From Desulforamulus reducens MI-1 (GTDB taxonomy: Bacteria; Bacillota; Desulfotomaculia; Desulfotomaculales; Desulfotomaculaceae): a stretch of 64,000 nucleotides of DNA. The translations under genes and the position numbers were made by a program. This document shows, in pieces, positions 1 through 64,000 of the stretch (the stretch's first letter is position 1; the number at the start of each line of letters is the position of its first letter). Under the pieces are notes generated by a model, which ran no database searches, had not been told where the DNA came from, and saw nothing but the letters and a program-made list of their open reading frames with translations. The stretch is from assembly GCF_000016165.1 (NCBI RefSeq), contig NC_009253.1, positions 1,150,332-1,214,331 of the forward strand, given 5' to 3'.

Positions 1-456
1 GATGAAAAACTTCAATGTTTGCCCATAGGGAAAGGCGAAGTGATAAGAGAGGGAAACGATGTTCTGCTACTTGCCATCGGCAACATGGTACAGGAAGCAC
101 TCAAGGCTGCTGAGAGTTTAAGTGCCCAAGGCATTGAGGCTACTGTAATCAATGCCCGATATACAAAACCATTGGATGAAGAGCTTATCTTAAACTATGC
201 TGGCAGAATTAAGAACATCGTAACCATTGAGGAGCACGTACTGGCAGGGGGCTTTGGTAGTTCGATTCTTGAACTGTTTGAATCCTCTGGCCTGACCGAT
301 GTAAAGATGAAACGGCTGGGTTTGCCTGATGAATTTATTGAACATGGAACACAAAATCAATTAAGAGCTCAATACGGGTTAACTTCGGCAGGGATTGTCG
401 ATACTGTTTTAAATCATCATATCCATAAAAATAGAACCCGTAAAGAATTTTTGTAA
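1..456 (+). CDS. dxs: 1-deoxy-D-xylulose-5-phosphate synthase, C-terminal part
   Basis: Only the last ~151 codons are in the window; the open frame runs in from base 1. DXS is a thiamine-diphosphate enzyme that condenses pyruvate and glyceraldehyde-3-phosphate in the first step of the MEP isoprenoid pathway. The visible part is the C-terminal transketolase-like domain: a stretch reading LLLAIGNMVQEALKAAESL, the conserved VINARYTKPLDEELI segment, and the IVTIEEHVLAGGFGSSILE loop typical of DXS. The last residues (HKNRTRKEFL) are basic. It is followed at 26 bp by tlyA, the usual dxs-tlyA-nadK-argR-recN order of Firmicutes. The assignment is firm; only the N-terminus is missing. Confidence 0.95.
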   Translation, partial: DEKLQCLPIGKGEVIREGNDVLLLAIGNMVQEALKAAESLSAQGIEATVINARYTKPLDEELILNYAGRIKNIVTIEEHVLAGGFGSSILELFESSGLTDVKMKRLGLPDEFIEHGTQNQLRAQYGLTSAGIVDTVLNHHIHKNRTRKEFL

Positions 457-481
457 ATGAAAATGTTGGAGGAAATGTACT

Positions 482-1288
482 TTGGCTGTTACCAAAGAAC
501 GTTTAGATGTCTATCTCGTAAACAATGGTTTTTTTCCCAGTCGGGAAAAGGCCCGTGCCGCGGTGATGGCAGGGCTTGTTTTTGTTGATGGCGAACGGGT
601 GGATAAGCCCGGACACCAGGTGAAAGCAGAGGTTTCTATACAAGTACAGGGCAAGACACTGCCCTTTGTTAGCCGTGGTGGCCTTAAGCTGGAAAAGGCC
701 ATGAAAGAGTTTGATATTGATTTAAAAGATCGGGTGGTCATCGATATTGGGGCATCCACCGGTGGTTTTACTGATTGTGCCTTGCAAAATGGAGCTAGGT
801 TGGTCTACGCCGTTGATGTAGGCTATGGACAGTTAGCCTGGAAACTTAGATCTGATCCAAGGGTTATCAGTATGGAGCGGACCAATATTCGGTACTTGGA
901 GCCCGAAGCATTGACGGAACGCCCCAGCTTTGCCACCGTCGATGTTTCCTTTATTTCGCTGGCCCTAGTTTTGCCTAGGGTAGATCTTCTGACTGAATTG
1001 GTGGCGGAAGGGATTGCTTTAATTAAACCCCAATTTGAGGCCGGCAGAGAACGGGTTGGCAAAAAGGGTGTAGTGCGTGATCCTGAAGTGCATATAGAGG
1101 TGATCGAGAAGGTCCTGGGAGTTGTGCACAATCTGGGATGGCAGGCGGTTGGACTTGCTTTTTCGCCTGTACGGGGTCCAGAAGGTAATATTGAATATTT
1201 ACTGTACTTTACAAAGGGTCAGCAGGAAAGAGGAACTGCGCCCAATATTCGGGAGACTGTCTACAGTGCCCACACTACCCTTGAGTAA
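482..1288 (+). CDS. tlyA: TlyA family rRNA (cytidine-2'-O)-methyltransferase
   Basis: 268 aa, the normal TlyA length, with a TTG start behind GGAGGAAATGTAC. The N-terminal S4 RNA-binding domain (about residues 4-65, ERLDVYLV...ARAAVMAGLVFVDG) is followed by an FtsJ/RrmJ-type SAM methyltransferase fold. VIDIGASTGGFTDCALQNGA is the SAM-binding glycine loop, and VDVSFISL and IKPQFEAGRE are later catalytic motifs. Family members 2'-O-methylate 16S/23S rRNA; some homologues are called hemolysin A. The gene sits inside the conserved dxs-nadK-argR-recN run and is probably cotranscribed with it. The family assignment is secure; the exact modified nucleotides are inferred from homologues. Confidence 0.93.
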   Translation: MAVTKERLDVYLVNNGFFPSREKARAAVMAGLVFVDGERVDKPGHQVKAEVSIQVQGKTLPFVSRGGLKLEKAMKEFDIDLKDRVVIDIGASTGGFTDCALQNGARLVYAVDVGYGQLAWKLRSDPRVISMERTNIRYLEPEALTERPSFATVDVSFISLALVLPRVDLLTELVAEGIALIKPQFEAGRERVGKKGVVRDPEVHIEVIEKVLGVVHNLGWQAVGLAFSPVRGPEGNIEYLLYFTKGQQERGTAPNIRETVYSAHTTLE

Positions 1289-1314
1289 CAATAGGTCTGT
1301 AGGGGGGGGTTTCT

Positions 1315-1842
1315 TTGCTTCCTGGTGACCTTCTTATTATCGGCATTATCCTAGGCGTTCTAATTAGCTATTATCTATTTAAAAAGGGACAATCCTATCT
1401 TGCAAAAAAACGAGTATTGAAGGCAGGCAGAGCAGAGATTGCTGCCAGAAGATTTTTGGAATCCGAGGGGTATACTGTACTGGCAGTGCAGGAAAGGGTG
1501 CCCATTATCACAAAAGTGAATGGCAAACCCCATAAGAGCCATATCAAAGCGGATTTAATTGTACAAAAGGGAAAAGAAATTTTTGTGGTGGATGTAAAAA
1601 CCGGTGAAGTTGCACAGAAACCGGCTTCGCCGGATAATCGAAGACAATTATTGGAGTACTTTTTAGTCTACCGTCCTAACGGGGTTTTAGTTTTGGATAT
1701 GGATAACAAGAAATTATACAGGTTGGAGTTTGAAATTGATTTTCCATCCCCGAAAGGAATGAACATTATTCCCTACATTTTATCCTTTTGTGCCGGTGCA
1801 TTGTTAACCTATCTTCTATTTAAAGGGGGATCTATCCGTTGA
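1315..1842 (+). CDS. Membrane-anchored protein with PD-(D/E)XK nuclease-like domain
   Basis: 175 aa, TTG start behind a run of eight G. Residues 5-22 form a transmembrane helix and a second hydrophobic segment lies near the C-terminus (about 149-170, IPYILSFCAGALLTYLLF). Between them is a soluble domain with an AEIAARRFLESEGYTVL helix, then KADLIVQ and FVVDVKTG. The spaced D...D-x-K pattern resembles the catalytic core of PD-(D/E)XK nucleases (Holliday-junction-resolvase/restriction fold). The stop overlaps the nadK start by 4 bp (TTGA), implying translational coupling. No biochemical function can be named; the nuclease-like fold is inferred from motif spacing only. Confidence 0.75.
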   Translation: MLPGDLLIIGIILGVLISYYLFKKGQSYLAKKRVLKAGRAEIAARRFLESEGYTVLAVQERVPIITKVNGKPHKSHIKADLIVQKGKEIFVVDVKTGEVAQKPASPDNRRQLLEYFLVYRPNGVLVLDMDNKKLYRLEFEIDFPSPKGMNIIPYILSFCAGALLTYLLFKGGSIR

Positions 1843-2705
1843 ACACAATCGGACTGGTGGTTAACAGCAGTAAAGGCGACGTAGCAAAACCAGTTAGGGA
1901 AGTGATATCTTGGCTGGCTGAGCAGCGTATAAAAGTTTTGTATAATGAAGAGAGTGCAGTATTATTGGGATGTCCAGAAGAGGGAATATCAACCCGAGAG
2001 CTGGGTGCCCAATGCGATTGCATTATGGTTTGGGGCGGGGATGGAACGCTGCTGAATTGTGCCAGGCAAACTGCCTCCAGTGGAACTCCGATTTTTGGCG
2101 TTAATTTAGGACGCCTGGGATTTTTAACGGAAATTGATATCCCCGATTTAAGGGAAAGGCTGCAAGCCTTAATTGCTGGACATTTTTATATAGAAGAAAG
2201 AATGATGTTAGAGGCTACCGTCATACGGGGTGGTCAAGTTGTAGACCAAGCGGTTTGTTTAAATGATGCAGTTGTTTCCAAGGGTGCTTCTTTTCGCATG
2301 GTTCAACTGCGCATTTTGGTCAACAATGAGTTCGTCGGGAGTTTTGCTGCGGACGGTGTCATAGTTGCCAGCCCCACAGGTTCAACAGCCTATTCACTGG
2401 CCGCTGGAGGACCCATCATATCACCGGATATGGAGGCCATGCTGATTACACCCATATGTCCTCACTCTTTATCAAACCGCCCCATTGTCATATCACCACA
2501 AAGTAAAGTGGAAGTTCAAGTATTACCCTACGTGGATAAGGTGGGGTTAAATTTAGACGGCCAGTATGGTTTACCCCTAAGGGAAGGTGACAGAATACTT
2601 ATCAATAGGGCAACTGTAAAGGCTCGTTTTCTAAAAATCCAAAAAACAGGGTTCTATGATGTCCTGAGGGAAAAATTAAAGGAGTGGCAGAACGGCCTTG
2701 ATTAA
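1839..2705 (+). CDS. nadK: NAD kinase
   Basis: 288 aa, TTG start overlapping the preceding stop. It phosphorylates NAD to NADP in the cytoplasm. The GGDGTLL signature (in VWGGDGTLLNCAR), the GVNLGRLGFLTEI segment, and the ASPTGSTAYSLAAGGPI loop are all present and diagnostic for NAD/ATP-NAD kinases. Length is normal for the family. It sits between the membrane nuclease-like gene and mnmM, and its 3' end overlaps the next ORF by 8 bp. This dxs-tlyA-nadK-argR-recN order is widely conserved in Firmicutes. Nothing unusual is seen in the sequence. Confidence 0.95.
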   Translation: MNTIGLVVNSSKGDVAKPVREVISWLAEQRIKVLYNEESAVLLGCPEEGISTRELGAQCDCIMVWGGDGTLLNCARQTASSGTPIFGVNLGRLGFLTEIDIPDLRERLQALIAGHFYIEERMMLEATVIRGGQVVDQAVCLNDAVVSKGASFRMVQLRILVNNEFVGSFAADGVIVASPTGSTAYSLAAGGPIISPDMEAMLITPICPHSLSNRPIVISPQSKVEVQVLPYVDKVGLNLDGQYGLPLREGDRILINRATVKARFLKIQKTGFYDVLREKLKEWQNGLD

Positions 2706-3270
2706 TTGGTTTATGGCTGCTAAACTTGGTCATGATTTTTTGGCAGAAATTTTGCGTAACGGAGACTTAGCTGTGGACGGAACAATGGGCAACGGTCACG
2801 ATACTCTATTGCTAGCCCAACTGGTGGGGTCCCAGGGTAAAGTCTATGCCTTTGATATTCAAGAACAGGCCATTGATAATACTCGGCAAAGATTAGTTTC
2901 ACAAAATCTGTTTGACCAACGGGTAAAGCTAATACACGATGGGCACCAGAATATAAAACATTACATCGAACATCCCATTCGTGCAGCAATTTATAATTTG
3001 GGTTATTTGCCCGGAGGGGATCATGGGGTTATTACAAAGACTGAAACAACATTGATAGCCCTTGAACATACCTTGAATTTGCTTAGTTCTGGCGGCAGAA
3101 TGGTCATTGTTGTTTACCCAGGTCACCCGGGAGGCCAACAGGAAAAGGAAGCTGTAGAGCAAATGGTTTCACAACTGGATTCGCTTCATTATAAAGTTCT
3201 AAAAATGACCCTGGTTAACCGTCCTCCCTCAGCACCGGGGGTCGTTTTAATCGAGAAGGTGAGGGAATAA
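2698..3270 (+). CDS. mnmM: Class I SAM-dependent methyltransferase, MnmM/YtqB-type
   Basis: 190 aa, TTG start 10 nt after AAGGAGTGG. A Rossmann-fold methyltransferase with the SAM motif [16 protein letters not shown] (residues ~26-41) and the [11 protein letters not shown] motif (~98-108) of the rRNA_methylase/YtqB family. B. subtilis YtqB (MnmM) methylates nm5s2U to mnm5s2U at the wobble base of certain tRNAs, and that role is inferred here by family. It overlaps nadK by 8 bp and is 1 bp from argR, so it is certainly in the same operon. An alternative start is the internal ATG six codons downstream. Confidence 0.8.
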
Positions 3271-3271
3271 A

Positions 3272-3730
3272 GTGAAAACACAACGGCAAGCTAAAATACT
3301 TGAATTAGTGCGAGAAAGAACCATTGAAACCCAGGAGGAACTGGCTGCGGCTTTAAGGGCAGAGGGCTTTGAAGTAACTCAAGCAACGGTATCCAGAGAT
3401 ATTAAAGAACTAAGTCTGATAAAAATTCCGGGGGAAAATAACACTTCCTATTATGCTTCCCCTGGTGAACCCATGATCCGAAGAGGTGGAGAAGATCGAT
3501 TAAGACGGTTGGTTCGCTTATCACTAAGCGATATTAATTCTAGTGAAAACCTCATTATTATAAAAACACCGCCTGGGGAAGCTCAGGGAATGGCATCTGC
3601 CATTGATCATGTGCACTGGCCACAAATTATTGGCACAGTGGCAGGGGATGATACCATACTAGTTATTGTAAAACCAAAAGAAGCAACACCGGAGGTTGTA
3701 CAGAGGTTCCTTGAATTAGCAAGGGGGTAA
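3272..3730 (+). CDS. argR: Arginine repressor ArgR/AhrC
   Basis: 152 aa, GTG start. The N-terminal winged helix (residues ~1-70) contains [20 protein letters not shown] and [13 protein letters not shown], the ArgR DNA-recognition region. The C-terminal oligomerisation/arginine-binding domain contains [14 protein letters not shown]. The protein represses arginine biosynthesis and activates catabolism when hexamerised with arginine; in B. subtilis the homologue is AhrC. It lies between mnmM and recN, as in most Firmicutes, 1 bp after mnmM and 6 bp before recN. Length is typical. Confidence 0.95.
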
Positions 3731-3736
3731 TGAGCT

Positions 3737-5434
3737 GTGCTGCAATCATTGTACATCAAAAATTTTGCTTTAATTGACGATGTTGAGGTTGATTTTTCTG
3801 ATGGCTTAAACGTCGTTACCGGGGAAACTGGTGCCGGTAAGTCGATGCTGATTGATGCCCTGCAGGTTGCCTTAGGAGGACGGGCTTCAGTAGAATTTAT
3901 CCGTTCCGGTAGAGATAAGGCAACGGTCCAAGCTACCTTTGATATTTCTCACTTATCCTGGCTGAAAAAAAAATTAGAGGAGTCGGGAATTGATTATGAC
4001 GAAGATCATCTCCTGATTCTCTCCCGGGAATTAAATCGCAGTGGAAAAAATACCTGCCGTATCAATGGTCGGCCGATTAATCTAGGAATCTATAGAGAAA
4101 TGGGTAGTGGCTTAATTGATATGTTGGGTCAGTACGAGCAACAATCACTTTTGAACCAGGAAAAGCATCGGTGGCTTTTGGACAGATTGGGGGGCCAGGA
4201 GGTACTCAATCAGGTTGTTAAAGTAAAAGGAATTTATACCCAGTGGAAACATACAACTGCACAACTGAACGAAATTGAAACCAATGCCAGGGAAAATGCT
4301 CGAAGGTTTGAAATGTTGACTTTTCAGGCGAAAGAAATAGCCCGGGCAGATCTGGCAGAGGATGAGGAAGAGGAGCTTCTCAGTGAACGGCGTTTGTTGG
4401 TTAACGCTGAGAAGATCACCCGTTTAGCAGGGGAGGTCTATGATTATCTTTATGGGGGAGAAACTAATGTAACTCCTGCTGTGGACACTGTTGGTAAAGC
4501 CACTGGTGCACTTGAGGAACTGGCTGAAATAGATAACAACCTGGTTAGTCTGATAGAGGCTTTAAAGACGGCACTTTATCAGTTGGAGGATGTGGCAAGG
4601 GAAATATCCTCCTACCGTGATCAAGTGGAATACAATCCCGAGCGTTTGGATCAAATTGAGAACAGACTCAATCTAATTAAACAATTAAAATATAAATACG
4701 GTTCTAGCATTAAGGAAATACTAGATTACAAAGAAGCTACTCTTTTAGAAATTGATAAATTATCCAATAGTTCCCAACAGGCAGATGATTTGAAAGAAAG
4801 TATTAAAGGCTTGGAAAAACAATGGATTCAACAGGCAAAGGATCTCACAGAGCTACGGCAAAGGGCTGCGAAGCAGTTGGAAGAAGACGTCGCCAGGGAA
4901 TTGAAATATCTGGAGATAGGTGCCATGGATTTCAAGGTAGGCATGAACCCCAAAACGGGTGTTTCTTCACAAGGGCTGGAGGAGATAGAGTTTCTTATTG
5001 CCCCGAATCCCGGTGAACCACTGAGACCCTTACAAAGGATTGCTTCAGGAGGCGAGCTCTCACGAATTATGTTAGCATTAAAAGTCCTTTTATCCGGGGT
5101 TGATGAAGTACCTACTTTAATTTTTGATGAAATAGATACAGGTGTGGGCGGCAAAGCTTTGCAGGCTATTGGCGAGAAATTAGCCCTGATTGGGCAAACC
5201 AGGCAGGTTATCTGTGTTACCCATGGAGCCCAGGTAGCATGTTTTGCAGATACTCATTATTTAATTAGTAAATCAGTTGTTGATGGACATACCAAGACAA
5301 CTGTAGAGAAATTAAATCAATCGGGAAGAGTAGAAGAATTAGCAAGAATGTTGGCTGGTCGTGAAATAACAGATATTGTGAAGGATCATGCATTACAGAT
5401 GCTAAAGATGTCAACAAACTGTACTAAAAATTGA
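3737..5434 (+). CDS. recN: DNA repair protein RecN
   Basis: 565 aa, GTG start, 6 bp after argR. An SMC-like ATPase that acts early in double-strand-break repair. It shows the N-terminal Walker A GETGAGKS (about residue 31-38), a long central coiled coil rich in Glu/Lys/Gln (about 150-390), the ABC signature IASGGELSRIMLALK and Walker B PTLIFDEIDTGVGG near the C-terminus. Length matches the family (about 550-570). A rho-independent terminator follows at 5454. The gene order recN-spoIVB-spo0A is shared with Bacillus and other spore formers. Confidence 0.95.
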   Translation: MLQSLYIKNFALIDDVEVDFSDGLNVVTGETGAGKSMLIDALQVALGGRASVEFIRSGRDKATVQATFDISHLSWLKKKLEESGIDYDEDHLLILSRELNRSGKNTCRINGRPINLGIYREMGSGLIDMLGQYEQQSLLNQEKHRWLLDRLGGQEVLNQVVKVKGIYTQWKHTTAQLNEIETNARENARRFEMLTFQAKEIARADLAEDEEEELLSERRLLVNAEKITRLAGEVYDYLYGGETNVTPAVDTVGKATGALEELAEIDNNLVSLIEALKTALYQLEDVAREISSYRDQVEYNPERLDQIENRLNLIKQLKYKYGSSIKEILDYKEATLLEIDKLSNSSQQADDLKESIKGLEKQWIQQAKDLTELRQRAAKQLEEDVARELKYLEIGAMDFKVGMNPKTGVSSQGLEEIEFLIAPNPGEPLRPLQRIASGGELSRIMLALKVLLSGVDEVPTLIFDEIDTGVGGKALQAIGEKLALIGQTRQVICVTHGAQVACFADTHYLISKSVVDGHTKTTVEKLNQSGRVEELARMLAGREITDIVKDHALQMLKMSTNCTKN

Positions 5435-5453
5435 AAACTGATTTTAGAATTTT

Positions 5454-5478
5454 ACGGCTGCAATTGCAGTCGTTTTTC
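5454..5478 (+). terminator. Rho-independent terminator after recN
   Basis: Stem ACGGCTGC / GCAGTCGT with an AATT loop (one G-U pair), followed by TTTTTCATTTT. It lies 20 bp after the recN stop and separates the dxs-recN operon from spoIVB. Confidence 0.8.
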
Positions 5479-5736
5479 ATTTTTAAAATGAATCGGTAAA
5501 GAAAACAAAACTTACATAACTATTCTCAACAGGCTAAATCATTGAATTCGGCAATTTCCGGCAAAAATGACATGAGTAAAAGGATTTTTATAAGGTTATC
5601 TTAAGATTACAAAAGATTTATTTAATTTTTACCTTATATCTTTAATTTCCACTGATTCTAAACATTTGGGAGGTGATTAAGTAAAAGGATAGTGCCAGCT
5701 AAGTTTTCTTTAACAAAATTGAAGGAGGGGCTGTAC

Positions 5737-7074
5737 TTGGACTTCCGGAAAAAGAAAGTGCTAGTATTACTACTGGCAGTTATATTCTTGGGCCTTGGTT
5801 TACAGCTACCGTTCCAAACTTTAAGAAATATGCCATTGCATCAACATGTATCTGTGGGGGATAGTATAGACTATGATATTAATTTACCCGAATTCTTAAC
5901 AAATCAATTTGAATTTAATATAGATGGTGTAAAACCTTCTTGTTTTCATTTAGGCCAAACTACTCCGGTGGCAGCAAAGCTAGGGGATCTAAAGGTTGAA
6001 GTGAGATTATTTGGTATTATTCCAGTAAGACAAATGATGGTCAGTGTAGTACCTGAGATCCGGGTAATACCTGGAGGACAGGCCATTGGAGTAATGGTGG
6101 ATTCAGAAGGCGTGATGGTTGTGGGAAGGTCAGCTATTATTGATGAGAAGGGCGAGCGTCATAATCCAGCAGCAGAAGCAGGGGTTGAACTGGGAGATAC
6201 ACTGATTAAGATTAACGGCCAAAAAGTAGAGACAGAGAGCCAGGTAAGGGCATTAATTGATAAAATGGGTCAATTAAAAAAACCATTGTCCATGGAATTT
6301 AAGCGAAAAAATACAAAAGAACATTACCATACAAAGATTTCTCCTATTTACTGTAATGAAACGCAGCGTTATCGGGTAGGTTTATTTGTTAGGGATAGCA
6401 CTGCTGGGGTAGGAACCATGACCTTTTATCATCCAGAATCCAGATCCTATGGTGCATTAGGCCATATTATAACAGATATTGATACCTGTCAGCCTATCAA
6501 CTTGAATAGCGGTAAAGTTGTGGGAGCCCGGATAGAAGGCATTCGAATGGGCAAAAAAGGCCAACCCGGAGAAAAATTGGGGGTATTTAGGGCAGAAGAA
6601 CAAATATCCGGTAACATTACAAAAAATACAAATTGTGGTATCTTCGGTAAGTTGGATAAAGATCCTAAGAATCTTTACAGCAAAACGGCTATACCCGTTG
6701 CGATGGCTTCAGATATTAAAGAAGGTCCTGCTGAAATCTATACTGTACTTAAGGATAATAAAATAGAGAAGTTTAGCATTGAGATACAAGAAATTATCCC
6801 CAATGGTAAAGATGAAGGCAAAGGGATGATCATTAAAATCAATGACTCCAAACTACTTGCAAAGACCGGAGGGATTATACAAGGAATGTCAGGGAGTCCT
6901 ATTATTCAAGACGGTAAGTTGGTTGGAGCGGTGACTCATGTCTTTGTTAATGACCCCTCAAGAGGGTACGGTGTCCTTGCAGAATGGATGTTGTACACTG
7001 CCAATGTGCTACCAAAACATGTAAGCAAAAGAAAAAACGAACAATTTGATGTTAGAACAAATGTGGCTTGCTAA
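5737..7074 (+). CDS. spoIVB: SpoIVB peptidase (stage IV sporulation protein B)
   Basis: A serine peptidase of family S55, secreted from the forespore to trigger pro-sigma-K processing through SpoIVFA. After an N-terminal membrane anchor (KKKVLVLLLAVIFLGLGL) come a beta-rich region, a PDZ domain (PAAEAGVELGDTLIKING) and the S55 domain with YGALGHIITDID (catalytic His) and QGMSGSPIIQDGKLVGAVTH (catalytic Ser in GMSGSP). I chose TTG 5737 (445 aa) because AAGGAGGGG at 5722-5730 is ideally spaced. The frame also allows GTG 5692 (460 aa), which has a poorer site. It lies directly upstream of spo0A, as in Bacillus. Confidence 0.93.
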   Translation: MDFRKKKVLVLLLAVIFLGLGLQLPFQTLRNMPLHQHVSVGDSIDYDINLPEFLTNQFEFNIDGVKPSCFHLGQTTPVAAKLGDLKVEVRLFGIIPVRQMMVSVVPEIRVIPGGQAIGVMVDSEGVMVVGRSAIIDEKGERHNPAAEAGVELGDTLIKINGQKVETESQVRALIDKMGQLKKPLSMEFKRKNTKEHYHTKISPIYCNETQRYRVGLFVRDSTAGVGTMTFYHPESRSYGALGHIITDIDTCQPINLNSGKVVGARIEGIRMGKKGQPGEKLGVFRAEEQISGNITKNTNCGIFGKLDKDPKNLYSKTAIPVAMASDIKEGPAEIYTVLKDNKIEKFSIEIQEIIPNGKDEGKGMIIKINDSKLLAKTGGIIQGMSGSPIIQDGKLVGAVTHVFVNDPSRGYGVLAEWMLYTANVLPKHVSKRKNEQFDVRTNVAC

Positions 7075-7107
7075 TATCATCATAATAACAAAATTTAGTC
7101 AAATTTG

Positions 7108-7114
7108 TGTCGAA
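7108..7114 (+). promoter_or_regulatory. Putative Spo0A box 1 upstream of spo0A
   Basis: TGTCGAA matches the core of the Spo0A~P binding site (TGNCGAA). It lies about 45 bp upstream of the proposed sigma-H -35 element of spo0A, a position suited to autoregulation. The identity is seen in sequence; binding is inferred. Confidence 0.55.
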
Positions 7115-7157
7115 TTGAATAAATTTAAGCTTAAAAGTAAATTTTTACCTTTTTAAA

Positions 7158-7187
7158 GAAGGAGTTTATACCCCGCCTGTCGAAACA
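7158..7187 (+). promoter_or_regulatory. Putative sigma-H promoter of spo0A with overlapping Spo0A box
   Basis: The -35 GAAGGAGTT (7158-7166) fits the sigma-H consensus RnAGGAwww. After a 12-bp spacer, the -10 GTCGAAACA (7179-7187) fits RnnGAATww with one change. A second TGTCGAA Spo0A box (7178-7184) overlaps the -10. The same layout, with the same spacer and the same GAAA at -10, precedes spoIIAA (24597-24626). The sequence match is direct; sigma-H use is inferred from B. subtilis spo0A regulation. Confidence 0.6.
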
Positions 7188-7250
7188 AATAGAGCATCAG
7201 AAATAGATTCCAATATATGGAAAAATAAAGAGAAAAAATAGGAGGCGGGG
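7171..7250 (+). promoter_or_regulatory. Long-range inverted repeat enclosing the spo0A leader and its ribosome site
   Basis: CCCCGCCT at 7171-7178 is the exact complement of AGGCGGGG at 7243-7250, which overlaps the GGAGGCGGGG ribosome site of spo0A. The loop of about 64 nt is A-rich. If the transcript starts upstream of 7171, the pairing would bury the Shine-Dalgarno; from a start near 7194 it would be free. The pairing is seen; a regulatory effect is inference. Confidence 0.35.
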
Positions 7251-7259
7251 TCTTAAATT

Positions 7260-8030
7260 ATGATGAGAAAGGCAATAAAAGTGTTAATTGCAGATGATAA
7301 CAGAGATTTCTGTGAACTACTGAAGGAATTTATTAATCAACAGGATGATTTTGTGTTAGTGGGTATTGCTAATAATGGGTTGGAAGCCTTGGAAATAATT
7401 AATTCAGAAGCACCTGATGTTATGGTTTTAGATATTATTATGCCACACCTGGATGGCATTGGTGTGCTAGAAAAGATATCCACAGGGACAGTTGCTCATA
7501 AGCCAAAGGTAATTATGTTAACTGCCTTTGGGCAAGAAAGTGTTACATCCCGTGCTGTGGAATTAGGGGCAGATTATTATATTTTAAAACCCTTTGATTT
7601 TGCCGTACTGGCAACCAGAATCCGCCAGCTGGCTGATGGAGTGGCAGTGGCCCAATATATTTCACCCAGTAAACCTCGCAATCTGGATGTCGCCGTAACC
7701 AATATTATTCATGAAATGGGAGTTCCAGCCCATATTAAAGGATATCATTATTTAAGAGAAGCTATTTTATGTGTAATCAATGAAGTTAACCTCTTAGGTG
7801 CCGTTACTAAAGAACTTTATCCTATGATAGCACAAAAATATCAAACCACACCCAGTCGTGTGGAAAGGGCCATTCGACATGCCATTGAACTGGCCTGGGA
7901 TCGTGGAAATATTGAAATGATGACCAAATTCTTTGGCTACACCATTAACTTGGAGCGTGGTAAACCCACCAATAGTGAATTTATTGCTATGGTAGCTGAT
8001 AAATTAAGAATTGAGAGTAAGGTAAGTTAG
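7260..8030 (+). CDS. spo0A: Sporulation transcription factor Spo0A
   Basis: 256 aa, the master response regulator of sporulation entry. The receiver domain has acidic DD at 12-13, the phospho-acceptor Asp in MVLDIIMP (Asp58, or 57 if the second Met is used) and Lys in YILKPFD. The C-terminal Spo0A DNA-binding domain carries [18 protein letters not shown], the family's near-invariant recognition helix region. The start is ATG 7260 or 7263, with GGAGGCGGGG some 10-14 nt upstream. The gene is monocistronic, with its own sigma-H-type promoter and a terminator at 8072. No spo0F or spo0B lies nearby, consistent with direct phosphorylation by orphan kinases as in Clostridia. Confidence 0.97.
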
Positions 8031-8071
8031 GGTTCCTGCATATATATTTATAATTCCTAAAATATTTATTT

Positions 8072-8114
8072 TTCCCCTTATATTTGGAGTTTAATTCTAA
8101 TAAGGGGAATTTTT
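8072..8114 (+). terminator. Terminator after spo0A
   Basis: Stem TTCCCCTTAT (8072-8081) / ATAAGGGGAA (8100-8109) followed by TTTTTG, 40 bp after the spo0A stop. Confidence 0.75.
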
Positions 8115-8215
8115 GATTTAGATAGATTTCTTTTTTAAAGGCGATGGGGTAGAATAATAGCAGATTTAAGTAATTGTCAACTAATTGTGTTAAAGAAAAT
8201 ACAAGGAGCGATGTT

Positions 8216-9217
8216 GTGAGCGAGAAAGTTCTTACTCAAAAAGAAATTGATGAACTGTTTGCCAGATATGAAGAACAGCCAATAAAACAAGAAGCAAAAG
8301 ATCTCTTAAATATGCAAGAATTAGATATTATAGGTGAAATAGGAAATATTTGCATGGGTACTGCTGCCACTACCCTTTCACAGCTACTAAGTCAACGGGT
8401 AATCATCGGTTACCCTAAAATTATTGTTTGTCAACAAGATGAAGTTTTTGGCAGCTTCTCAACCCCTTATTTAATTATTGAGGTTCAATTTAAAGAGGGA
8501 TTGAACGGATTCAATGTTCTTGTTATCAATGAAGAAGAGATTGCTATCATTGCTGATATTATGATGGGCGGGAATGGGCAGGTCACAAAACCCGTTATGA
8601 TTACAGAGATGGAGTTAAGTGCTTCTACCGAGGCTATGAACCAAATGATTGGATCCTCGGCTACGGCAATGGCGGACCTATTTGGTATCGGTATTGATAT
8701 TGCTCCACCCAAAGCCACAATGGTTGAAGATTTGCTTAATGCTAGTCATACACCCTTACCAACGGATAAGCCTGTAGTGGTTGCCAGGTTTGAAATTACA
8801 ATTGGGGATATTATTAAGACAACCTTTATGCAAATAACCAACGTAGATGCAGCCCGTGACCAAGCGAACTACCTGTTGATGAAAGCAGGGGCCTGTGATG
8901 CAGAAAATACCGAGGAGAAGGCTAGTGACGAGACAGTTATACAAAACTTTACTCAAACGAAAGCACCTTTCGATTTACCAAACCTTGCTGGTGCCTTGGC
9001 TATCCCTGTGGATTTAGAGTTCTCACTGGGTAAAATTCGTTGTACCGCAGGAGACTTGGCAAAGTTGAAAAAAGGGGATACCCTAGCAATTCCTTTCTCA
9101 AGTCAACAAATTAAGCTCCTGGTGGGGGGAATACCAGTTGCCCTAGGAGAACTGCAGACCCATGCGGAAGAAACCAAGATCAAAATCAGCCGGTTGTACC
9201 AGAAGAGCATTAAATAA
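8216..9217 (+). CDS. CheC/FliY-type CheY-P phosphatase with FliN-like domain
   Basis: 333 aa from GTG 8216, chosen for AAGGAG at 8203-8208; the frame is open up to TTG 8174. Domains in order: an N-terminal CheY-P-binding peptide (LTQKEIDELFARYEE), then two CheC phosphatase motifs (DIIGEIGNICMGTAATTL and ELSASTEAMNQMIGSSATAM, each with the E-x2-N core). A C-terminal SpoA/FliN domain follows (IPVDLEFSLGKIRCTAGDL onward). This is the FliY architecture, which dephosphorylates CheY-P at the flagellar switch. No other flagellar gene is nearby: it sits alone behind spo0A, which is odd for fliY. It may be a stand-alone paralogue. Confidence 0.85.
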   Translation: MSEKVLTQKEIDELFARYEEQPIKQEAKDLLNMQELDIIGEIGNICMGTAATTLSQLLSQRVIIGYPKIIVCQQDEVFGSFSTPYLIIEVQFKEGLNGFNVLVINEEEIAIIADIMMGGNGQVTKPVMITEMELSASTEAMNQMIGSSATAMADLFGIGIDIAPPKATMVEDLLNASHTPLPTDKPVVVARFEITIGDIIKTTFMQITNVDAARDQANYLLMKAGACDAENTEEKASDETVIQNFTQTKAPFDLPNLAGALAIPVDLEFSLGKIRCTAGDLAKLKKGDTLAIPFSSQQIKLLVGGIPVALGELQTHAEETKIKISRLYQKSIK

Positions 9218-9254
9218 TAAGTTCTTATAAGTAAGGTTAAAGGTTTCGTACATT

Positions 9255-9291
9255 AGAAAGCGATCGTATGAATTTCATGCGATCGCTTTCT
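9255..9291 (+). terminator. Near-perfect palindromic hairpin after the FliY-like gene
   Basis: AGAAAGCGATCG (9255-9266) pairs exactly with CGATCGCTTTCT (9280-9291), and the inner bases TATGAA/TTCATG extend the stem. Only a weak T run follows. It probably terminates the FliY-like transcript, but the GCGATCGC palindromes in both arms could also be a protein site. Confidence 0.6.
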
Positions 9292-9330
9292 TAGCAATTA
9301 GAAAGAATAAAACTTTCCGACTTAATTTTA

Positions 9331-9360
9331 GTATCACATTTTTAATGTTGGTATAAACTA
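9331..9360 (+). promoter_or_regulatory. Possible sigma-G-type promoter of the 55-aa gene
   Basis: GTATC, 18 bp, TAAACTA resembles the sigma-G layout (GMATA-N18-CATnnTA) but with several mismatches. The spacing equals that before the SASP (18057) and the 48-aa gene (40753). Weak evidence. Confidence 0.25.
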
Positions 9361-9392
9361 CGGGTGTCAAATCTTTTTTTAGGGGGGTTTTT

Positions 9393-9560
9393 ATGGTAAG
9401 GAAAGTTGGAGCAACGGATAAAAAAGGCAAAGGCAGCCAAAGGAATGAAACTCATATGGCAGGGATAACAACTGCCTCTGATTTTATTCAAGAGAAAATG
9501 GCGAAGGAATCCGGGATTAAGCTAGACCAACACGTAAATGAATATTCACATTTAAAATAA
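9393..9560 (+). CDS. Tiny 55-aa protein, spore-protein-like (unrecognised family)
   Basis: ATG start behind AGGGGGG. The 55-residue product is polar and basic in its first third (VRKVGATDKKGKGSQRNE). It continues with TASDFIQEKMAKESGIKLDQ and ends SHLK. The segment E-K-M-x2-E-x-G-I matches E-E-L-x2-E-x-G-[IL] in the tiny genes at 40815 and 40999, which suggests one family of small, gamma-SASP-like or coat-associated proteins. It shares a bidirectional terminator with the convergent gene at 9583. The coding call rests on the ribosome site, the shared motif and the terminator at its stop; the function is unknown. Confidence 0.6.
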   Translation: MVRKVGATDKKGKGSQRNETHMAGITTASDFIQEKMAKESGIKLDQHVNEYSHLK

Positions 9561-9582
9561 CACCGCCAAATTAGCGGTGTTA
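9558..9582. terminator. Bidirectional terminator between convergent small genes
   Basis: TAACACCGC (9558-9566) / GCGGTGTTA (9574-9582), a perfect 9-bp stem with a 7-nt loop. It overlaps the stop of the 55-aa gene and abuts the stop of the minus-strand gene. Confidence 0.75.
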
Positions 9583-9807
9583 TTAGTATTCAATCTCTTT
9601 CTCAATGTACTCTTGACAATTTGCTTTAAAGTTATTTAATAATTTGTTGACCCGTTCTTGACCATAGCGTTGAATTAATTCGTAACCACTTACATAAGTA
9701 CACTTCTTTGTAATTTCTGGGATTGCTAGAATACAAGCTGGATGTACTCTTTTGTTTAATACGATCTTTCTTTGATATTTACAATTATCACAGGATGGAT
9801 TATTCAT
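9583..9807 (-). CDS. Small Cys-rich protein, probable zinc-binding
   Basis: 74 aa, ATG start behind GAGGGAGTGATGA. It contains CDNCKYQRK near the N-terminus plus single cysteines at PACIL, KKCTY and NCQEY, a pattern compatible with a metal site. The C-terminal half is helical (ELIQRYGQERVNKLLNNFKA). No family is recognised. It is transcribed against the 55-aa gene, and its upstream region (9808-10163) contains an unassigned hairpin. The gene is probably real from its ribosome site and convergent terminator; its role cannot be stated. Confidence 0.6.
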   Translation of the reverse strand: MNNPSCDNCKYQRKIVLNKRVHPACILAIPEITKKCTYVSGYELIQRYGQERVNKLLNNFKANCQEYIEKEIEY

Positions 9808-9926
9808 TTCATCACTCCCTCAATGAAATCCTAATCTTTCTATTGAATTTAGGATAGGATAAACTTATTAAAGCTTTATGTCAACCATATTATATTGGTT
9901 TAAAAAATTATTTACCTATAATTAAC

Positions 9927-9965
9927 AAACTACGGCTTAAACGGGTATGCTTAAGCCGTAGTTTT
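9927..9965. other. Orphan hairpin in the 9808-10163 intergenic region
   Basis: AAACTACGGCTTAA (9927-9940) pairs with TTAAGCCGTAGTTT (9951-9964). It has T runs on both strands and so looks like a bidirectional terminator. However, no gene ends here: the flanking genes (minus strand 9583-9807 and plus strand steA) diverge from this gap. The remaining ~320 bp are AT-rich with no ORF I can support. Confidence 0.5.
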
Positions 9966-10163
9966 ATACAACGGAATTCGATACAGGTTTCTTAAAATAT
10001 TTGGCAAAAGCTACAAAAGAATAGCTATTTTAAAACTTATAAAAATAATTATATTTATCAGTTAAATAAAAAATAATTGGTAAAAAATAACATTAAATCA
10101 AATTGGGTATACTTGACTTAACGATTTTATAACATTAGAATGAAGTTGTTAAGGTGGTGATTT

Positions 10164-11291
10164 GTGCAAATGCATGTAAGATCAATCGCCCGCGTGGATA
10201 AAAGAACAAAAGATCTAGCAAAAAGAATTCATGCAAATGAAATAGCTGTGATATGTCATCATGAATTGGATAAAGTAGCAGCAGACTCCTTAATTGCAGC
10301 TAAAGTTAAAGCGGTAGTCAATGCTGTACCTTCACTAAGTGATGATTATCCTAACCTAGGTCCAATAACACTCCTCGAGGCTGGTATACCGATTATTGAC
10401 AATGTTGGAAAAGAAGTTATGGAAAAGATTCAAGATGGAGTAGAACTGGAGATACGAGGAAACGTTGTTTATCTGGGTGGACAAATCTTGGCAGATGGAA
10501 TGATATTAACTCTCCAGCAAGTTAAAGAACACATGGAACAATCCCGAAGCCGTATGGATCGGGTTTTATCCCGTTTTATTCATAATACACTGGACTACGC
10601 CAAAAACGAGGTGGATTTTGTTTGTGGCGGGTTACGCATTCCAGAAGTTGGTACAACCTTTAAAGGTAGGCATACCTTAATTGTTGTAAGGGGACACAAT
10701 TATAAACAAGATTTAAATGCAATTAAATCTTACATTGATGAAGTTCAGCCCATATTAATCGGTGTCGATGGGGGTGCTGATGCATTACTGGAGTTTGGCT
10801 ATACACCTGATTTAATTATCGGAGATATGGACAGTACCACCGATAAAGCCCTCTGTAGTGGTGCGGAGCTGGTTGTGCATGCCTATCCAGATGGCAGAGC
10901 ACCGGGCATGGAAAGAATTGAGGCCATGGGATTATCTGCTAAGGTGTTTCCGGCGCCGGGTACCAGTGAAGATATAGCCATGATGTTGGCCTATGAAAAG
11001 GGGACTGAATTGATCGTTGCTGTAGGGACCCACTCCAATATGTTAGATTTTTTGGAGAAAGGGCGTAAAGGGATGGCCAGTACATTCCTGGTTCGACTAA
11101 AGGTTGGCGATATTCTGGTTGATGCAAAAGGGGTTAGTCAACTCTATAAGAGTCGCGTTAAGATGAAATACATTGGCCAAATACTGCTGGCGGGGCTTGT
11201 CCCACTGGTGGTGGTTATTGCAATGGCTCCTCCCACCCGGGAGCTATTCCGGCTACTGGTACTAAATGTACGTTTAATCTTTGGTATTTAG
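10164..11291 (+). CDS. steA: SteA-like cytokinetic ring protein, thiamine-pyrophosphokinase fold
   Basis: 375 aa, GTG start. A central thiamin-pyrophosphokinase-like catalytic region is visible (LIGVDGGADALLEFGYTPDLIIGDMDS, then APGTSEDIAMMLAYEKG), preceded by an unrelated N-terminal domain. It ends in one transmembrane helix (YIGQILLAGLVPLVVVIAMAP) and a short tail. SteA of Corynebacterium has this make-up and partners with SteB at the division ring. Here steB follows at 11 bp, so the pair is intact. A genuine thiamine-PPi role is unlikely given the membrane anchor and context. The family is well supported; the division role is inferred from actinobacterial work. Confidence 0.82.
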   Translation: MQMHVRSIARVDKRTKDLAKRIHANEIAVICHHELDKVAADSLIAAKVKAVVNAVPSLSDDYPNLGPITLLEAGIPIIDNVGKEVMEKIQDGVELEIRGNVVYLGGQILADGMILTLQQVKEHMEQSRSRMDRVLSRFIHNTLDYAKNEVDFVCGGLRIPEVGTTFKGRHTLIVVRGHNYKQDLNAIKSYIDEVQPILIGVDGGADALLEFGYTPDLIIGDMDSTTDKALCSGAELVVHAYPDGRAPGMERIEAMGLSAKVFPAPGTSEDIAMMLAYEKGTELIVAVGTHSNMLDFLEKGRKGMASTFLVRLKVGDILVDAKGVSQLYKSRVKMKYIGQILLAGLVPLVVVIAMAPPTRELFRLLVLNVRLIFGI

Positions 11292-11302
11292 GAGGAAGTC
11301 CT

Positions 11303-12223
11303 TTGATTATTGATTATCGCTACCACATTGCTTCCTTAGTGGCTGTTTTTATTGCCTTAGGCATAGGAATTTTGGTAGGTAGTGCCGTGTTAGGAAATGA
11401 GGGTATTGTTGAGCGTCAAAAGCAACTGGCAGATCGCTTAGAAATTCAATTAGAAGAGCTAAGAGATAAGAATGAAGCTGTACAAGCCAGAGCCAATAAT
11501 CTTGAAATAGACAACAATATACAAAAACAGTTTGAGAAACAGGTGTTACCTCCGCTGGTGGCTGGAAAGTTATCTGGCAAAAGGTTAGCCATTGTAGAAA
11601 CCAACAGTTATGGCTTTCGTGATGATTTAATTAATGCACTAACGATGGCAGGTGCCACTGTACAGTCGGTAACAACCGTTTTAGATGGTTTTGAATTAAC
11701 CAATCGCAAGGACCGCATCATTAGTGAATTGAATCTTAAAGAAAATGAAGATGAAAAAATTATCAAATTGTTGGCAGCAGAAACAGCCAGAGGTATTTTA
11801 ACCGGTGAAAAACAGGCTATGCTAAATACTTTGGCTCAGGTGGACTTGCTTGAGTTGTCCGGAGACTATGGTGTACCGATTGACGGTATAATATTCATCG
11901 GTGGCAGTCAGGACCAAACTCTCGTTAAAACAGAGAATTTGGATTATCCCATGATAGATTATTTTTTACAACAAAAACTCCCTGTTTTCGGAGTTGAGGA
12001 AACGAATGTAACCTTTTCTTACATGAAGTCCTATCAGAAGAAAAGGGTCAGCACGGTGGATAACGTTGAAACGGTTCCAGGCCAACTGGCGCTTGTTATG
12101 GCTATTGCAGGGAAACCAGGACATTATGGGGTTAAGCCCACTGCCAAACAGTTACTGCCACCCTTTGAGACAACTGGAGGTGTAGGAAGTGGCCAAAGTG
12201 TCAGTGGTAATACCCGCCCATAA
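11303..12223 (+). CDS. steB: SteB/MctB-like membrane protein ('copper transporter' family)
   Basis: 306 aa, TTG start behind AGGAGG. One N-terminal transmembrane helix (HIASLVAVFIALGIGILVGS) is followed by a coiled coil (~residues 38-75, rich in Q/E/L) and an extracytoplasmic alpha/beta domain. The IDYRYHIASLVAVFIALGIGI start is the hallmark of the DUF3186/MctB family. Mycobacterial MctB is linked to copper export, while corynebacterial SteB forms a cell-division complex with SteA. Adjacency to steA favours the second role. The 3' end overlaps the next glycosyltransferase gene by 35 bp, which implies coupling. Confidence 0.8.
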   Translation: MIIDYRYHIASLVAVFIALGIGILVGSAVLGNEGIVERQKQLADRLEIQLEELRDKNEAVQARANNLEIDNNIQKQFEKQVLPPLVAGKLSGKRLAIVETNSYGFRDDLINALTMAGATVQSVTTVLDGFELTNRKDRIISELNLKENEDEKIIKLLAAETARGILTGEKQAMLNTLAQVDLLELSGDYGVPIDGIIFIGGSQDQTLVKTENLDYPMIDYFLQQKLPVFGVEETNVTFSYMKSYQKKRVSTVDNVETVPGQLALVMAIAGKPGHYGVKPTAKQLLPPFETTGGVGSGQSVSGNTRP

Positions 12224-12899
12224 TGAAGCCAATAGAATTTCCGATACCATAAAAGGAGTTCAAAGGATTCCGGAGGTATCGGAAATTCTTGTGATCGATG
12301 ATGCATCCACAGATGGCACCGCTGAACTGGCGGAACAGACAGGAGCTACCGTAATTAGATTATCTAAAAATATGGGAAAAGGAGGGGCACTAAACGCTGG
12401 GGTAGCCAAGGCTTCCGGTGATATAGTGGCCCTTTTGGATGGCGATTTAGGAAGCAGTTCCAGTGAAGCTAGAGCTCTTATATTACCGGTTTTACATAAT
12501 ACTGCCGATATGACCATTGCCCAATTTCCCCGTGCCAAGAAAAAGGGTGGTTTTGGACTGGTAAAAAATCTGGCCCGATCCGGTATCCGATATTATGCAG
12601 GCTTAGAAAGCAATGCTCCGTTATCCGGTCAGAGGGTGATGACCCGACAGGTGTTGGAAACAGTTGTTCCCTTTGCCTCGGGTTATGGTGTTGAAGTGGC
12701 CTTAACCATTAAAGTTGCCCGAGCAGGATTTCGAGTTCTTGAGGTCCCCACACAAATGTCCCACGCAGAAACCGGCAGGGACCTAAGGGGTTTTATGCAC
12801 CGTGGCAAACAATTTGTTCATGTGGCCAGGGTACTGGCGGGCTGTTTTGTACAATATGGTTTTAATGGTTTTACCAGCGCCAAGGGTTGTCAAAAATAA
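12189..12899 (+). CDS. Family 2 glycosyltransferase
   Basis: 236 aa, GTG start 7 nt after GGAGGTG and overlapping steB. It has a GT-A fold with SVVIPAHNEANRI, ILVIDDASTDGTAELA (first DxD-like), NMGKGGALNAGVAKASGDIV and LLDGDLG (second acidic motif). The layout resembles dolichol-phosphate mannosyl/glucosyltransferase-like or glucosyl-3-phosphoglycerate synthase-like enzymes; acceptor and sugar cannot be told. There is no transmembrane segment, so it is probably cytosolic or peripheral. Its place between steB and an MraY-like gene suggests a lipid-linked cell-envelope glycan made near the division site (inference). Confidence 0.88.
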   Translation: MAKVSVVIPAHNEANRISDTIKGVQRIPEVSEILVIDDASTDGTAELAEQTGATVIRLSKNMGKGGALNAGVAKASGDIVALLDGDLGSSSSEARALILPVLHNTADMTIAQFPRAKKKGGFGLVKNLARSGIRYYAGLESNAPLSGQRVMTRQVLETVVPFASGYGVEVALTIKVARAGFRVLEVPTQMSHAETGRDLRGFMHRGKQFVHVARVLAGCFVQYGFNGFTSAKGCQK

Positions 12900-13003
12900 A
12901 TTTGGCTAGAATGGGGTATAGTTAACCATCATAGGCAATATAGATAGGACTACCAATGCGGTGATAGAAAGGAACTAAGTTTTTAAAGTCCTTGAGGTGT
13001 ACC

Positions 13004-13840
13004 ATGACACAACTTACTTATGTTTATTTTATTGTTTCTTTGCTGGTCTCCTATGGGGTGGCCAGAATAATCCTGCCAAGCATTTTGAAACTGATTACAG
13101 AGGCGGGCTATGTTAGAGCAAATTTTCGAGGGGATGCTATTCCAGTTGGAGTAGGACTTGTGTTTTTTATAAGCGTCCTTTTACCAACAAGCTTTGTACT
13201 ATTCCTAAATACAGATAGGTACCAACCCAGTGCCTTGCTCTATTTATTCGTCCTAGGTTCTATGACATTATTGGGTATGACCGATGACATCTTTGGTTCT
13301 CGGGCAGATAGTGGTCTAAAGGGACATATTAAAAAGATGCTCCGGGGGGAATTAACAACCGGGGGGTTAAAACTGGCGGCCGGGGGCGTCATGTCTATGG
13401 TTGTAGCTGTATCCATTAGTAGTCACTGGCAAGATATTGTCCTTAATACTCTGGTGATAGCCCTTTCTATCAATGCAATCAATTTATTGGACCTTCGGCC
13501 AGGTCGGGCTGGCAAGGGTTTTTTATTAGGAGGCATCCTCCTGTTTCTGGGTGGTTGGCCATCCTTTAATCTGGTTTGGTATGTCATGACAATGGGTGCT
13601 TTGTTAGCTTACCTCCCTACTGACCTGAAGGCTAAAGCTATGATGGGCGATACCGGTTCCAATGCCCTGGGGGCCACCATAGGCATAACTTCTGTACTGG
13701 TGTTACCGGAAACGGTTAAAGTCAGTTACCTAGTATTTTTAATAGCCTTTCATTTATTTACAGAGAAGTACAGTTTAACAAAAATCATTGAAAAAAATAA
13801 AACGCTCAATTATTTGGACCAATTAGGAAGAAATCAGTAA
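13004..13840 (+). CDS. MraY/WecA-like polyprenyl-phosphate sugar-1-phosphate transferase
   Basis: 278 aa from ATG 13004 (an in-frame TTG lies at 12992). Multi-pass membrane protein with about 8-9 hydrophobic helices. It has the family acidic loops MTDDIFGSRADSGLKGHIK and NLLDLRPGRAGKG, plus MMGDTGSNALGATIGI. These match glycosyltransferase family 4 (MraY, WecA, TagO), which transfer a sugar-1-phosphate to undecaprenyl phosphate. It is shorter than MraY (~320 aa), and the adjacent genes are not mur genes, so it is probably not the main MraY. A terminator follows. It is the fourth gene of the steA-steB-GT2 cluster. Confidence 0.85.
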   Translation: MTQLTYVYFIVSLLVSYGVARIILPSILKLITEAGYVRANFRGDAIPVGVGLVFFISVLLPTSFVLFLNTDRYQPSALLYLFVLGSMTLLGMTDDIFGSRADSGLKGHIKKMLRGELTTGGLKLAAGGVMSMVVAVSISSHWQDIVLNTLVIALSINAINLLDLRPGRAGKGFLLGGILLFLGGWPSFNLVWYVMTMGALLAYLPTDLKAKAMMGDTGSNALGATIGITSVLVLPETVKVSYLVFLIAFHLFTEKYSLTKIIEKNKTLNYLDQLGRNQ

Positions 13841-13866
13841 ACTTACTGTAAATTTAAGTATAATAG

Positions 13867-13915
13867 CAAGCCGGGGATTACAGAGCAAATTCTGTGTCTA
13901 CCGGCTTGACTTTAT
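13867..13915 (+). terminator. Terminator after the MraY-like gene
   Basis: Stem CAAGCCGG (13867-13874) / CCGGCTTG (13901-13908) with an inner pair ACAGA / TCTGT, followed by ACTTTATCT. Confidence 0.7.
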
Positions 13916-13970
13916 CTCTCCCATGTATTAAGTTGGTTGACAGCAGTAGTAAAATTTGGAGGTGACCCTG

Positions 13971-15104
13971 TTGGTAAATAAAGAACGAATTATTCATGAA
14001 TTTTTGGAAATGGTTCAGGTGGACAGTGAGTCTGGTGCAGAACGTCAAATAGCTGATTTATTAAAGGATAAGCTTACAGTTCTGGGCCTTGAGGTCGTTG
14101 AAGATAACGCCGGTTCTCACATTGAAGTTGGCCAGACAACGGGGAACATTATAGGTACCTTACCAGCTAATGGAGGAAAGGGACCTCTTTTATTGTTCTC
14201 TGCTCATATGGATACAGTAAAGCCTGGTAAAGGTGTTAAACCGATAAGAGAAAAGGGGATCATTTCTTCTGCTGGTGATACGATCCTGGGTTCCGATGAT
14301 AAAGCAGGAATTGCAGCCATACTAGAGGCCCTTCGTGTAATTGAAGAAAAGCAAATCAAGCACGGAGGCATTCAAGTGGTCTTCACCATAGCAGAAGAAA
14401 AGGGGTTAGTTGGGGCTAAAAGATTGGACTATGCCCTAATAAAGGCAAAACTGGGTTTTGTTTTAGACAGTGGTGGATCTCCGGGGGAGATCATTATCAA
14501 GGCACCTACCCAGTATAGCTTTAAAGCCGCGGTAAAGGGAAAAGCAGCCCATGCAGGGATTGCTCCCGAACATGGTATTAATGCGATTGTTGTTGCCTCC
14601 AATGCCATTGCAAATCTAAAGCTTGGACGTATTGACAAAGAGACAACTGCCAATATTGGGTTTATTTCTGGTGGTGTAGCCACCAATATTGTTCCTGAAA
14701 AAGTGGTTGTGGAGGGAGAAGCACGAAGTATAAACCCTGCAAAGGCAAAGGAACAAATTGATCACATGATAGAAGAATTTGAAAAAGCTGCTGCTAAATT
14801 TAGCGCCAGTGTAGATATAGAACCGGTGAAGCAATATGATAACATTGATTTGGCTGAGGATTCTTTACCAGTGCAGATTGCCCTCAGGGCTGCAGAAAAT
14901 GCCCAAATAAAACCTCACTTGGGGCAGACTGGTGGTGGAAGTGATGCCAACGTCTTTAATGGCCAGGGGATTGCCTGTGCCAACCTTGGCATTGGCATGT
15001 CCAAGGTCCACACAACAGAAGAGTTTATCACCGAAGAACATTTGGTAGAAAACGCCAAGTATGTGGTGGAAATCATCAAGGTAGCCCAAGAAATAGGGGC
15101 CTAA
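13971..15104 (+). CDS. M20 family metallopeptidase (PepT-like)
   Basis: 377 aa from TTG 13971, chosen because GGAGGTG (13957-13963) is 7 nt upstream; the frame is open to TTG 13956. Zinc-ligand motifs are visible: LLFSAHMDTVKPGKG (His and Asp), ILGSDDKAGIAAILE (bridging Asp), FTIAEEKGLVGA (catalytic Glu pair) and GQTGGGSDANVF with a late HTTEEF His. A dimerisation insert lies in the middle (about 180-290). The family includes tripeptide aminopeptidases and carboxypeptidases such as B. subtilis YqjE; the substrate is not predictable. It is flanked by terminators, so probably monocistronic. Confidence 0.88.
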   Translation: MVNKERIIHEFLEMVQVDSESGAERQIADLLKDKLTVLGLEVVEDNAGSHIEVGQTTGNIIGTLPANGGKGPLLLFSAHMDTVKPGKGVKPIREKGIISSAGDTILGSDDKAGIAAILEALRVIEEKQIKHGGIQVVFTIAEEKGLVGAKRLDYALIKAKLGFVLDSGGSPGEIIIKAPTQYSFKAAVKGKAAHAGIAPEHGINAIVVASNAIANLKLGRIDKETTANIGFISGGVATNIVPEKVVVEGEARSINPAKAKEQIDHMIEEFEKAAAKFSASVDIEPVKQYDNIDLAEDSLPVQIALRAAENAQIKPHLGQTGGGSDANVFNGQGIACANLGIGMSKVHTTEEFITEEHLVENAKYVVEIIKVAQEIGA

Positions 15105-15205
15105 TGAATGGAATAAAAAATTCTCTAAGAGAAACTGAAAGGAAGCTAGAGAAAAAATAAAACCAGTGTGGTTTGTAGAGATTTTTCCCTTTAAGTTTAA
15201 GAATA

Positions 15206-15260
15206 AAGCTTTATGTAAATAATTAGGATAGAGATTTACTAATTAGTTTACATAAAGCTT
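15206..15260. repeat. Long AT-rich inverted repeat upstream of the DUF3866 gene
   Basis: AAGCTTTATGTAAA (15206-15219) is repeated exactly in inverse at 15247-15260. The inner AATTAG/CTAATT extends the stem across a 12-nt loop. It ends 6 bp before the AAGGAGG ribosome site of the next gene and lacks a T tract. An operator or a leader structure is more likely than a terminator. The rest of the 15105-15280 gap holds nothing I recognise. Confidence 0.5.
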
Positions 15261-15280
15261 AATTTAAGGAGGCCTTTGAT

Positions 15281-16366
15281 TTGATTCGCATTCGCCGAGG
15301 TGTGGCTAAGGAGATTACCTCGCGTAGACAAGGGATTACTGAGTTTCTCGTTTCAGTGGAGGGTGAAAACCAAAGGGCCGTAAATTATGATGACCTCACT
15401 GGGCCAGTGGAAACAGGTGACGAGGTTCTTTTAAATACCACCGCTGTGTATAAAAAATTGGGCACCGGGGGTGTTCATTTTGTTATGGGAAACCTGTCTG
15501 GTTCGGGGCACGATGTTTCGCAAGAGGGACATATTATGAAACTACGCTATAGCCCTTGTCAAGTAAAGGTAATCTCGGTGGAAGAACAGGAGAGTCCCTA
15601 TGCGGAGACTATGAATCAGGTGGAATCTCTGGCGGGAACCCCTGTAATTATAGGTACTCTCCATAGTATGCTGGCCCCGGTGGCTGCTGCCATAAAAAAG
15701 TTAAGCAAGGCTTCATTAAAGGTTGCTTACTTGATGACAGACGGTGCCGCTGTTCCCATAGGTTTATCTAGAATGGTTACGGAGCTTAAAAATAAGGGGC
15801 TAATTGATAAAACTATTACCTGTGGACATGCCTTTGGTGGAGATTTTGAAGCAATTAATATTTATACCGGGCTTTTAGCCTGTAGAGCGGTGGCGAAGGC
15901 CGATGTGATCCTTGTGGCCATGGGGCCTGGAATTGTTGGTAGCGGCTCCCGCTATGGTTTTACAGGAGTTGAACAGGGTGAGATCGTAAACGCAGTAAAT
16001 ATTCTTGGCGGCAAACCACTTACCATCCCCAGAATTAGTTTTGCAGATAACCGGGAGAGGCACCGGGGCATCAGTCATCATACACAAACAGCCCTGGGGA
16101 AAATTGCTTTAACCAAGTCCACTGTGGTATTACCAAAGTTGGCACCGGAAAAGATGGAATTGGTGTTTAAACAGTTGGAGGACAGTGGGATCAGCCAGAA
16201 GCATGATGTTGCCATTGTTGATGCTAGCCCGGCATTGGAAGCTCTGCAAGAATATAATATCAGGGTTACCACCATGGGGCGGTCCGTACAACAAGACCCG
16301 GAATTTTTCCTGGCAGCTGGAGCTGCGGGTGTTTATCTTATGGCTCACCTGGAAATGTTAGTTTAA
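15281..16366 (+). CDS. DUF3866 family protein
   Basis: 361 aa, TTG start behind AAGGAGG. The N-terminus (RIRRGVAKEITSRRQGITEF) and the GTGGVHFVMGNL segment are those of DUF3866. The rest is an alpha/beta protein with glycine loops (AMGPGIVGSGSRYGFTG) and no signal peptide or transmembrane segment. The family has no established function. It is commonly found close to spoIIM in spore formers, as here. Its 3' end overlaps the convergent mciZ-like gene by 9 bp. Confidence 0.85.
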   Translation: MIRIRRGVAKEITSRRQGITEFLVSVEGENQRAVNYDDLTGPVETGDEVLLNTTAVYKKLGTGGVHFVMGNLSGSGHDVSQEGHIMKLRYSPCQVKVISVEEQESPYAETMNQVESLAGTPVIIGTLHSMLAPVAAAIKKLSKASLKVAYLMTDGAAVPIGLSRMVTELKNKGLIDKTITCGHAFGGDFEAINIYTGLLACRAVAKADVILVAMGPGIVGSGSRYGFTGVEQGEIVNAVNILGGKPLTIPRISFADNRERHRGISHHTQTALGKIALTKSTVVLPKLAPEKMELVFKQLEDSGISQKHDVAIVDASPALEALQEYNIRVTTMGRSVQQDPEFFLAAGAAGVYLMAHLEMLV

Positions 16367-16489
16367 TTTGGCATTAATCAAGTTTTTTACGGTACCATAC
16401 TGTCTGGCATATTGCTGAATAAGTTTACATAAATCACTCGCCTTGCAAAGGAAGTAAATTCGGTCTGAGTAAACATAAAGTTGTGACAT
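16358..16489 (-). CDS. mciZ: 43-aa MciZ-like FtsZ inhibitor peptide
   Basis: A small ORF on the minus strand, ATG at 16489, with AGGAGGG 6 nt upstream. The peptide reads MSQLYVYSDRIYFLC then KASDLCKLIQQYARQYG and TVKNLINAKLN. From memory of B. subtilis MciZ (40 aa), the second part aligns without gaps: K-A, acidic-aliphatic, Y-x-R-x-aromatic, V-K-x2-I at matching positions. MciZ blocks FtsZ assembly in the mother cell. In B. subtilis mciZ also maps close to spoIIM, and a sigma-E-like promoter precedes this copy. The coding call is strong from the ribosome site; the MciZ identity is a motif and synteny inference. Confidence 0.6.
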   Translation of the reverse strand: MSQLYVYSDRIYFLCKASDLCKLIQQYARQYGTVKNLINAKLN

Positions 16490-16517
16490 GTTTGTCCCTC
16501 CTTATTGGTTATGGGAC

Positions 16518-16546
16518 AGTATATGAAGAGCACTCTGACTTTATGA
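16518..16546 (-). promoter_or_regulatory. Putative sigma-E promoter of the mciZ-like gene
   Basis: On the minus strand, -35 TCATAAA (16546-16540), 14-bp spacer, -10 CATATACT (16525-16518). Sigma-E consensus is KMATATT-N14-CATACAnT. A start near 16510 would leave a ~20-nt leader containing the ribosome site. Fit is good at -10 and fair at -35. Confidence 0.45.
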
Positions 16547-16583
16547 ACCAGATTAAATAGATAATAATTGAAGGGAGTACTTT

Positions 16584-17252
16584 ATGAAATTACTAACCCT
16601 CAGTGCCAATGCCAGTGGGGCAGCAAAGGCCGCCCAGGAGGGGATGGTGGTGATGGTGGTGGATATTATTGATATGTCCACTACCCTGGAAGCAGCCATT
16701 GATGGCGGGGCTCTGGCAGTGCTGGGAGCAAGTCCTGATACTTCGGCACCACCAGTAGCTCTTAATCCAGAGGCTATTGGTCAAAGAGCAGCTCAGCTTG
16801 CACTGGCCGCAGGAAGCAGTGTGATATTGGTGACGGAGCCTAGGGTAGGTACAGATTATGATCGGGCTAACAATGCTTCACGACTGCTGAAGGGTGTTCG
16901 ACAGGGAGGGGGAGAAGTGACATCAATTATCCCTAACCTAGGTGCAGAAACACCTAAAATTTGCGACTTGGCAGGAAAAGTTGTGGTAGCGGCCACGGGG
17001 ACTGGAGGGGTTGCCTACGATGCGGCCTTTACCGCCGGTGCACCTGCAGTTATCACCGGAACTGTTGCCCGAACTATGAAAAAAAAGGGATCTGCTCCGG
17101 CCAGAGCGGCTGCCCGCAGGGCCATTGAAGCAGCCACACAACATCAAACAGGGATTTGTGTGGTGGCAGCCAGTGCTAATTCCCTGGAAGATGTGCTGGC
17201 CGCAGAATATATTATGAAGATGATTGTGGAAGAAGGCTTTTTAACGCTATAA
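16584..17252 (+). CDS. ComB-like (2-phosphosulfolactate phosphatase fold) protein
   Basis: 222 aa, ATG start behind GAAGGGAG. The VVMVVDIIDMSTTLEAAIDGGALAVLGASP segment in the N-terminal half parallels the VVIDVLRATTT-type core of ComB. Later glycine/alanine-rich strands (VVVAATGTGGVAYDAAFTAGA) also fit. ComB dephosphorylates 2-phosphosulfolactate in coenzyme M and sulfolactate pathways, but no other such gene is nearby and B. subtilis relatives are only partly understood. The assignment is to fold level. A terminator follows directly. Confidence 0.55.
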   Translation: MKLLTLSANASGAAKAAQEGMVVMVVDIIDMSTTLEAAIDGGALAVLGASPDTSAPPVALNPEAIGQRAAQLALAAGSSVILVTEPRVGTDYDRANNASRLLKGVRQGGGEVTSIIPNLGAETPKICDLAGKVVVAATGTGGVAYDAAFTAGAPAVITGTVARTMKKKGSAPARAAARRAIEAATQHQTGICVVAASANSLEDVLAAEYIMKMIVEEGFLTL

Positions 17253-17258
17253 GAATAC

Positions 17259-17288
17259 AAACCCTGGCTATGATAGCCAGGGTTTATT
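17259..17288 (+). terminator. Terminator after the ComB-like gene
   Basis: AAACCCTGGCTA (17259-17270) / TAGCCAGGGTTT (17274-17285), a perfect 12-bp stem followed by ATT. Confidence 0.75.
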
Positions 17289-17298
17289 GATCTACCTG

Positions 17299-17328
17299 TA
17301 CTATTTACCAGATAGATCCGCATAGATA
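17299..17328 (+). promoter_or_regulatory. Possible sigma-E promoter of spoIIM
   Basis: TACTATT (17299-17305), 15-bp spacer, CATAGATA (17321-17328) approximates KMATATT-N14-CATACAnT. spoIIM is sigma-E dependent in B. subtilis. The site would place the transcript start after the upstream ATG at 17328, supporting the later start codon. Confidence 0.35.
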
Positions 17329-17372
17329 TGTACAGAAATCTCCAACAGAATGGATATGGGCGGGGTGATCCC

Positions 17373-18005
17373 TTGGCAAATGCATTCAAAAAACTATGCA
17401 GATCTTCCTTACGGGACAGTTGGCCAATTTATTTACTGGCTCTTATTACGTTAATGGCAGGAATTGGCTTTGGCAGCTTGGGTGTACATGCAATGCAGGA
17501 TGAGACATTTGGACAGCTTACGGAATATCTGGATAACTTTATAAGTAAGGCCGGCAGCGTAATTGTAGATCGACCTCTGGTTGTAAAAAATACAATCCTT
17601 AATAATTTATTGTTTATTGGGATTATTTACTTTCTTGGGCTAACAGTGGTTGGGACCCCGGCCATTTTGGCTCTTTTATTTGCCCGGGGTTATTCTTTGG
17701 GGTTTACCTTTACTTTTCTTACCCGCCAAAGGGCAAGTGAAGGGATTGTTCTTGCTTTAACCTCTGTGGTACCGCAAAACATTCTACTTATACCGGCCAT
17801 TTTTTTAGCCAGTGTGGCAGCATTATCTTTTTCATGGTTACTTATAAAAAGATTTTCCAATTCAAGATTACCTGTAATGCCGGGGTTAGTTGGCTATCAT
17901 GTTTTAATGATGATTGTCTGTAGCATAGTAGCTGCTGCTGGACTGGTAGAAGCATTTATTACCCCAGATTTAATAAAGGCCGCCGCAAATTTTATAAATT
18001 CGTAA
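17373..18005 (+). CDS. spoIIM: Stage II sporulation protein M
   Basis: 210 aa from TTG 17373, preferred over ATG 17328 because GGGGTGAT precedes it and a sigma-E-like promoter overlaps the earlier ATG. B. subtilis SpoIIM is about this length. It is an integral membrane protein with about five helices (IYLLALITLMAGIGFGSLG; LLFIGIIYFLGLTVVGTPAILALLF; NILLIPAIFLASVAALSFSWLL; a C-terminal helix). SpoIIM acts with SpoIID and SpoIIP in septal peptidoglycan removal and engulfment. Its neighbours (xerD, deoB, dacF, sigF) match the Bacillus region. Confidence 0.92.
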   Translation: MANAFKKLCRSSLRDSWPIYLLALITLMAGIGFGSLGVHAMQDETFGQLTEYLDNFISKAGSVIVDRPLVVKNTILNNLLFIGIIYFLGLTVVGTPAILALLFARGYSLGFTFTFLTRQRASEGIVLALTSVVPQNILLIPAIFLASVAALSFSWLLIKRFSNSRLPVMPGLVGYHVLMMIVCSIVAAAGLVEAFITPDLIKAAANFINS

Positions 18006-18056
18006 AATGTTTCATATTAAGAAAAATATAATTAACATAACTTAAATCATCAATGG

Positions 18057-18086
18057 ACATAATATCATTGAACAAGGGGAATGCTA
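18057..18086 (+). promoter_or_regulatory. Putative sigma-G promoter of the SASP gene
   Basis: ACATA (18057-18061), 18-bp spacer, AATGCTA (18080-18086), close to the GMATA-N18-CATnnTA forespore pattern and with the same -35 and spacer as at 40753-40782. A start near 18093 leaves a leader with AGGAGGGA. Confidence 0.45.
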
Positions 18087-18126
18087 ATTTCTTTATAAAA
18101 GCAGAACTTTTTAGGAGGGAAACGAC

Positions 18127-18417
18127 ATGTCGAAGGAGTTGACCCAGCGAGATGTGCCGTATGATCTTATTAGAAGTACAGCTTTTTCAGGCTTAGTTCC
18201 TAAGGAATTAGTTCCCTATGTCAAACCAGCTTTAGCAGAATTTAGAAACGAAATGGCTGCAGAACTGGGGATGCCGGATTATGATAAGATTGATAAAGGG
18301 GAATTACCCAGCCGCCGTAACGGTGAAGTGGGCGGGGGTATGACTAAGAAGATGGTAGCCTTTGCTGAGGCAGTATTAGCTTGGCATTATAAAAACAGGT
18401 ATTTAATAACAGAATAA
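18127..18417 (+). CDS. Alpha/beta-type small acid-soluble spore protein
   Basis: 96 aa, ATG behind AGGAGGGA. The core matches alpha/beta SASP: LVPYVKPALAEFRNEMAAEL (helix 1 with the GPR-type cleavage region E-M-A-A-E-L-G) and SRRNGEVGGGMTKKMVAFAE (helix 2 with the RxNGxVGG DNA-binding turn). Such proteins coat and protect spore DNA and are degraded on germination. It is longer than usual (about 60-75 aa): a 25-residue N-terminal lead and a C-terminal AWHYKNRYLITE tail are extra. A sigma-G-like promoter precedes it and a terminator follows. Confidence 0.88.
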   Translation: MSKELTQRDVPYDLIRSTAFSGLVPKELVPYVKPALAEFRNEMAAELGMPDYDKIDKGELPSRRNGEVGGGMTKKMVAFAEAVLAWHYKNRYLITE

Positions 18418-18426
18418 TAACCTAAC

Positions 18427-18465
18427 AAAATAAGGCTTCAGCCGTTACAGGTTAGGCCTTATTTT
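18427..18465. terminator. Bidirectional terminator between SASP and DUF441 genes
   Basis: AAAATAAGGC (18427-18436) / GCCTTATTTT (18456-18465), T-rich on both strands, between convergent genes. An alternative pairing CCTAAC/GTTAGG is nested in the loop. Confidence 0.75.
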
Positions 18466-18919
18466 ATTTAAACCAATAAATTACTTCCAGAAATAATGCA
18501 GTTAACCCAGCTGCCATCAAGGGACCAATGGGAATGCCGCCCAGAAATACTATACCGATGAGGGATCCTATCACCATACCAAAAATAAGTTGGGGATCTA
18601 ATTTAAGTAATTTTAAACCCTCTCCATTCATATGAGTTGCCAGTGTGCCACCTATTAAGGCCAGTAAGCCCTGGGGAGAAAGGGTCTTCATTACTAATTC
18701 CTTGTACACAATATTATCGTGGGCCAAAGGTACCAAAACTGATAACATTAAAAATATTAGGCCAACCTCTAACCCTCGCCGTTCTAAAAGGAACATTAGA
18801 CGATTTAACTTACTAAGTCGCATGACTAATAAGATGCAGCCTGCGGTAGCCAGCAACGCAGATTCTGCAAGATAACCCATTAATATAAGAGAAAGTAAAA
18901 TAATATTGGCTCGTTGCAT
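18464..18919 (-). CDS. DUF441 (UPF0756) membrane protein
   Basis: 151 aa from the ATG at 18919, chosen for GGGAGGTGG just upstream; the frame extends to 18937. Four to five hydrophobic helices, with the family segments LLALIGGTLATHMNGEGL and GMVIGSLIGIVFLGGIPIGPLMAAGL. DUF441 proteins such as B. subtilis YtwI are conserved membrane proteins of unknown function. Transcribed against the SASP gene and sharing its terminator. Nothing suggests a link to sporulation. Confidence 0.88.
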   Translation of the reverse strand: MQRANIILLSLILMGYLAESALLATAGCILLVMRLSKLNRLMFLLERRGLEVGLIFLMLSVLVPLAHDNIVYKELVMKTLSPQGLLALIGGTLATHMNGEGLKLLKLDPQLIFGMVIGSLIGIVFLGGIPIGPLMAAGLTALFLEVIYWFK

Positions 18920-19002
18920 GCGTCTACCACCTCCCACCTTATTTATCCACTCTAAAAATCCTATGCCTTAGTAATCATGTCATATGCTTAAAAAATAAGA
19001 AC

Positions 19003-19020
19003 GACCCTACAGAAAGGGTC
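19003..19020 (-). terminator. Terminator of the minus-strand 76-aa gene
   Basis: GACCCT (19003-19008) / AGGGTC (19015-19020). On the minus strand it is followed by a T run (complement of AAAAAATAAGAA). Confidence 0.6.
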
Positions 19021-19027
19021 ATTCCGA

Positions 19028-19258
19028 TTATTTGTCTATGCTCATTAAATGAGTTCGAAAAGACATTAGGTTGGCTTGCATAATATCAAATCCTCCGCGA
19101 ATACTTTCGAGGGAGCGTTTAGTCTCTAAAATAAAAGTTCTTGCCTGTTCCAGATGACTCTCAAGATCTTTTTCCGAACTAAGAATCAATAAGATTAGAA
19201 TTAAAAATAAAGTATAGGGACTTTGGGGGTCCAAAAAACGCGATTGCTCTTGATCCAT
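19028..19258 (-). CDS. Small membrane protein of unknown function
   Basis: 76 aa from the ATG at 19258, preceded by GGGGAGGTG. One hydrophobic stretch (YTLFLILILLILSS, residues ~15-28) follows a short polar N-terminus (DQEQSRFLDPQSP). An amphipathic helix follows (DLESHLEQARTFILETKRSLESI). The D-P-x-S-x-x-x-x-LILILLIL pattern is like small spore-former proteins I cannot name. Terminator present. Real gene by ribosome site; function unknown. Confidence 0.6.
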   Translation of the reverse strand: MDQEQSRFLDPQSPYTLFLILILLILSSEKDLESHLEQARTFILETKRSLESIRGGFDIMQANLMSFRTHLMSIDK

Positions 19259-19405
19259 AGGGCACCTCCCCGGCAATAGAATTTTCTAATACCAGGATAT
19301 GGCTTATTTCTGCATTTTGTGATTGTCCAAAGTGTATAGTCTAAAAAATAATTCTCAAGCATATTTTGGTTTTAACATAATAGGTCATGGATTGGAGGGA
19401 AGACA

Positions 19406-19702
19406 ATGCGGATTTTTCTTATTGCCAGGGTAAAACAAAAAATATTAAAAGCTATGAGATTTGCCCTGGTTTTAACCATACTGACTATTCTATTGGTGCA
19501 AATGGCAGGAATGTTGAAAAAGGCCGGATTCCACAGCGAGGAAAAGATCCCCAGTGGTAATCCCATGAAAGTGATGGCTCCGGTTAGCAAAGCTTGTGAG
19601 GGAGACCAAGAGCATCGGGGTTTGGAAAAGATCTTTGAGCAATTGTTAAAATATATTTATGAAAAAAATAAAAAAGGAATTATATGGATTTTGTTGAAAT
19701 AG
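19406..19702 (+). CDS. Single-span membrane protein upstream of xerD
   Basis: 98 aa, ATG behind GGAGGGAAGACA. A basic N-terminus (ARVKQKILKAMRF) leads into one transmembrane helix (ALVLTILTILLVQMAGML). A soluble tail containing SEEKIPSGNPMKVMAPVSK and a lysine-rich end follow. B. subtilis has the unrelated-looking small membrane gene yqzK in the same place before xerD (ripX); relatedness here is only positional. A terminator hairpin overlaps its stop. Confidence 0.65.
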   Translation: MRIFLIARVKQKILKAMRFALVLTILTILLVQMAGMLKKAGFHSEEKIPSGNPMKVMAPVSKACEGDQEHRGLEKIFEQLLKYIYEKNKKGIIWILLK

Positions 19703-19724
19703 TCCCAAAGTGGACTATTTTTTA
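19699..19724 (+). terminator. Terminator before xerD
   Basis: ATAGTCC (19699-19705) / GGACTAT (19712-19718) followed by TTTTTTATG. It overlaps the stop of the preceding gene and lies 18 bp from the xerD ribosome site. Confidence 0.6.
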
Positions 19725-19741
19725 TGTTAAGGAGGAGGAAA

Positions 19742-20632
19742 ATGGAGCGCTGGTTGGACGAATTTATCCATTACCTGGCAGTTGAGAGGGGTCTTGCCCA
19801 AAATACCTTAGCCTCCTACCGAATAGACCTCAGCCAATATCTAGATCATTTAAAAAAACAGGGAGTTTCCTCTCTGACACAGGCAGATCGAAATCATATT
19901 TTATCTCATTTGTACAAGTTGCAAAAGGATGGGAAGGCACCTGCAACAATTTCTCGACATTTGGCAGCGCTAAAACATTTCTATCGTTTCCTGGTGTCAG
20001 ATGGGGCAGTTTCCGAAGATTATACCGTTAGTTTAGAATCACCAAAATTGAAGCAAAGATTACCCCATGTGCTTTCCACAGAAGAAGTAGAAAATCTTTT
20101 ATGCCAGCCTCAATTGTCGGACCCCGCAGGGTTAAGAGATAAAGCAATGCTGGAATTAATTTATGCCACTGGGATTCGGGTCTCAGAAATGGTTTCTCTG
20201 AATCTCCCAGATGTTGAGCTGGACATGGGTTATATAAAATGTTTTGGAAAAGGCGCCAAAGAACGAATTATACCCCTGGGTTCCGTTGCAATCAGGTACA
20301 TCCGGGAATACTTGGAGAGATCCAGGGTCAAACTAACCAAGGGAAAGACCGAGCATCAGGCACTTTTTGTAAATGTACAAGGTAAAAGGTTAACCCGCCA
20401 AGGGTTTTGGAAGATCATTAAAAAATATGCAAAAGAAGGAAGAATAAATAAGCCCATAACACCCCATACCCTAAGACACTCCTTTGCCACGCACCTTTTA
20501 GAAAACGGGGCGGATCTAAGGGCTGTACAGGAAATGTTGGGACATGCAGATATATCTACCACACAAATCTATACCCATTTAACAAAATTAAGACTTAGGG
20601 AAGTCTACACAAAGGCTCATCCCAGAGCTTGA
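19742..20632 (+). CDS. xerD: Tyrosine recombinase XerD
   Basis: 296 aa from ATG 19742, because AGGAGGAGG forms the ribosome site and would be coding if the upstream ATG were used; B. subtilis XerD has the same length. It has an N-terminal SAM-like core-binding domain ([19 protein letters not shown]) and a C-terminal catalytic domain. Active-site residues are Arg in ATGIRVSEM, His/Arg in [18 protein letters not shown], His in [10 protein letters not shown] and Tyr in QIYTHLTK. It resolves chromosome dimers at dif with XerC. The following order deoB-pdp-dacF resembles Bacillus. Confidence 0.93.
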
Positions 20633-20654
20633 TAAATTCCAAGAGGTGATCCAG

Positions 20655-21848
20655 TTGACTGAGAGGAAAGTACGAAGAGTTTCGTTAATCGTTTTAGATA
20701 GTGTTGGCATTGGAGAACTCCCTGATGCAGCTGATTATGGAGATAAGGGTAGTAATACACTGGCCAATGTTGCTAAAGCAGTGCAGGGATTAAATCTCCC
20801 CAACCTTGCTAAGTTGGGCTTAGGTCACATCCATCCCCTTCAGGGTGTTGAACCCATGACAAACCCTTTGGCCGCATACGGCAAAATGGCAGAGAGATCC
20901 ATGGGCAAGGATACAACCACTGGTCATTGGGAACTGGCCGGCATCATTTTAGAAAAACCCTTTCGAACTTATCCCCAGGGTTTTCCTAAAGAAATCATTG
21001 ATAAGTTTGAAAATAGAATTGGCCGAAAAATACTGGGGAATGTTGTGGCCTCTGGTACGCAAATTATTGAAGAATTGGGTAAGCAGCATATGGACACCGG
21101 TTGCCCCATTGTTTATACATCGGCGGATAGTGTATTTCAAATTGCTGCCCATGAGGATGTAATTCCACTGGAAGAACTTTATCGGATATGTGAAATTGCA
21201 CGCCAAATGTTAGATGGTGAGCATAAGGTAGGCAGAGTTATCGCCCGACCCTTTGTGGGAAAACCCGGCTCTTTTCAACGTACTGCCAATCGCCATGACT
21301 ATGCTGTACCTCCCCCGGTCCCTAATATTTTGACCATCTTGCAAGAAGCAGGGATCAAGACCATGGGAGTGGGGAAAATATATGATATTTTTGCCGGAGT
21401 AGGCATATCCGACACCATTAAAACCAAAGACAATATGGATGGTGTTGATAAAACCATTAAGTTTATGAAGGATACCCAGGAAGGATTAATTTTTGCCAAT
21501 CTGGTGGAATATGATTCCCTTTATGGTCACCGTAATGACCCTGCGGGCTATGCCAGGGCACTGGAGGCCTTTGATCGCAGACTACCGGAAATTATGGAAG
21601 CCATGTTACCGGAGGAGGTCTTAATCATTACAGCGGATCACGGCTGTGATCCAACCACCACAAGTACGGATCATAGCAGGGAGTATGTACCCTTGCTTGT
21701 TTACGGAGAACCTGTTAAAGGTGGCGTAAATTTAGGAACAAGAACTTCTTTCAGTGATGTAGCTGCATCCTTGGCTGATTTCTTTGGTGTAAACCTCAAA
21801 ACGGGAATAAGTTTTGTACCAGAAATACTTAATAACCCTAAGGATTAA
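20655..21848 (+). CDS. deoB: Phosphopentomutase
   Basis: 397 aa from TTG 20655, since the in-frame GTG 20646 is part of the AGAGGTGAT ribosome site. It interconverts (deoxy)ribose-1-phosphate and -5-phosphate. It is an alkaline-phosphatase superfamily metalloenzyme: [20 protein letters not shown] (metal Asp), [15 protein letters not shown] (phospho-Thr), [16 protein letters not shown] and [19 protein letters not shown] (metal ligands). Length fits B. subtilis Drm. With pdp here and deoC at 49.8 kb it forms a nucleoside salvage route. Confidence 0.96.
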
Positions 21849-21865
21849 GAAAGAAGGTACTCTGT

Positions 21866-23182
21866 ATGCGAATGGTGGACATTATCCTGAAAAAAAGACG
21901 GGGCTTGGAACTTACCTCGGAAGAAATAGAATTTTTTATTCAGGGTTATACCAAGGGAGAAGTACCGGACTATCAAGCGGCAGCCTTTCTAATGGCAGCC
22001 TTTTTCCAGGGACTAACCCCCAGGGAAACGGGAGATTTAACTATGTCCATGGCTAGATCCGGTGATCAGGCGGACCTTTCATCGATTCCCGGCATAAAGG
22101 TCGATAAGCATAGTACAGGTGGCGTTGGGGATAAAGTTACGTTAATTCTCGGACCCTTGGTTGCGGCTGCGGGCATACCGGTGGCTAAGATGTCCGGTCG
22201 GGGCTTGGGACATACCGGAGGCACCATTGATAAACTGGAATCCATTCCAGGCTTCCAAGTAACCATGGATAACCAAAATTTTTTGCAACAGGTAAAACGA
22301 GTAAAATTGGCCGTTGTGGCCCAAACCGGTCATTTAGCTCCGGCAGATAAGAAACTCTATGCATTACGGGATGTTACGGCCACTGTGGACAGTATTCCCT
22401 TTATTGCTGCCTCGGTCATGAGTAAAAAGATAGCCGCCGGGGCGGATGCCATCGTATTGGATGTTAAGGTGGGCAGTGGTGCATTCATGAAAAACTCAGA
22501 GGATGCCTTTTCCTTAGCCAGAACTATGGTGGAAATTGGCACCAGCGTAGGGCGGCAAACGGTGGCCCTGGTTACCGACATGGATCAACCCTTGGGTTTT
22601 GCCATTGGCAATGCGTTGGAGGTAAAAGAAGCCATCGAAACCCTAAGGGGCAACGGGCCGGCTGATTTACGGGAGCTATGCATTTATCTGGGCACCGAGA
22701 TGCTAAAACTGGCTGGCATAGCAGAGGATGAGTTAGTAGCCCGCAGAAAATTAGAAGAGCTCTTAAGTAATGGTGGCGCCCTCAATAAATTTAAGGAGCT
22801 TATTGAGGCCCAGGGCGGTGATCCTGAAGTTGTGGAGAATCCCGATCGATTACCGGGGGCCTCTAGTGTATATCCTGTGATATCAGATATAGAGGGATAT
22901 GTAAGGGAAATACAGTCTGAGCAGGTTGGCGTCGTTGCCATGTGGCTGGGGGCTGGCAGGGCCACTAAGGAATCGGTGATCGACCTAGGTGTGGGTGTGG
23001 TCTTAAAGAAAAAGGTCGGTGATTATGTAAAGAAAGGTGAGGTTATCGCTGATTTACATGTTAATGAAAACAAGGAAATTGCCAAGGTTGCAGACCTGCT
23101 AAGGAAGGCCTATGTTTTACAAAGGGAACCAGTCGTGGCCAAGGAAATTTTACTGGGTAAGGTAACGAAGGAAAGTATATAA
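21866..23182 (+). CDS. pdp: Pyrimidine-nucleoside phosphorylase
   Basis: 438 aa, ATG start. Phosphorolyses uridine/thymidine/deoxyuridine to base and pentose-1-phosphate. N-terminal alpha domain, then the signature [20 protein letters not shown], the [14 protein letters not shown] phosphate loop, the [23 protein letters not shown] motif and a C-terminal lipoyl-like fold ending at the 3' terminator. It is 17 bp after deoB. In B. subtilis this slot between drm and dacF holds the purine phosphorylase pupG, so the operon here favours pyrimidine nucleosides. Confidence 0.96.
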
Positions 23183-23189
23183 AGGAGTT

Positions 23190-23216
23190 GAGGTACATTT
23201 TTTGTACCTCTTTTTC
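23190..23216 (+). terminator. Terminator after pdp
   Basis: GAGGTACA (23190-23197) / TGTACCTC (23203-23210) followed by TTTTTCTTT. Confidence 0.85.
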
Positions 23217-23235
23217 TTTGCCAAAAACTCCCTCT

Positions 23236-23267
23236 GCATTTTACAGCATATTACCAGGTCAAAAGTT
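23236..23267 (+). promoter_or_regulatory. Possible sigma-F promoter of dacF
   Basis: GCATT (23236-23240), exactly 16 bp, then GGTCAAAAGT. This fits GywTA-N16-GGnnAnAnTR with mismatches at the ends. dacF is sigma-F controlled in B. subtilis. Confidence 0.35.
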
Positions 23268-23312
23268 AACAATAATAGGAGTAATGATCAGTGACATGAA
23301 GGGGGAAAGGTA

Positions 23313-24524
23313 ATGAAAGGGATATTAAAAATCATTGGTACAACATCGATCTGCCTGATTTTTGCTTTATCATTCAGTATAGCAATGGCCTTTGCAGAAC
23401 CAGCAGATCAAGGACAGAAGGCAAAACCAAATGGTATAGGTGAAAAATCATCATCTGCCCAATTAGAAACCACTGCGGAAACGGCAGTATTGCTGGATTA
23501 TAGTTCTGGTCAAGTTTTATATGACAAAGATATGCATGTTGCAAGACCTATGGCCAGTGTTACGAAATTAATGACTATGTTGCTTATTTGTGAAGCTGAA
23601 TCCCAGGAAAGAATCAAAATGAGCGACAAAGTTGTAGCCAGCGAACATGCATGTAGCATGGGAGGATCCCAAATTTTCTTGGAACCTGGTGAAGAAATGA
23701 CCGCAAAGGAAATGTTAATTTCCATTGCCACAGGATCAGCCAATGATGCCAGTGTAGCCATGGCGGAATTCATTGCAGGGTCCCAAGAAGCCTTTGTTTC
23801 TATGATGAATGAAAAGGCAAAGAAGATGGGCCTAAAAAATACACATTTCTCCAATCCAACCGGTTTACCCATTGAGAATCATTATACATCTGCCTATGAT
23901 ATGGCACAGGTTTTGAGAGAGTGTTTGCGCTATCCCCTGTTCAGAGAAGTTTCATCCATCTATGAGTATGATCTGCGTGGCGGGGATTTTAAGCTATGGA
24001 ATACCAACAAGTTATTAAAATGGTATGCAGGGGCAGATGCCGGTAAGACAGGCTGGACAAATGAAGCAAGTTACTGCTTAGCTGCTTCTGCCAAACGGGA
24101 TAGTTTAAGGCTGGTTTCTGTGGTATTAGGTTGTCCCATGCCGAGAACTCATTTTCAAGAAACCATTAAGATATTTAACTATGGTTTTGCTCGATACAAA
24201 GCTGTGGACATGGCAGAAGCCGGCCAGGTTGTAAAAGAAATAAAGGTTGAGAAGGGTATGATGGAGAAGGTTAAGGTAATTACCAAAGACCCCGTGGGTT
24301 TAGTCGTTCCCAAAGGACAGGAAAAAACAGTAAAAGGAACCATAAATTTGCCAGAAAAAGTGGTTGCACCTATAAAAAAGGGACAAATCATTGGTCAATA
24401 CGTTGTGAGTAAAGATGGTAAGGAAGTATTAAAGGTGGACTTAATTGTAGCACAGGATATTAAGAAAGCTTCTCCGTTCAAACTTTTAAATAATATGCTG
24501 GATCGTGTGTACAGTATGGAGTAA
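23313..24524 (+). CDS. dacF: D-alanyl-D-alanine carboxypeptidase DacF
   Basis: 403 aa, ATG start. A signal peptide (residues ~1-29, hydrophobic, ending AMAFAEP) precedes a penicillin-binding S11 domain. Its motifs are S-x2-K in MASVTKLMTM, SxN in ATGSANDASVAM and KTG in ADAGKTGWT. A C-terminal beta domain follows (PVGLVVPKGQEKTVKG). DacF trims peptide side chains in spore cortex regulation. In Bacillus it is the gene directly upstream of spoIIAA and can be read through, as here. A terminator hairpin separates the two. Confidence 0.95.
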   Translation: MKGILKIIGTTSICLIFALSFSIAMAFAEPADQGQKAKPNGIGEKSSSAQLETTAETAVLLDYSSGQVLYDKDMHVARPMASVTKLMTMLLICEAESQERIKMSDKVVASEHACSMGGSQIFLEPGEEMTAKEMLISIATGSANDASVAMAEFIAGSQEAFVSMMNEKAKKMGLKNTHFSNPTGLPIENHYTSAYDMAQVLRECLRYPLFREVSSIYEYDLRGGDFKLWNTNKLLKWYAGADAGKTGWTNEASYCLAASAKRDSLRLVSVVLGCPMPRTHFQETIKIFNYGFARYKAVDMAEAGQVVKEIKVEKGMMEKVKVITKDPVGLVVPKGQEKTVKGTINLPEKVVAPIKKGQIIGQYVVSKDGKEVLKVDLIVAQDIKKASPFKLLNNMLDRVYSME

Positions 24525-24535
24525 AGTTATAGCAT

Positions 24536-24577
24536 GAAAAGCAGTTGCAAAGATACTTAAGCGACTGCTTTTCGACA
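24536..24577 (+). terminator. Terminator after dacF, overlapping a Spo0A box
   Basis: GAAAAGCAGTTGC (24536-24548) / GCGACTGCTTTTC (24561-24573), a 13-bp stem with one G-U pair. The 3' arm runs into TTTTCGACA (24569-24577), the reverse complement of TGTCGAAAA, a textbook Spo0A box. Terminator and activator site therefore share bases. Confidence 0.7.
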
Positions 24578-24596
24578 TTCATTTTGGAAAAAATTA

Positions 24597-24626
24597 GAAG
24601 GAATAATCCTATACTAGGTAGAAAGT
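24597..24626 (+). promoter_or_regulatory. Putative sigma-H promoter of spoIIAA-spoIIAB-sigF
   Basis: GAAGGAATA (24597-24605) is a perfect match to RnAGGAwww. After 12 bp, GTAGAAAGT (24618-24626) fits RnnGAATww with one change. The Spo0A box at 24569-24577 lies about 20 bp upstream of the -35, as for B. subtilis spoIIA. The layout nearly duplicates that at spo0A. Confidence 0.65.
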
Positions 24627-24666
24627 TGGTAAATATAACCAAATATTAGGAAGGGGAGACTGCGTA

Positions 24667-25005
24667 ATGCATTTGGATATAGAACAGCAACAAGAAACTT
24701 TGTTGGTTCGCTTGGTCGGAGAGCTAGACCTGGGTATAGCAGATAAATTGCGTAAAGCTTTAGATAATCAGTTAATCGAAAAAAGAATAAAGTATCTTAT
24801 CCTAAATATATCCCGAGTAACTTTTGTTGATAGTTCTGGACTGGGGGTCATATTGGGACGTTATAAACGTCTAGTACATATAGGAGGTAAGGTGATTCTG
24901 GTTGGAGCACAGCCCCAGGTTCGAAGAATACTAGAACTCTCAGGACTGATGCAGATTATGGAAGAATATCCCGATGAAAACTTGGCTCTGGCTAAGATAG
25001 TTTAA
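24667..25005 (+). CDS. spoIIAA: Anti-sigma-F factor antagonist SpoIIAA
   Basis: 112 aa, ATG behind GGAAGGGGAG. STAS-domain anti-anti-sigma factor. When dephosphorylated by SpoIIE it captures SpoIIAB and frees sigma-F in the forespore. The phosphorylated serine lies in VTFVDSSGLGVILGRYKR (Ser57, equivalent to B. subtilis Ser58). Length is typical. It is the first gene of the spoIIA operon and is 13 bp before spoIIAB. Confidence 0.97.
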   Translation: MHLDIEQQQETLLVRLVGELDLGIADKLRKALDNQLIEKRIKYLILNISRVTFVDSSGLGVILGRYKRLVHIGGKVILVGAQPQVRRILELSGLMQIMEEYPDENLALAKIV

Positions 25006-25018
25006 AGGAGTGGTATTG

Positions 25019-25465
25019 ATGAAGTTACTAAATAGCTGCTCAATTGAATTTACCAGTATACCTGAGAATGTAGGATTTGCCCGGGTGGCCATAGCCGCCT
25101 TTGCCTCACAATTGGAATGCACACTACCAGAGCTTGAAGAAATAAAAGTAGCAGTCTCGGAAGCTGTGGGAAATTCGATCTTACATGGCTATCGAAATCA
25201 ACAGGATAAAAAAGTTCTAGTAACGGCAAATATCTATAAAGAAGGATTGGAGATTCAAGTATCGGATGAGGGCGTTGGTATTGCCGATATTAATCTTGCT
25301 ATGCAGCCGGCTTATTCCACAGATCCGGAAAGAATGGGCCTTGGCTTTGTATTTATGCAATCCTTCAGTGATCGTATGCAGGTGGACTCAACACCGGGAA
25401 AAGGTACTACTGTGACGATGTTTAAACAAATTGGTATGCGTGGTGCCCGGGTGCGGGCCAACTAA
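25019..25465 (+). CDS. spoIIAB: Anti-sigma-F factor SpoIIAB
   Basis: 148 aa from ATG 25019, with AAGGAG 9 nt upstream; an in-frame GTG at 25010 is too close to the ribosome site. A GHKL-fold serine kinase that binds sigma-F and phosphorylates SpoIIAA. The N box is EAVGNSILHGY, the G1 box VSDEGVGIAD and the G2 box ERMGLGFVFMQSF, followed by TPGKGTTVTM. It ends 16 bp before the sigF start, with the sigF ribosome site just after its stop. Organisation is as in Bacillus. Confidence 0.97.
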   Translation: MKLLNSCSIEFTSIPENVGFARVAIAAFASQLECTLPELEEIKVAVSEAVGNSILHGYRNQQDKKVLVTANIYKEGLEIQVSDEGVGIADINLAMQPAYSTDPERMGLGFVFMQSFSDRMQVDSTPGKGTTVTMFKQIGMRGARVRAN

Positions 25466-25481
25466 CAAAGGCGGGATGCCC

Positions 25482-26264
25482 ATGAGTTCCTCAAGACTCC
25501 TAGAAATGAATCTCCCCCGCTTCCCCTTGCTGGGCGATAAAGAAATGAGAGGGCTACTTAAAAAAGCTCAGTCTGGTAATAGCGAGGCTAGGGAGAGGTT
25601 GGTAAACTGTAATTTAAAACTGGTCTTTAACCTGGTGCAAAGGTTTAGCAACAGGGGATACGAATTGGAGGATTTGTTTCAAATTGGGTGTATTGGTCTG
25701 ATGAAGGCCATCGATAAATTTGATTTAAGTTATGATGTTAAATTCTCTACCTACGCTGTACCCATGATTGTAGGTGAAATAAGACGTTTTCTAAGGGATG
25801 ATAGTCCCGTAAAGGTAAGCCGTTCCCTTAAGGAAACAGCCTACAAAATTCAGCAAACCAGGGACCGTCTGACAGCCCGACTGGGTAGGGAACCATCCAT
25901 TAATGAGATTGCCGAAGAACTTAGCTACAGCCGGGAAGAAGTTGTCAATGCTCTGGAGGCAGCACAAATGCCCACCTCTATTTACGAAACATTGCATCAG
26001 GATGACGGGGATCCGATCTATATTCTGGATCAACTTAGTGGTGAGGATGAGGGAGACGCACCATGGTTGGAAAAACTAGCAGTGAAGCAGATATTAATTC
26101 AACTTCCTGAAAGGGATCGGCAGATATTGTTGTGGAGATTTTTTGAGGATAAAACACAGTCTGAAGTAGCGTTACGCCTAGGTCTTTCACAGGTCCAAGT
26201 GTCTCGGTTGGAAAGACAAGCCCTAAGAAAACTTAAAGAATTAATGCACCAAACAGGTAGTTAA
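25482..26264 (+). CDS. sigF: Sporulation sigma factor sigma-F
   Basis: 260 aa from ATG 25482; ATG 25476 is also possible but leaves no spacing from AAAGGCGGG. Sigma-70 family regions are visible: region 2 (LVFNLVQRFSNRGYELEDLFQIGCIGL then FDLSYDVKFSTYAVPMIVGE), region 3 (KVSRSLKETAYKIQQTRDRL) and region 4 helix-turn-helix (SEVALRLGLSQVQVSRLERQALRKL). It directs early forespore transcription, probably including dacF here. The gene ends in a strong terminator. Confidence 0.96.
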   Translation: MSSSRLLEMNLPRFPLLGDKEMRGLLKKAQSGNSEARERLVNCNLKLVFNLVQRFSNRGYELEDLFQIGCIGLMKAIDKFDLSYDVKFSTYAVPMIVGEIRRFLRDDSPVKVSRSLKETAYKIQQTRDRLTARLGREPSINEIAEELSYSREEVVNALEAAQMPTSIYETLHQDDGDPIYILDQLSGEDEGDAPWLEKLAVKQILIQLPERDRQILLWRFFEDKTQSEVALRLGLSQVQVSRLERQALRKLKELMHQTGS

Positions 26265-26290
26265 ATTCGGTCCGAGTGACCGAATTTTTA
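26263..26290 (+). terminator. Terminator after sigF
   Basis: AAATTCGGTC (26263-26272) / GACCGAATTT (26278-26287) followed by TTATTTATT; overlaps the sigF stop. Confidence 0.85.
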
Positions 26291-26420
26291 TTTATTATGG
26301 GTAGCCAAAGGTTCTGAATTAACTTTGTAGCAAGGCATAAAAGATGAATTAAAACACATAATACCTAATGTGAATAAGCAAAATACCTTCATTTTCCTAA
26401 AAGGCAGAAGGTGGTGTGAA

Positions 26421-26435
26421 ATGACAACCAAATGA
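26421..26435 (+). other. Four-codon minicistron overlapping the spoVAC start
   Basis: AAGGTGG (26408-26414) is spaced 6 nt from ATG 26421, which reads M-T-T-K and stops at TGA 26433. That stop overlaps the spoVAC ATG (26432) as ATGA. The only good ribosome site thus serves the minicistron, so spoVAC would be reached by termination-reinitiation. A one-base sequence error or frameshift is the alternative. Confidence 0.4.
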
Positions 26436-26887
26436 ATTCCTTAGACCCTTTGAAGATTAAGAAAAAATATAAGGATTTAGTGATGCAGGTTAAACCAAAG
26501 CCCACTGTACTTAAAAATGGGGTTATGGCTTTTTTGGTTGGCGGCCTTGTTTGTGCCCTGGGACAAATTATCATGAATTATTTTAGTGCTCAGGGGTTAG
26601 AAGCACAGGATGTTGGCTTTGCAACATCAGCCGTATTGGTTTTTTTGGCGGCTCTCTTAACTGGCTTGGGCGTATATGATGAAATTGCCAAGTACGCAGG
26701 GGCAGGAACCATCGTACCAATTACAGGTTTTGCCAATTCAATGGTTGCTCCGGCCATGGAATATCGTGGCGAAGGAATGGTTTTCGGTGTAGGGGCAAGA
26801 CTATTCACCATAGCAGGGCCTGTGCTTGTTTATGGCATTGTTTCCGCATGGCTGGTGGGTCTGGCTGCATATATTTTTTCAACTTAA
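26432..26887 (+). CDS. spoVAC: Stage V sporulation protein AC
   Basis: 151 aa from ATG 26432. A membrane protein of the SpoVA channel that moves Ca-dipicolinate into and out of the spore core; B. subtilis SpoVAC is mechanosensitive. The typical start (KKYKDLVMQVKPKP, then GVMAFLVGGLVCALGQ) and four hydrophobic helices are visible, with GAGTIVPITGFANSMVAPAMEYRGEG in the middle. No in-frame start exists upstream, and the ribosome site is better placed for the overlapping minicistron at 26421. It leads the spoVAC-AD-AEB-AEA-AF operon. Confidence 0.93.
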   Translation: MNSLDPLKIKKKYKDLVMQVKPKPTVLKNGVMAFLVGGLVCALGQIIMNYFSAQGLEAQDVGFATSAVLVFLAALLTGLGVYDEIAKYAGAGTIVPITGFANSMVAPAMEYRGEGMVFGVGARLFTIAGPVLVYGIVSAWLVGLAAYIFST

Positions 26888-26903
26888 TTGGGGGTGTTGA
26901 AGG

Positions 26904-27914
26904 ATAGGTGCATTAAAAAAACAAGGTCTACAGACCGTTGTTTTTAGCAAGCCACCAGTAATTGTTGCTTCAGCCTGTATGGCAGGACCGAAAGAAGCGG
27001 AGGGGCCACTGAAGAAAACCTTTGATAAAACCTTAGAAGATATGTACTACGGAGAAAAGACTTGGGAGAAGGCAGAACAAAAAATTTTTCAAGAAACCTT
27101 GGAATTGGCTATCAACAAAGCATCATTAACATCAGATAAAATTGACTACTTATTAGCAGGTGACCTATCAAACCAAATTATTGCTACCAATTTTACAGCT
27201 AGGAATCTTGGTATACCCTTCCTAGGATTATACGGAGCTTGTTCAACCCTGTATGAAAGCTTGATCTTGGGTAGTATGTTGATCGACGGAGGATATGCCA
27301 GGTATGTATTAGTGGGCGCTTCTAGTCATTATGCCACAGCAGAGAGACAGTTCCGCTTTCCCATCGAACAGGGTGTACAACGGGCCATGTCTGCTCAATG
27401 GACAGTAACCGGAGCGGGAGCCATAGTATTGGCAGCTCAGGGAGAAGGGCCAAGGATAACTCATGCTACTGTGGGCAGAGTGATTGACTTTGGTGAAGGA
27501 GATGCAAGTGATATGGGGGCTGCCATGGCTCCGGCCGCTGCGGATACATTGCTAAGACATCTTTCTGATACAGGACGGACAACCGCAGACTATAGCCTAA
27601 TAGCCTCAGGAGATTTAGGCAAATACGGCAGGGAACTGGTGGTCAGGCTTGCCGAGGAACAGGCCGTTAAACTTTCGGATACTTATGTAGATTGCGGTGT
27701 GTTGGTCTTTGATGAAAGCCAAGACACCCATGCGGGGGGAAGCGGTTGTGCCTGCTCAGCTGTTGTGACCTGTGGTTATATTTTAAATGGAATGAAAGAG
27801 GGATGGATTAAGACTTTTTTGGGTATTGGTACAGGTGCCTTATTGTCTCCATGTAGTTGCCAACAGGGTGAAACCATTCCTGGTATTGCCCATGCAGTTG
27901 CCTTAGAAAATTAA
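26904..27914 (+). CDS. spoVAD: Stage V sporulation protein AD
   Basis: A thiolase-fold protein that binds dipicolinic acid at the SpoVA channel. The segments MAGPKEAEGPLKKTFDKT, LAGDLSNQIIATNFTARNL and FLGLYGACSTLYESL match the family. Conserved sequence also extends upstream of the first canonical start (ATG 26979): GLQTVVFSKPPVIVASACMAGPK is open back to a TGA at 26898, with no ATG, GTG or TTG. I place the start at ATA 26904, 7 nt after GGGGGTG. This gives 336 aa, about the B. subtilis length (338). The product is certain; the start codon is an inference and unusual. Confidence 0.88.
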   Translation: MGALKKQGLQTVVFSKPPVIVASACMAGPKEAEGPLKKTFDKTLEDMYYGEKTWEKAEQKIFQETLELAINKASLTSDKIDYLLAGDLSNQIIATNFTARNLGIPFLGLYGACSTLYESLILGSMLIDGGYARYVLVGASSHYATAERQFRFPIEQGVQRAMSAQWTVTGAGAIVLAAQGEGPRITHATVGRVIDFGEGDASDMGAAMAPAAADTLLRHLSDTGRTTADYSLIASGDLGKYGRELVVRLAEEQAVKLSDTYVDCGVLVFDESQDTHAGGSGCACSAVVTCGYILNGMKEGWIKTFLGIGTGALLSPCSCQQGETIPGIAHAVALEN

Positions 27915-27926
27915 GGGGGTAAGAGG

Positions 27927-28280
27927 ATGCTGCTCAAAGCTTTCCTAGTTGGGGGTGCCATTTGCTTAATCGGGCAACTTCTCATGGATTTGACCAGTTA
28001 TAAAATTACCCCAGGCCATATTTTAGTGGGCTTTGTTACTGTTGGAGTAATTGTTAGTGCTCTGGGTCTTTACCAGCCTCTAGTTGATTTTGCCGGAGCA
28101 GGAGCCACTGTCCCCTTAACAGGTTTTGGACATCTTTTAGCCCAGGGGGCTATAAAAGAGGCACAAAATTCAGGGATACTGGGTGTTTTTAAAGGTGCTT
28201 TAAGTGCTGCTTCGGGAGGGATAACTGCAGCGGTATTGTTCGGTTATCTGGCTGCCCTGATTTTTAAACCCAAGGGATAG
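27927..28280 (+). CDS. spoVAEB: Stage V sporulation protein AE (membrane subunit, AEB)
   Basis: 117 aa, ATG behind GGGGGTAAGAGG. It has four hydrophobic segments and is clearly paralogous to spoVAC: GGAICLIGQLLMD, LVGFVTVGVIVSALGLY and GAGATVPLTGFGHLLAQGAIKE parallel the AC sequence. It forms the SpoVA dipicolinate channel with AC. It is 12 bp after spoVAD and 9 bp before spoVAEA, within one operon. Confidence 0.93.
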   Translation: MLLKAFLVGGAICLIGQLLMDLTSYKITPGHILVGFVTVGVIVSALGLYQPLVDFAGAGATVPLTGFGHLLAQGAIKEAQNSGILGVFKGALSAASGGITAAVLFGYLAALIFKPKG

Positions 28281-28289
28281 GTGGTTTAA

Positions 28290-28868
28290 ATGAATCAGAA
28301 GAGAAATGTGATTTTGGTTACAGATGGAGATCAAATTGCCCGGCGTACCCTAGAGATAGCCGCTAAAAATGTAGGGGCCCGTTGTATCTCCATGTCAGCC
28401 GGTAATCCCACTCGATTAAGCGGGAAAAAAATGGTGGACTTAATAAAATCTGCTGCCCACGATCCGGTTATTGTGATGTTTGATGATAAAGGAGCTGAAG
28501 GTCAAGGCTTAGGAGAAAAGGCCATGATGGAAGTATATAATAGCCCTGATATTAATATTTTGGGAGTATTGGCTGTGGCATCCAATAGTAGCTGCTGTGA
28601 CGGTGCCAGGGTTGATGTATCGATAACCGATTCTGGAGCAGTGGTTAAGGGTCCTGTGAATAAATTTGGCAGAACCACCAAGCGAAAGGAGCTCCAAGGA
28701 GATACCGTGGAGATACTAAACGATCTTGATGTTCCGGTAGTTGTTGGTATCGGGGACATTGGTAAAATGTACGGAGCCGATGATTACCATTATGGGGCGC
28801 CTATAACGACCCAGGCATTACTAGAAATTATAGAAAGGAGTGGTTATCAATGGGAGCGACAGCCGTAG
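28290..28868 (+). CDS. spoVAEA: Stage V sporulation protein AEA
   Basis: 192 aa, ATG start. A soluble member of the SpoVA operon (B. subtilis SpoVAEA, ~200 aa). ILVTDGDQIARRTLEIAAKN opens the protein. Further segments are IVMFDDKGAEGQGLGEKAM, ILGVLAVASNSSCCDGARVD and VPVVVGIGDIGKMYGADD. Its biochemical role in the channel is not settled. Overlaps spoVAF by 19 bp, indicating coupled translation. Confidence 0.92.
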   Translation: MNQKRNVILVTDGDQIARRTLEIAAKNVGARCISMSAGNPTRLSGKKMVDLIKSAAHDPVIVMFDDKGAEGQGLGEKAMMEVYNSPDINILGVLAVASNSSCCDGARVDVSITDSGAVVKGPVNKFGRTTKRKELQGDTVEILNDLDVPVVVGIGDIGKMYGADDYHYGAPITTQALLEIIERSGYQWERQP

Positions 28869-30379
28869 AAAAGGAAGCACCAAAGGTATCATCAAACTTG
28901 GAAAGAAATATTGCCTACCTCAATACTGTTATGGGTCATGGAAAAAGTTTTGATATTGTGTTGAGGAGATTTAATGTAGCGGGTAAAGAAATTGCCATTT
29001 ATTTCGTCAACGGCTTTGTAAAAGATGACGTAATGTCTCTCATTTTGCGTAACCTAGATGAACTAAAGAGACCAGAGGTTTCTCCCGGCAGCCTTAAAAA
29101 ACTTTTTAACGAACACATTAATCACATTCAAGTAGAGACAGTCAATGATCTGGAAAAAATTATTGATCAAGTCTTAAGTGGACCCCTTGCCTTATTAATT
29201 GAGGGTGAAGAACAGGCACTGATTATTGACTTAAGGATGTACCCTTCCCGTTCTCCCCAGGAACCCGATCTGGAAAAGGTGGTTCGCGGACCCCGGGACG
29301 GTTTTGTGGAAACCCTATTAATGAATACATTATTGATCAGGCGTCGCTTAAGGGACCCACGACTGAGGAATGAAGTTATGCAGGTGGGCACCCGCTCAAA
29401 GACCGATGTTGTTATTTCATACATAGAGGACATTGCCAATCCGGATATGGTTAAAAGGATTAAGGAGAATCTACAGAAAGTAAAAATTGATGGCATTCCC
29501 ATGGCGGAAAAGGCCATTGAGGAATTGATAGAGCCCGGGAAGTATGGGCACCTATTCCCTAAAGTACGGTTTACTGAGCGTCCCGATGTAGCTGTAACAC
29601 ACCTGCTGGAGGGCAGAGTCTTGATTATGGTGGACACGTCACCTAGTGTTATTATCGCACCTTGTACCCTGTGGGATCATCTTCAGTCAGCGGAGGAGTA
29701 CCGGGAGGGACCGCCGGTTGGCGTATACATCCGATGGGTTCGTTATCTAGGTGTGCTGGCTGCCTTATTCCTGTTGCCAGTGTGGTTCCTTTTTGCCATC
29801 CAACCGGAGCTGTTGCCACCGGCATTAAAGTTTATTGGGCCCAACGAACCAGGGAAAATACCCCTTATTGGTCAGTTTTTACTGGCTGAATTGGCCATTG
29901 ATATGATCAGACTGGCCACTGTACATACGCCTAGTCCCTTGGCAACCTCCACAGGTATCATAGCAGCTTTATTGGTGGGAGACGTGGCCATCAGTGTGGG
30001 ACTTTTCAATGCAGAGGTGGTAATGTATACGGCCATGGCAGCGGTGGCCTCCTTTATGATTCCCAGTTATGAACTCAGTTGGGCAGTAAGATTGGTAAGA
30101 TTGTTCCTGCTGTTGACCACAGCTGCCTTCCGTCTACCCGGATTGCTGATAGGTTCGCTGTTAGTCTTAGTTTATCTAATAAGTACAAAATCCGTGGGTG
30201 TTCCATACATGTGGCCCTTAGTACCCTTTAATTACAAAGAAATGATGTCAGTGCTGGTTCGTACACCTGTGGATATACGGAATACAAGACCATCAATCTT
30301 TAAGCCCCAGGATCCTATCCGACAAGCAGTATCTGAACCCGCTCGTAAACCAGAAAAGGGTAATAAAAATGATCAGTAA
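28850..30379 (+). CDS. spoVAF: SpoVAF, GerA-type spore germination protein
   Basis: 509 aa, ATG start preceded by AAAGGAGTGG. GerA-family membrane protein: a large soluble N-terminal region (~1-290) with EGEEQALIIDLRMYPSRSPQEPD and VVRGPRDGFVETLLMNTLLIRRRLRDP. About five transmembrane helices follow (LGVLAALFLLPVWFLFAI onward), with the PLIGQFLLAELAIDMIRLA motif. SpoVAF proteins aid germinant signalling or the dipicolinate channel. Last gene of the operon; ends near a dispersed repeat and a terminator. Confidence 0.92.
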   Translation: MGATAVEKEAPKVSSNLERNIAYLNTVMGHGKSFDIVLRRFNVAGKEIAIYFVNGFVKDDVMSLILRNLDELKRPEVSPGSLKKLFNEHINHIQVETVNDLEKIIDQVLSGPLALLIEGEEQALIIDLRMYPSRSPQEPDLEKVVRGPRDGFVETLLMNTLLIRRRLRDPRLRNEVMQVGTRSKTDVVISYIEDIANPDMVKRIKENLQKVKIDGIPMAEKAIEELIEPGKYGHLFPKVRFTERPDVAVTHLLEGRVLIMVDTSPSVIIAPCTLWDHLQSAEEYREGPPVGVYIRWVRYLGVLAALFLLPVWFLFAIQPELLPPALKFIGPNEPGKIPLIGQFLLAELAIDMIRLATVHTPSPLATSTGIIAALLVGDVAISVGLFNAEVVMYTAMAAVASFMIPSYELSWAVRLVRLFLLLTTAAFRLPGLLIGSLLVLVYLISTKSVGVPYMWPLVPFNYKEMMSVLVRTPVDIRNTRPSIFKPQDPIRQAVSEPARKPEKGNKNDQ

Positions 30380-30401
30380 CTATTAATTTTTTAGCCTGTT
30401 G

Positions 30402-30462
30402 AAAAAGTAGGCAAAGAAGGATTTCATTATCTAGAGTGACACGAGATCATGAAATTCCTACT
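30402..30462. repeat. Dispersed palindromic repeat, copy 1
   Basis: AAAAAGTAGG...GGATTTCATTATCTAGAGT...GAGATCATGAAATTCCTACT. It shares the left flank, the central ATTTCATTATCTAGAGT and the inverted right arm with a second copy at 44623-44685. Both lie in 3' intergenic DNA. Small palindromic dispersed element, possibly REP- or MITE-like. Confidence 0.7.
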
Positions 30463-30476
30463 AGAGAAGTTTATCA

Positions 30477-30520
30477 AAAAACTCTAAAGCCCTGCATAGC
30501 TGCGGGGCTTTAGAGTTTTT
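30477..30520. terminator. Bidirectional terminator between spoVAF and mobA
   Basis: AAAACTCTAAAGCCC / GGGCTTTAGAGTTTT stem with T runs on both strands, between convergent genes; its 3' arm overlaps the mobA stop. Confidence 0.85.
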
Positions 30521-31097
30521 GAGCTATTTGATATTCTTCTGGTGTATTGACATTAAAAAATATTTTATCCCAGTTGTATTGAGGGCGTTTGTATATATCA
30601 AAATAGTTTACCTGGACAAGATCATAAAAGGATTTAATTCGTGGTCGTTCTATTTGTAAAGCCTGTTCCACTGCCTGAATACAGTCTTTCCGATAAGCTG
30701 CGTACAAGGGTTGCAAATATTCACCCTGTCGGGGGACCACAGCCTGATAATAACTGAGATTGGACGTCAGTTCCTGGGCAAGCTGGGGGTTCACGAAGGG
30801 CATATCGCAGGCCACGAAAAAAGCACCATTTGTAGTAATATTTTTCAGTCCACTATGAATACCGGAAAGGGGACCCCTATTGAGAATAATATCACAATAT
30901 ATAGGTAGGTTAAAGTGAGAGTATTGATCTGGTTGGTTAGAAATAATAATGATTTGTTGAAAAAAAAGTTGCAATTTATCAATTATAGTTTGAATAATTG
31001 ATCTGCCATGGAACTCCAGCAGTGCTTTGTTTGTTTTCATACGACTACTGCTGCCACCTGCTAAAATTACCGCAGAATAAGGACATTTTTTGTCCAA
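30510..31097 (-). CDS. mobA: Molybdenum cofactor guanylyltransferase
   Basis: 195 aa, TTG start at 31097 with a weak ribosome site. Joins GMP to molybdopterin to form the MGD cofactor used by formate dehydrogenase. Nucleotidyltransferase motifs: AVILAGGSSSRMKTNKALL (GTP binding), CDIILNRGPLSGI and FFVACDMPFVNPQLA (metal Asp). Length fits. It is divergent from the tatA-fdn operon, whose main enzyme needs this cofactor, which supports the assignment. Confidence 0.9.
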   Translation of the reverse strand: MDKKCPYSAVILAGGSSSRMKTNKALLEFHGRSIIQTIIDKLQLFFQQIIIISNQPDQYSHFNLPIYCDIILNRGPLSGIHSGLKNITTNGAFFVACDMPFVNPQLAQELTSNLSYYQAVVPRQGEYLQPLYAAYRKDCIQAVEQALQIERPRIKSFYDLVQVNYFDIYKRPQYNWDKIFFNVNTPEEYQIAQKL

Positions 31098-31513
31098 AAG
31101 GATTCACATCTTTCTTTTGTGAGATTTTTATTAATACACATACAGCCTCTTATAAATAATTTTACTCGTGAAAAATATCCATAATAGCATAAATATTACG
31201 ATAAATTAAGAACCGCTATTATAGTGTGCAAAAAAGCCCTGAAAAACCAGGCTATGGATAAACTAGTATTTTTAATTGTCTTGAAAATATAATATTATTA
31301 TACGTGTACTAAATAATTTTGGAAAGGAGGGGCTGTTTTTTAATAACTTAATTTTTTATCCTAATAAAGGTAATTTGGTTATATTTAACCATATATTACA
31401 AGTTTATGAAATTTTCTGATAGTGATATAGGGTTAATGTTGCAAAGCATATGAGTTCTTTGGCATAATGGACAAGAGAGGACTCAATGATAAATTGGGAG
31501 ATGGTTTAAGACC
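31098..31513 (+). other. Intergenic leader region upstream of tatA-fdn
   Basis: 416 bp between divergent mobA and tatA, AT-rich. Small hairpins are visible (AGCCCTG/CAGGCT near 31235-31255; GAGTTCTTTG near 31451 with CAAGAGAGGACTC). An AAAGGAGGGG at 31323 has no start codon after it. TATAAT occurs near 31288 but no convincing -35. No known riboswitch (including Moco) is recognisable to me. Regulation of formate dehydrogenase probably acts here. Confidence 0.4.
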
Positions 31514-31759
31514 TTGTCCCAGGAAAGACTACAAATAGAAAGGGGAGTGAACATCTTCTTCGAGGGAATTTTTCAACCAACTCATCTGGTACTTATTTTG
31601 ATTGTGGTGCTAATAATTTTTGGTCCAGGCAAGCTACCTGAAGTAGGCAAAGCCATGGGAAAAACCGTAAGTGAATTTAGAAGGGCTACTTCAGCCAGCC
31701 TAGAGCAGGCAGAGAAAAAAGAAAAAATTGCTCAGGCTAAGGAAGAAGAAAAACAGTAA
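31514..31759 (+). CDS. tatA: Sec-independent translocase TatA
   Basis: 81 aa, TTG start 9 nt after GGGAGATGG; GTG 31547 is a later alternative and would give a more usual N-terminus. The hinge helix LVLILIVVLIIFGPGKLPEVGKAMGKTVSEF has the FGPGKLPE motif of TatA, followed by a charged tail rich in E/K. TatA forms the pore that exports folded Tat substrates. It is 47 bp before fdnG, whose product carries a twin-arginine signal, so it probably serves that enzyme. Confidence 0.9.
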   Translation: MSQERLQIERGVNIFFEGIFQPTHLVLILIVVLIIFGPGKLPEVGKAMGKTVSEFRRATSASLEQAEKKEKIAQAKEEEKQ

Positions 31760-31806
31760 ACTATTATAGAGAGAATCCCGGTTAAAACCGAGGAGGTTAA
31801 AGTTAT

Positions 31807-34800
31807 ATGAAAAAAATAAGCAGGCGCGATTTTCTAAAAAATATTGGACTTGGTACAGCAGGATTGGCCTTAATGGCCAATCCTGCCATGGCCTCCCAGT
31901 CCGACACTAAAATTACAGGCGGGAATTTACCCTCCAAAATTAGAAAAGTAAAAGAAACCTATACAGTGTGTGCCTACTGTGGCTGTGGCTGCGGTATTTT
32001 ACTTTACACCAATGATCAAAATCAGCTTATCTTCTGTGAAGGAGATCCGGATCATCCCATCAATGAAGGTACTTTATGTGCCAAGGGCTCCGGTATTATT
32101 GACGTCTATAATGTTGTCATGAAAAAGAAAGGCCGGGTTATAAACAAGCAAAGGATATTAAAGCCCCTTTATCGTGCACCTGGCAGTACTAAATGGGAAG
32201 AGAAGAGCTGGGATTGGGCTTTGACAGAAATTGCCAAGCGGGTGAAAAAAACTCGGGACGAATCCTTTGTGGAGAAAGATGAAAAAGGCATTCGGGTAAA
32301 CCGTGCCACTGGTATTGCTACCTTTGGTAGTGCTTCGTTAGATAACGAAGAAAACTACCTACTACACAAAATGTTTAGATCTTGGGGTTTGATCAATATC
32401 GAACACCATGCCCGTATATGACATAGTCCCACAGTAGCCGGTCTGGCTGCTTCTTTCGGACGTGGGGTGATGACTAACCACTTTGTGGACTATAAAAATA
32501 GTGATGTTTTCTTAATGATCGGTTCCAACTCAGCAGAAACCCACCCGCAGGCCATGCGGTGGATTTTGAAGGCTAGAGATACCAGAGGTGCCAAGTTAAT
32601 AGTTGCTGATCCAAGACTTACCAAGTCAGCCAGCATGGCAGACCTTTTTGTGCGACACCGTCCAGGTACCGATATTGCTTTTATTAACGGAATCATGAAA
32701 TACGTTATTGAGAATGAACTGTATCATAAGGAATATGTTATTAGCTATACGAATGCTAGTTATTTAATTAACCCAGATTTTAAATTTAAAGATGGTGTGT
32801 TCTCCGGGTTTAACATGAAGGATGGTAAGGCCAGCTATGATACCACCTCTTGGCAATATCAGAAAGAAGGAGAAGACATTAAAAAAGATCCTACTTTGCA
32901 AGATCCCCATTGTGTCTTCCAAATACTAAAGAGACATGTAAGTCGTTACGATATCAAAACTGTTTCACGTATCACAGGGGTACCAGAAGATCAGTTTAAA
33001 AAGGTATGTGAAATATACAGTACTACCGGTAAGCCTGGTAAAGCTGGTAATGTTATCTATGCCATGGGAATAACCCAGCATACACATGGTTCTCAGAATG
33101 CTCGCGCCCTTTGTGTTCTGCAACTTTTATTGGGTAACATTGGGATACCAGGCGGTGGCGTAAATGCCCAGCGTGGGGAATCCAATGTTCAGGGTTCCAC
33201 GGACATGGCGATGCTCAATCACCTGTTGCCGGGTTATATTGGGATGATTTATGCCGGTAAACATAATACTTTAAAAGACTATTTAGAGAAGGAAGTACCT
33301 AAAACTGGTTATTGGTCTAATAAGGGAAAATTCCTTGTTAGCTTATTAAAGGCTTGGTATGGCGGTAAAGCAACCAAAGAAAATGATTTTGGTTATGATT
33401 TTGTACCCAAACATGATGGTAAAAATCGTACCCATATGGGTATATTTGATGAATTATCCAAGGGTACCGTTAAGGGAATGTTTGCCTGGGGGCAGAATCC
33501 TGCTGTGGGTGGGCCTTCAGCTTATCAAGAACGTAAGGCCATGGAAAAATTAGATTGGCTGGTAGCGGTTGATTTGTTTGAAACCGAAACTGCAGCCTTT
33601 TGGCATCGTCCCGAGGCAGATCCCACAAAGATTAATACAGAGGTATTCTTTTTGCCGGCAGCCATGTCCTATGAAAAAGAAGGAACGGTTGTCAACAGTG
33701 GTCGTTGGGCTCAGTTCCGCTACAAGGCAGTTAACCCGCCGGGTGAGGCCAAGAGCGATCTGTGGATTGCCGATAAACTGTTTAAGGCAGTGAAGAAGGA
33801 ATACCAGAGTGGTGGTAAATTCCCCGATGCTATTATGAATATGGTATGGAACTATGATCAACCCGGCCACGATGAGCCTAATATAGATAAGATTAATGTT
33901 GAAATTAATGGTTATGAAGTAGGTAGTGGTAAGACTTTGCCTAGTTTCGCCAAGTTGCAAGATGACGGCTCAACAGCCTGTGGTAACTGGGTATATGCTG
34001 GGTTCTGGTTTGAGGACAAAGATGCTAAGGTTCCAGCTGCTAAGAGACGCATCAAAAAGGATCCTACTGGTTTAGGGCTTTATCCCCAGTTTGCCTTCTC
34101 ATGGCCTGCCAACCGTCGTATTGTGTATAACCGCTGTTCTATGGATGCTAAAGGGAATCCTTGGCATGCAGAGAAGACGATTATTAAATGGGATGCGTTG
34201 GCCAGTAAGTGGGTGACCTATGATGTACCGGACTTTGGTATTACTAAGCCCGGGGCAGACCCCCTAGGTTTGCCAGAAGTCATACCTCCGGAAAAATCTG
34301 CAGCAAACCCCTTCATTATGTTAGATGAAGGACATGGTCGTCTCTTTGCCGTAAAAGGTGTGATAGATGCACCTATGCCGGAGCATTATGAACCAGTGGA
34401 AAGTCCCGTTAGAAATATCATGTCTAAACAACAGAACAATCCAATCTTTGTTAAGTTTAAGGGTGACTTTGAGAAAGTTGCAGGTGCTGCCAATGATAAG
34501 TACCCAATTATTGCAACCACCCATCGGGTTGTTGAACACTACCAGAGTGGTGCGGTAACTCGGAACTGTCCTACCCTAGCAGAAGCATCTGCCCATATGT
34601 TTGTAAATATATCACCTAAGTTAGCCCAGAAATTGGGTGTAAAGATGGGTGATGATGTGATTGTTGAGACGCCAAGGGCCCAAATTACTTGTAAAGCAGC
34701 TGTGAACCCGGTTTGCCTGCCTTTACGGGTAGACGGTAAAGAATTAGAAGTAGTTGGTATGCCCTGGTGCTTTGGTTACCAAGGTGTTACCTCCGGTGCT

Positions 34801-34905
34801 ACAGCCAATGATTTAACCCCCAGTGTTGGAGATCCCAATACCAGTATTCCGGAATACAAGGCTTTTGTAGTTAATATTAAAAAAGCCGGCAGGGGGGTGT
34901 TTTAA
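31807..34905 (+). CDS. fdnG: Selenocysteine formate dehydrogenase catalytic subunit
   Basis: 1032 residues, read through an in-frame TGA at 32419-32421 (Sec205). The context HARI-U-HSPTVAGLAASFGRG is the molybdenum-ligand loop of FDH-N/FDH-O. 18 nt after the TGA is a hairpin with loop GGTCT (GCCGGTCTGGC), matching the distance and loop of the E. coli fdhF SECIS. The twin-arginine signal is RRDFLKNIGLGTAGLALM. The 4Fe-4S site is CAYCGCGCGIL plus a CAKG cysteine. It oxidises formate at the outer face and passes electrons to FdnH. ATG behind GAGGAGGT. Reading the TGA as a stop would split the gene. Confidence 0.95.
32419..32460 (+). promoter_or_regulatory. Bacterial SECIS element in fdnG
   Basis: The TGA codon is followed after 18 nt by GGTCT in a GCC/GGC stem (AGCC-GGTCT-GGCT). 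E. coli fdhF has the same GGUCU loop at the same distance. It would recruit SelB with Sec-tRNA. selABCD are not in the window. Confidence 0.8.
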
Positions 34906-35715
34906 ATGGCAAAGGGCGTATTAGTTGACATAACTCGTTGCATGGGCTGTAAATCTTGTCAGGTTGCCTGCAAGCAGTGGAACGATCTACCTGCTAGCAA
35001 TCCCGCCTTTGCAAATGGTTTGACCAGTCCGCCGGATATGGATGGCTATACCTACACCACTGTTAAAATGGAAGTAATAGAAAGGGATAGAGACTATATT
35101 ATTCGGGGGGCCAAGCGACAATGTATGCATTGTGAACACCCAGCCTGTGCCTCTGCCTGCTTTGCCAAGGCGCTGCAAAGGGACCCGAAGACAGGTGCAG
35201 TGCTATATTACCCGCACCTTTGTGTGGGTTGTCGTTACTGCATGTTGGCCTGTCCCTTTGATATTCCTAAATATCAATGGGATAAACAATTTCCATTAGT
35301 AGCAAAGTGCCAGTTTTGTTTTGACCCCGAGGGGAAATATGACCGCTTGGGTCGTGGGTTAGCTCCGGCCTGTGTTGACACCTGCCCCACCGGCGCACTG
35401 AAATTCGGTGAGAGGGATGAACTGCTAAAAGAGGCTTGGAGCCGTATTAATAGTAATCCTAAGTATTTAAAAAAGGTTATGGGGGAAAAAGAAGCCGGCG
35501 GTACTTCCTGGCTCTACATCTCCGACGTACCCTTCGAAACCTTTGGTTTCCGTCCAAACTTGGGTATCAAGCCGTTGCCAGAGTATTCCCACAACTTCCT
35601 AAAGTGGACACCTATTATTGCTATGGGGTGGGGAACTTTATTAACTGTCTTGTACCACTATACCAAGCGACGTGAACAAATTGCTTCGGAAGGCGATAAA
35701 AATGTTCACATGTAG
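34906..35715 (+). CDS. fdnH: Formate dehydrogenase iron-sulfur subunit
   Basis: 269 aa, starting directly after the fdnG stop (TAAATG). Four 4Fe-4S clusters are predicted from CMGCKSCQVACKQW, CMHCEHPACASACF, CVGCRYCMLACPFDIPK and CQFCF...CVDTCPTGA. One C-terminal transmembrane helix (WTPIIAMGWGTLLTVLYHY) anchors it. It carries electrons from the FdnG cofactor to the membrane quinone subunit; export is probably by hitch-hiking on FdnG through Tat, as it has no signal of its own. Translation is coupled to fdnG. Confidence 0.94.
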   Translation: MAKGVLVDITRCMGCKSCQVACKQWNDLPASNPAFANGLTSPPDMDGYTYTTVKMEVIERDRDYIIRGAKRQCMHCEHPACASACFAKALQRDPKTGAVLYYPHLCVGCRYCMLACPFDIPKYQWDKQFPLVAKCQFCFDPEGKYDRLGRGLAPACVDTCPTGALKFGERDELLKEAWSRINSNPKYLKKVMGEKEAGGTSWLYISDVPFETFGFRPNLGIKPLPEYSHNFLKWTPIIAMGWGTLLTVLYHYTKRREQIASEGDKNVHM

Positions 35716-35759
35716 GTGCGGAAAAGAGAGGAACTAAATGGTTATTGGGGGGGAAAATT

Positions 35760-36920
35760 ATGTCGGAAAATAAAGGATTGCTTAAAGAAATTGCTGAATA
35801 TAAGTGGAAGTTTACCATGACACCTGCCCGCAAAGTATTACTTTTATTGGCCGGCCTTGGCGTAGTGTGTATGCTGTACCGCCTAGCCACAGGGCTGGGT
35901 ACTTCCACCAACCTGAGTGATAAATGGCCCTGGGGGCTTTGGATCGGGTTTGACGTACTGACTGGTGTGGCTCTGGCTGGCGGTGGTTACGGAACAGCCA
36001 TTATCGTGCATGTACTGCACCGTAATAAGTACCATGCCATTGCTCGCAGTGCCATGTTAACTTCCTTACTGGGTTACCTGTTAGTCATGGCGGGGCTTTT
36101 TATGGACATTGGTCAGTGGTTTAACTTTTGGCGTCCCTTTGTATCCTGGGGACATTCTTCAGTATTATTTGAAGTGTTCTGGTGCGTGTCCTGTTACACC
36201 ACCGTTCAGGTATTGGAGTTTGGAGAAATTGTGACGGAAAAGGTTGGTACTAAGTACCATGAGGCCTTTAAGAAAGCGTTACCGGTACTAATGATTATTG
36301 GTATTGTGTTCCCGACGCTACACCAATCTTCATTGGGTGCACTTTACCTAATTATGGTGGATAAACTTTATCCTCTGTGGTGGTCACCCTACATTGGCTT
36401 ATTATTCTTAATGTCTTCCTTCTTTGTCGGGCCTGCCATGATTTGTGTTGAAACAGCATTGGCTGGCAAAGCCTTTAACCACGAAGTACCCATTCCTGTA
36501 TTACGGGGTCTGGTTAGGATATCCGGGGTATTCATGGTTCTTTACCTTGGTTTGAAGCTCTATGATTTGGCTAACCGTGGGGTATTTAACCTGATGTTTG
36601 AGGGAAATTTAGAAGGGAACTTGTTCTTGCTGGAAATTATTCTGGGGATTATTATCCCGATAATTATTGCCTTCAGTGGTATGAGCAATACCCGTAGGGG
36701 TCTTGTTACCTTTGGTGTCTTGGTAAGCGGCGGTCTAATATTTAACCGTATGAACGTTGTCTTTACCGGCATGTCCGCTGCCATTGGTGGATGGTACTTT
36801 CCTTCTATTATGGAATGGTCTGTGAGTATTGGTCTAGTCGCCATCGGCTGCCTGGTATATTGCTTTATCGTTGAAAATTTTAACATTTTGGAGCATGGGG
36901 AACACAAGGTAATAGCTTAA
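35760..36920 (+). CDS. NrfD/HybB-type membrane quinone oxidoreductase subunit
   Basis: 386 aa from ATG 35760 behind GGGGGGG; the frame starts at TTG 35745. About 9-10 transmembrane helices, starting RKVLLLLAGLGVVCMLYRLATGLGTSTNLSDKWPWGLWIGFDVLTGVALAGGGY. The PWGLWIGFDVL and HSSVLFEVFWC segments are NrfD/HybB hallmarks. Unlike E. coli FDH-N, there is no cytochrome b FdnI, so electrons reach menaquinone through an NrfD-type subunit. It follows fdnH by 44 bp. Confidence 0.9.
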   Translation: MSENKGLLKEIAEYKWKFTMTPARKVLLLLAGLGVVCMLYRLATGLGTSTNLSDKWPWGLWIGFDVLTGVALAGGGYGTAIIVHVLHRNKYHAIARSAMLTSLLGYLLVMAGLFMDIGQWFNFWRPFVSWGHSSVLFEVFWCVSCYTTVQVLEFGEIVTEKVGTKYHEAFKKALPVLMIIGIVFPTLHQSSLGALYLIMVDKLYPLWWSPYIGLLFLMSSFFVGPAMICVETALAGKAFNHEVPIPVLRGLVRISGVFMVLYLGLKLYDLANRGVFNLMFEGNLEGNLFLLEIILGIIIPIIIAFSGMSNTRRGLVTFGVLVSGGLIFNRMNVVFTGMSAAIGGWYFPSIMEWSVSIGLVAIGCLVYCFIVENFNILEHGEHKVIA

Positions 36921-36944
36921 ACGGATATCAAAGGAGCTGCTCTA

Positions 36945-37754
36945 ATGGAAACGAAGAAAAATGCAGAGAAATTAGCCAACTTTTATCTAGATATAATGGA
37001 ACAAGAAAATGAATTTGAAGCATTAGAGTGGAAAATAGATTTAGACTCTGAACAAGTGATTCGGTGGTATCAAGGGGAAGCGGCTCTTTCTTTGGCGGCA
37101 CCGGACATTCCAGAAGAAATTGTATTTAATCGGTTTATTAATGTGGCCCGGGCCTGTCAGAAATGGCAGGTCGGACCACTGCCTGTTACTAATGAGTTTA
37201 TAAACAACCTAGAAAGACTTAATGATTCCAAAAGGAAGGAGTTTATAAACGCATTATTTAAAGTGGCAGGAAACAAGGCTTGGATCAAAGGACTAAATGT
37301 ATCCCCAGAGTTTCTTGATTTTATAGCGCAAATTACCTTTAAACCCATTCTAAATGCCTATGGGGAGGCCGTACTAGACAAAGTTGAGTTGGATAAATGG
37401 TCCCATAGCCATTGTCCCGTTTGTGGAGATCAACCTATTATGGCCAAGTTCTCCGGCAAAGAAGGCTATCGAATACTTCATTGTGGGCGATGTGAGACCG
37501 AATGGCGCTATAAGCGGCTGGGTTGCCCCTACTGCAAAGAAGAAAATGCTTCCCAGGCAACCTTTATAACAATGGAAGATTTTAAGCAATATCGGGTCTA
37601 CTTATGTGAACGGTGTAAAAGTTATTTGAAGACGGTGGACGAGCGGTTGGCCGGGGAAGTGGATCTGTTTTGTGAAGATTTAGCCACTGTTGAGTTAGAT
37701 CGGTTGGCCCAGGCTGAAGGTTATCAGCGGGGCCATAGGCGGCAACAAACCTAA
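36945..37754 (+). CDS. fdhE: Formate dehydrogenase accessory protein FdhE
   Basis: 269 aa, ATG behind AAAGGAGCTG. FdhE binds and matures the catalytic subunit before Tat export. The C-terminal metal-binding part contains CPVCGDQPIM, LHCGRCETEWRYKRLGCPYC and VYLCERCKSYLKTVD, the four rubredoxin-like Cys pairs of the family. The N-terminal half (~1-150) is helical. Followed by a very strong hairpin and then tatC. Confidence 0.93.
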   Translation: METKKNAEKLANFYLDIMEQENEFEALEWKIDLDSEQVIRWYQGEAALSLAAPDIPEEIVFNRFINVARACQKWQVGPLPVTNEFINNLERLNDSKRKEFINALFKVAGNKAWIKGLNVSPEFLDFIAQITFKPILNAYGEAVLDKVELDKWSHSHCPVCGDQPIMAKFSGKEGYRILHCGRCETEWRYKRLGCPYCKEENASQATFITMEDFKQYRVYLCERCKSYLKTVDERLAGEVDLFCEDLATVELDRLAQAEGYQRGHRRQQT

Positions 37755-37776
37755 CAGGGCTAATTTGTTGTGTAAA

Positions 37777-37829
37777 GGCTTATGCCTTCGCCTAAAGGCT
37801 CTCGTGCCCTTTAGGCGAAGGCATAAGCC
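37777..37829 (+). terminator. 22-bp perfect hairpin between fdhE and tatC
   Basis: Bases 37777-37798 are the exact inverse complement of 37808-37829, with a 9-nt loop (CTCTCGTGC). They are followed by AAGTTTTCTTT. It lies inside the operon, 35 bp before the tatC start, so it may reduce rather than end transcription, or protect upstream mRNA. Confidence 0.75.
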
Positions 37830-37864
37830 AAGTTTTCTTTGCAGAACAGAAGGAGGTTACTACT

Positions 37865-38641
37865 TTGTTAGAAGAACATGACCAAACGATGATGGAGCAT
37901 CTGGAAGAATTGCGCCGGGTGCTAATCATATCTTTAATTGCTACTTTTATTATGGCAGGGGTCTGTTGGTTTTTTAGTGATCAAATACTGGAAATCATAC
38001 TGCAACCTGTTCTTGCCACTGGTAATAAAATGCATTATATCGGAATTATGGAAGCCTTAATGACAAAGATTAAGCTCTCTGTATTTTTGGGTTTCCTGAC
38101 AGCTTTACCCATTATTTTGTGGCAATTCTGGTCCTTTATTATGCCGGCACTGCGCAAGGTAGAAAAAATTTATTTTACTATTTTTGTCATCATATCCTAC
38201 GTATTCTTTATCGGAGGTATCTTGTTTGCCTTTTATACGGTATTTAATATAGGAGTTAAGTTTTTGCTCCATTTCGGTGGGGAAGAGCTTTTACCTATGT
38301 TAACGATCGGAAATTATGTTTCCTTTGCCATGATGTTTATCTTGCCCTTTGGGGTAATTTTTGAACTTCCTTTGGCAGTTTTCCTATTAGCCCAACTGGG
38401 AGTTATTAACTATCAGTGGATGGTTAAAAAACGAAAAATGGCTATTTTGATATCGGTTGTGGCAGGGGCGGTTCTGGTTCCTTCACCAGATATTATTACA
38501 CCTTTAATGATGGCTACACCAATGTATTTACTATTTGAAGTGGGCGTAACAATTGTTAAAGTTGTAGAATGGTCAAAGAAACGTAAAGCGAAAAAACAAG
38601 CCCAAGAGGATCAGATCCCAGAGACTGAGCAAGAAGAATAA
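37865..38641 (+). CDS. tatC: Sec-independent translocase TatC
   Basis: 258 aa, TTG behind AGGAGG. Six transmembrane helices with MEHLEELRRVLIISLIATF at the N-terminus (the twin-arginine-reading face with conserved Glu/Leu/Arg) and FGVIFELPLAVFLL and VPSPDIITPLMMATPMYLLFE, all TatC signatures. TatC binds RR signal peptides. The fdnG-fdnH-nrfD-fdhE genes lie between tatA and tatC, so the translocase and its cargo form one unit. Confidence 0.95.
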   Translation: MLEEHDQTMMEHLEELRRVLIISLIATFIMAGVCWFFSDQILEIILQPVLATGNKMHYIGIMEALMTKIKLSVFLGFLTALPIILWQFWSFIMPALRKVEKIYFTIFVIISYVFFIGGILFAFYTVFNIGVKFLLHFGGEELLPMLTIGNYVSFAMMFILPFGVIFELPLAVFLLAQLGVINYQWMVKKRKMAILISVVAGAVLVPSPDIITPLMMATPMYLLFEVGVTIVKVVEWSKKRKAKKQAQEDQIPETEQEE

Positions 38642-38678
38642 CATTAACACCAAAGGTAAAGATTAGACAAGTAGTGCT

Positions 38679-38724
38679 AAGCCAATAAAAGAGACCATAG
38701 AGGTCTTTTTTATTGGCTTTTTAT
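38679..38724 (+). terminator. Terminator after tatC
   Basis: AAGCCAATAAAAGAGACC (38679-38696) / GGTCTTTTTTATTGGCTT (38702-38719), 18 bp with one mismatch, then TTTTTATATTTTT. Confidence 0.9.
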
Positions 38725-38762
38725 ATTTTTAACCTTATACAAGGGAACCCTCCCTTCCTGGT

Positions 38763-38824
38763 GTCAGCAATCCGGACATAAAAATATACAAAAATTTTTG
38801 TATATGTCAGCTATCTGTACATAA
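38763..38824. promoter_or_regulatory. Operator-like palindrome flanked by direct repeats
   Basis: A perfect 22-bp palindrome at 38784-38805 (centre ACAAAAATTTTTGT) is flanked by two 19-bp direct repeats. These are GTCAGCAATCCGGACATAA (38763-38781) and GTCAGCTATCTGTACATAA (38806-38824), differing at 3 bases and offset by 43 bp (about four helical turns). It lies 155 bp upstream of the sodium symporter. Candidate regulator site; no regulator named. Confidence 0.55.
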
Positions 38825-38978
38825 CAACGAAAAGGTATTTTTTAAAAAGTGTAGAAATTAAATATATAAACAAATGTACAGTAAATAAACATTTTCTAAA
38901 AGGGGGGATGTCCCTTAGTTATACAATTTATAGAAATAATCATTAGTGGTTTTAGTTTGTTTTTAGGAGGAATGTTAG

Positions 38979-40487
38979 GTGGGACAACGTGAACAATGGG
39001 GAAGTAGATTTGGCTTCATCATGGCGGCAGTGGGATCTGCCGTAGGCTTAGGGAACATATGGAGATTTCCTTACATGGCCGCTGATAACGGCGGTGGTAT
39101 CTTTTTTCTTTGTTACTTATTTGCTCTGTTAACTGCAGGAATTCCCATTATGATTTTGGAATTTGGTATTGGACACAAGTACCGTGGAGGCGCTCCCCTT
39201 ACCTTTGCACGTATAAATCGTAAGTGGGAATGGCTGGGTTGGTGGCAAATTTTAGTATGTTTTTTCATCGCTGTATATTATGTTGTGGTTATTGCTTGGG
39301 CCATTTCCTTTACTGGTTTCTCTATTACACAAGCCTGGGGAGATGCTCCAAAAGACTTTTTCTTCGGTAATTACCTACAGTTAACTGGTGGACCATTTGA
39401 ATTAGGTGGAATTAATACACAAATTTTATTGCCATTGGCCCTTGCTTGGGTTATTGCTTTTATTTCTATCTACACTGGGGTAAAGTCTGGTATTGAAAGA
39501 GTAGCTAAGGTACTGATTCCTATTTTATTTTTTATGGTCGTAATCATTGCAATTCGCGGAGTGACTTTGCCTGGGGCAGCGGCTGGCTTAAATTTCTTAT
39601 TCGAACCTGATTTTAGCAGATTAACAGACTTTAAGGTTTGGACTGCCGCCTATGGTCAAATTTTCTTTGATTTAAGTATTGCATTTGCAATTATGATTAC
39701 TTATTCTAGTTATCTTCCAAAAAATTCTGACGTTGTAGGCAATGCTTTTACAACCTGTTTAACCAACTGTAGTTTTAGTTTGTTAGCTGGTATGGCAGTA
39801 TTCAGTATTCTTGGCCACATGGCTTTAACTCAAGGTGTTCCAGTAAGTGAAGTTGCGGGTGCCGGTGTTGGTCTGGCTTTTATTACCTTCCCAGCAGCCA
39901 TTAGTACATTAGGTAGTGCTGCTCCTATTTTTGGAGTGCTGTTCTTCCTAGCATTGACCTTTGCTGGAATAACTTCATTAATTTCTATTAACGAAGCAGC
40001 CATTTCTGCTATTATGGATAAATTCGATCTAGGGCGAAAGAAGGCAACTGTTCTATATACCGGAACTGCTGCAGTATGCAGCCTGTTGTTTGCAACGGGT
40101 GCGGGTCTATACATTCTCGATATTGTTGACCACTTTGTCAATAACTTTGGCATTGTATTTGGCGGTTTATTAGAAGTTCTGCTAATTGGTTGGATGTTTA
40201 ATCTAAAATCCATTAAAGATCATGTAAACCCAATTTCCGACTTTAAGATTGGTAACTGGTGGATCTTCTCAATTAAAATAGTTACTCCACTGGTTGCAGG
40301 TTACACAGGAATCATGACTTTAATTGCAGACTTGCAGAAACCCTATGAAGGTTATCCCCAGGACGCCTTATTCTGGCTCGGTTGGTTTTTGATGATTGTG
40401 ATAATGGTTGGTGGATTCCTAATGGCTTCCGTAAAATGGAGAGATGAACAATCTCTGGTTAAAGGGGGCGTAACACTTGACAGGTAG
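38979..40487 (+). CDS. Neurotransmitter:sodium symporter (NSS) family transporter
   Basis: 502 aa, GTG behind AGGAGG. About 12 transmembrane helices of the LeuT fold. The N-terminal segment AAVGSAVGLGNIWRFPYMAA carries the sodium- and substrate-binding residues, and GGGIFFLCYLFALLTAGIP follows. It imports an amino acid with Na+. A 32-aa MetS-type gene overlaps its end by 11 bp, as in the methionine/alanine MetPS transporters of Corynebacterium. The substrate is unproven; methionine or alanine is the best guess. Confidence 0.92.
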   Translation: MGQREQWGSRFGFIMAAVGSAVGLGNIWRFPYMAADNGGGIFFLCYLFALLTAGIPIMILEFGIGHKYRGGAPLTFARINRKWEWLGWWQILVCFFIAVYYVVVIAWAISFTGFSITQAWGDAPKDFFFGNYLQLTGGPFELGGINTQILLPLALAWVIAFISIYTGVKSGIERVAKVLIPILFFMVVIIAIRGVTLPGAAAGLNFLFEPDFSRLTDFKVWTAAYGQIFFDLSIAFAIMITYSSYLPKNSDVVGNAFTTCLTNCSFSLLAGMAVFSILGHMALTQGVPVSEVAGAGVGLAFITFPAAISTLGSAAPIFGVLFFLALTFAGITSLISINEAAISAIMDKFDLGRKKATVLYTGTAAVCSLLFATGAGLYILDIVDHFVNNFGIVFGGLLEVLLIGWMFNLKSIKDHVNPISDFKIGNWWIFSIKIVTPLVAGYTGIMTLIADLQKPYEGYPQDALFWLGWFLMIVIMVGGFLMASVKWRDEQSLVKGGVTLDR

Positions 40488-40575
40488 TGCGATATTTATG
40501 ATGGTCCTGGCTATGGTTTTACTTTGGGGTGGTGCAGCCTATTTTCTAACTATGGCCATGAAAAGAAAATTCTAA
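40477..40575 (+). CDS. MetS-like small subunit of NSS transporter
   Basis: 32 aa, TTG start 8 nt after GGGGG, overlapping the symporter gene by 11 bp. The product is one transmembrane helix: TGSAIFMMVLAMVLLWGGAA continuing YFLTMAMKRKF, with the S-A-I-x-M-M and W-G-G motifs of the MetS/YnaN small-subunit family. Such subunits are needed for activity of MetP in C. glutamicum. Too short for normal gene finders. Confidence 0.75.
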   Translation: MTGSAIFMMVLAMVLLWGGAAYFLTMAMKRKF

Positions 40576-40582
40576 TGTGTGT

Positions 40583-40619
40583 AAGAAGTCCTGGAATATC
40601 AGGACTTCTTAATTTTTTT
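40583..40619 (+). terminator. Terminator after the symporter operon
   Basis: AAGAAGTCCTG (40583-40593) / CAGGACTTCTT (40600-40610) followed by AATTTTTTTA. Confidence 0.9.
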
Positions 40620-40752
40620 AGCAGATCAGAAAGTATAAAAACTTCTCGATATAAGGGCAAACTAAGGCCCTATCTGCTTATGCCCTTCAGGGTGTGTCAA
40701 AGAAATTTTAAAATTTAATATTAGAATTACAAATCATTCCAGTTACTGATAA

Positions 40753-40782
40753 ACATAATCTTTTTTTAAAATGATCACACTA
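40753..40782 (+). promoter_or_regulatory. Putative sigma-G promoter of the 48-aa gene
   Basis: ACATA (40753-40757), 18 bp, CACACTA (40776-40782; consensus CATACTA). Same -35 and spacer as before the SASP gene. The rest of the 40620-40814 gap shows nothing else. Confidence 0.45.
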
Positions 40783-40814
40783 TAACTGGATCTAGTTTAG
40801 ATAGGAGGGTTAAG

Positions 40815-40961
40815 ATGGAAATTAAGGCAGATAAACAAAGAGCCTTTAACACCAGTACCATGACATCCAGTGGGAATTATAATGCCCGAAGTGCAGAGGA
40901 GTTGTCAAAGGAAATTGGTATTGATGTTAAACCCTCACACAAGATGGACTCAAAACAGTAA
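40815..40961 (+). CDS. Tiny 48-aa protein, gamma-SASP-like
   Basis: ATG behind AGGAGGG. Composition is that of small spore proteins: Asn, Ser, Thr, Lys, Gln-rich, no Cys or Trp. Residues 10-20 read AFNTSTMTSSG, followed by NYNARSAEELSKEIGIDVKP, which recalls the gamma-type SASP block (N-T-S-G...E-F-A-S-E-x). The E-E-L-x2-E-x-G-I motif is shared with the genes at 9393 and 40999. A sigma-G-type promoter lies 33 bp upstream. Forespore role is inferred; no exact family match is claimed. Confidence 0.65.
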   Translation: MEIKADKQRAFNTSTMTSSGNYNARSAEELSKEIGIDVKPSHKMDSKQ

Positions 40962-40998
40962 CCCTGATTCCTAATAAACTAAAACGGAGGGATAAACA

Positions 40999-41133
40999 TT
41001 GGCTAAAAGAGGTAAAAACCAAGAAATGTTACAAGGTACAGTGAACAAGACGGGGAATATGATGGAGGAGTTAGGTACTGAGCTGGGTTTAACGGAACAG
41101 CCCAAAGAAAGTAAAAAAAATAAACTGAAATAA
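40999..41133 (+). CDS. Tiny 44-aa protein, probably cotranscribed spore protein
   Basis: TTG start 8 nt after CGGAGG, 37 bp after the 48-aa gene. Reads AKRGKNQEMLQGTVNKTGN then MMEELGTELGLTEQPKESKK. The M-E-E-L-x2-E-L-G-L motif parallels its neighbour and the 9393 gene, suggesting gene duplication. Highly hydrophilic, lysine-rich end. Ends at a strong bidirectional terminator. Confidence 0.6.
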   Translation: MAKRGKNQEMLQGTVNKTGNMMEELGTELGLTEQPKESKKNKLK

Positions 41134-41135
41134 AG

Positions 41136-41162
41136 TTAAGGCCGGGGTTATCCCGGCCTTAA
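41136..41162. terminator. Bidirectional terminator
   Basis: TTAAGGCCGGG (41136-41146) / CCCGGCCTTAA (41152-41162), between the 44-aa gene and the convergent 79-aa gene. Confidence 0.85.
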
Positions 41163-41398
41163 TCTCTGGGTATAAATCCGATGGTTTTTCCAGTTTTTTT
41201 GGTAGGTTTTACCCGGGATAGGATATAAATTTCCTGCTGTTCAGTCTGATTAAAATACATACTGACAAAAACATAGTCTTTTGCCAACATCTTGTTGGCC
41301 TCATCCAAACCAATAACCCTGATTAACTCTGTAATGGTATCACTACTTCCTACGGAGATACCACCCAGTCCACCGGAACCACAAGAGCTACAACCCAT
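41159..41398 (-). CDS. 79-aa protein with N-terminal CSSCGSGG motif
   Basis: ATG at 41398 behind GGGGAGGG. N-terminus MGCSSCGSGGLGGISVGSSD holds a Cys-x2-Cys followed by a glycine-rich stretch. A helix follows (ITELIRVIGLDEANKMLA), then beta strands (YVFVSMYFNQTEQQEIYILSRV). No family recognised. The Cys pair could bind metal or be modified. Convergent with the tiny spore-like genes and divergent from the activase cluster. Confidence 0.6.
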   Translation of the reverse strand: MGCSSCGSGGLGGISVGSSDTITELIRVIGLDEANKMLAKDYVFVSMYFNQTEQQEIYILSRVKPTKKTGKTIGFIPRD

Positions 41399-41540
41399 TG
41401 GATACCCTCCCCTAAATCAGTTTTTGGAATATGTTTCATTAAATAATCTAAATAGATTATAGCAACTTTTTATTAAAAAAGCATATGCAAGTGAAAATTT
41501 GCCAATACTACAGGATGGATTTGTTGTAAAGGAGGGATTG

Positions 41541-42524
41541 ATGATGCCTGTTCGGGTGGGTATACCTAGGGCTTTGTTTTATTATTATTACTTTCCCCTG
41601 TGGAAAGAATTTTTGGAACAACTGGGTGCGGAAGTGGTTGTTTCTGACCGTACAACTAAAGAAATTCTGACAAGAGGGCTAGAGCATTGTGTGGATGAAG
41701 CCTGCTTACCAATAAAATTAGCCTTTGGTCATGTGCAAAACCTTGCCGATAAAGGAGTAGATATAATATTTCTACCTAGAATAGTGAGTGTAGCAAAACA
41801 GGAATATATTTGTCCAAAGTTTCTAGGATTTCCAGACATGGTGCGACAAAATATCAAAAATCTGCCCATGATCATGGATACTAACATTAATTTGAGGAAG
41901 AGGAAAAGTGATGCTGGTATTTTTGCTCGAGAAGTTGGAACAGCTATTGGAAAAGGGTCCGTTAAATCTAGGCTGGCATTTTGGCAGGGCCAATATAAAC
42001 ACAAAGGATATCTAAGATTGCTGGAACAAGGTTTGCTACCTGATGAAGCCATATCCGTATTGGATGGAAAAGAACGCAAGGACAAAGTCTCTGACACAGA
42101 CCTAACAGTGGCTGTTATCGGTCATCCCTACAACATTTACGATCCTTTTATCAGTATGAATATAATAAACAGATTAAAAAATTTAGGGGTTCAAGTGTTA
42201 ACTGCAGATAACCTAACGGAACAAATGATTAATCAGGGTGTTAAACAACTTCCCAAAAAGTTATTCTGGACACTTTCAAGAAGAGTGACCGGTGGGGCTT
42301 TATATTATCATGAAAAGGGAATGGTGGATGGTATAATCCATGTGGCTGCCTTTGCCTGTGGGCCAGATTCAATGACAGGTGAATTAATTGAACGATTTAT
42401 TCGGAGAGAAGGAAAAATGCCATTCATGAACATTAATTTAGATGAACATACAGGAGAAGCGGGAATCGTTACCAGGGTAGAAGCTTTCTTAGACATGATG
42501 CGGTGGCGGAGGGCGATTGTATGA
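41541..42524 (+). CDS. Acyl-CoA dehydratase activase-related protein (DUF2229), first copy
   Basis: 327 aa from ATG 41541 behind AAAGGAGG (ATG 41544 also possible). It opens VRVGIPRALFYYYYFPLWKEF and continues with TRGLEHCVDEACLPIKLAFGHVQNL. It ends with AFACGPDSMTGELIERFIRR and MNINLDEHTGEAGIVTRVEAF. These are the Cys-containing segments of the CoA-enzyme-activase-associated DUF2229 proteins. The last codons overlap the next gene (ATGA). First of three genes that together resemble a split large 2-hydroxyacyl-CoA dehydratase activase. Reaction unknown. Confidence 0.8.
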   Translation: MMPVRVGIPRALFYYYYFPLWKEFLEQLGAEVVVSDRTTKEILTRGLEHCVDEACLPIKLAFGHVQNLADKGVDIIFLPRIVSVAKQEYICPKFLGFPDMVRQNIKNLPMIMDTNINLRKRKSDAGIFAREVGTAIGKGSVKSRLAFWQGQYKHKGYLRLLEQGLLPDEAISVLDGKERKDKVSDTDLTVAVIGHPYNIYDPFISMNIINRLKNLGVQVLTADNLTEQMINQGVKQLPKKLFWTLSRRVTGGALYYHEKGMVDGIIHVAAFACGPDSMTGELIERFIRREGKMPFMNINLDEHTGEAGIVTRVEAFLDMMRWRRAIV

Positions 42525-43621
42525 AGGTAACCTTCCCGCACATGGGATACATGTACATATCCCTTAAAGGAATGTTAGAATATCTGGGCATTGAGGTGGT
42601 GCCGCCACCTCCCTGTAGTAAAAGAACTTTGAACCTAGGAGTGAAACATTGTCCTGAGTTTGCCTGTTTACCTTTAAAACTAAATGTGGGGAATTTTATT
42701 GAGGCAAGGGAAATTGGGGCAGACACTATTATGATGGCAGGCGGATGCGGGCCTTGTCGTTTTGGTTATTATGCCTATGTTGAAAATGAGATTTTAAAAG
42801 ATTTACAAGTACATTTTAATTTAGTGGTGTTGGAACCACCGGAAAAACATATTGGGGAACTGTTGGGTCGCATTAAAAAAATTACCGGCAATCAACCATG
42901 GGTTAAGGTGATAAAAGCATTAAGATTTGGTTATCTCAAGGCAAGGGCTGTGGATCAGGTAGAAAAGAGTTCTTTCCAAAAACGTCCCAGAGAGTTGATA
43001 AGGGGTGCAACAGACAGAGCCCTCAAACAAGCCATCCATGAAATAGACAGCGCCCAGACCCCCCAGGAGTTAACCACTGCTGAGGAGAAATCCCGAGAAA
43101 TCATGGAAAGTATATCTATAGATATCAATCGCCCGGTTTTGAAAGTGGCCCTAATAGGAGAAATATACACGTTATTAGAACCCTTTGCCAATGGTAATAT
43201 AGAGCGACATTTGGGTAACTTAGGGGTTGAAGTGGATAGGTCGATGATGTTAAGTGAGTGGATCAATGATCACTTATTTATGGGTTTGATTAGAAATGCG
43301 CCCAGTAGCAAACGATTTATTAAAGTGGCTTCTCCGTATTTGAATCATTTTGTGGGTGGACACGGACAGGAAACCATTGGGGCTGCTGTATGGTATGGGC
43401 AGCAGGGTTTTGATGGCGCTTTACAGATTTTACCTTTTACATGTATGCCAGAAATTGTGGCACAAAGTATTTTACCAAGCGTCAGTGGGGACACCGGTTT
43501 ACCAGTGATGACGTTAATCATGGACGAACACAGTGGTGAAGCCGGCATGGTTACAAGATTAGAAGCATTTGTTGACTTATTGCAAAGACGAAATGAACAG
43601 AAGGAGGCATTAACATCCTAG
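42521..43621 (+). CDS. Acyl-CoA dehydratase activase-related protein, second copy
   Basis: 366 aa from ATG 42521, with GGAGGG upstream, overlapping the first copy by 4 bp. Similar architecture: PPPPCSKRTLNLGVKHCPEF, ACLPLKLNVGNFIEA, MAGGCGPCRFGYYA, LPFTCMPEIVAQSILPSVS and IMDEHSGEAGMVTRLEAFVD. Several conserved Cys may hold a 4Fe-4S cluster like HgdB/BcrB-type subunits. It overlaps the ATPase gene by 1 bp, so the three genes are strictly coupled. Confidence 0.8.
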   Translation: MKVTFPHMGYMYISLKGMLEYLGIEVVPPPPCSKRTLNLGVKHCPEFACLPLKLNVGNFIEAREIGADTIMMAGGCGPCRFGYYAYVENEILKDLQVHFNLVVLEPPEKHIGELLGRIKKITGNQPWVKVIKALRFGYLKARAVDQVEKSSFQKRPRELIRGATDRALKQAIHEIDSAQTPQELTTAEEKSREIMESISIDINRPVLKVALIGEIYTLLEPFANGNIERHLGNLGVEVDRSMMLSEWINDHLFMGLIRNAPSSKRFIKVASPYLNHFVGGHGQETIGAAVWYGQQGFDGALQILPFTCMPEIVAQSILPSVSGDTGLPVMTLIMDEHSGEAGMVTRLEAFVDLLQRRNEQKEALTS

Positions 43622-44604
43622 TGAAAGGTTATCTGGGAATTGATGTTGGCTCCGTTAGTACAAACATTGTATTTATGGATGAACAAACCAATGTCTTAGA
43701 AAGCTTGTATCTCCGTACCAATGGGCAACCAGTGGCTACGGTTCAAAAGGGTCTGGGACAAATTAAAGAAAAGCTACCCGCTAAGGTGGTGGTTAGAGGG
43801 GTAGGGACCACGGGAAGTGGTCGACAACTTACAGGTATTGTGGTGGGAGCAGATGCAATAAAAAATGAGATTACAGCACACGCAGTTGCTGCGTCTCACC
43901 TAGTCCCAGGTGTTCAATCGGTATTGGAAATCGGCGGTCAGGACAGTAAAATTATTATTCTCCGAAATGGTGTTGTTACAGATTTTGCCATGAATACGGT
44001 TTGTGCTGCGGGGACAGGAAGCTTTCTCGATCAGCAGGCCAGCCGGCTAAATATTGCCATTGAAGAGTTTGGGGATATTGCACTCCGAGGTTCGACACCT
44101 GTACGTATTGCCGGTCGTTGTGCCGTTTTTGCTGAGTCCGATATGATTCATAAACAACAGATGGGTTACAATCTTGACAATATTTTAGCAGGACTATGTG
44201 AAGCCTTAGTAAGAAATTATTTAAATAACGTTGGCAAGGGTAAGGAAATTTTAGGCCCAGTGGTCTTTCAGGGCGGCGTTGCAGCCAATGCTGGAATGAG
44301 AAAGGCCTTTGAAAGGGCTCTAGGTCTAGAAGTGCAGATACCAAAATACTTTAATGTGATGGGTGCCGTAGGTGCGGCCATGCTTGCCAAAGATGCAGTT
44401 TCCAAGGGGGTTCCTACTCAATTCAAGGGCTTTGGTGTAGCCGATATGGAATATAAGGCTGGCAGTTTTGAATGTGATGGTTGTCCTAATCTTTGTGAAG
44501 TAATCGAAATGGCGGAACAGGGCAAGATCATTGCCCGCTGGGGAGATCGCTGTGGTAAGTGGTCCAATGCCCTGGCAACCAGAGAAGCCTCCAGAAGTTG
44601 TTGA
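43621..44604 (+). CDS. BadF/BadG/BcrA/HgdC-type ATPase (dehydratase activase)
   Basis: 327 aa, GTG start overlapping the previous stop. ASKHA-fold ATPase: GIDVGSVSTNIVFMD (phosphate 1), GVGTTGSGRQL, LEIGGQDSKIIILRNG, then the cluster cysteines in NTVCAAGTGSFLDQQ and AGRCAVFAESDMIHKQQ. HgdC activates 2-hydroxyglutaryl-CoA dehydratase by ATP-driven electron transfer. The extra C-terminal CDGCPNLCEV...WGDRCGKW adds Cys not in classic HgdC. No dehydratase subunit genes are adjacent; the two DUF2229 proteins may be the partners. Confidence 0.85.
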   Translation: MKGYLGIDVGSVSTNIVFMDEQTNVLESLYLRTNGQPVATVQKGLGQIKEKLPAKVVVRGVGTTGSGRQLTGIVVGADAIKNEITAHAVAASHLVPGVQSVLEIGGQDSKIIILRNGVVTDFAMNTVCAAGTGSFLDQQASRLNIAIEEFGDIALRGSTPVRIAGRCAVFAESDMIHKQQMGYNLDNILAGLCEALVRNYLNNVGKGKEILGPVVFQGGVAANAGMRKAFERALGLEVQIPKYFNVMGAVGAAMLAKDAVSKGVPTQFKGFGVADMEYKAGSFECDGCPNLCEVIEMAEQGKIIARWGDRCGKWSNALATREASRSC

Positions 44605-44622
44605 TGATTATAAAATATTACT

Positions 44623-44685
44623 AAAAAAGTAGGAAGAGGGATTTCATTATCTAGAGTAAACGGAGATAATGAAATCCCTCCTTTC
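44623..44685. repeat. Dispersed palindromic repeat, copy 2
   Basis: AAAAAAGTAGGAAGAGGG then ATTTCATTATCTAGAGTAAACGG then AGATAATGAAATCCC. The arms GGGATTTCATTATCT and AGATAATGAAATCCC are perfect complements. Same left flank and core as copy 1 (30402-30462). Lies just after the activase ATPase stop. Confidence 0.75.
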
Positions 44686-44806
44686 ATCATGAATACATTT
44701 TATGGAAAAGATTCCTTTTAGGTTCCTATTATTGGGAGGATGCCGTAGGTGTGATGTCGAAAAAACTTAGGTCTAAGATAAATTTAAGAGTTAGGGGAAT
44801 AAATCA

Positions 44807-46981
44807 ATGCAAAAGAAGTCAAACCTGAACGCACAAATTGCGAGGGAATTAGCCATTAGAGAGAGTCAAGTGGAACAGACCGCCAAATTACTGGATGATG
44901 GAAACACAGTCCCCTTTATAGCACGATATCGTAAGGAAATGACCGGCGAACTGGATGAAGTTCAAATTAGAAAGGTTTTTGAACGATTAACATCCCTGCG
45001 CAACCTAGAAAAGAGAAAAGAAGAAGTACTTCATTCTATAGAAGAACAGGGGAAACTTACAGAGGAACTCAGGGCAAAGATAGTGGCTGCTGAGTCAGTG
45101 ACAGCGGTGGAAGATTTATATCAGCCATATCGCCCCAAAAGGAAAACAAGGGCCAGCGTGGCCAGGGAAAGGGGATTGGAACCGCTGGCCCAATGGTTGT
45201 TTATGGCAACTTCCGGGGTACAACCATTAGAAGAGGCAACAAAATACCTGAACCCAGAAATAGGGGTAAATTGTGCTGAGGAAGCACTGCAGGGTGCCAT
45301 GGATATCATTGCAGAAACTATTTCGGATGATCCCGATACCCGTGGCTGGCTGAGAGGGTTTACTTATCAGCGAGGCGAATTAGTAACAGAGGTAAAGAAT
45401 CAGGAGGCGGATCAGCGGGGTGTCTACCGAATGTATTATGAACACAGAGAACCCGTTAAAACAGTGCCACCTCACCGAGTGCTAGCGATTAACCGAGGAG
45501 AAAAGGAAGAAATCCTAAAGGTAAAAATAGAAGTTTCAGAAGAGACCGTAATGGAGAACCTAAACCGACGTTGGATCTCGATGAAATCCGGAGTAGGGGA
45601 GATACTCCAAGAGGCCATAAGGGATGGCTACCGAAGATTGTTGGCCCCTGCTGTGGAAAGAGATATTCGTAATCAATTAACGGAGTCGGCAGAGGAACAG
45701 GCTATTTCTGTATTCTCTAAAAACTTAAAGCAGCTATTATTGCAACCTCCTGTGAAAGATAAGATTGTGTTGGGGTTGGATCCTGCTTATCGTACAGGCT
45801 GCAAATGGGCGGTGGTTGATAACACAGGCAAATTATTGGAAGTGGGCGTCATCTACCCGACGCCTCCTCAGAAAAAAATTCAGGAGGCCAGGGCTGAAAT
45901 AAGCCGGTTGGTGGACAAGTATGAAATCGACATCATTGCCATTGGTAATGGTACAGCATCCAGAGAAACCGAGCAGTTTGTAGCTGAGTTGATACAAGAC
46001 AAAGGCTGGCAAAAGTTGCAATATATCATTGTGAATGAAGCAGGAGCCAGTGTCTACTCTGCATCAGAGTTAGCTGCCAAGGAATTCCCAGGGCTGGATG
46101 TTGCCCAACGCAGTGCCGTATCTATTGGACGCAGACTTCAGGACCCGCTGGCTGAGTTGGTAAAGATTGAGCCCAGATCCATTGGAGTGGGCCAATATCA
46201 ACATGATGTAGCTCCCAAGCGCTTAGAAGAAAGCCTAAAGGGTGTTGTTGAGTCAGCAGTAAATATGGTAGGGGTTGATCTCAACACCGCTTCAGCTTCA
46301 CTTTTATCCTATGTGTCTGGCATTAATTCAACAGTGGCCAATAATATTGTGCATTACCGTGAAGAAAATGGAAAATTTATTGAAAGGACTCAGTTGAAGA
46401 AAGTTCCTCGCTTGGGACCCAAGGCCTTTGAACAAAGCGTAGGTTTCCTTCGTATTATGGACGGCAGCAATGCCCTTGATAAAACTGGGATTCACACGGA
46501 ATCCTATCCAGTGGTAAAGAAGTTGTTAAAAGAAATTAGCAGTTCCGAAAGGGATATTGGCAGTTCTGAACTGAAAGAAAAGCTTAAACAACTGGACATG
46601 GAGAAAACAGCAGAACGATTGGAAACCGGTGTGCCCACCCTAAGGGATATTATTGACGGGCTGCTGCGTCCTGGGAGAGACCCTCGGGAAGATCTGCCGG
46701 GTCCCCTTTTCCGCAGTAATATTCTAAAGATTGAAGATCTGCAGGCAGGTATGGAACTTAAAGGTACTGTAAGAAATGTAGTGGATTTTGGAGTTTTTGT
46801 GGATGTTGGTCTAAAGAATGACGGTTTGGTGCATCGCAGTGAAATGACAGATCGCCGTTTTCGTCATCCCTTGGATATCGTTTCCGTAGGGGATGTAATC
46901 AATGTATGGGTTCTCGCGGTGGATATTGAACGGGGAAGGGTTTCCTTAACTATGAAAGAAAGATTGCCACAAAATCCTTAA
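44807..46981 (+). CDS. tex: Tex family RNA-binding transcription accessory protein
   Basis: 724 aa, ATG start. Domain order: N-terminal helical domain (ARELAIRESQVEQTAKLLDDGNTVPFIARYRKEMTGELDE), YqgF-like RNase fold (IVLGLDPAYRTGCKWAVVD), HhH pair (VNMVGVDLNTASASLLSYVSGI) and a C-terminal S1 domain (GMELKGTVRNVVDFGVFVDV). Tex binds nucleic acid and affects transcription; its exact role is unclear. Length fits the family (about 720-780). Monocistronic context. Confidence 0.94.
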   Translation: MQKKSNLNAQIARELAIRESQVEQTAKLLDDGNTVPFIARYRKEMTGELDEVQIRKVFERLTSLRNLEKRKEEVLHSIEEQGKLTEELRAKIVAAESVTAVEDLYQPYRPKRKTRASVARERGLEPLAQWLFMATSGVQPLEEATKYLNPEIGVNCAEEALQGAMDIIAETISDDPDTRGWLRGFTYQRGELVTEVKNQEADQRGVYRMYYEHREPVKTVPPHRVLAINRGEKEEILKVKIEVSEETVMENLNRRWISMKSGVGEILQEAIRDGYRRLLAPAVERDIRNQLTESAEEQAISVFSKNLKQLLLQPPVKDKIVLGLDPAYRTGCKWAVVDNTGKLLEVGVIYPTPPQKKIQEARAEISRLVDKYEIDIIAIGNGTASRETEQFVAELIQDKGWQKLQYIIVNEAGASVYSASELAAKEFPGLDVAQRSAVSIGRRLQDPLAELVKIEPRSIGVGQYQHDVAPKRLEESLKGVVESAVNMVGVDLNTASASLLSYVSGINSTVANNIVHYREENGKFIERTQLKKVPRLGPKAFEQSVGFLRIMDGSNALDKTGIHTESYPVVKKLLKEISSSERDIGSSELKEKLKQLDMEKTAERLETGVPTLRDIIDGLLRPGRDPREDLPGPLFRSNILKIEDLQAGMELKGTVRNVVDFGVFVDVGLKNDGLVHRSEMTDRRFRHPLDIVSVGDVINVWVLAVDIERGRVSLTMKERLPQNP

Positions 46982-47082
46982 CCAAATTAAATCTCCATAA
47001 CAAATAATATTTTAATATTAGCGAAAATTATGTATAATATAATCATTAAAATATACTATAACCTTCAAAAGAAGGGTAGGTC

Positions 47083-47361
47083 GTGGAGATGTTAACTGAC
47101 CGAAGAGAATTGTTATGGAGAATTGAAAGGGCTATGCTTTCTATGCAGGCCTTGGGATATAGTGCCGAGCAAATTGAAATGGTACTTAGGGATGTATTTA
47201 ATCAACAACCTCAGGGCAATTACAGCAACGAGGATTTATTACCACTGGTTGAAAATCTGGAAAAAAGGGTCCATCAGGCGAAACGCTGGATACTTTATTT
47301 AAATAGCGGTACCTGTGGCCTGAGTCACGGTCAACCCAAAACACCTTCCTGCGATATGTAG
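47083..47361 (+). CDS. Small helical protein of unknown function
   Basis: 92 aa, GTG 47083 or ATG 47089; GAAGGG lies 8-14 nt upstream. Mostly alpha-helical (DRRELLWRIERAMLSMQALG; NEDLLPLVENLEKRVHQAKRW) with a short C-terminal tail. Its stop lies in the loop of the following terminator hairpin. No family recognised. It is preceded by AT-rich DNA with no obvious promoter. Confidence 0.5.
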   Translation: MEMLTDRRELLWRIERAMLSMQALGYSAEQIEMVLRDVFNQQPQGNYSNEDLLPLVENLEKRVHQAKRWILYLNSGTCGLSHGQPKTPSCDM

Positions 47362-47373
47362 GAAGGTGTTTAT
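47340..47373 (+). terminator. Terminator overlapping the end of the 92-aa gene
   Basis: AACACCTTCCT (47340-47350) / AGGAAGGTGTT (47360-47370) followed by TATTATTAT. Confidence 0.8.
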
Positions 47374-47389
47374 TATTATGTGGTGCAGA

Positions 47390-47405
47390 GTGAAATTAAT
47401 TTCAC
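47390..47405. promoter_or_regulatory. 16-bp perfect palindrome upstream of the SorC-type regulator
   Basis: GTGAAATTAATTTCAC. Further downstream, AGTTGCAAAACATC and AGTCGCAAAAATC (47479-47512) form a partial direct repeat. Both could be operators for the SorC-family regulator of the decayed deo-like operon. Confidence 0.4.
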
Positions 47406-47530
47406 GTAAGTAAAATTTTTTTCAAAAAAAGAAGGAAAAATAAAACCAGCAAAGAATAATTATTTCAAAGGTTTAAAAAGTTGCAAAACATCACAAAAAG
47501 TCGCAAAAATCTCACGGTTAAGGGGGCGAG

Positions 47531-48472
47531 ATTATCGACATCAAACAGTTGGTCAAAATAGCCAGGTTATATTACGAATTTGGCTATAAACAAGAAGAAA
47601 TTGCTAAGATGGAGGGCCTTTCAAAGGCAAAGGTAAGCCGTCTTTTAGATAAAGCCCACAAGGAAGGTATCGTAGAAATTAAGGTGGTTTATCCACAACA
47701 AGAGGTCCGTGAATTGGCGAAGGAGTTAAGTAATCATTTTGGTTTGAAAAAAGTTGTTGTTGTACCTGTGATCGTGGACCATCCTGATGCGGTACGAAAT
47801 GATCTTGGGAAGGCCGTTGCTAATTTTTTGCATGAAATTATCCAGAAAAATGATGTTCTTGGTGTCTCTTGGGGAACAACCTTACCCTTTGTGACTAAAC
47901 AATTAAGTACCGTGGAGGGCAAAGATATTACTGTGGTCCAATTAAATGGAGGTGTAACCAAGAATTACTTGGCATCCCAATCTGGCATCATTGTTGAGGG
48001 CTTTGTCCATGCCTTTCAGGCTACTCCCTATATGTTACCAGTGCCTACCATCGTAGATAGTATCGAATTAGCAACAGCCATCGTAAATGATTCAAATGTA
48101 AAACAAGCCATGATCCTTGCAAAACAGGCTAGGATTGCTTTGTTTGGTATTGGGCGGGCAAGTTATGATTCTGTATTAGTAGAGGCTGGTTATTTCAAAA
48201 AAGGCAAATATGACGAATTACTAGCAAAGGGAGCAGTGGGAGATATCTGTTCACGGTTTTTCCGTCTGGATGGCAGTATTGTGGATGAAGAGTTAAATCA
48301 AAGAACCGTGGGCATTGGCCTTGAGGAATTAGCCAATAAGGAATATTCCATTGCTGTGGCTAATGGAGAAGAAAAGGCAGCGGCAATTATCGGAGCCCTT
48401 CGCGGCAAATATGTCAATACACTTTTTATCGATGAAGCAGCAGCACAAAAATGTTTGGAACTGATAAATTAA
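47531..48472 (+). CDS. SorC/DeoR-family sugar-binding transcriptional regulator
   Basis: 313 aa if started at ATT 47531, 5 nt after AGGGGG. The first canonical in-frame codon is TTG 47549 (307 aa), which has no ribosome site; upstream the frame is closed by TAA at 47519. It has an N-terminal HTH (YKQEEIAKMEGLSKAKVSRLLDKA) and a C-terminal sugar-phosphate-binding domain (VLGVSWGTTLPFV, ALFGIGRASYD, VGDICSRFF). B. subtilis DeoR has the same length (313) and controls deoxyribonucleoside use. Here the gene heads a decayed kinase/transporter set ending in deoC, so it probably responded to deoxyribose-5-phosphate or a related sugar phosphate. Confidence 0.88.
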   Translation: MIDIKQLVKIARLYYEFGYKQEEIAKMEGLSKAKVSRLLDKAHKEGIVEIKVVYPQQEVRELAKELSNHFGLKKVVVVPVIVDHPDAVRNDLGKAVANFLHEIIQKNDVLGVSWGTTLPFVTKQLSTVEGKDITVVQLNGGVTKNYLASQSGIIVEGFVHAFQATPYMLPVPTIVDSIELATAIVNDSNVKQAMILAKQARIALFGIGRASYDSVLVEAGYFKKGKYDELLAKGAVGDICSRFFRLDGSIVDEELNQRTVGIGLEELANKEYSIAVANGEEKAAAIIGALRGKYVNTLFIDEAAAQKCLELIN

Positions 48473-48491
48473 CCTAAAGGAGATGCTAAAA

Positions 48492-49329
48492 ATGCAAAAA
48501 AACTTCTCCTAGGCACGGACTTTGGTACCCAGGGAGTACGGGTGGCCATATTAACACAGATGATAGTTTGGTAGGGATGTCCTTTGCTGAATATCCCACT
48601 GTTTACCCGCAACCAGGTTGGGCAGAGCAAAGCCCCTCTAAATGGTGGCAGGCCTTCAAAAAAGCATTAGCTTGTTGTCGTACTACGGTTCAAGATATTA
48701 ACAGAATTGCTGGTTTAACCATTTGTTCCACCTCATCCACCGTATTGGCAGTGGATGAGGCAGGAAATCCATTGACTGAGGCCATTCTCTGGTGGATAAC
48801 AGGGCGGTAAGGGAAATGGAAAAGGTTAACCGTTCTGCACATCAATGTCTAAAATATTCTGGTGGATCCGATTCAGTGGAATGGATGATACCTAAGGTTT
48901 TGTGGTTTAAGAATCATCGTCCCGAGATTTATCAGAATTGCTATTTAATTATCGAGAAACAGGATTGGCTAAATTATCAGTTTACCGGTAAATGGGTATC
49001 TTCCCGATGTACAGTCACCTGTAAGTGGAATTATGTAGATATCGAGGGCGGTTGGTCAATAGATTTTATGAAGGAAATTGGATTGGGGGATTTCCAAAAA
49101 AACTGCCCATTAATGTTGTTCCTGTTGGCAAACTGGTAGGGAAAGTAACCATTGCAGCAGCGGAAGAGACTGGCCTACCGACGGGGATACCAGTTTTTCA
49201 AGGTGGTATTAATGCCCATATCGACATGTTGGGTATGGGTGTGGTGGAACATGGTCAGATGAGTATTATCATGGGTACTAGTTTTGTTCATCTGGCCCAT
49301 ACCCCCAAGCCAATTTTTTGCCCAGGATT
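48492..49329 (+). pseudogene. FGGY-family carbohydrate kinase, frameshifted and truncated
   Basis: The reading frame moves four times in the same direction, each as if one base were lost: near the start, near 48551, near 48792 and near 49095. Joined, the pieces read as an FGGY kinase N-terminal half: KKLLLGTDFGTQGVRVAI, MSFAEYPTVYPQPGWAEQ, WDNRAVREMEKVNRSAH, YQNCYLIIEKQDWLNYQFTG, KLVGKVTIAAAEETGLPTG and [20 protein letters not shown]. The C-terminal half is absent and the sequence runs straight into an ABC-transporter fragment. Certainly non-functional. Confidence 0.85.
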
Positions 49330-49743
49330 TTAGTAGCAACAGGCTAGGAATATCCATTATCTATCAAGAGTTATCGCTGATGCCGAACCTATCCGTGGCT
49401 GAAAATATTTACTTGGGCAAGTACCCAAAGAAATACGGTTGTTTGGTTGATTGGAAAATTTGTAATATTAAAATGTTCTAGCATGATGGATATTGTTTAT
49501 CAACACGTGAAAAAATTGAGAGTTGTCACACCTTCCGTCAAGACACCAGTAAAAAACTTGAGTGGTGGTAATCAACAAAAAAACGATCCCCAATTATTAG
49601 GTAAAATGGCTGTTGAAACTGCTTTGGGCGTATTAGAAGGAAAGAAATATCCTAAATTTATCGATGCGGGGACTCAGCCCATTACCAAGGATAATGCAGC
49701 TCAATTGGTAAATGATAAGCTTGTATTTGCTGCAGGTAAATAA
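49330..49743 (+). pseudogene. Remnants of sugar ABC transporter ATPase and binding protein
   Basis: Fragments of an RbsA-type ATPase, [18 protein letters not shown] then [15 protein letters not shown], and after an internal deletion TPSVKTPVKNLSGGNQQK (signature motif). The frame then runs directly into DPQLLGKMAVETALGVLEGKK and YPKFIDAGTQPITKDNAAQL, the C-terminus of an RbsB-like sugar-binding protein. The rest of rbsA, any permease and most of the binding protein are missing. The pieces keep the expected operon order (ATPase then binding protein). Non-functional. Confidence 0.8.
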
Positions 49744-49768
49744 GTAGGATAATAAGGAGGTAGCAAAA

Positions 49769-50449
49769 TTGTCTATGAACGCAAAAGAGCTGGCAAAAAT
49801 GATTGACCATACAGTACTGAAAGCCGTTGCCAGTAAGAAAGATATTGTAATGCTTTGTCAGGAAGCAAAGGAATATGGTTTTGCCTCTGTCTGTATAAAC
49901 CCATTTTTTGTACCTCTGGCAGTAGAACAACTAAAAGACAGTGAAGTTGTAGTCTGCACTGTGATTGGTTTCCCTCTGGGTAGCACCACCACTGCTTCCA
50001 AAGTAGCTGAGACGGTTGAGGCAGTTCAAAATGGGGCGAAGGAAGTGGATATGGTCATCAACGTAGGCGCTCTAAAGGACGGCCAGACGGAAGTCGTTTT
50101 CAATGATATGAAGGCTGTGGTAGAAGCGGCCCAGAGTGTTAATCCTGAGGCCATTACCAAAGTTATCATTGAGACTTGCTACCTAACCAAGGAGGAAAAA
50201 ATCCAAGCCTGTGAACTAGCCAAGAAAGCCGGTGCGCATTTTGTGAAAACCAGTACTGGCTTTGGGTCCGGTGGTGCTACCACAGAGGATGTTGCCTTGA
50301 TGCGGCAAATTGTTGGCCCCAATCTGGGTGTGAAGGCTTCTGGAGGCATCAAGAATGCTCGAGATGCCTTGGCTATGATGCAAGCTGGAGCCAGTCGGAT
50401 CGGTGCCAGTGCAGGTGTTGCTATTGTCCAAGAACTAAAGGGTATATAA
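49769..50449 (+). CDS. deoC: Deoxyribose-phosphate aldolase
   Basis: 226 aa, TTG start 8 nt after AGGAGG (ATG 49775 is next). Splits 2-deoxyribose-5-phosphate into glyceraldehyde-3-phosphate and acetaldehyde. Signature segments: [43 protein letters not shown] and the Schiff-base lysine in [16 protein letters not shown], followed by [16 protein letters not shown]. Intact behind a decayed operon. Completes the deoB/pdp deoxynucleoside route in this window. Confidence 0.96.
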
Positions 50450-50451
50450 AC

Positions 50452-50489
50452 CTAACAAGGCCATCACTAAACAGTGATGGCTTTGTTAG
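50452..50489 (+). terminator. Terminator after deoC
   Basis: CTAACAAGGCCATCACT (50452-50468) / AGTGATGGCTTTGTTAG (50473-50489), one mismatched position. Confidence 0.75.
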
Positions 50490-50506
50490 TAAGGAGATAG
50501 TAACGA

Positions 50507-50880
50507 ATGGATCAGGTGGACCAATAATCAAAACCGAGACCACTTTTCTGGTTGGAATGGTGCTGCGAATGCTCTGGCGGGAATAATTGCCCCTCTATTG
50601 GGAGGGGGAGTGATTAGCCTTCTAGGAGATAGTAAAGGATACGTTGTTGTTTTTATCCTCACCATAATTTGTTTTTTTTGGCAATCTTTTCAAGCCGAGG
50701 CATTATCAATAAGCCTAGGGCACATTGCGGTTGCTTTTTGAGAGCCAAGCGACGAATCAATGGGGACTGGCTGCGGGTTAGCCTGACGATGGTTCTGTCA
50801 GAGGGTTGCGAGAAGGGGCCATGTCTTTTTTGCTGATTCTTCTATTTTATGAGTTAACCATTTTTAGACGGGATACCTAA
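50507..50880 (+). pseudogene. Remnant of an MFS transporter
   Basis: AAGGAG and ATG 50507 give only M-D-Q-V-D-Q then stop. From about 50526 the frame reads NQNRDHFSGWNGAANALAG, IIAPLLGGGVISLLG and KGYVVVFILTIICFF. A frameshift follows, then INKPRAHCGCFLRAKRRING and LTMVLSEGCREGAMSFLLIL to a stop. This is an internal piece of a major-facilitator transporter, truncated at both ends and frameshifted. It belongs to the same decayed block as the kinase and ABC genes. Confidence 0.7.
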
Positions 50881-50960
50881 CAATCATAGGGAATACAGAA
50901 TTAAATTCAGTGCATTTAAGAGCACTGGGATGAATAGGAATATAGACTAGGATTTACCGG

Positions 50961-50989
50961 TTGCCTCTATGGTATTTCTCTTATATAAT
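50961..50989 (+). promoter_or_regulatory. Sigma-A promoter of the 55-aa gene
   Basis: TTGCCT (50961-50966), 17-bp spacer, TATAAT (50984-50989). Strong vegetative-type promoter. Confidence 0.65.
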
Positions 50990-51027
50990 TAGTAGTCTAG
51001 TTAGAAAACATGGGAGGGGTGCTCTTA

Positions 51028-51195
51028 ATGTCTGATAACACCGTTCGTGATTACGTATTGTCCTCCGAAGAACTGAAAGAGATCTGGGCGAAGTACGGCA
51101 AACCAGGAGAAATTGCACCAGGTACCAAAGCTGCTAAAAAACGCAATGCCAGAAGAAGCCAAGATAATGCAGAGTCAGTGGATAAATCCAACTAA
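51028..51195 (+). CDS. Small basic protein of unknown function
   Basis: 55 aa from ATG 51028 behind GGGAGGGG; the frame extends to 51010 but that codon overlaps the ribosome site. Reads MSDNTVRDYVLSSEELKEI, WAKYGKPGEIAPGTKAAKKR and NARRSQDNAESVDKSN; strongly basic C-terminal half. A clear sigma-A promoter and terminator surround it, unlike the sigma-G-type tiny genes, so it is probably a vegetative protein. Confidence 0.65.
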   Translation: MSDNTVRDYVLSSEELKEIWAKYGKPGEIAPGTKAAKKRNARRSQDNAESVDKSN

Positions 51196-51201
51196 TACGA
51201 T

Positions 51202-51245
51202 AGGTTTTCTTACTGCATCTAAGCAGTAGGAAACCTTTTTTTTTA
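51202..51245 (+). terminator. Terminator of the 55-aa gene
   Basis: AGGTTTTCTTACTGC (51202-51216) / GCAGTAGGAAACCT (51223-51236) followed by nine T. Confidence 0.9.
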
Positions 51246-51333
51246 TTGTATTTAAAAGAATATTAATAATTTTATCCATACATATTTGCCAAGGAACGCC
51301 TACCAAGTATACAGCATTATAAAGGCCTTTGCA

Positions 51334-51363
51334 TTGACACATTTTTTTTAACTATGATATAAT
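51334..51363 (+). promoter_or_regulatory. Sigma-A promoter upstream of lysA
   Basis: TTGACA (51334-51339), 18-bp spacer, TATAAT (51358-51363): consensus hexamers. Confidence 0.8.
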
Positions 51364-51392
51364 TTACCACAATTTTAATGCCTCTTGCGGAG

Positions 51393-51428
51393 AACGGCGG
51401 CCCAAGAAATACTTGAGGCCGTTATTTT
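51393..51428 (+). terminator. Attenuator-like hairpin in the lysA leader
   Basis: AACGGC (51393-51398) / GCCGTT (51418-51423) with an inner CAAG/CTTG stem, followed by ATTTTAT. It lies between the consensus promoter and lysA, 84 bp before the start. No lysine riboswitch or T-box core is recognisable. Confidence 0.45.
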
Positions 51429-51511
51429 ATGAATTAATTACCAAAATAAGGAACGTCCTTTTTGTGGCAGAGATAATCATAAATGGATACTATAATTCAG
51501 GAGGGAAACAA

Positions 51512-52855
51512 ATGAGATTGCTAGGAACTATGCGTTTTAATGATAAGCGTCACTTAGAAATCGGCGGTTGTGATACCGTGGAACTGGCAAAAAAGTATGG
51601 AACTCCTTTATATGTCATAGATGAAGCACTATTTAGGCAAAATTGCCAGAATTATTACAGGTCATTTACCGAAGAATACGGAACGGAAGTAATCTATGCA
51701 AGTAAAACGTTAAGCAACCTAGCCATTTGTACAATTGTGGAACAAGAGGGTTTAGGTTTGGATGTGGTATCCGGCGGAGAATTATTTACAGCAGCCAAAG
51801 CACGTTTTCCAATGGAACGGGTATACTTCCATGGCAACAATAAATCACCAGATGAATTACGGTTAGCATTGGATTATAAAGTTGGTCGTATTGTAGTTGA
51901 TAACCTGTATGAGTTAGAACTGTTAAATGCTATTGCAGGTGAAAAGGATACGAAAGCATCCATTATTCTCCGTTTAAGTCCTGGGGTAGAGGCTCATACC
52001 CATGAATATATTAAGACAGGCCAAATTGACTCTAAATTCGGCTTGGCTATAGAAAATGGTATGGCCATGTCCGCTGTAATGCGTAGCCTGGAGTTATCCA
52101 ATATTCTTTTAAAGGGTATCCACTGTCATATTGGATCACAGATTTTTGAGTTGGCATCCTATGCCCATGCTGCTGAAGTAATGATGAACTTTGTCCAGAA
52201 AATTTTCCAAGAAACGGGCTATTTGGCGGAAGAGCTTAATCTGGGTGGTGGTTTAGGAATTTACTACTCCGAAGGAGATTATCCACGTTCCGTAAAAGAA
52301 TACGCAGATATTTTAATGAGTGCTGTCAGGGCAAAGGCTGCTGAGTTTGATATACCTGCGCCCAAGGTAATCGTAGAACCTGGTAGGTCCATTTCCGGTC
52401 CTTCCGGAACAACATTGTATCGTATAGGTGCTATTAAGGACATTCCTGGCATTCGAAAGTATGTGTCCGTTGACGGTGGGATGAGTGACAACCCTCGTCC
52501 AGCTTTGTATAAGTCTAAATATGAAGCCTGTTTAGCCAACCGTGTGAATGAAGAACCCATTGAGCAGGTTTCTATTGCAGGGAAATGTTGTGAATCTGGA
52601 GATATGTTGATCTGGGACATTAAATTGCCGGTAATAACCACTGGGGATATTTTGGCAATATCTTGTACCGGGGCCTACAATTATTCCATGTCTATGAACT
52701 ACAATAGATTACCCCGTCCGGCAATGGTTTTGGTGTGTGAGGGTAAAGCAGATTTGATTGTAAAGCGGGAAGATTATGCAGATATCATTCGTAATGATGT
52801 GATGCCCCAACGGCTATGCAACTCCCGGATTAAATTAGCCTCTTCTTCGCGGTAA
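51512..52855 (+). CDS. lysA: Diaminopimelate decarboxylase
   Basis: 447 aa from ATG 51512 behind AGGAGGG; the open frame continues upstream to 51413 through the leader hairpin and is not coding. Fold-III PLP enzyme that makes lysine from meso-diaminopimelate. PLP lysine is in VIYASKTLSNLA; further motifs are LKGIHCHIGSQIF, LNLGGGLGI and VEPGRSISGPSGTT, with Cys-Glu in GKCCESGDML near the C-terminus. Length is typical. Monocistronic between leader and terminator. Confidence 0.96.
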   Translation: MRLLGTMRFNDKRHLEIGGCDTVELAKKYGTPLYVIDEALFRQNCQNYYRSFTEEYGTEVIYASKTLSNLAICTIVEQEGLGLDVVSGGELFTAAKARFPMERVYFHGNNKSPDELRLALDYKVGRIVVDNLYELELLNAIAGEKDTKASIILRLSPGVEAHTHEYIKTGQIDSKFGLAIENGMAMSAVMRSLELSNILLKGIHCHIGSQIFELASYAHAAEVMMNFVQKIFQETGYLAEELNLGGGLGIYYSEGDYPRSVKEYADILMSAVRAKAAEFDIPAPKVIVEPGRSISGPSGTTLYRIGAIKDIPGIRKYVSVDGGMSDNPRPALYKSKYEACLANRVNEEPIEQVSIAGKCCESGDMLIWDIKLPVITTGDILAISCTGAYNYSMSMNYNRLPRPAMVLVCEGKADLIVKREDYADIIRNDVMPQRLCNSRIKLASSSR

Positions 52856-52873
52856 ACAAGGCAAGGTAATTAC

Positions 52874-52898
52874 AGCACCCTACGGGGGTGCTTTTTTC
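52874..52898 (+). terminator. Terminator after lysA
   Basis: AGCACCC (52874-52880) / GGGTGCT (52886-52892) followed by TTTTTCTT. Confidence 0.85.
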
Positions 52899-52967
52899 TT
52901 GGCGGTTACTATGGTATAATTTAATGTATTTACATAAATATACTTTTTTTCCTGGGGGGTCTACCAA

Positions 52968-55691
52968 TTGGAGATTATTACAACTCACGTCAATACAGAT
53001 TTAGATGGACTGGCCGCAGTGGTGGCAGCCCAGAAACTATATCCCGGGGCTGAGTTGATTTTTCCCGGGAAATTATCTCGAAACGTTGAAGAATTTTTGG
53101 CACTACATAAAGACACCCTCAAAAATGTTCGTAGTATCAAAGATATCAATATTGACAAAGTTAAACGTATTATAATGGTAGATACCAAAAGCCCTGGACG
53201 AGTTTCAAAATTAAAAGAGTTATTCAATCGCCCTGAGGTGGAGGTACATATATACGACCACCATCCACGGGCGGAGGGAGATGTTTGTGGTAAGGTCGAA
53301 GTCGTTGAAACAGTTGGGGCAGCTACAACCCTTCTTATTGAAAGAATTCGTGCTAAAGGGTTAGAAATCACTCCCTTAGAAGCAACCATTATGGCCCTGG
53401 GAATTTATGAGGATACTGGCTGTCTGGTCTTTACCAGTACCACTCCAAGGGATATTCGGGCAGCTGCATTTCTATTGGAACAAGGGGCAAACCTAGCAGT
53501 GGTGGCTGACTTCTTAGGTCGTCCTTTAACCCAAGACCAAAAATCCCTGCTCAAAAAACTTTTGGTTACCGCAGAACACCATCAAATTAATGGGACCAAA
53601 GTTCTCATAGCCCGGGGCAATGTGGATGAATTTGTAGGGGGATTAGCTTTACTAACCCATAAATTGTCTGAGATTGAGCGCACCGATGCAGTTTTTGCTG
53701 TGGTGGAGATGGAGGACCGGGTTCATTTAGTGGGTCGTTGTGCTCTTAAGGAAGTAAACTGCAAGGATATTATGGTCGAATTTGGAGGCGGAGGACACCC
53801 GGCGGCTGCATCTGCAACGGTGAAGGGCAAAACCGTAGAGGAAATTGCAGAAAGATTGTTGGAGTTAGTTAAAGAAAAGATTCATCCCCTGCTAACAGTT
53901 AAGGATATTATGTCAAGTCCTGTGAAAATGGTATTTCCTGAAACAACCATCGAAGAAGCCGGTAAAATTATGCTCCGTTATGGGCATACAGGTTTACCAG
54001 TTATTAAAGATGGAAAACTGTCGGGGGTCATTTCCAGGCGGGACGTTGAAAAAGCTACCCATCATGGATTGGGACATGCTCCGGTAAAGGGTTACATGAC
54101 AACAAATGTGATAACTGTACAAAAGGATATGAACATTCATGATGTTCAGGATTTAATGATAGAAAAGGATATCGGTAGACTTCCTGTGGTAGAGGGAAAT
54201 ATGGTCATTGGTATTGTTTCTCGTACCGATGTATTACAAACCCTTCACGAAGGTTTTAAGGGACGGTATTCTACAACCTATAACGAAAAACAAAATGCCA
54301 AGACAGCTCATATTCGGCCTGATATGCAGCGGGCATTACCCAGTCGTATCATGAATATTCTTACGAAGGCCGGTGAGGTAGCTGAAGGATTGAATTACCA
54401 GGTTTATGCTGTGGGCGGCTTGGTACGAGATGTATTGCTGAAAGTGGAAAACCTGGATGTTGATCTGGTGGTAGAGGGTAACGGTATTGAAATGGCCAAT
54501 GAACTGGCCAAGGTCATCGGGGGAAGGGTGCGCCCCCATGAGAAATTTGGTACGGCAGAGATAATATTTCCGGACGGTTACTGGGTAGATGTCGTTACCG
54601 CCAGGGTGGAATATTATGAGTACCCTGCTGCCCTGCCACAGGTCGAACAATCCTCCTTGAAGCATGATCTCTACCGAAGAGATTTCACCATTAATGCTAT
54701 GGCTGTGGCTTTAAATCCGGAACGATTCGGAGAATTAGTAGATTATTTCAATGGTAGAGAAGATCTGCAAAATGGAGCCATTCGAGTCTTACATAATCTG
54801 AGTTTTATTGAAGATCCTACTCGCATCCTTAGGGCGATTCGATTTGAACAACGATATGACATGGATATTGAACCCCAAACCCTGCGTTTAATTAAAGAGG
54901 CTGTCCGAGAAAAAGTGATCGCTCGCCTTTCCACTGAACGGATGTGGGGGGAACTTAAACATATTCTGGAGGAAGCAGATCCGGAACACATGTTGGACCG
55001 GTTGTCGGAGTTAGGTGTGTGGGATTATCTGTTCCCGGAAATCACCTTCTGGGAAGTTCAATATGTTATCAGTGAAATTCCCCAGGCATTGATGATTCTT
55101 CGTAACTGGGGATGGGCAGAACCCGCTGAAAAATGGTTACCTTATTTTCTGTCAATCCTACACCTAACTGCCCAGGAAACTGCCTATACCATCTGCCAAC
55201 GCTATAATTTAGGTCGCAGGCAAACTGAAAAGGTACTGGACACCATTGCCTATGGCAGAGTTGCCTTGAGAAGATTGTCTGCCACAGAAGAAGTACCTCT
55301 TTCGGAACTAACAAAGATTGTCCAAACTTTGCCCAGAGAAGCTTATCCTATGTTCTTAACCCTACTGGAAGATAAGAACGCCATTCGCCGCTTTCGGTTG
55401 GTAATGGAATCGGTCAATAAAAATAAACCAACTGTAAATGGAAAAGATATTAGGGATATGGGTTATCAACCAGGCCCTATGTATCGTCGGGCCTTGGACT
55501 CGGTTTGGCAAGCTCGATTAGACGGTATGGTTCAAACCCGGGAAGAGGAATTGGAATATATCCGTTCCTTTTTAGAGCATAACAACGCTCCTAAAATACA
55601 ACCGAAGCAGCCAAAACCCCCTATGCAAGATAATTGGCTAAAGAGGGGGAGCAAAGGAAAGAAAGCGAAGGGGACGAAGCCACTTGTTTAA
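52968..55691 (+). CDS. DHH-CBS-CCA-adding enzyme fusion (tRNA nucleotidyltransferase)
   Basis: 907 aa, TTG behind CCTGGGGGG. Three modules. Residues ~1-310 are a DHH/DHHA1 phosphoesterase (TDLDGLAAVVAAQKL, IYDHHPRAEGD, GGGGHPAAASATV). Residues ~313-430 are two CBS domains (VKDIMSSPVKMVFP, VKGYMTTNVITVQ). Residues ~455-870 are a class II CCA-adding/poly(A) polymerase (YAVGGLVRDVLL, LDVDLVVEG, RRDFTINAMAV, EDPTRILRAIRFEQRY). The tail is Lys/Pro-rich. It matures or repairs tRNA 3' ends; the DHH-CBS half may degrade oligonucleotides or sense a nucleotide. It overlaps the next gene by 8 bp. Confidence 0.93.
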   Translation: MEIITTHVNTDLDGLAAVVAAQKLYPGAELIFPGKLSRNVEEFLALHKDTLKNVRSIKDINIDKVKRIIMVDTKSPGRVSKLKELFNRPEVEVHIYDHHPRAEGDVCGKVEVVETVGAATTLLIERIRAKGLEITPLEATIMALGIYEDTGCLVFTSTTPRDIRAAAFLLEQGANLAVVADFLGRPLTQDQKSLLKKLLVTAEHHQINGTKVLIARGNVDEFVGGLALLTHKLSEIERTDAVFAVVEMEDRVHLVGRCALKEVNCKDIMVEFGGGGHPAAASATVKGKTVEEIAERLLELVKEKIHPLLTVKDIMSSPVKMVFPETTIEEAGKIMLRYGHTGLPVIKDGKLSGVISRRDVEKATHHGLGHAPVKGYMTTNVITVQKDMNIHDVQDLMIEKDIGRLPVVEGNMVIGIVSRTDVLQTLHEGFKGRYSTTYNEKQNAKTAHIRPDMQRALPSRIMNILTKAGEVAEGLNYQVYAVGGLVRDVLLKVENLDVDLVVEGNGIEMANELAKVIGGRVRPHEKFGTAEIIFPDGYWVDVVTARVEYYEYPAALPQVEQSSLKHDLYRRDFTINAMAVALNPERFGELVDYFNGREDLQNGAIRVLHNLSFIEDPTRILRAIRFEQRYDMDIEPQTLRLIKEAVREKVIARLSTERMWGELKHILEEADPEHMLDRLSELGVWDYLFPEITFWEVQYVISEIPQALMILRNWGWAEPAEKWLPYFLSILHLTAQETAYTICQRYNLGRRQTEKVLDTIAYGRVALRRLSATEEVPLSELTKIVQTLPREAYPMFLTLLEDKNAIRRFRLVMESVNKNKPTVNGKDIRDMGYQPGPMYRRALDSVWQARLDGMVQTREEELEYIRSFLEHNNAPKIQPKQPKPPMQDNWLKRGSKGKKAKGTKPLV

Positions 55692-56307
55692 TTTTCCAAC
55701 CTTAAGAGAGTTATTGTTAATGGCCCCTCCCATTTTGTTTGCCTTAACCCTGCATGAGTATGCCCATGCCTACGTTGCCTATCGATTGGGGGACAAAACT
55801 GCCTACTACGAAGGAAGGCTGACAGCCAATCCTCTTAGGCACTTGGATCCACTAGGTACGCTGCTATTGTTTATTGCAGGTTTTGGTTGGGCTAAGCCGG
55901 TACCAGTAAATCCCTTTTACTTCGATGACAGAAAGAAGGGTATGATGCTGGTTTCATTGGCAGGACCTGCTACCAACTTGTTGTTGGCACTGGTCGCTGC
56001 TGTAGTATTTGGTTTGATGAAACCTTCGGGCTGGCTATTCTTTATGTTAAGCTATTTTATTTATATTAACGTTTTACTGGCAGTTTTTAATTTTTTGCCC
56101 ATTCCTCCACTGGATGGTTCCAAAATATTGGCAGGTATTTTACCAGGACGTCAGGAGTGGCTTTATCAGTTGGAGCGTTATGGGACAGCCATTTTGTTGG
56201 TACTTATTATTTTTGGTTTTCTAAGCCCAATTCTTCAATTTTTTATTAACCCTATTGTAGATTTACTAAATGCACTGGCAACTACCATTGCCAGCTTGCC
56301 ACTATAA
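55684..56307 (+). CDS. Site-2 protease family membrane metalloprotease (M50)
   Basis: 207 aa, TTG overlapping the previous gene. Zinc motif HEYAH in LTLHEYAHAYVAYRLGD and the second ligand motif NFLPIPPLDGSKIL; about five transmembrane helices. The short form without PDZ resembles YwhC-type rather than RseP or SpoIVFB. Substrate unknown. Context between a CCA-adding enzyme and trpS gives no functional hint. Confidence 0.92.
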   Translation: MFNFPTLRELLLMAPPILFALTLHEYAHAYVAYRLGDKTAYYEGRLTANPLRHLDPLGTLLLFIAGFGWAKPVPVNPFYFDDRKKGMMLVSLAGPATNLLLALVAAVVFGLMKPSGWLFFMLSYFIYINVLLAVFNFLPIPPLDGSKILAGILPGRQEWLYQLERYGTAILLVLIIFGFLSPILQFFINPIVDLLNALATTIASLPL

Positions 56308-56324
56308 GCTAAAGGAGAATGTAT

Positions 56325-57317
56325 ATGGCTACCAAAGGAGTTATTTTAAGCGGAATGAGGCCTACGGGTCGGTTACATTTAGGACACCAAAGTGTACTTA
56401 ATAATTGGGTTCGCTTGCAGGAAGAGTACGATTGCTTTTTCATGGTGGCGGATTGGCATGCCCTAACTACAGGGTGGGAAGAATCCAAAGAAATACATTC
56501 TAATACCATTGAAATGGTGGCAGATTGGTTAGCAACGGGACTGAATCCCGAAAAATGTGCTATTTTTAGACAGTCTGCCATATTGGAACATGCAGAGTTA
56601 CATTTACTGTTTTCAATGACTACTCCTCTGTCCTGGTTGGAAAGAGTACCGACCTATAAAGATCAAATTCAAAAATTAGGCGAAATGGGCAAGGATATTA
56701 ACACCTATGGCTTCTTGGGATACCCTTTGTTAATGGCAGCAGATATTTTAATCTATAAAGCCACTACCGTACCTGTTGGAGAGGATCAGATACCCCATGT
56801 TGAGTTGACAAGGGAGTTGGCCCGTCGTTTTAATCATTTGTTTAAACCGGTATTTCCTGAGCCCCAGGCTATAGTAAACAAAGAGGTAGCGGTATTACCC
56901 GGAGTTGATGGTGCCAAAATGAGTAAAAGTTATCATAACTATATTTTTATTGGTGCTGATGTCGAGGAAATTAAGAAGAATGTTAATCTGATGGTCACGG
57001 ATCCAGCCCGTATTCGTAAGACAGACCCTGGTAATCCGGATGTTTGTGTGGTTCATAAATTTCACCGTATTTACAACCCCGATGTCCTGAAAGGGATTGA
57101 GACGGAGTGCCGGGCCGGTCAAATTGGCTGTGTAGCCTGTAAAAAACAATTGGCAGGAGTTTTAGAACAAAATTTAGCACCCATCCGGGAACGCAGAGAA
57201 GATATTTTAGCTAAAAAAGGATATATTGAAGAAATTTTACAAGCCGGTGAAGAAAAAGCCAGGGAGTCTGCAAGAAAGACGATGGAACAGGTTCGAGAAG
57301 CAATCTTAGGCCAATAG
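56325..57317 (+). CDS. trpS: Tryptophanyl-tRNA synthetase
   Basis: 330 aa from ATG 56325, 7 nt after AAAGGAG (ATG 56319 is too close). Class I synthetase: the HIGH-like motif is in RPTGRLHLGHQSVLNNW and KMSKS in GVDGAKMSKSYHNYI. Other conserved parts are ADWHALTT, GEDQIPHVELTRELA and VTDPARIRKTDPG. Length is normal. Probably cotranscribed with the upstream protease gene. Confidence 0.96.
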   Translation: MATKGVILSGMRPTGRLHLGHQSVLNNWVRLQEEYDCFFMVADWHALTTGWEESKEIHSNTIEMVADWLATGLNPEKCAIFRQSAILEHAELHLLFSMTTPLSWLERVPTYKDQIQKLGEMGKDINTYGFLGYPLLMAADILIYKATTVPVGEDQIPHVELTRELARRFNHLFKPVFPEPQAIVNKEVAVLPGVDGAKMSKSYHNYIFIGADVEEIKKNVNLMVTDPARIRKTDPGNPDVCVVHKFHRIYNPDVLKGIETECRAGQIGCVACKKQLAGVLEQNLAPIRERREDILAKKGYIEEILQAGEEKARESARKTMEQVREAILGQ

Positions 57318-57361
57318 TGTTTAAATATTTATAATAATTCAAGGTATGTGAGTGATTCTTA

Positions 57362-58117
57362 TTGTCTTATGCGGTAAAGCTGTCAACCTTTGAGGGTCCC
57401 TTAGATTTGTTGTTACATTTAATTGATAAAGACCAAATTAACATCTATGATATTCCCATTGCCCAAATCACCTCCCAGTACCTTACCTACATTGAACAGA
57501 TGCAGACCTTGGACATGGATGTGGCCAGTGAATTTTTAGTTATGGCTTCATCACTGGTATCTATCAAAGCAAGGATGCTCTTACCACGTACCAAGGTAGG
57601 ACCAGAAACAGAGGAAGAGGAAGGGCCTGACCCCCGTGAGGAATTGGTACAGAAACTGCTGGAATATAAGAAATTTAAAGAAGTTGCATCATTTTTAAAA
57701 AATCAAGAACGACAGGCCGGGAAGGTTTATACAAGGAATAATCATATTGATATGTACCAACATTTATTTAGACCAATGGATCCCCTCTGCGGGGTTACCA
57801 TAGAAAAACTTTTGACTTCATTGCAAAGTGTTTTACAGCGGGCTGGGGCAAATTTGACAATTCCCGGTGAGATTACCAGGGAAGAAATTCAAGTTCCTGA
57901 AAAAATGAGACAGTTGCTGGCAATGCTTGTTTTATATCCTGAAGGAATGGTCTTTAGTAGGCTCTTTGCCAATACTGCCAGCCCTACGGAAATTGTGGTA
58001 ACCTTTATGGCTATATTAGAGTTATTAAAGGGTGGTCAAATATCTGTGGTTCAAAATGAGACCTTTGGTGAGATTACCATCTTGCGTCGAGCTCAGGTTT
58101 TATCTGAGGAGGCATAG
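57362..58117 (+). CDS. scpA: Segregation and condensation protein ScpA
   Basis: 251 aa, TTG start with a weak ribosome site (AAGGTATGTGAGTG). Kleisin subunit of the SMC condensin: the FEGPLDLLLHLIDKDQINIYDIPI N-terminus is diagnostic, and the C-terminal winged helix (EGMVFSRLFANTASPTEIVVTFMAIL) contacts the SMC head. It ends 4 bp before scpB, as in Bacillus. Confidence 0.96.
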   Translation: MSYAVKLSTFEGPLDLLLHLIDKDQINIYDIPIAQITSQYLTYIEQMQTLDMDVASEFLVMASSLVSIKARMLLPRTKVGPETEEEEGPDPREELVQKLLEYKKFKEVASFLKNQERQAGKVYTRNNHIDMYQHLFRPMDPLCGVTIEKLLTSLQSVLQRAGANLTIPGEITREEIQVPEKMRQLLAMLVLYPEGMVFSRLFANTASPTEIVVTFMAILELLKGGQISVVQNETFGEITILRRAQVLSEEA

Positions 58118-58121
58118 GATT

Positions 58122-58667
58122 TTGGCAGTATTATTTAGAGATCAAACAAAATCAGCCTTAGAAGCACTTCTCTTTGTGGCCAGTGAACCCCTTACTGTGC
58201 AAGCATTGGCACGAATCGTAGAAATTGATGTGGCAGACGCATTGGAACTCCTCTTGGAATTGGCAAAGGAATACCAAGACAGGCCCGGAGGTTTAAAAAT
58301 AGTCCAAGTGTCGGATACCTGGCAAATATGTACAAGGCCAGAGTGTGCACCATATATAGAAAGGTTGTACCGTAAAAGTGGTACAGGCTTATCAAAGGCT
58401 GCCATAGAAACCCTGGCCATCATTGCCTACCGACAGCCCATCACTCGATCCGAGGTTGAAATGATACGGGGGGTTAAAGTAGATTCACCCATTAATACTT
58501 TGCTGGAAAGAAATTTGATAGAAGAAAAGGGAAGGCGAGAAGGACCTGGTAGACCGGTCCTTTATGGAACCACCCTGGAATTTCTAAAACATTTTGGTTT
58601 AAAGGATGTATCAGAACTGCCACCCCTCGAAGAGTTTTTGGTCGAGGGAGAAACAATTGATATTTAG
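58122..58667 (+). CDS. scpB: Segregation and condensation protein ScpB
   Basis: 181 aa from TTG 58122, 9 nt after GAGGAGG; the frame extends into scpA but that part is not coding. Two winged helices: KSALEALLFVASEPLTVQALARIVEID, then LSKAAIETLAIIAYRQPITRSEVEMIRGV and RREGPGRPVLYGTT. ScpB dimers stabilise the ScpA-SMC complex for chromosome segregation. Confidence 0.96.
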   Translation: MAVLFRDQTKSALEALLFVASEPLTVQALARIVEIDVADALELLLELAKEYQDRPGGLKIVQVSDTWQICTRPECAPYIERLYRKSGTGLSKAAIETLAIIAYRQPITRSEVEMIRGVKVDSPINTLLERNLIEEKGRREGPGRPVLYGTTLEFLKHFGLKDVSELPPLEEFLVEGETIDI

Positions 58668-58674
58668 GTATAAA

Positions 58675-58707
58675 AAGTAAGAGTCAGGGGTTGGCTCTTA
58701 CTTTTTT
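58675..58707 (+). terminator. Terminator after scpB
   Basis: AAGTAAGAG (58675-58683) / CTCTTACTT (58695-58703) followed by TTTTG. The rest of the 58708-58920 gap is AT-rich with no supported feature. Confidence 0.85.
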
Positions 58708-58920
58708 GTATATTGAAAGGAATCTATGTGGCTCTACTACTTTAAGAATCGACAGCTATAGATACAGGAAATCTCTTTAATAGTTTGTTAATAAGGAAAC
58801 CAAGTTTTTTTACGATAAAATTTTTAATAAAGAAGAGTAAAGAGTACAAAAATCAGTTTAAAATGCATATTTAACCACAAAATGTTAAAAATAATAATAA
58901 AAACCACGGGAGGGTAATTT

Positions 58921-59802
58921 ATGAATAATTTTTTCAGAAGCCTATGTATTACTTTACTTATTCTAATACCACTTGGCTGTACACCTGCCAAAAAGCCAGA
59001 GGTTCAAACACAACCAAAAACCATCGTTGTACCAGATGTTTCTAGAATAACCTTTGAAAGCATTGATTTTGAAAAATCACCAGAGATTGTTCAGGCCCTG
59101 GCTAAAAATTATCAAGAAAAACATTTTGCTACCTGGACAACTGTGAATGGTACCAATTATATTGTCGTAAGTCGTAAAAATTTACCCGCAGGGAAGGATA
59201 TTCAGATCACAGAAATTGAACGTAGGATTCCTGCCAATGATTTCGATTGGGTTAATGTTAAACTTCAATACAAAAATATATTAGCTGAAGCTAATAATCA
59301 AGAGAAAAATGAAATGGAAAAACCATTGGTGGTTTCTTTTACAATGGACAGGCCTGTAAAGGCCCTTGGCTTTGAAATCCAGAAAGAGAAAACCCAAGAA
59401 ACGAAGCCTGTTCCCGTTCCTGCCCCTATCCCTACTCCAGGACCAACTCCTCAAGGAACAACCAATAAGACTGCGGAAAAAGGCATAAAACTTAGTATGC
59501 CCAAACCTGGCGAAGGAGTGACAACTCCAGTTAAGGTTTCGGGAACGTCGAAGGGAGTAGATGGTACCATAAGAATACGAATTAAAGATTCAAACGGGAT
59601 AACACTGGTGGAAAAGCCTGTTGCCATGAATGGGGGAACATTTAGCGGGAGCATGGGTTTTAGTCCGCCCGCCAATCCTGAGAAGGGGACTGTGGAAGCC
59701 TTTGTTAATGGGGAAGGTGGAGTAGAAAAGGATATGGTTGCTGTTCCAGTTACCATTTTACCAAATTCCACCAATGAACCAGAACCTATTGGTGCACCAT
59801 AG
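58921..59802 (+). CDS. Lipoprotein with PrcB-like and Gmad2 (germination-type Ig) domains
   Basis: 293 aa, ATG behind GGGAGGGTAATTT. Lipobox in LLILIPLGC|TPAKK, so lipid-anchored. Residues ~40-140 resemble the PrcB C-terminal domain (FESIDFEKSPEIVQALAKNY; YIVVSRKNLPAGKD). A proline-rich linker (~162-178) leads to an Ig-like Gmad2 domain (KLSMPKPGEGVTTPVKVSGT; GTVEAFVNGEGGVEKDMVAVPV), often tied to GerM-type germination proteins. Extracytoplasmic. Starts the run to DUF2953 and ytfJ. Specific role unknown. Confidence 0.78.
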   Translation: MNNFFRSLCITLLILIPLGCTPAKKPEVQTQPKTIVVPDVSRITFESIDFEKSPEIVQALAKNYQEKHFATWTTVNGTNYIVVSRKNLPAGKDIQITEIERRIPANDFDWVNVKLQYKNILAEANNQEKNEMEKPLVVSFTMDRPVKALGFEIQKEKTQETKPVPVPAPIPTPGPTPQGTTNKTAEKGIKLSMPKPGEGVTTPVKVSGTSKGVDGTIRIRIKDSNGITLVEKPVAMNGGTFSGSMGFSPPANPEKGTVEAFVNGEGGVEKDMVAVPVTILPNSTNEPEPIGAP

Positions 59803-59850
59803 ACTGCAAGAACAAAAGGATAGGGCTGGAATGAAAGGAGTGACCAAAGT

Positions 59851-60525
59851 CTGTTAGCATTTTATGGTTTACTCGGATTAGGACTGTTACTGGCTTTGGT
59901 CCTCGTTTCCCATATCAAAGTGCATTTTAAATATTTTCGTGTTGCAGAGGATGATACAATTAGTTTTGAATTTTTTCTTTTGGGTTTTATTCATTATAAA
60001 ATTGAAGTACCAGTTGTCATATTTCAACAGAAGCTCTCGGGTATTTCTCTAACAACCCGAACAGAATTAGAAACTGGTGGTGATCATTCGGAGGAATTGC
60101 TGGGTAAGCAAGAAAAGCGTACTATTTCAAGCATAGGGGAAGCAAAAAACCTTTGTCACCGCTGGTGGCCGTTCTTTAGAGCTATAAAACCTGATATGGA
60201 CTATCTACTGGCACACCTAAGTTTGGAACGTTTTGTTTGGAAGCTTAGAATTGGTACAGGAGATGCCGCGGTAACGGGCATCATTACAGGTGTGGCCTGG
60301 GGCATTATGGGTAGCATTACTTCATTATTTTATAAAAAAATAGCTACCAACAAACCAGAACCAGAGCTTCAGGTAGAACCAAACTTCAAAAAAGAAGTAT
60401 TTTCAACTTCAATAGACTGCATATTTAAAATACGTGTTGTAAATATTATGGTTACTGGTATTAAAATTCTTCAAAAAAAGGTAAAAAGACGGGGGGTGAA
60501 TGATGTTGTCAGAACATCCCATTGA
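59851..60525 (+). CDS. DUF2953 family membrane protein
   Basis: 224 aa if started at CTG 59851, 10 nt after AAAGGAG. The first ATG/GTG/TTG in frame is TTG 59896, which would remove most of the N-terminal membrane helix (LAFYGLLGLGLLLALVLVSH); the frame is closed by TAG at 59821. Later segments FEFFLLGFIHYKIEVPVV and WKLRIGTGDAAVTGIITGVAWGIMGS are DUF2953 hallmarks. In Bacillus the homologue YtfI precedes ytfJ, and here ytfJ also follows, overlapping by 26 bp. Function unknown, probably sporulation-linked. Confidence 0.82.
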   Translation: MLAFYGLLGLGLLLALVLVSHIKVHFKYFRVAEDDTISFEFFLLGFIHYKIEVPVVIFQQKLSGISLTTRTELETGGDHSEELLGKQEKRTISSIGEAKNLCHRWWPFFRAIKPDMDYLLAHLSLERFVWKLRIGTGDAAVTGIITGVAWGIMGSITSLFYKKIATNKPEPELQVEPNFKKEVFSTSIDCIFKIRVVNIMVTGIKILQKKVKRRGVNDVVRTSH

Positions 60526-60940
60526 AGGTTTAATGAAAACAGCCATGGAAAGTATAAAAGAAATGGTGGATGTTAACACAGTGGTTGGTGACCCAGTAGA
60601 AACACCGGATGGTAGTGTTATTATTCCAGTCTCCAGGGTAGCCTGCGGTTTTGCTGCTGGTGGTGGGGAATATTCAGCAGGGATCAGCGCTAAAAACAAT
60701 AGTAATGGAGATTCAGTTGGTTCACCCTTTGGCGGTGGCAGTGGAGCAGGTGTATCTGTACAACCAATGGGTTTCCTTGTGGTTGGTAATGGTCAGATAC
60801 GCCTATTGCCGGTAGATGATAGCCATGCATTATTTGATCGTTTGATCGATGCAGCTCCGCAAATGTTAAATCAAATACAAAACATGTTTAACAAATGCGA
60901 TAAAAAAAATACAGATAGTAATACACAACCGATTGTATAA
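60500..60940 (+). CDS. ytfJ: GerW family sporulation protein YtfJ
   Basis: 146 aa, ATG start (60500 or 60503) behind GGGGGGTGA. The family opening HPIEGLMKTAMESIKEMVDVNTVVGDPVETPDG and VIIPVSRVACGFAAGGGEY is clear. A glycine-rich stretch (SPFGGGSGAGVSVQPMGFLVV) follows. In B. subtilis YtfJ (GerW) is needed for response to some germinants. Its stop is followed by a terminator. Confidence 0.92.
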   Translation: MMLSEHPIEGLMKTAMESIKEMVDVNTVVGDPVETPDGSVIIPVSRVACGFAAGGGEYSAGISAKNNSNGDSVGSPFGGGSGAGVSVQPMGFLVVGNGQIRLLPVDDSHALFDRLIDAAPQMLNQIQNMFNKCDKKNTDSNTQPIV

Positions 60941-60964
60941 AAGTGGGATATTCCCACTTTTTTA
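60939..60964 (+). terminator. Terminator after ytfJ
   Basis: AAAAGTGGGA (60939-60948) / TCCCACTTTT (60952-60961) followed by TTATTTTT. Confidence 0.88.
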
Positions 60965-61104
60965 TTTTTACAGTATAGTCATTGATTTTAAAGAATAATT
61001 TAAAATTTTGGTGCATTATTTAACAAACTTTACAATATTTCGCAGGAACTACCAGTATTTCTGTCGAAACTAGGTACAACTCCAAAAAGAGTGGAGGTAC
61101 TGTA

Positions 61105-62841
61105 GTGATTGATCGATTAATTTCGGTGCCACATTTGAACCAGTTAGTCCTTTATTCAATATGGGAAAAATTTATTAATGGTCAGAGAATAGAAACAAAA
61201 GATCTTTTTTCGGAAACATATAAAGCCTGGTTACGATGTGTGGAATATAGGATTAACCCTTATCAGATAACAACGGAAAGCTTATCAGAGGAAGAACTAA
61301 GTTATAGGAAATCAAAATTAACAGATATGCTTGAATTGCTTACTCCCCATATCGAGACGATTAAAACGACCCTTAGTACCCATAGTGATACTTTTCTCAT
61401 CTTAATAACAGACCACGAGGGATTTATTTTAGAGTCCTTCACAGGCAAGGATAGCACCAAGGATTTAATCAATGTACCCTACGCACCTGGCATAGGTTAT
61501 GCTGAACACCTTGCTGGTAACAATGGTATTGGGTCAGTATTGGCTACGGGTATTCCTCTAGCAGTATTAGGAGCAGAGCATTTTGTGAAGGATTTTCACC
61601 GTTGGTCCTGTGTTGGCTCACCTATTATTGGTGATAAAGGCGATATTATTGCGGTACTGGGAGTCTTTATGCCCTGTGGTATGGAAAGTCCTTACACCTT
61701 TAGTTTAACCGTAGCCGCAACAAAGGCAGTTGAGGCTGCCATCAAACAAGGCCAAATGGAAAAACAACTGCAGGATACAAGAAAGACACTGAGAAATCTC
61801 ATGCAACAGAGGAACATTATCTTTAATGCTATGTCCCAGGGGGTGATAATTTTAAATCATGAAGGAATTGTCACCTTTTTTAATAAAGCAGCCGAAGAAA
61901 TATGGCATATTAATGCCGATGAACTAGTTGGTAGACCTTTCTTTTGTTTCAGCCGTTGTCGTCGTGCGGAACCTTTGTTGATTCGTTCCTTAAAAGAAGC
62001 AAATTCCTTTACAAACATAGAATGTAAGTGTAGTAATTTATTGCATGAAAAATATATTTTGGTTAATATTAGCCTGCTGCGGGATGAAAAAAATGCTGTA
62101 TCAGGTGCCATCGGAATTTACACAGATGTTACCGAATTACGTCGGCAGGAAGCTCGTATTCGGGAGCAAGAGAAACTAGCAGTGGTGGGCCAGATGGCTG
62201 CAGGCATGGCTCATGAAATAAGAAATCCCCTTACTTCGGTACGTGGGTTTGCTCAATTGATGAGCGAAAAAATGGCAGAAGAACAAAACCCTTATAAAGA
62301 ATTTATGGAAATCATGATCCAAGAAATTGATCAGGCTGACAGCTTTATCAATAATTTTCTCCAGTTAGCCAGACCAAAACCGCCTAAAATGCAAGCTTGT
62401 TCATTAAATCAACTTATCCTTAATTTTATTAAAATATTTGAGTCCCAGGCCTTTTTGCAGGGTGTAAAAATAGGGATAGATTTGGGGGAAATACCTACTA
62501 TTGTAATTGACAAAGATCAAATTAAACAAGTTTTGTTGAATCTTTGTCAAAATGCTCTTCAAGCAATGAATATGCAGGGTACCATCACCATAGCCACTCG
62601 TTTCCACGCTGCAGAAAAGGAAGTGAGTCTATCAGTCAGAGATAATGGACCTGGTATTCCAGGGGATAATATAGATAAATTGGGAACACCCTTTTTTACC
62701 ACAAAGGACAAAGGAACAGGACTTGGATTATCCATTTCCTATACCATTGTGGATAAGCACCAGGGTCGTATTGAAGTAGAAAGTACAATTGATGAAGGGA
62801 CTTGCTTCAAGGTTTACCTACCGGTGTACGAACAGTTCTAA
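61105..62841 (+). CDS. Orphan sensor histidine kinase with GAF and PAS domains
   Basis: 578 aa, GTG start behind GTGGAGG. The N-terminal GAF-like domain (~70-210) resembles the sensor part of AcoR/DhaR activators (LILITDHEGFILESFTG; GIGYAEHLAGNNGIGS; FHRWSCVGSPI). A PAS domain follows at ~240-350 (NAMSQGVIILNHEGIVTFFN). HisKA has the phospho-His in GMAHEIRNPLTSVRGFAQLM, and the HATPase has LNLCQNALQAMN, DNGPGIPG and GTGLGLSISY. No response regulator is adjacent. Cytosolic, with no membrane segment. Next to ytfJ and spmAB it may feed phosphate to Spo0A directly (inference). Confidence 0.88.
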   Translation: MIDRLISVPHLNQLVLYSIWEKFINGQRIETKDLFSETYKAWLRCVEYRINPYQITTESLSEEELSYRKSKLTDMLELLTPHIETIKTTLSTHSDTFLILITDHEGFILESFTGKDSTKDLINVPYAPGIGYAEHLAGNNGIGSVLATGIPLAVLGAEHFVKDFHRWSCVGSPIIGDKGDIIAVLGVFMPCGMESPYTFSLTVAATKAVEAAIKQGQMEKQLQDTRKTLRNLMQQRNIIFNAMSQGVIILNHEGIVTFFNKAAEEIWHINADELVGRPFFCFSRCRRAEPLLIRSLKEANSFTNIECKCSNLLHEKYILVNISLLRDEKNAVSGAIGIYTDVTELRRQEARIREQEKLAVVGQMAAGMAHEIRNPLTSVRGFAQLMSEKMAEEQNPYKEFMEIMIQEIDQADSFINNFLQLARPKPPKMQACSLNQLILNFIKIFESQAFLQGVKIGIDLGEIPTIVIDKDQIKQVLLNLCQNALQAMNMQGTITIATRFHAAEKEVSLSVRDNGPGIPGDNIDKLGTPFFTTKDKGTGLGLSISYTIVDKHQGRIEVESTIDEGTCFKVYLPVYEQF

Positions 62842-62893
62842 TTGGTCAACCCCTCTCATAATATCTGGAATAGGAGGACAAGGGGGGGGTTGA

Positions 62894-63484
62894 ATGGTAA
62901 ATTACGTATGGCTGGGCATGGTTGTTTTTGGTATTCTTGTGGCCGGTGCTCAGGGTCATATTGAAGTTGTTACGAAGGCGGCTTTGGATGGGGCCCAGAT
63001 CGCAGTACAAACTTCCTTGAGTTTAATTGCCATTATCACTTTTTGGTTGGGTATTATGAAACTTGCTGAAGCTGCTGGTTTAGTACAAGGATTGGCTAAA
63101 GTGGTAAGGCCCATTACGGGTTTTTTATTTCCTAGTATACCTAAGGATCATCCAGCCATGGGTGCTATTGTTATGAACCTTAGTGCCAATATATTGGGCT
63201 TGGGAAATGCTGCAACTCCGATGGGTCTTATTGCCATGCAAGAACTACAAAAACTAAATAAGCATCGTCCGGACACAGCTTCCGAGGCCATGTGTACATT
63301 TTTAGCCTTAAATACCGGCTGCATTACTATTATACCAACCACGATTATTGGCATCCGTGTGCTATATGGTAGTCAAGAACCTACGGAAATTGTGGGGACT
63401 ACTGTTTTTGCAACCCTTTGTGGGATGATTGTGGCTATTCTGGCAGACAGGCTATTAAGAAGTCTGTACAGGAATAGGTGGTGA
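62894..63484 (+). CDS. spmA: Spore maturation protein SpmA
   Basis: 196 aa, ATG behind GGGGGGG. Membrane protein with about 5 helices, and the conserved LSLIAIITFWLGIMKLAEAAGL and MNLSANILGLGNAATPMGL segments of the nucleoside-recognition-domain family. SpmA with SpmB affects spore core dehydration. The next gene starts 4 bp later. In B. subtilis spmA-spmB lie close to scpAB, consistent with this region. Confidence 0.94.
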   Translation: MVNYVWLGMVVFGILVAGAQGHIEVVTKAALDGAQIAVQTSLSLIAIITFWLGIMKLAEAAGLVQGLAKVVRPITGFLFPSIPKDHPAMGAIVMNLSANILGLGNAATPMGLIAMQELQKLNKHRPDTASEAMCTFLALNTGCITIIPTTIIGIRVLYGSQEPTEIVGTTVFATLCGMIVAILADRLLRSLYRNRW

Positions 63485-63488
63485 GCCT

Positions 63489-64000
63489 ATGTACGAACTG
63501 ATCAATCAGATTTCACGCTGGGCCATACCCGTTATGCTTTTATTTATCCCATTGCTGGCGTTCATAAAAAAAGTGCCTGTATTTGAAACATTTGTGGAGG
63601 GAGCGGAGGCAGGTTTTTCAACTGCCATTAAAACCATTCCATTTTTAACGGCTATGCTGGTGGCTGTGAGTATTTTTCGAGCCTCCGGGGCTATGGAGCT
63701 TTTAGCTTCTTGGATATCCCCAGTGTTAAATATGGTGGGGATTCCTGCAGATATTTTACCCCATGCGGTCATGCGTCCTTTATCAGGTGGAGCAGCACTG
63801 GGAATTGCCACGGAAATTATTAAGACCCACGGACCGGATAGTTTTGTGGGTCGCCTTGTTTCGACCATGCAGGGTAGTAGTGATACAACCTTTTATGTGC
63901 TTACCCTTTACTTTGGTTCTGTGGGCATTCGTAAGTACCGTTATGCAGTGGCATCGGGTTTAACAGCGGATTTTACCACGCTTATCGCATCCATCATGAT
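63489..64000 (+). CDS. spmB: Spore maturation protein SpmB (start only)
   Basis: Starts at ATG 63489 behind GGTGGTGAG, 4 bp after spmA, and runs open to the end of the window (about 170 codons). Membrane protein: WAIPVMLLFIPLLAFIKKV, the FETFVEGAEAGFSTAIKTIPFL motif, then MRPLSGGAALGIATEII and MQGSSDTTFYVLTLYFGSVG, typical of SpmB. It partners with SpmA in spore core dehydration. The C-terminus is outside the window. Confidence 0.93.
   Translation, partial: MYELINQISRWAIPVMLLFIPLLAFIKKVPVFETFVEGAEAGFSTAIKTIPFLTAMLVAVSIFRASGAMELLASWISPVLNMVGIPADILPHAVMRPLSGGAALGIATEIIKTHGPDSFVGRLVSTMQGSSDTTFYVLTLYFGSVGIRKYRYAVASGLTADFTTLIASIM

Follow-up and report, generated by a model that had tools for sequence, protein, structure and literature searches.

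A conserved SteA-SteB, glycosyltransferase and PNPT-like gene block as a candidate division-coupled envelope module of Clostridia

In this study, we propose that SteA, SteB, a GT2 glycosyltransferase and a PNPT-like enzyme, encoded side by side in Desulforamulus reducens MI-1, constitute one functional, division-coupled envelope module of Clostridia that makes a lipid-linked saccharide, a reading whose chances we put at about even. The four genes probably build and monitor part of the cell envelope. The proposal is based on the conserved linkage of the genes, their joint presence or absence, the intact Mg-ligand and DxD residues of the two enzymes and the published essentiality of the cluster in C. 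difficile.

Both the presence of SteAB in Clostridia and the essentiality of the C. difficile cluster are already in print. A search conducted mostly in literature outside the subscription journals found no paper that joins SteAB with the two transferases or describes the four-gene module. The proposal brings together two subjects that stand apart in print, the SteAB regulator of cell separation and a five-gene essential cluster of C. difficile, and names a candidate for the missing biochemistry in the GT2 and a PNPT-like enzyme whose nucleotide pocket is altered. An essential step of the envelope that many other bacteria lack would make an interesting drug target.

Locus organization and conservation

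The window analyzed is a stretch of 64,000 nucleotides, in which the four genes occupy positions 10164-13840, all on the plus strand. The relevant features are as follows.

9927..9964, strand "." (reported on the minus strand): terminator-like inverted repeat of 16 pairs upstream of the cluster; consensus match only
10113..10141, plus: candidate sigma-70-like promoter TTGACT-17-TAGAAT closely 5' of steA; 10/12 consensus matches
10164-11291, plus: steA, 375 aa; TPK-like domain and SteA-like C-terminal membrane tail
10764..10835, plus: pyrophosphokinase-like motif of SteA, VDGG..D ... PD...GDMDS, residues 201-224
11303-12223, plus: steB (MctB family), 306 aa; N-terminal hydrophobic stretch, then a coiled-coil-like stretch
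12189-12899, plus: GT2 glycosyltransferase, 236 aa; PF00535
12438..12446, plus: DxD motif of GT2 (D84, D86), invariant in alignment A3 of 47 sequences
12992-13840, plus: PNPT-superfamily membrane protein (MraY/WecA-like), 282 aa; PF00953
13472..13516, plus: NxxNLLDLRPGRAxK loop of the PNPT-like protein in place of the canonical NxxNLxDGLDGLA loop; register from hhalign
13640..13660, plus: MMGDTGS motif with the Mg-ligand equivalent D220, aligning with FMGDTGS of the genome's own MraY
15281..16366, plus: DUF3866 gene; PF12982, 476 bits

The genes are tightly packed: steA and steB are 11 bp apart, steB and the GT2 gene overlap by 35 bp, in agreement with the initial annotation that steA, steB and GT2 overlap or abut, and 92 bp separate GT2 from the PNPT-like gene, whose start codon is uncertain (alternative ATG at 13004). 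The promoter candidate is weak, since 15 sigma-70-like sites were found against 12.5 expected in shuffles. No Rfam element was matched in the window. The DUF3866 gene, separated here from the PNPT gene by an M20 peptidase gene, lies directly 3' of it in Peptostreptococcaceae and has 67 matches among 80 related loci; it is a possible fifth member of the module. Among the neighbors at 13956-18005, Pfam recognized no flippase, polymerase or ligase.

In a sample of 249 genomes drawn evenly from the phylum of C. difficile, SteA is found in 157 and SteB in 156. Among the genomes listed, the four genes are contiguous in 109 of the 133 that have them all; SteB lies elsewhere in 16, GT2 in six, and two are split between contigs. 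Full clustering is thus not obligatory, as SteB or GT2 has moved in these genomes. Order and strand are the same in 75 of the 80 related loci, the other five being cut by a contig end; successive genes in these loci are separated by a median of 19, 19.5 and 21 bp. Thermoanaerobacterium saccharolyticum also carries the block (L108). At the class level, 75 of 113 genomes carry SteA, SteB and the PNPT-like protein and 34 carry none of them; among the latter are nearly complete genomes, scattered in families in which the block is otherwise present. The outcome that the initial annotation would have taken as a refutation, linkage confined to close relatives, was not observed: the four-gene linkage holds across the phylum sample and is no local accident.

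Two apparent exceptions were rejected. Long frames in G278, G132, G204 and G171 suggested a GT2-PNPT fusion, but the DNA of these loci (L114-L117) contains in each case two distinct ORFs that overlap, those of L116 lying in different frames. SteAB seemingly occurs without PNPT in G213 and G240, but in both the contig ends within steB or shortly downstream of it, which is not evidence for absence of PNPT.

In all 15 loci examined, out of 16 with a displaced SteB, a common run of genes lies upstream (polA-mutM-mntP-coaE-SLT-QRPTase-SBP5 in L119); in the other loci this run was recognized by similarity clusters only, and some of its genes are missing in some loci. In six of seven loci with a displaced GT2, the neighbor resembles the YkuD L,D-transpeptidase of L129. 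As each set may be a single clade, these partner hints are suggestive only.

Ancient conserved gene order could by itself have kept these genes together, with SteAB serving division and the two enzymes an unrelated envelope pathway. Indeed, the surrounding recN-spoIVB-spo0A ... spoIIM-xerD-deoB stretch is likewise conserved, and SteB or GT2 is able to leave the block. We nevertheless regard this explanation as unlikely. The PNPT subfamily is present in 155 of the 157 genomes with SteA and in 0 of the 92 others (E below 8.9e-10; counts that ignore shared ancestry), the genes nearly overlap, the block persists where the sporulation neighbors are gone, and SteA, GT2 and PNPT remain together in the 16 genomes in which SteB is displaced.

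Properties of the proteins and a putative mechanism

SteA scores 510.8 bits against NF040608 division_SteA (cut-off 150) and matches the solved SteA structures 9hmy (E=1.6e-69 over 323 residues) and 9hmz (E=2.4e-51). Pfam identifies PF12555 (62.4 bits) and PF04263 (32.4 bits, cut-off 30.7), and the motif layout is that of the genome's own TPK (GVDRGAY...PDMAIGDFDS). GDMDS is present in all 74 aligned SteA proteins. SteA of C. glutamicum is stabilized by UDP or GDP (PMC12977500). SteB scores 198.6 bits against PF11382 MctB (cut-off 25.6), and a PDB sequence search at E<=0.01 returned no match. A RipA-type coiled-coil NlpC/P60 partner was not found in this genome: it encodes only two NlpC/P60 proteins, both with LysM or SH3-like N-terminal parts. 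Neither contains a RipA-like coiled coil, so that SteB lacks its known output in this genome. An M23 protein with a coiled coil is encoded downstream of an FtsX-like gene.

GT2 reaches 95.8 bits against PF00535 (cut-off 23.3). In a fold comparison of its predicted model (pLDDT 94.5), the best matches are GpgS, followed by MpgS, ArnC and DPM synthase, yet its equivalog scores are far below the cut-offs for GpgS (NF010496, 91.8 bits; cut-off 262) and AglJ (91.7 bits; cut-off 325).

The PNPT-like protein scores only 32.2 bits against PF00953 (cut-off 27) and 23.2 bits against the MraY equivalog TIGR00445, well below the cut-off of 192.05; a separate canonical MraY is present in the genome. For the orthologue in C. 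difficile, Pfam gives no match at E<=0.01. The predicted model (pLDDT 94.2) has the fold of MraY (Z 24.6) and DPAGT1 (Z 23.9), with the first unrelated row at Z 6.0. Residues N161, N164, D167, R169, P170, G171, R172 and K175 are each invariant in 56/56 sequences, as are D220 and the DD pair; N164 and D220 are the equivalents of the Mg-ligand Asn and Asp of PNPT enzymes (PMC6218659). The residue contacting uracil, D196 in MraY and N191 in DPAGT1, is replaced by Pro (P170) in the RPGR motif, so that the protein may not recognize its donor by a uridine nucleotide. Judged from the alignment, this invariant proline speaks against an ordinary UDP-sugar enzyme, e.g., one using UDP-GlcNAc as donor.

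Which reaction the module performs, with which donor, where, and how it is coupled to division, we infer as follows. The PNPT-like protein would take a phospho-sugar, or a comparable group, from a donor activated by a nucleotide and transfer it to polyprenyl phosphate, and GT2 would add a sugar to that lipid or make a polyprenyl-phosphate sugar. At the cytoplasmic face, SteA may bind the nucleotide part and sense or handle the nucleotide; via SteB, it would couple lipid-saccharide synthesis to cell-wall cutting at division, with a coiled-coil hydrolase as the most likely output.

A bolder variant, to which we assign a rather low probability, casts SteA as an enzyme that handles nucleotides or pyrophosphate and either supplies the donor of a non-uridine PNPT transferase or turns it over. 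The product would be a new lipid-linked saccharide, and the clostridial block would represent the fuller form of SteAB; in the actinobacterial form, both transferases and some of the active site of SteA would have been lost. The genome G130 hints in this direction: SteB has no match there and SteA, at 329 aa, lacks the membrane tail, whereas SteA, GT2 and PNPT stay together with the SteA and RPGR motifs intact.

The PNPT-like protein could also be a pseudoenzyme, a lipid-binding or scaffolding relative of the transferases. Besides the proline at the uracil contact, its length (282 aa against 334 and 361 aa for MraY or WecA) fits this idea, and an HHH/HIH-type loop is not recognizable: the C-terminal end has an invariant E258 and S261, and the profile alignment with MraY stops before the loop. 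We consider a pseudoenzyme improbable, given that the Mg-ligand equivalents and the DD pair are fully conserved and that the newly invariant charged residues R169, R172, K175, H112 and K127 suggest an active site that was retuned rather than one in decay.

Essentiality in C. difficile and the question of sporulation

CDR20291_1053-1057 are essential in C. difficile and appear in print without an assigned function (PMC12548448, Table 2). In content and order they correspond to steA-steB-GT2-PNPT-DUF3866, and their lengths (373/291/230/274/355) are exactly those of locus L070, CDR20291_1057 being the DUF3866 gene. Knockdown of CDR20291_1053-1056 gives chaining, short, swollen and phase-bright cells, much like knockdown of the PS-II wall-polymer genes and of pbp2/rodA (PMC12548448). 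The same authors caution that terminal morphology reflects function only loosely and that polarity has to be reckoned with; knockdowns of four genes of one operon consequently do not count as four independent results. The main text of that paper never uses the names SteA, SteB or MctB, and searches by C. difficile 630 locus-tag names returned nothing relevant. With regard to septal localization, a section that deals with the RFP screen in C. difficile mentions none of the four proteins. For the SteAB-guided septal polymer put forward in the initial annotation, these data on the same five genes lend support to a cell-wall or division role, while the septal polymer itself is unproven.

Essentiality could also be indirect if the module made a dispensable glycan and its loss trapped undecaprenyl phosphate or had polar effects. 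The trapping caveat is likewise raised for PS-II (PMC12548448), and polarity onto DUF3866 may play a part. Trapping, however, needs a working first step, and the PNPT-like protein, the presumed first enzyme, is itself called essential; we attach little probability to this explanation. A sporulation module, lastly, seems hardly probable: steA lies directly 3' of spo0A in most loci and a possible sporulation role is raised in PMC12977500, but C. difficile is stated to need the genes for vegetative growth (PMC12548448), and two Peptostreptococcus sp. strains, P. canis and Peptacetobacter hominis (G115, G124, G116, G117) have no Spo0A over the cut-off genome-wide and still keep recN-steA-steB-GT2-PNPT-DUF3866. 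Our analysis thus argues against the suggested sporulation role, the block not being tied to sporulation in these four Peptostreptococcaceae genomes, and the earlier emphasis on a spore-former was misleading.

Comparison with known systems

With MraY, WecA and DPAGT1, the PNPT-like protein has the fold, the DD pair and the Mg-ligand Asn and Asp in common. GT2 shares the GT-A fold and DxD motif with GpgS (GT81), AglJ, ArnC and DPM synthase, GpgS being its best solved match by both fold and sequence, but differs from them in a signature of its own, SGQR and ETGRDxxGFxHRGxQ.

A further counterpart is the actinobacterial cell-separation pair SteA-SteB (TapA-MctB), whose members belong to the same families (SteA over the NF040608 cut-off, SteB in PF11382). 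Adjacency of steA and steB is common to the clostridial block and actinobacteria (PMC12977500, PMC6705760). The pyrophosphokinase-like motif is complete in clostridial SteA, which keeps VDGG and GDMDS, and partly missing from the two solved actinobacterial SteAs, with GVGTGAD/GDPDQ and GVDGAAD/GNPTG, respectively. A feature of the clostridial form is that steAB is followed by the GT2 and PNPT-like genes.

Organization and conservation of the block

The window covers positions 1150332-1214331 of the 3,608,104-bp single-contig genome, and its four-gene block is organized as follows:

10164-11291, + strand: steA, first gene
11303-12223, + strand: steB, second gene
12189-12899, + strand: GT2 gene, third gene
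12992-13840, + strand: MraY/WecA-like (PNPT-like) gene, fourth gene

The first two genes are 11 bp apart, steB and the GT2 gene overlap by 35 bp, and the PNPT-like gene follows after 92 bp. A weak promoter-like site lies immediately 5' of steA; a scan of the + strand of the 92-bp gap found none. The nearest relatives include Desulforamulus aeronauticus and D. putei, at 71-75% identity for the PNPT-like gene. A family scan revealed at least 568 relatives of this gene in the genome collection, the best 80 of which were fetched. The order steA-steB-GT2-PNPT on a single strand is present in 75 of these 80 loci, the remaining five being interrupted by a contig end. The four-gene linkage noticed in the initial annotation is thus borne out, and more strongly than the single sequence could tell.

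Because the best 80 loci are the closest relatives, we added an even draw of 249 genomes, with 95% completeness requested, across the phylum to which C. difficile belongs. SteA is present in 157 and SteB in 156 of them. The PNPT subfamily occurs in 155 of the 157 SteA genomes (weakest match E=4.6e-27), whereas the 92 SteA-less genomes reach only E=8.9e-10; in both SteA genomes without it the stretch stops at a contig end. The GT2 family discriminates less cleanly, with seven SteA genomes at 1e-42 to 1e-49 against 2.9e-42 for the best paralogues of SteA-less genomes; two of these seven (L147, L148), in which the enzyme genes are present, have a divergent GT2 in the usual place. Among the 133 genomes with all four genes among the matches listed, the block is contiguous in 109, SteB lies elsewhere in 16, leaving SteA-GT2-PNPT as a group, GT2 lies elsewhere in six, leaving SteA-SteB-PNPT as a group, and the block is divided between contigs in two, while the PNPT gene accompanies SteA in all 131 undivided cases. 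The linkage therefore holds beyond close relatives.

Of the 113 genomes in the window's class, 75 carry all three of SteA, SteB and PNPT and 34 carry none; an incomplete SteA cut by a contig edge was scored as present, matches at TPK level were left out, and the counts are not corrected for ancestry. Four genomes are partial: in G008, G011 and G059 genes are incomplete or lacking, for the most part at the end of a contig, and in G040 the PNPT gene survives as fragments alone. The genomes lacking all three include one family of about 25 and isolated, nearly complete genomes (G031, G066, G068, G071; 97-99% complete).

Displaced genes have recurrent neighbors. The displaced steB follows a common gene run in 15/15 fetched loci (L119, L121-L128, L140-L145), read in L119 as polA-mutM-mntP-coaE-lytic transglycosylase-QRPTase-SBP5. 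The displaced GT2 adjoins a YkuD-type L,D-transpeptidase in six of seven loci (L129, L130, L132, L133, L136, L137; Pfam family named in L129 only). In L149 (3413-4402) a 329-aa SteA lacks the membrane tail; its genome, G130, keeps GT2 and PNPT, and a genome-wide search for SteB gave no match.

The two enzymes

The PNPT-like model (pLDDT 94) matches the folds of MraY (Z 24.6) and DPAGT1 (Z 23.9), the first unrelated row having Z 6.0. An alignment of 56 sequences shows no variation at the DD pair (98, 99), N164 or D220. Registered by hhalign against the MraY and WecA-like proteins of the same genome, and carried over to DPAGT1 numbering via the NxxN and GDxGS motifs that we take to be common, N164 and D220 are the counterparts of Asn185 and Asp252. 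These two residues are described as Mg ligands (PMC6218659), and the second Asp of the canonical loop, D196 in MraY and Asn191 in DPAGT1, is described as hydrogen-bonding to uracil (PMC6218659, PMC8954382). Whereas that loop reads NxxNLxDGLDGLA, the PNPT-like protein has NxxNLLDLRPGRAxK, with Pro at the uracil-contact position in 56/56 sequences, flanked by invariant Arg residues; RPGR also occurs in more distant members (2/16 without a motif match). Since the Mg-ligand counterparts are invariant and the uracil-contact residue is replaced by Pro, metal chemistry seems to be kept and nucleotide recognition changed, as judged from the alignments. Separate canonical MraY and WecA-type proteins are present in the same genome. 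No Pfam family reports a match to the C. difficile orthologue, which may be the reason for the gene's poor annotation.

The GT2 model (pLDDT 94.5) is best matched, in fold and sequence, by glucosyl-3-phosphoglycerate synthases, followed by MpgS, ArnC, dolichol-phosphate mannose synthase and GtrB. Its scores are far under the cut-offs of named families, and it carries its own conserved signature, SGQR plus ETGRDxxGFxHRGxQ. It could either transfer a sugar onto the PNPT product or act as a polyprenyl-phosphate-sugar synthase. The block is best read as a conserved, division-linked module making or handling a lipid-linked saccharide; a polymer product, a septal site and the donor are inferences.

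Essentiality and sporulation

PMC12548448 counts CDR20291_1053-1057 as essential, assigns them to no pathway and reports that knockdown of CDR20291_1053-1056 (1057 was not targeted) causes strong viability defects, chaining and short, swollen, phase-bright cells. The C. difficile locus L070 encodes, in order, SteA (373 aa), SteB (291 aa), GT2 (230 aa), PNPT-like (274 aa) and DUF3866 (355 aa) proteins, lengths identical to those of CDR20291_1053-1057. The names SteA, SteB and MctB do not occur in the main text of that paper. Similar cell shapes were obtained there for the PS-II wall-polymer genes and for pbp2/rodA; the authors caution that shape is a loose guide to function and that polarity is a concern.

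In most loci steA directly follows spo0A, an arrangement reported for steAB in a subset of Bacillota, with a sporulation role suggested as possible (PMC12977500). In Peptostreptococcus strains D1 and MV1, P. canis and Peptacetobacter hominis (L077, L111, L079, L082) the order is recN-steA-steB-GT2-PNPT-DUF3866, and no Spo0A over the cut-off was found genome-wide; 8/12 genomes tested have one. Judged by these four genomes, the block is not a sporulation gene set.

In the window a FliY-type flagellar switch gene (8174-9217) lies between spo0A and steA. With no FliY match in any of the 80 loci fetched, the gene has the look of an insertion confined to this genome or its close kin. Two small ORFs follow before steA, at 9394-9561 and 9583-9807, the latter (- strand, 74 aa) being cysteine-rich and without a Pfam match. 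Near spoIIM, a conserved 222-aa ORF (16584-17252) has 26 matches among the 80 related loci and no Pfam match over the cut-off. Two records titled Actinobacteria and Armatimonadetes MAGs (L075, L093) yet have clostridial gene order and Spo0A; their titles are probably misassigned.

Comparison with actinobacterial SteAB

SteAB in Clostridia and essentiality are already in print; the four-gene module and the PNPT variant appear to be new. The SteA alignment to the solved structure 9hmy spans 323 residues, and the next PDB match is 6-hydroxymethylpterin pyrophosphokinase (E=1.8e-4). GDMDS and VDGG are complete in 74/74 clostridial SteAs, arranged as in the TPK encoded by the same genome; more distant members retain GDMDS in 18/18 and VDGG in 12/18. 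In contrast, the solved actinobacterial SteAs have GVGTGAD...GDPDQ and GVDGAAD...GNPTG. According to PMC12977500, UDP or GDP stabilises C. glutamicum SteA, the M. tuberculosis result being inconclusive. Given this stabilisation and the pyrophosphokinase-type motifs and match, a nucleotide-handling role of SteA beside two nucleotide-sugar enzymes is plausible.

PMC12977500 names RipA as the actinobacterial SteAB output, while a rival account (PMC12338722) favors the MtrB kinase. The genome of the window has no RipA-like coiled-coil NlpC/P60 protein. It does encode a coiled-coil M23 hydrolase (CC_PcsB, PcsB-type; L158 1486-2610, - strand), after a gene that we read as FtsX-like, and this hydrolase is a candidate for the SteB output.

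Follow-up and report, generated by a model that had tools for sequence, protein, structure and literature searches.

A probable mciZ ortholog opposite spoIIM in Desulforamulus reducens and the distribution of its family beyond Bacillales

MciZ inhibits FtsZ specifically during sporulation and has been studied in Bacillus. In the mother cell of B. subtilis, the peptide is switched on by sigma-E and helps to block the use of the second polar Z-ring (PMC6126333). It acts on helix H10 and strand 9 of FtsZ (PMC8456036), and in the published complex the C-terminal sheet of FtsZ is completed by the MciZ hairpin (PMC4929429). FtsZ filaments are thereby capped, the capped face being named the minus or the plus end depending on the paper (PMC4929429, PMC11938149). 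In the part of the literature reached by full-text searches, no account of MciZ from organisms other than those of the Bacillus type was found. A much-used list of sporulation genes from 2012 (PMC3533761) leaves mciZ out of its main text, so it seems that comparative work has passed over the gene on account of its small size.

The gene described here, which is very probably an ortholog of B. subtilis mciZ, lies in a stretch of 64,000 nucleotides of Desulforamulus reducens MI-1 (NC_009253.1, positions 1,150,332 to 1,214,331), referred to as the window. It occupies positions 16358-16489 of the minus strand, starts with ATG and has 43 codons, giving a product of 43 aa (MSQLYVYSDRIYFLCKASDLCKLIQQYARQYGTVKNLINAKLN). 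The ribosome-binding site AGGAGGG (16496-16502, minus strand) is found 6 nt 5' of the start codon, so that the small minus-strand ORF and its Shine-Dalgarno sequence are present as an earlier note on this DNA had described them; an SD-like sequence is also retained among the members of the genus. The mciZ gene converges on a DUF3866 gene (15281-16366, plus strand), with a tail-to-tail overlap of 9 nt between both 3' ends, and is divergent from a gene for a 222-aa protein (16584-17252, plus strand), for which no Pfam family is known. It is also divergent from spoIIM (17328-18005, plus strand; Pfam SpoIIM, E 9e-28), which starts about 0.8 kb away. The 222-aa protein shows 75-83% identity within the genus and 53-61% in other families, its gene being located there between mciZ and spoIIM, and it may belong to the same sporulation unit as these two genes.

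Farther downstream in the window, a SASP gene, DUF441 and an XerC/D-like recombinase are named by Pfam, while other genes look, by inspection, like deoB, pdp, dacF, spoIIA, sigF and spoVA; the locus is therefore in a sporulation neighbourhood. On the other side, an M20 family peptidase (pepT-like) gene is found at 13956-15104 (plus strand). In one family of the sample (f16), it is this peptidase gene that directly adjoins mciZ, in convergent orientation; unlike in the window, neither the DUF3866 gene nor that of the 222-aa protein was seen at the mciZ locus of this family. As a separate observation, the region 10164-13840, a few kb upstream, encodes SteA-like and MctB-family proteins with a glycosyltransferase, the families being named after actinobacterial proteins.

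The earlier note had stated that stops or indels in relatives would speak against the gene. The ORF is matched at the same place in all eight other genomes of the genus, with 59-74% identity, and it is intact in seven of them. In the eighth, G006 (L010:1560-1640), the start and the body of mciZ are in different frames, as a result of either real loss or a draft assembly error. Among the eight intact copies of the genus, that of the window included, pooled pN/pS is 0.24 in the coding frame, while the two remaining forward frames give about 1.0 and 1.3; the value of 0.30 in one reverse frame is due to its sharing third positions with the coding frame. The ORF is under purifying selection.

Upstream of the gene, a sigma-E-type promoter is formed by a -35 element, TCATAAA (16540-16546, minus strand), and a -10 element, CATATACT (16518-16525, minus strand). 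The whole, TCATAAA-N14-CATATACT (16518-16546), ends 28 nt 5' of the mciZ start and is exactly as previously described. With the pattern KMATAWW-N14-CATAHAHT, a slightly relaxed form of the general sigma-E consensus, this promoter was the only perfect match on both strands of the 64-kb window, 0.03 matches being expected from shuffled sequences. The promoter is conserved within the genus, and so is the leader GTCCCATAAC between the -10 element and the ribosome-binding site (16508-16517, minus strand), which is kept in all genus copies, with variation in its last bases, and in one other family as well (L021). Moreover, the best sigma-E-type score was at least 13 out of 15 in 42 of the 55 ortholog upstream regions, compared with 11% of composition-matched random sequences, bearing in mind that G039 is counted twice and that the loci are related rather than independent. 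The sigE gene itself is present in the genome, with a match of 420 bits, over the cut-off. By analogy with B. subtilis, the mciZ ortholog would be under sigma-E control and expressed in the mother cell.

Such strong conservation of promoter and leader, together with the 9-nt overlap of two convergent genes, could also be expected if the locus acted as an RNA: sigma-E would then drive an antisense transcript against the 3' end of DUF3866, and the ORF would be incidental. This is very unlikely: apart from the reverse frame with the same third positions, the coding frame alone has a low pN/pS, the protein is conserved in family f16, where no DUF3866 gene was seen at the spot, and no Rfam match was obtained. 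The antisense-RNA explanation was rejected on the basis of selection and synteny.

As regards the identity of the protein encoded, the Pfam family MciZ (PF13072) is the top match of the window protein, with 15.5 bits and an E value of 0.015, and a six-frame search of the whole genome gave no other match to MciZ at E<=10. The profile check proposed in the earlier note was thus borne out as to the family and its uniqueness, but not as to the score, which is below the Pfam gathering cut-off of 22.2, and consequently a Pfam search would not name the protein; no match was found in NCBIfam. We read this miss as a limited sensitivity of the profile for the genus, because profile homology, fold, length and context of MciZ were found; strictly speaking, Pfam does not certify the window protein, taken alone, as a member.

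Within the order, the Pfam MciZ profile gave matches above cut-off in 21 of 113 genomes, the best reaching 36.7 bits, and the loci fetched in this way adjoin spoIIM or the same neighbour genes. When the window protein alone was used as query, with no recourse to Pfam, orthologs were recovered in 27 of the 113 genomes at E<=0.01, all of them at the same loci, and several of these genomes are above the Pfam cut-off (G039, G095-G098, G108, G109 and G112). A profile of 27 orthologs, searched against the PDB, retrieved B. subtilis MciZ first (2mrw, E 4e-5; 4u39_J, E 1.4e-4), in an ungapped alignment with the MciZ chains over residues 1-38; this result is partly circular, since part of the alignment had been recruited with Pfam MciZ. 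Narrower profiles fall short: that of the genus alone did not find MciZ in the PDB, and one of 14 closer orthologs found it only in third place, at an E value of 0.08, below significance. The sequence argument is therefore a transitive chain through intermediate orthologs. A direct comparison of the genus alignment with the single B. subtilis sequence by hhalign was in register but weak, with a probability of 7.7%, and a scan of genome contigs with a seven-row alignment gave six named loci, mostly of the Pelotomaculum type.

The MciZ-like proteins of Pelotomaculum and other Desulfotomaculales, which are above the Pfam cut-off, are among the closest known counterparts of the window protein. Like it, they are encoded opposite spoIIM, have the same length, carry a T-V-x-E-L-I-type motif and end in N or H, and several were recognised from the window protein alone; unlike it, they retain G-K and the equivalent of Arg20. 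The window protein, with 43 aa, is encoded by a small stand-alone gene of the expected size of about 40 residues; of the 55 ortholog loci, 36 give a product of 42 aa. Four orthologs (L003, L009, L144 and L148) have C-terminal extensions of about 9 to about 60 residues past the conserved end. The last residue before the stop codon is Asn or His in 49 of the 55 loci (L002-L098), the preceding ones being variable.

The position opposite spoIIM extends far beyond the genus. In the class, 85 near-complete genomes were searched with the 27-ortholog profile, which detected exactly one locus each in 51; mciZ was divergent from spoIIM in all 49 genomes carrying both on one contig, in 47 cases within 2 kb. 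Of 398 genomes drawn from the phylum, 63 gave a match, and 51 of these are outside the order; here the two genes were divergent in 50 of 50 testable genomes, 43 times within 3 kb. Three genomes outside the order reach 63-71 bits against Pfam MciZ, their sequences being of the GKAWEV type and close to that of B. subtilis; in these genomes spoIIM is 2.0, 3.0 and 8.5 kb away, always divergent. The context is thus shared with MciZ of the Bacillus type, which agrees with the placing of mciZ in the spoIIM neighbourhood by the earlier note. Its further suggestion, that a clostridial copy would extend the MciZ system, holds as far as the extension goes but understated the scope, the family being found well beyond this copy. 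Only 10 of the 51 genomes outside the order pass the Pfam cut-off, which indicates that the family is under-recognised.

A chance ORF resembling MciZ might be suspected from the shortness of the gene and the weak profile score of the single sequence. This is extremely improbable given that place and orientation are conserved over the class and the phylum, that the ORF is under selection and that its promoter match is unique in the window; selection and synteny led to the rejection of this explanation too. On the other hand, about one third of the class genomes with spoIIM have no mciZ copy at the threshold used. Three loci scored as lacking the gene (L124, L122 and L110) have recognisable or possibly decayed copies beside spoIIM, and in the others that were examined, families f2, f8 and f15 included, no copy was found there.

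The structure of the window protein was predicted with AlphaFold2 without templates, from an input of the protein and six orthologs that contained no Bacillus sequence. The model has strands at residues 3-7 and 10-14, forming a hairpin, and helices at 17-31 and 34-42, with a mean pLDDT of 86.6: this is the fold of MciZ as bound to FtsZ, a beta-hairpin followed by a helix, and it fits the published description of the hairpin as the completing part of the C-terminal sheet of FtsZ (PMC4929429). With the 43-aa model as query, nothing significant came from Foldseek alone. When the 112 best chains from Foldseek were submitted to VIA-align, chain 4u39_J, which is MciZ in the FtsZ:MciZ crystal, ranked first, with 36 of 36 residues superposed at 1.4 Å, 19% identity and a Z score of 4.7, modest because the chain is tiny, against 3.1 for the runner-up; the AlphaFold2 network may have met 4u39 in training.

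At the level of single residues, the window protein was compared with the B. subtilis MciZ sequence taken from PMC5045927. The ungapped alignment proposed in the earlier note, with KA, Y-x-R-x-aromatic and V-K-x2-I in register, was reproduced with an offset of one residue. Both proteins are alike in length (40 vs 43 aa) and in their ungapped match over 36-38 residues (PF13072; 2mrw, 4u39), in the predicted hairpin-helix fold and in the sigma-E-type promoter, as well as in the divergent spoIIM of genomes with strong MciZ matches; they differ in their low identity (the 19% of the structural alignment), in the score of the window protein alone under the Pfam cut-off and in several positions. Every genus copy has Cys in place of Arg20 of B. 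subtilis, at Gly14 the genus shows C, A or S (Cys in the window protein), Tyr32 is replaced by Thr in the window protein and almost throughout the orthologs of the class, and the C-terminus is N instead of P, positions 16358-16363 of the window encoding LN-stop. A 2015 study reportedly found Arg20 of B. subtilis MciZ to be important; it is not an established family-defining residue. Arg is present at this position in 29 of 53 distinct orthologs, and it is therefore not a fixed trait even among them.

These replacements raise the question of whether, in this genus, a protein that is MciZ by descent may have acquired a new target or ceased to cap FtsZ, binding another mother-cell protein or another FtsZ surface. 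The changes at positions 20 and 14 run throughout the genus, whereas in other families G is mostly retained and R often is, and the genus is a tight sequence group of its own that a narrow profile does not link to MciZ. Such a shift is nevertheless unlikely. The mciZ ORF is under purifying selection, the model superposes on FtsZ-bound MciZ, locus and promoter are the same as in the orthologs, position 20 varies in other families as well (R in the 29 of 53 mentioned), and the FtsZ of the genome retains the matching subdomain. The ftsZ gene is indeed present, and the C-terminal subdomain of its product (residues 207-309) has 66% identity to that of B. subtilis, with 50% over residues 268-309.

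Profile, structure, promoter and synteny agree, and orthologs above the Pfam cut-off occupy the same locus in the order, so that the MciZ identity first put forward in the earlier note is upheld. The best explanation, in which we have high confidence, is an mciZ ortholog that would be driven by sigma-E and cap FtsZ in the mother cell; mother-cell expression, FtsZ binding and capping are here proposed for the window protein by analogy with B. subtilis. The 43-aa protein, predicted to fold as a beta-hairpin followed by two helices, would add the strands of the hairpin to the sheet of the FtsZ C-terminal subdomain and cover the polymerisation face, as a result of which FtsZ filaments would be capped and shortened, and no second Z-ring would be used in the mother cell. 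The window protein would in this respect act like SulA and MinC, which inhibit FtsZ assembly by likewise covering the C-terminal polymerisation face (PMC11938149). SulA and MinC are larger than MciZ and not sporulation-specific, and to our knowledge they are unrelated to it in sequence.

Family and mechanism are known; what is new with respect to the literature found is this member, the window protein, and the breadth of the family. The distribution of MciZ is wider than Bacillales and probably older. It seems likely that mciZ is an old sporulation gene of the phylum and not an invention of Bacillales, which has kept its place opposite spoIIM in families of both the Bacillus-like and the clostridial type and has escaped notice through its shortness and its frequent scores under the cut-off. 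If this is true, an FtsZ-based block of mother-cell division would belong to the ancestral programme of sporulation, and the Cys20 form of this genus would be one of its lineage variants. A widespread clostridial family fixed opposite spoIIM suggests that endospore formation has long included the shut-off of mother-cell division; in addition, the family supplies many diverged natural candidates for FtsZ-capping peptides to structure-function work.
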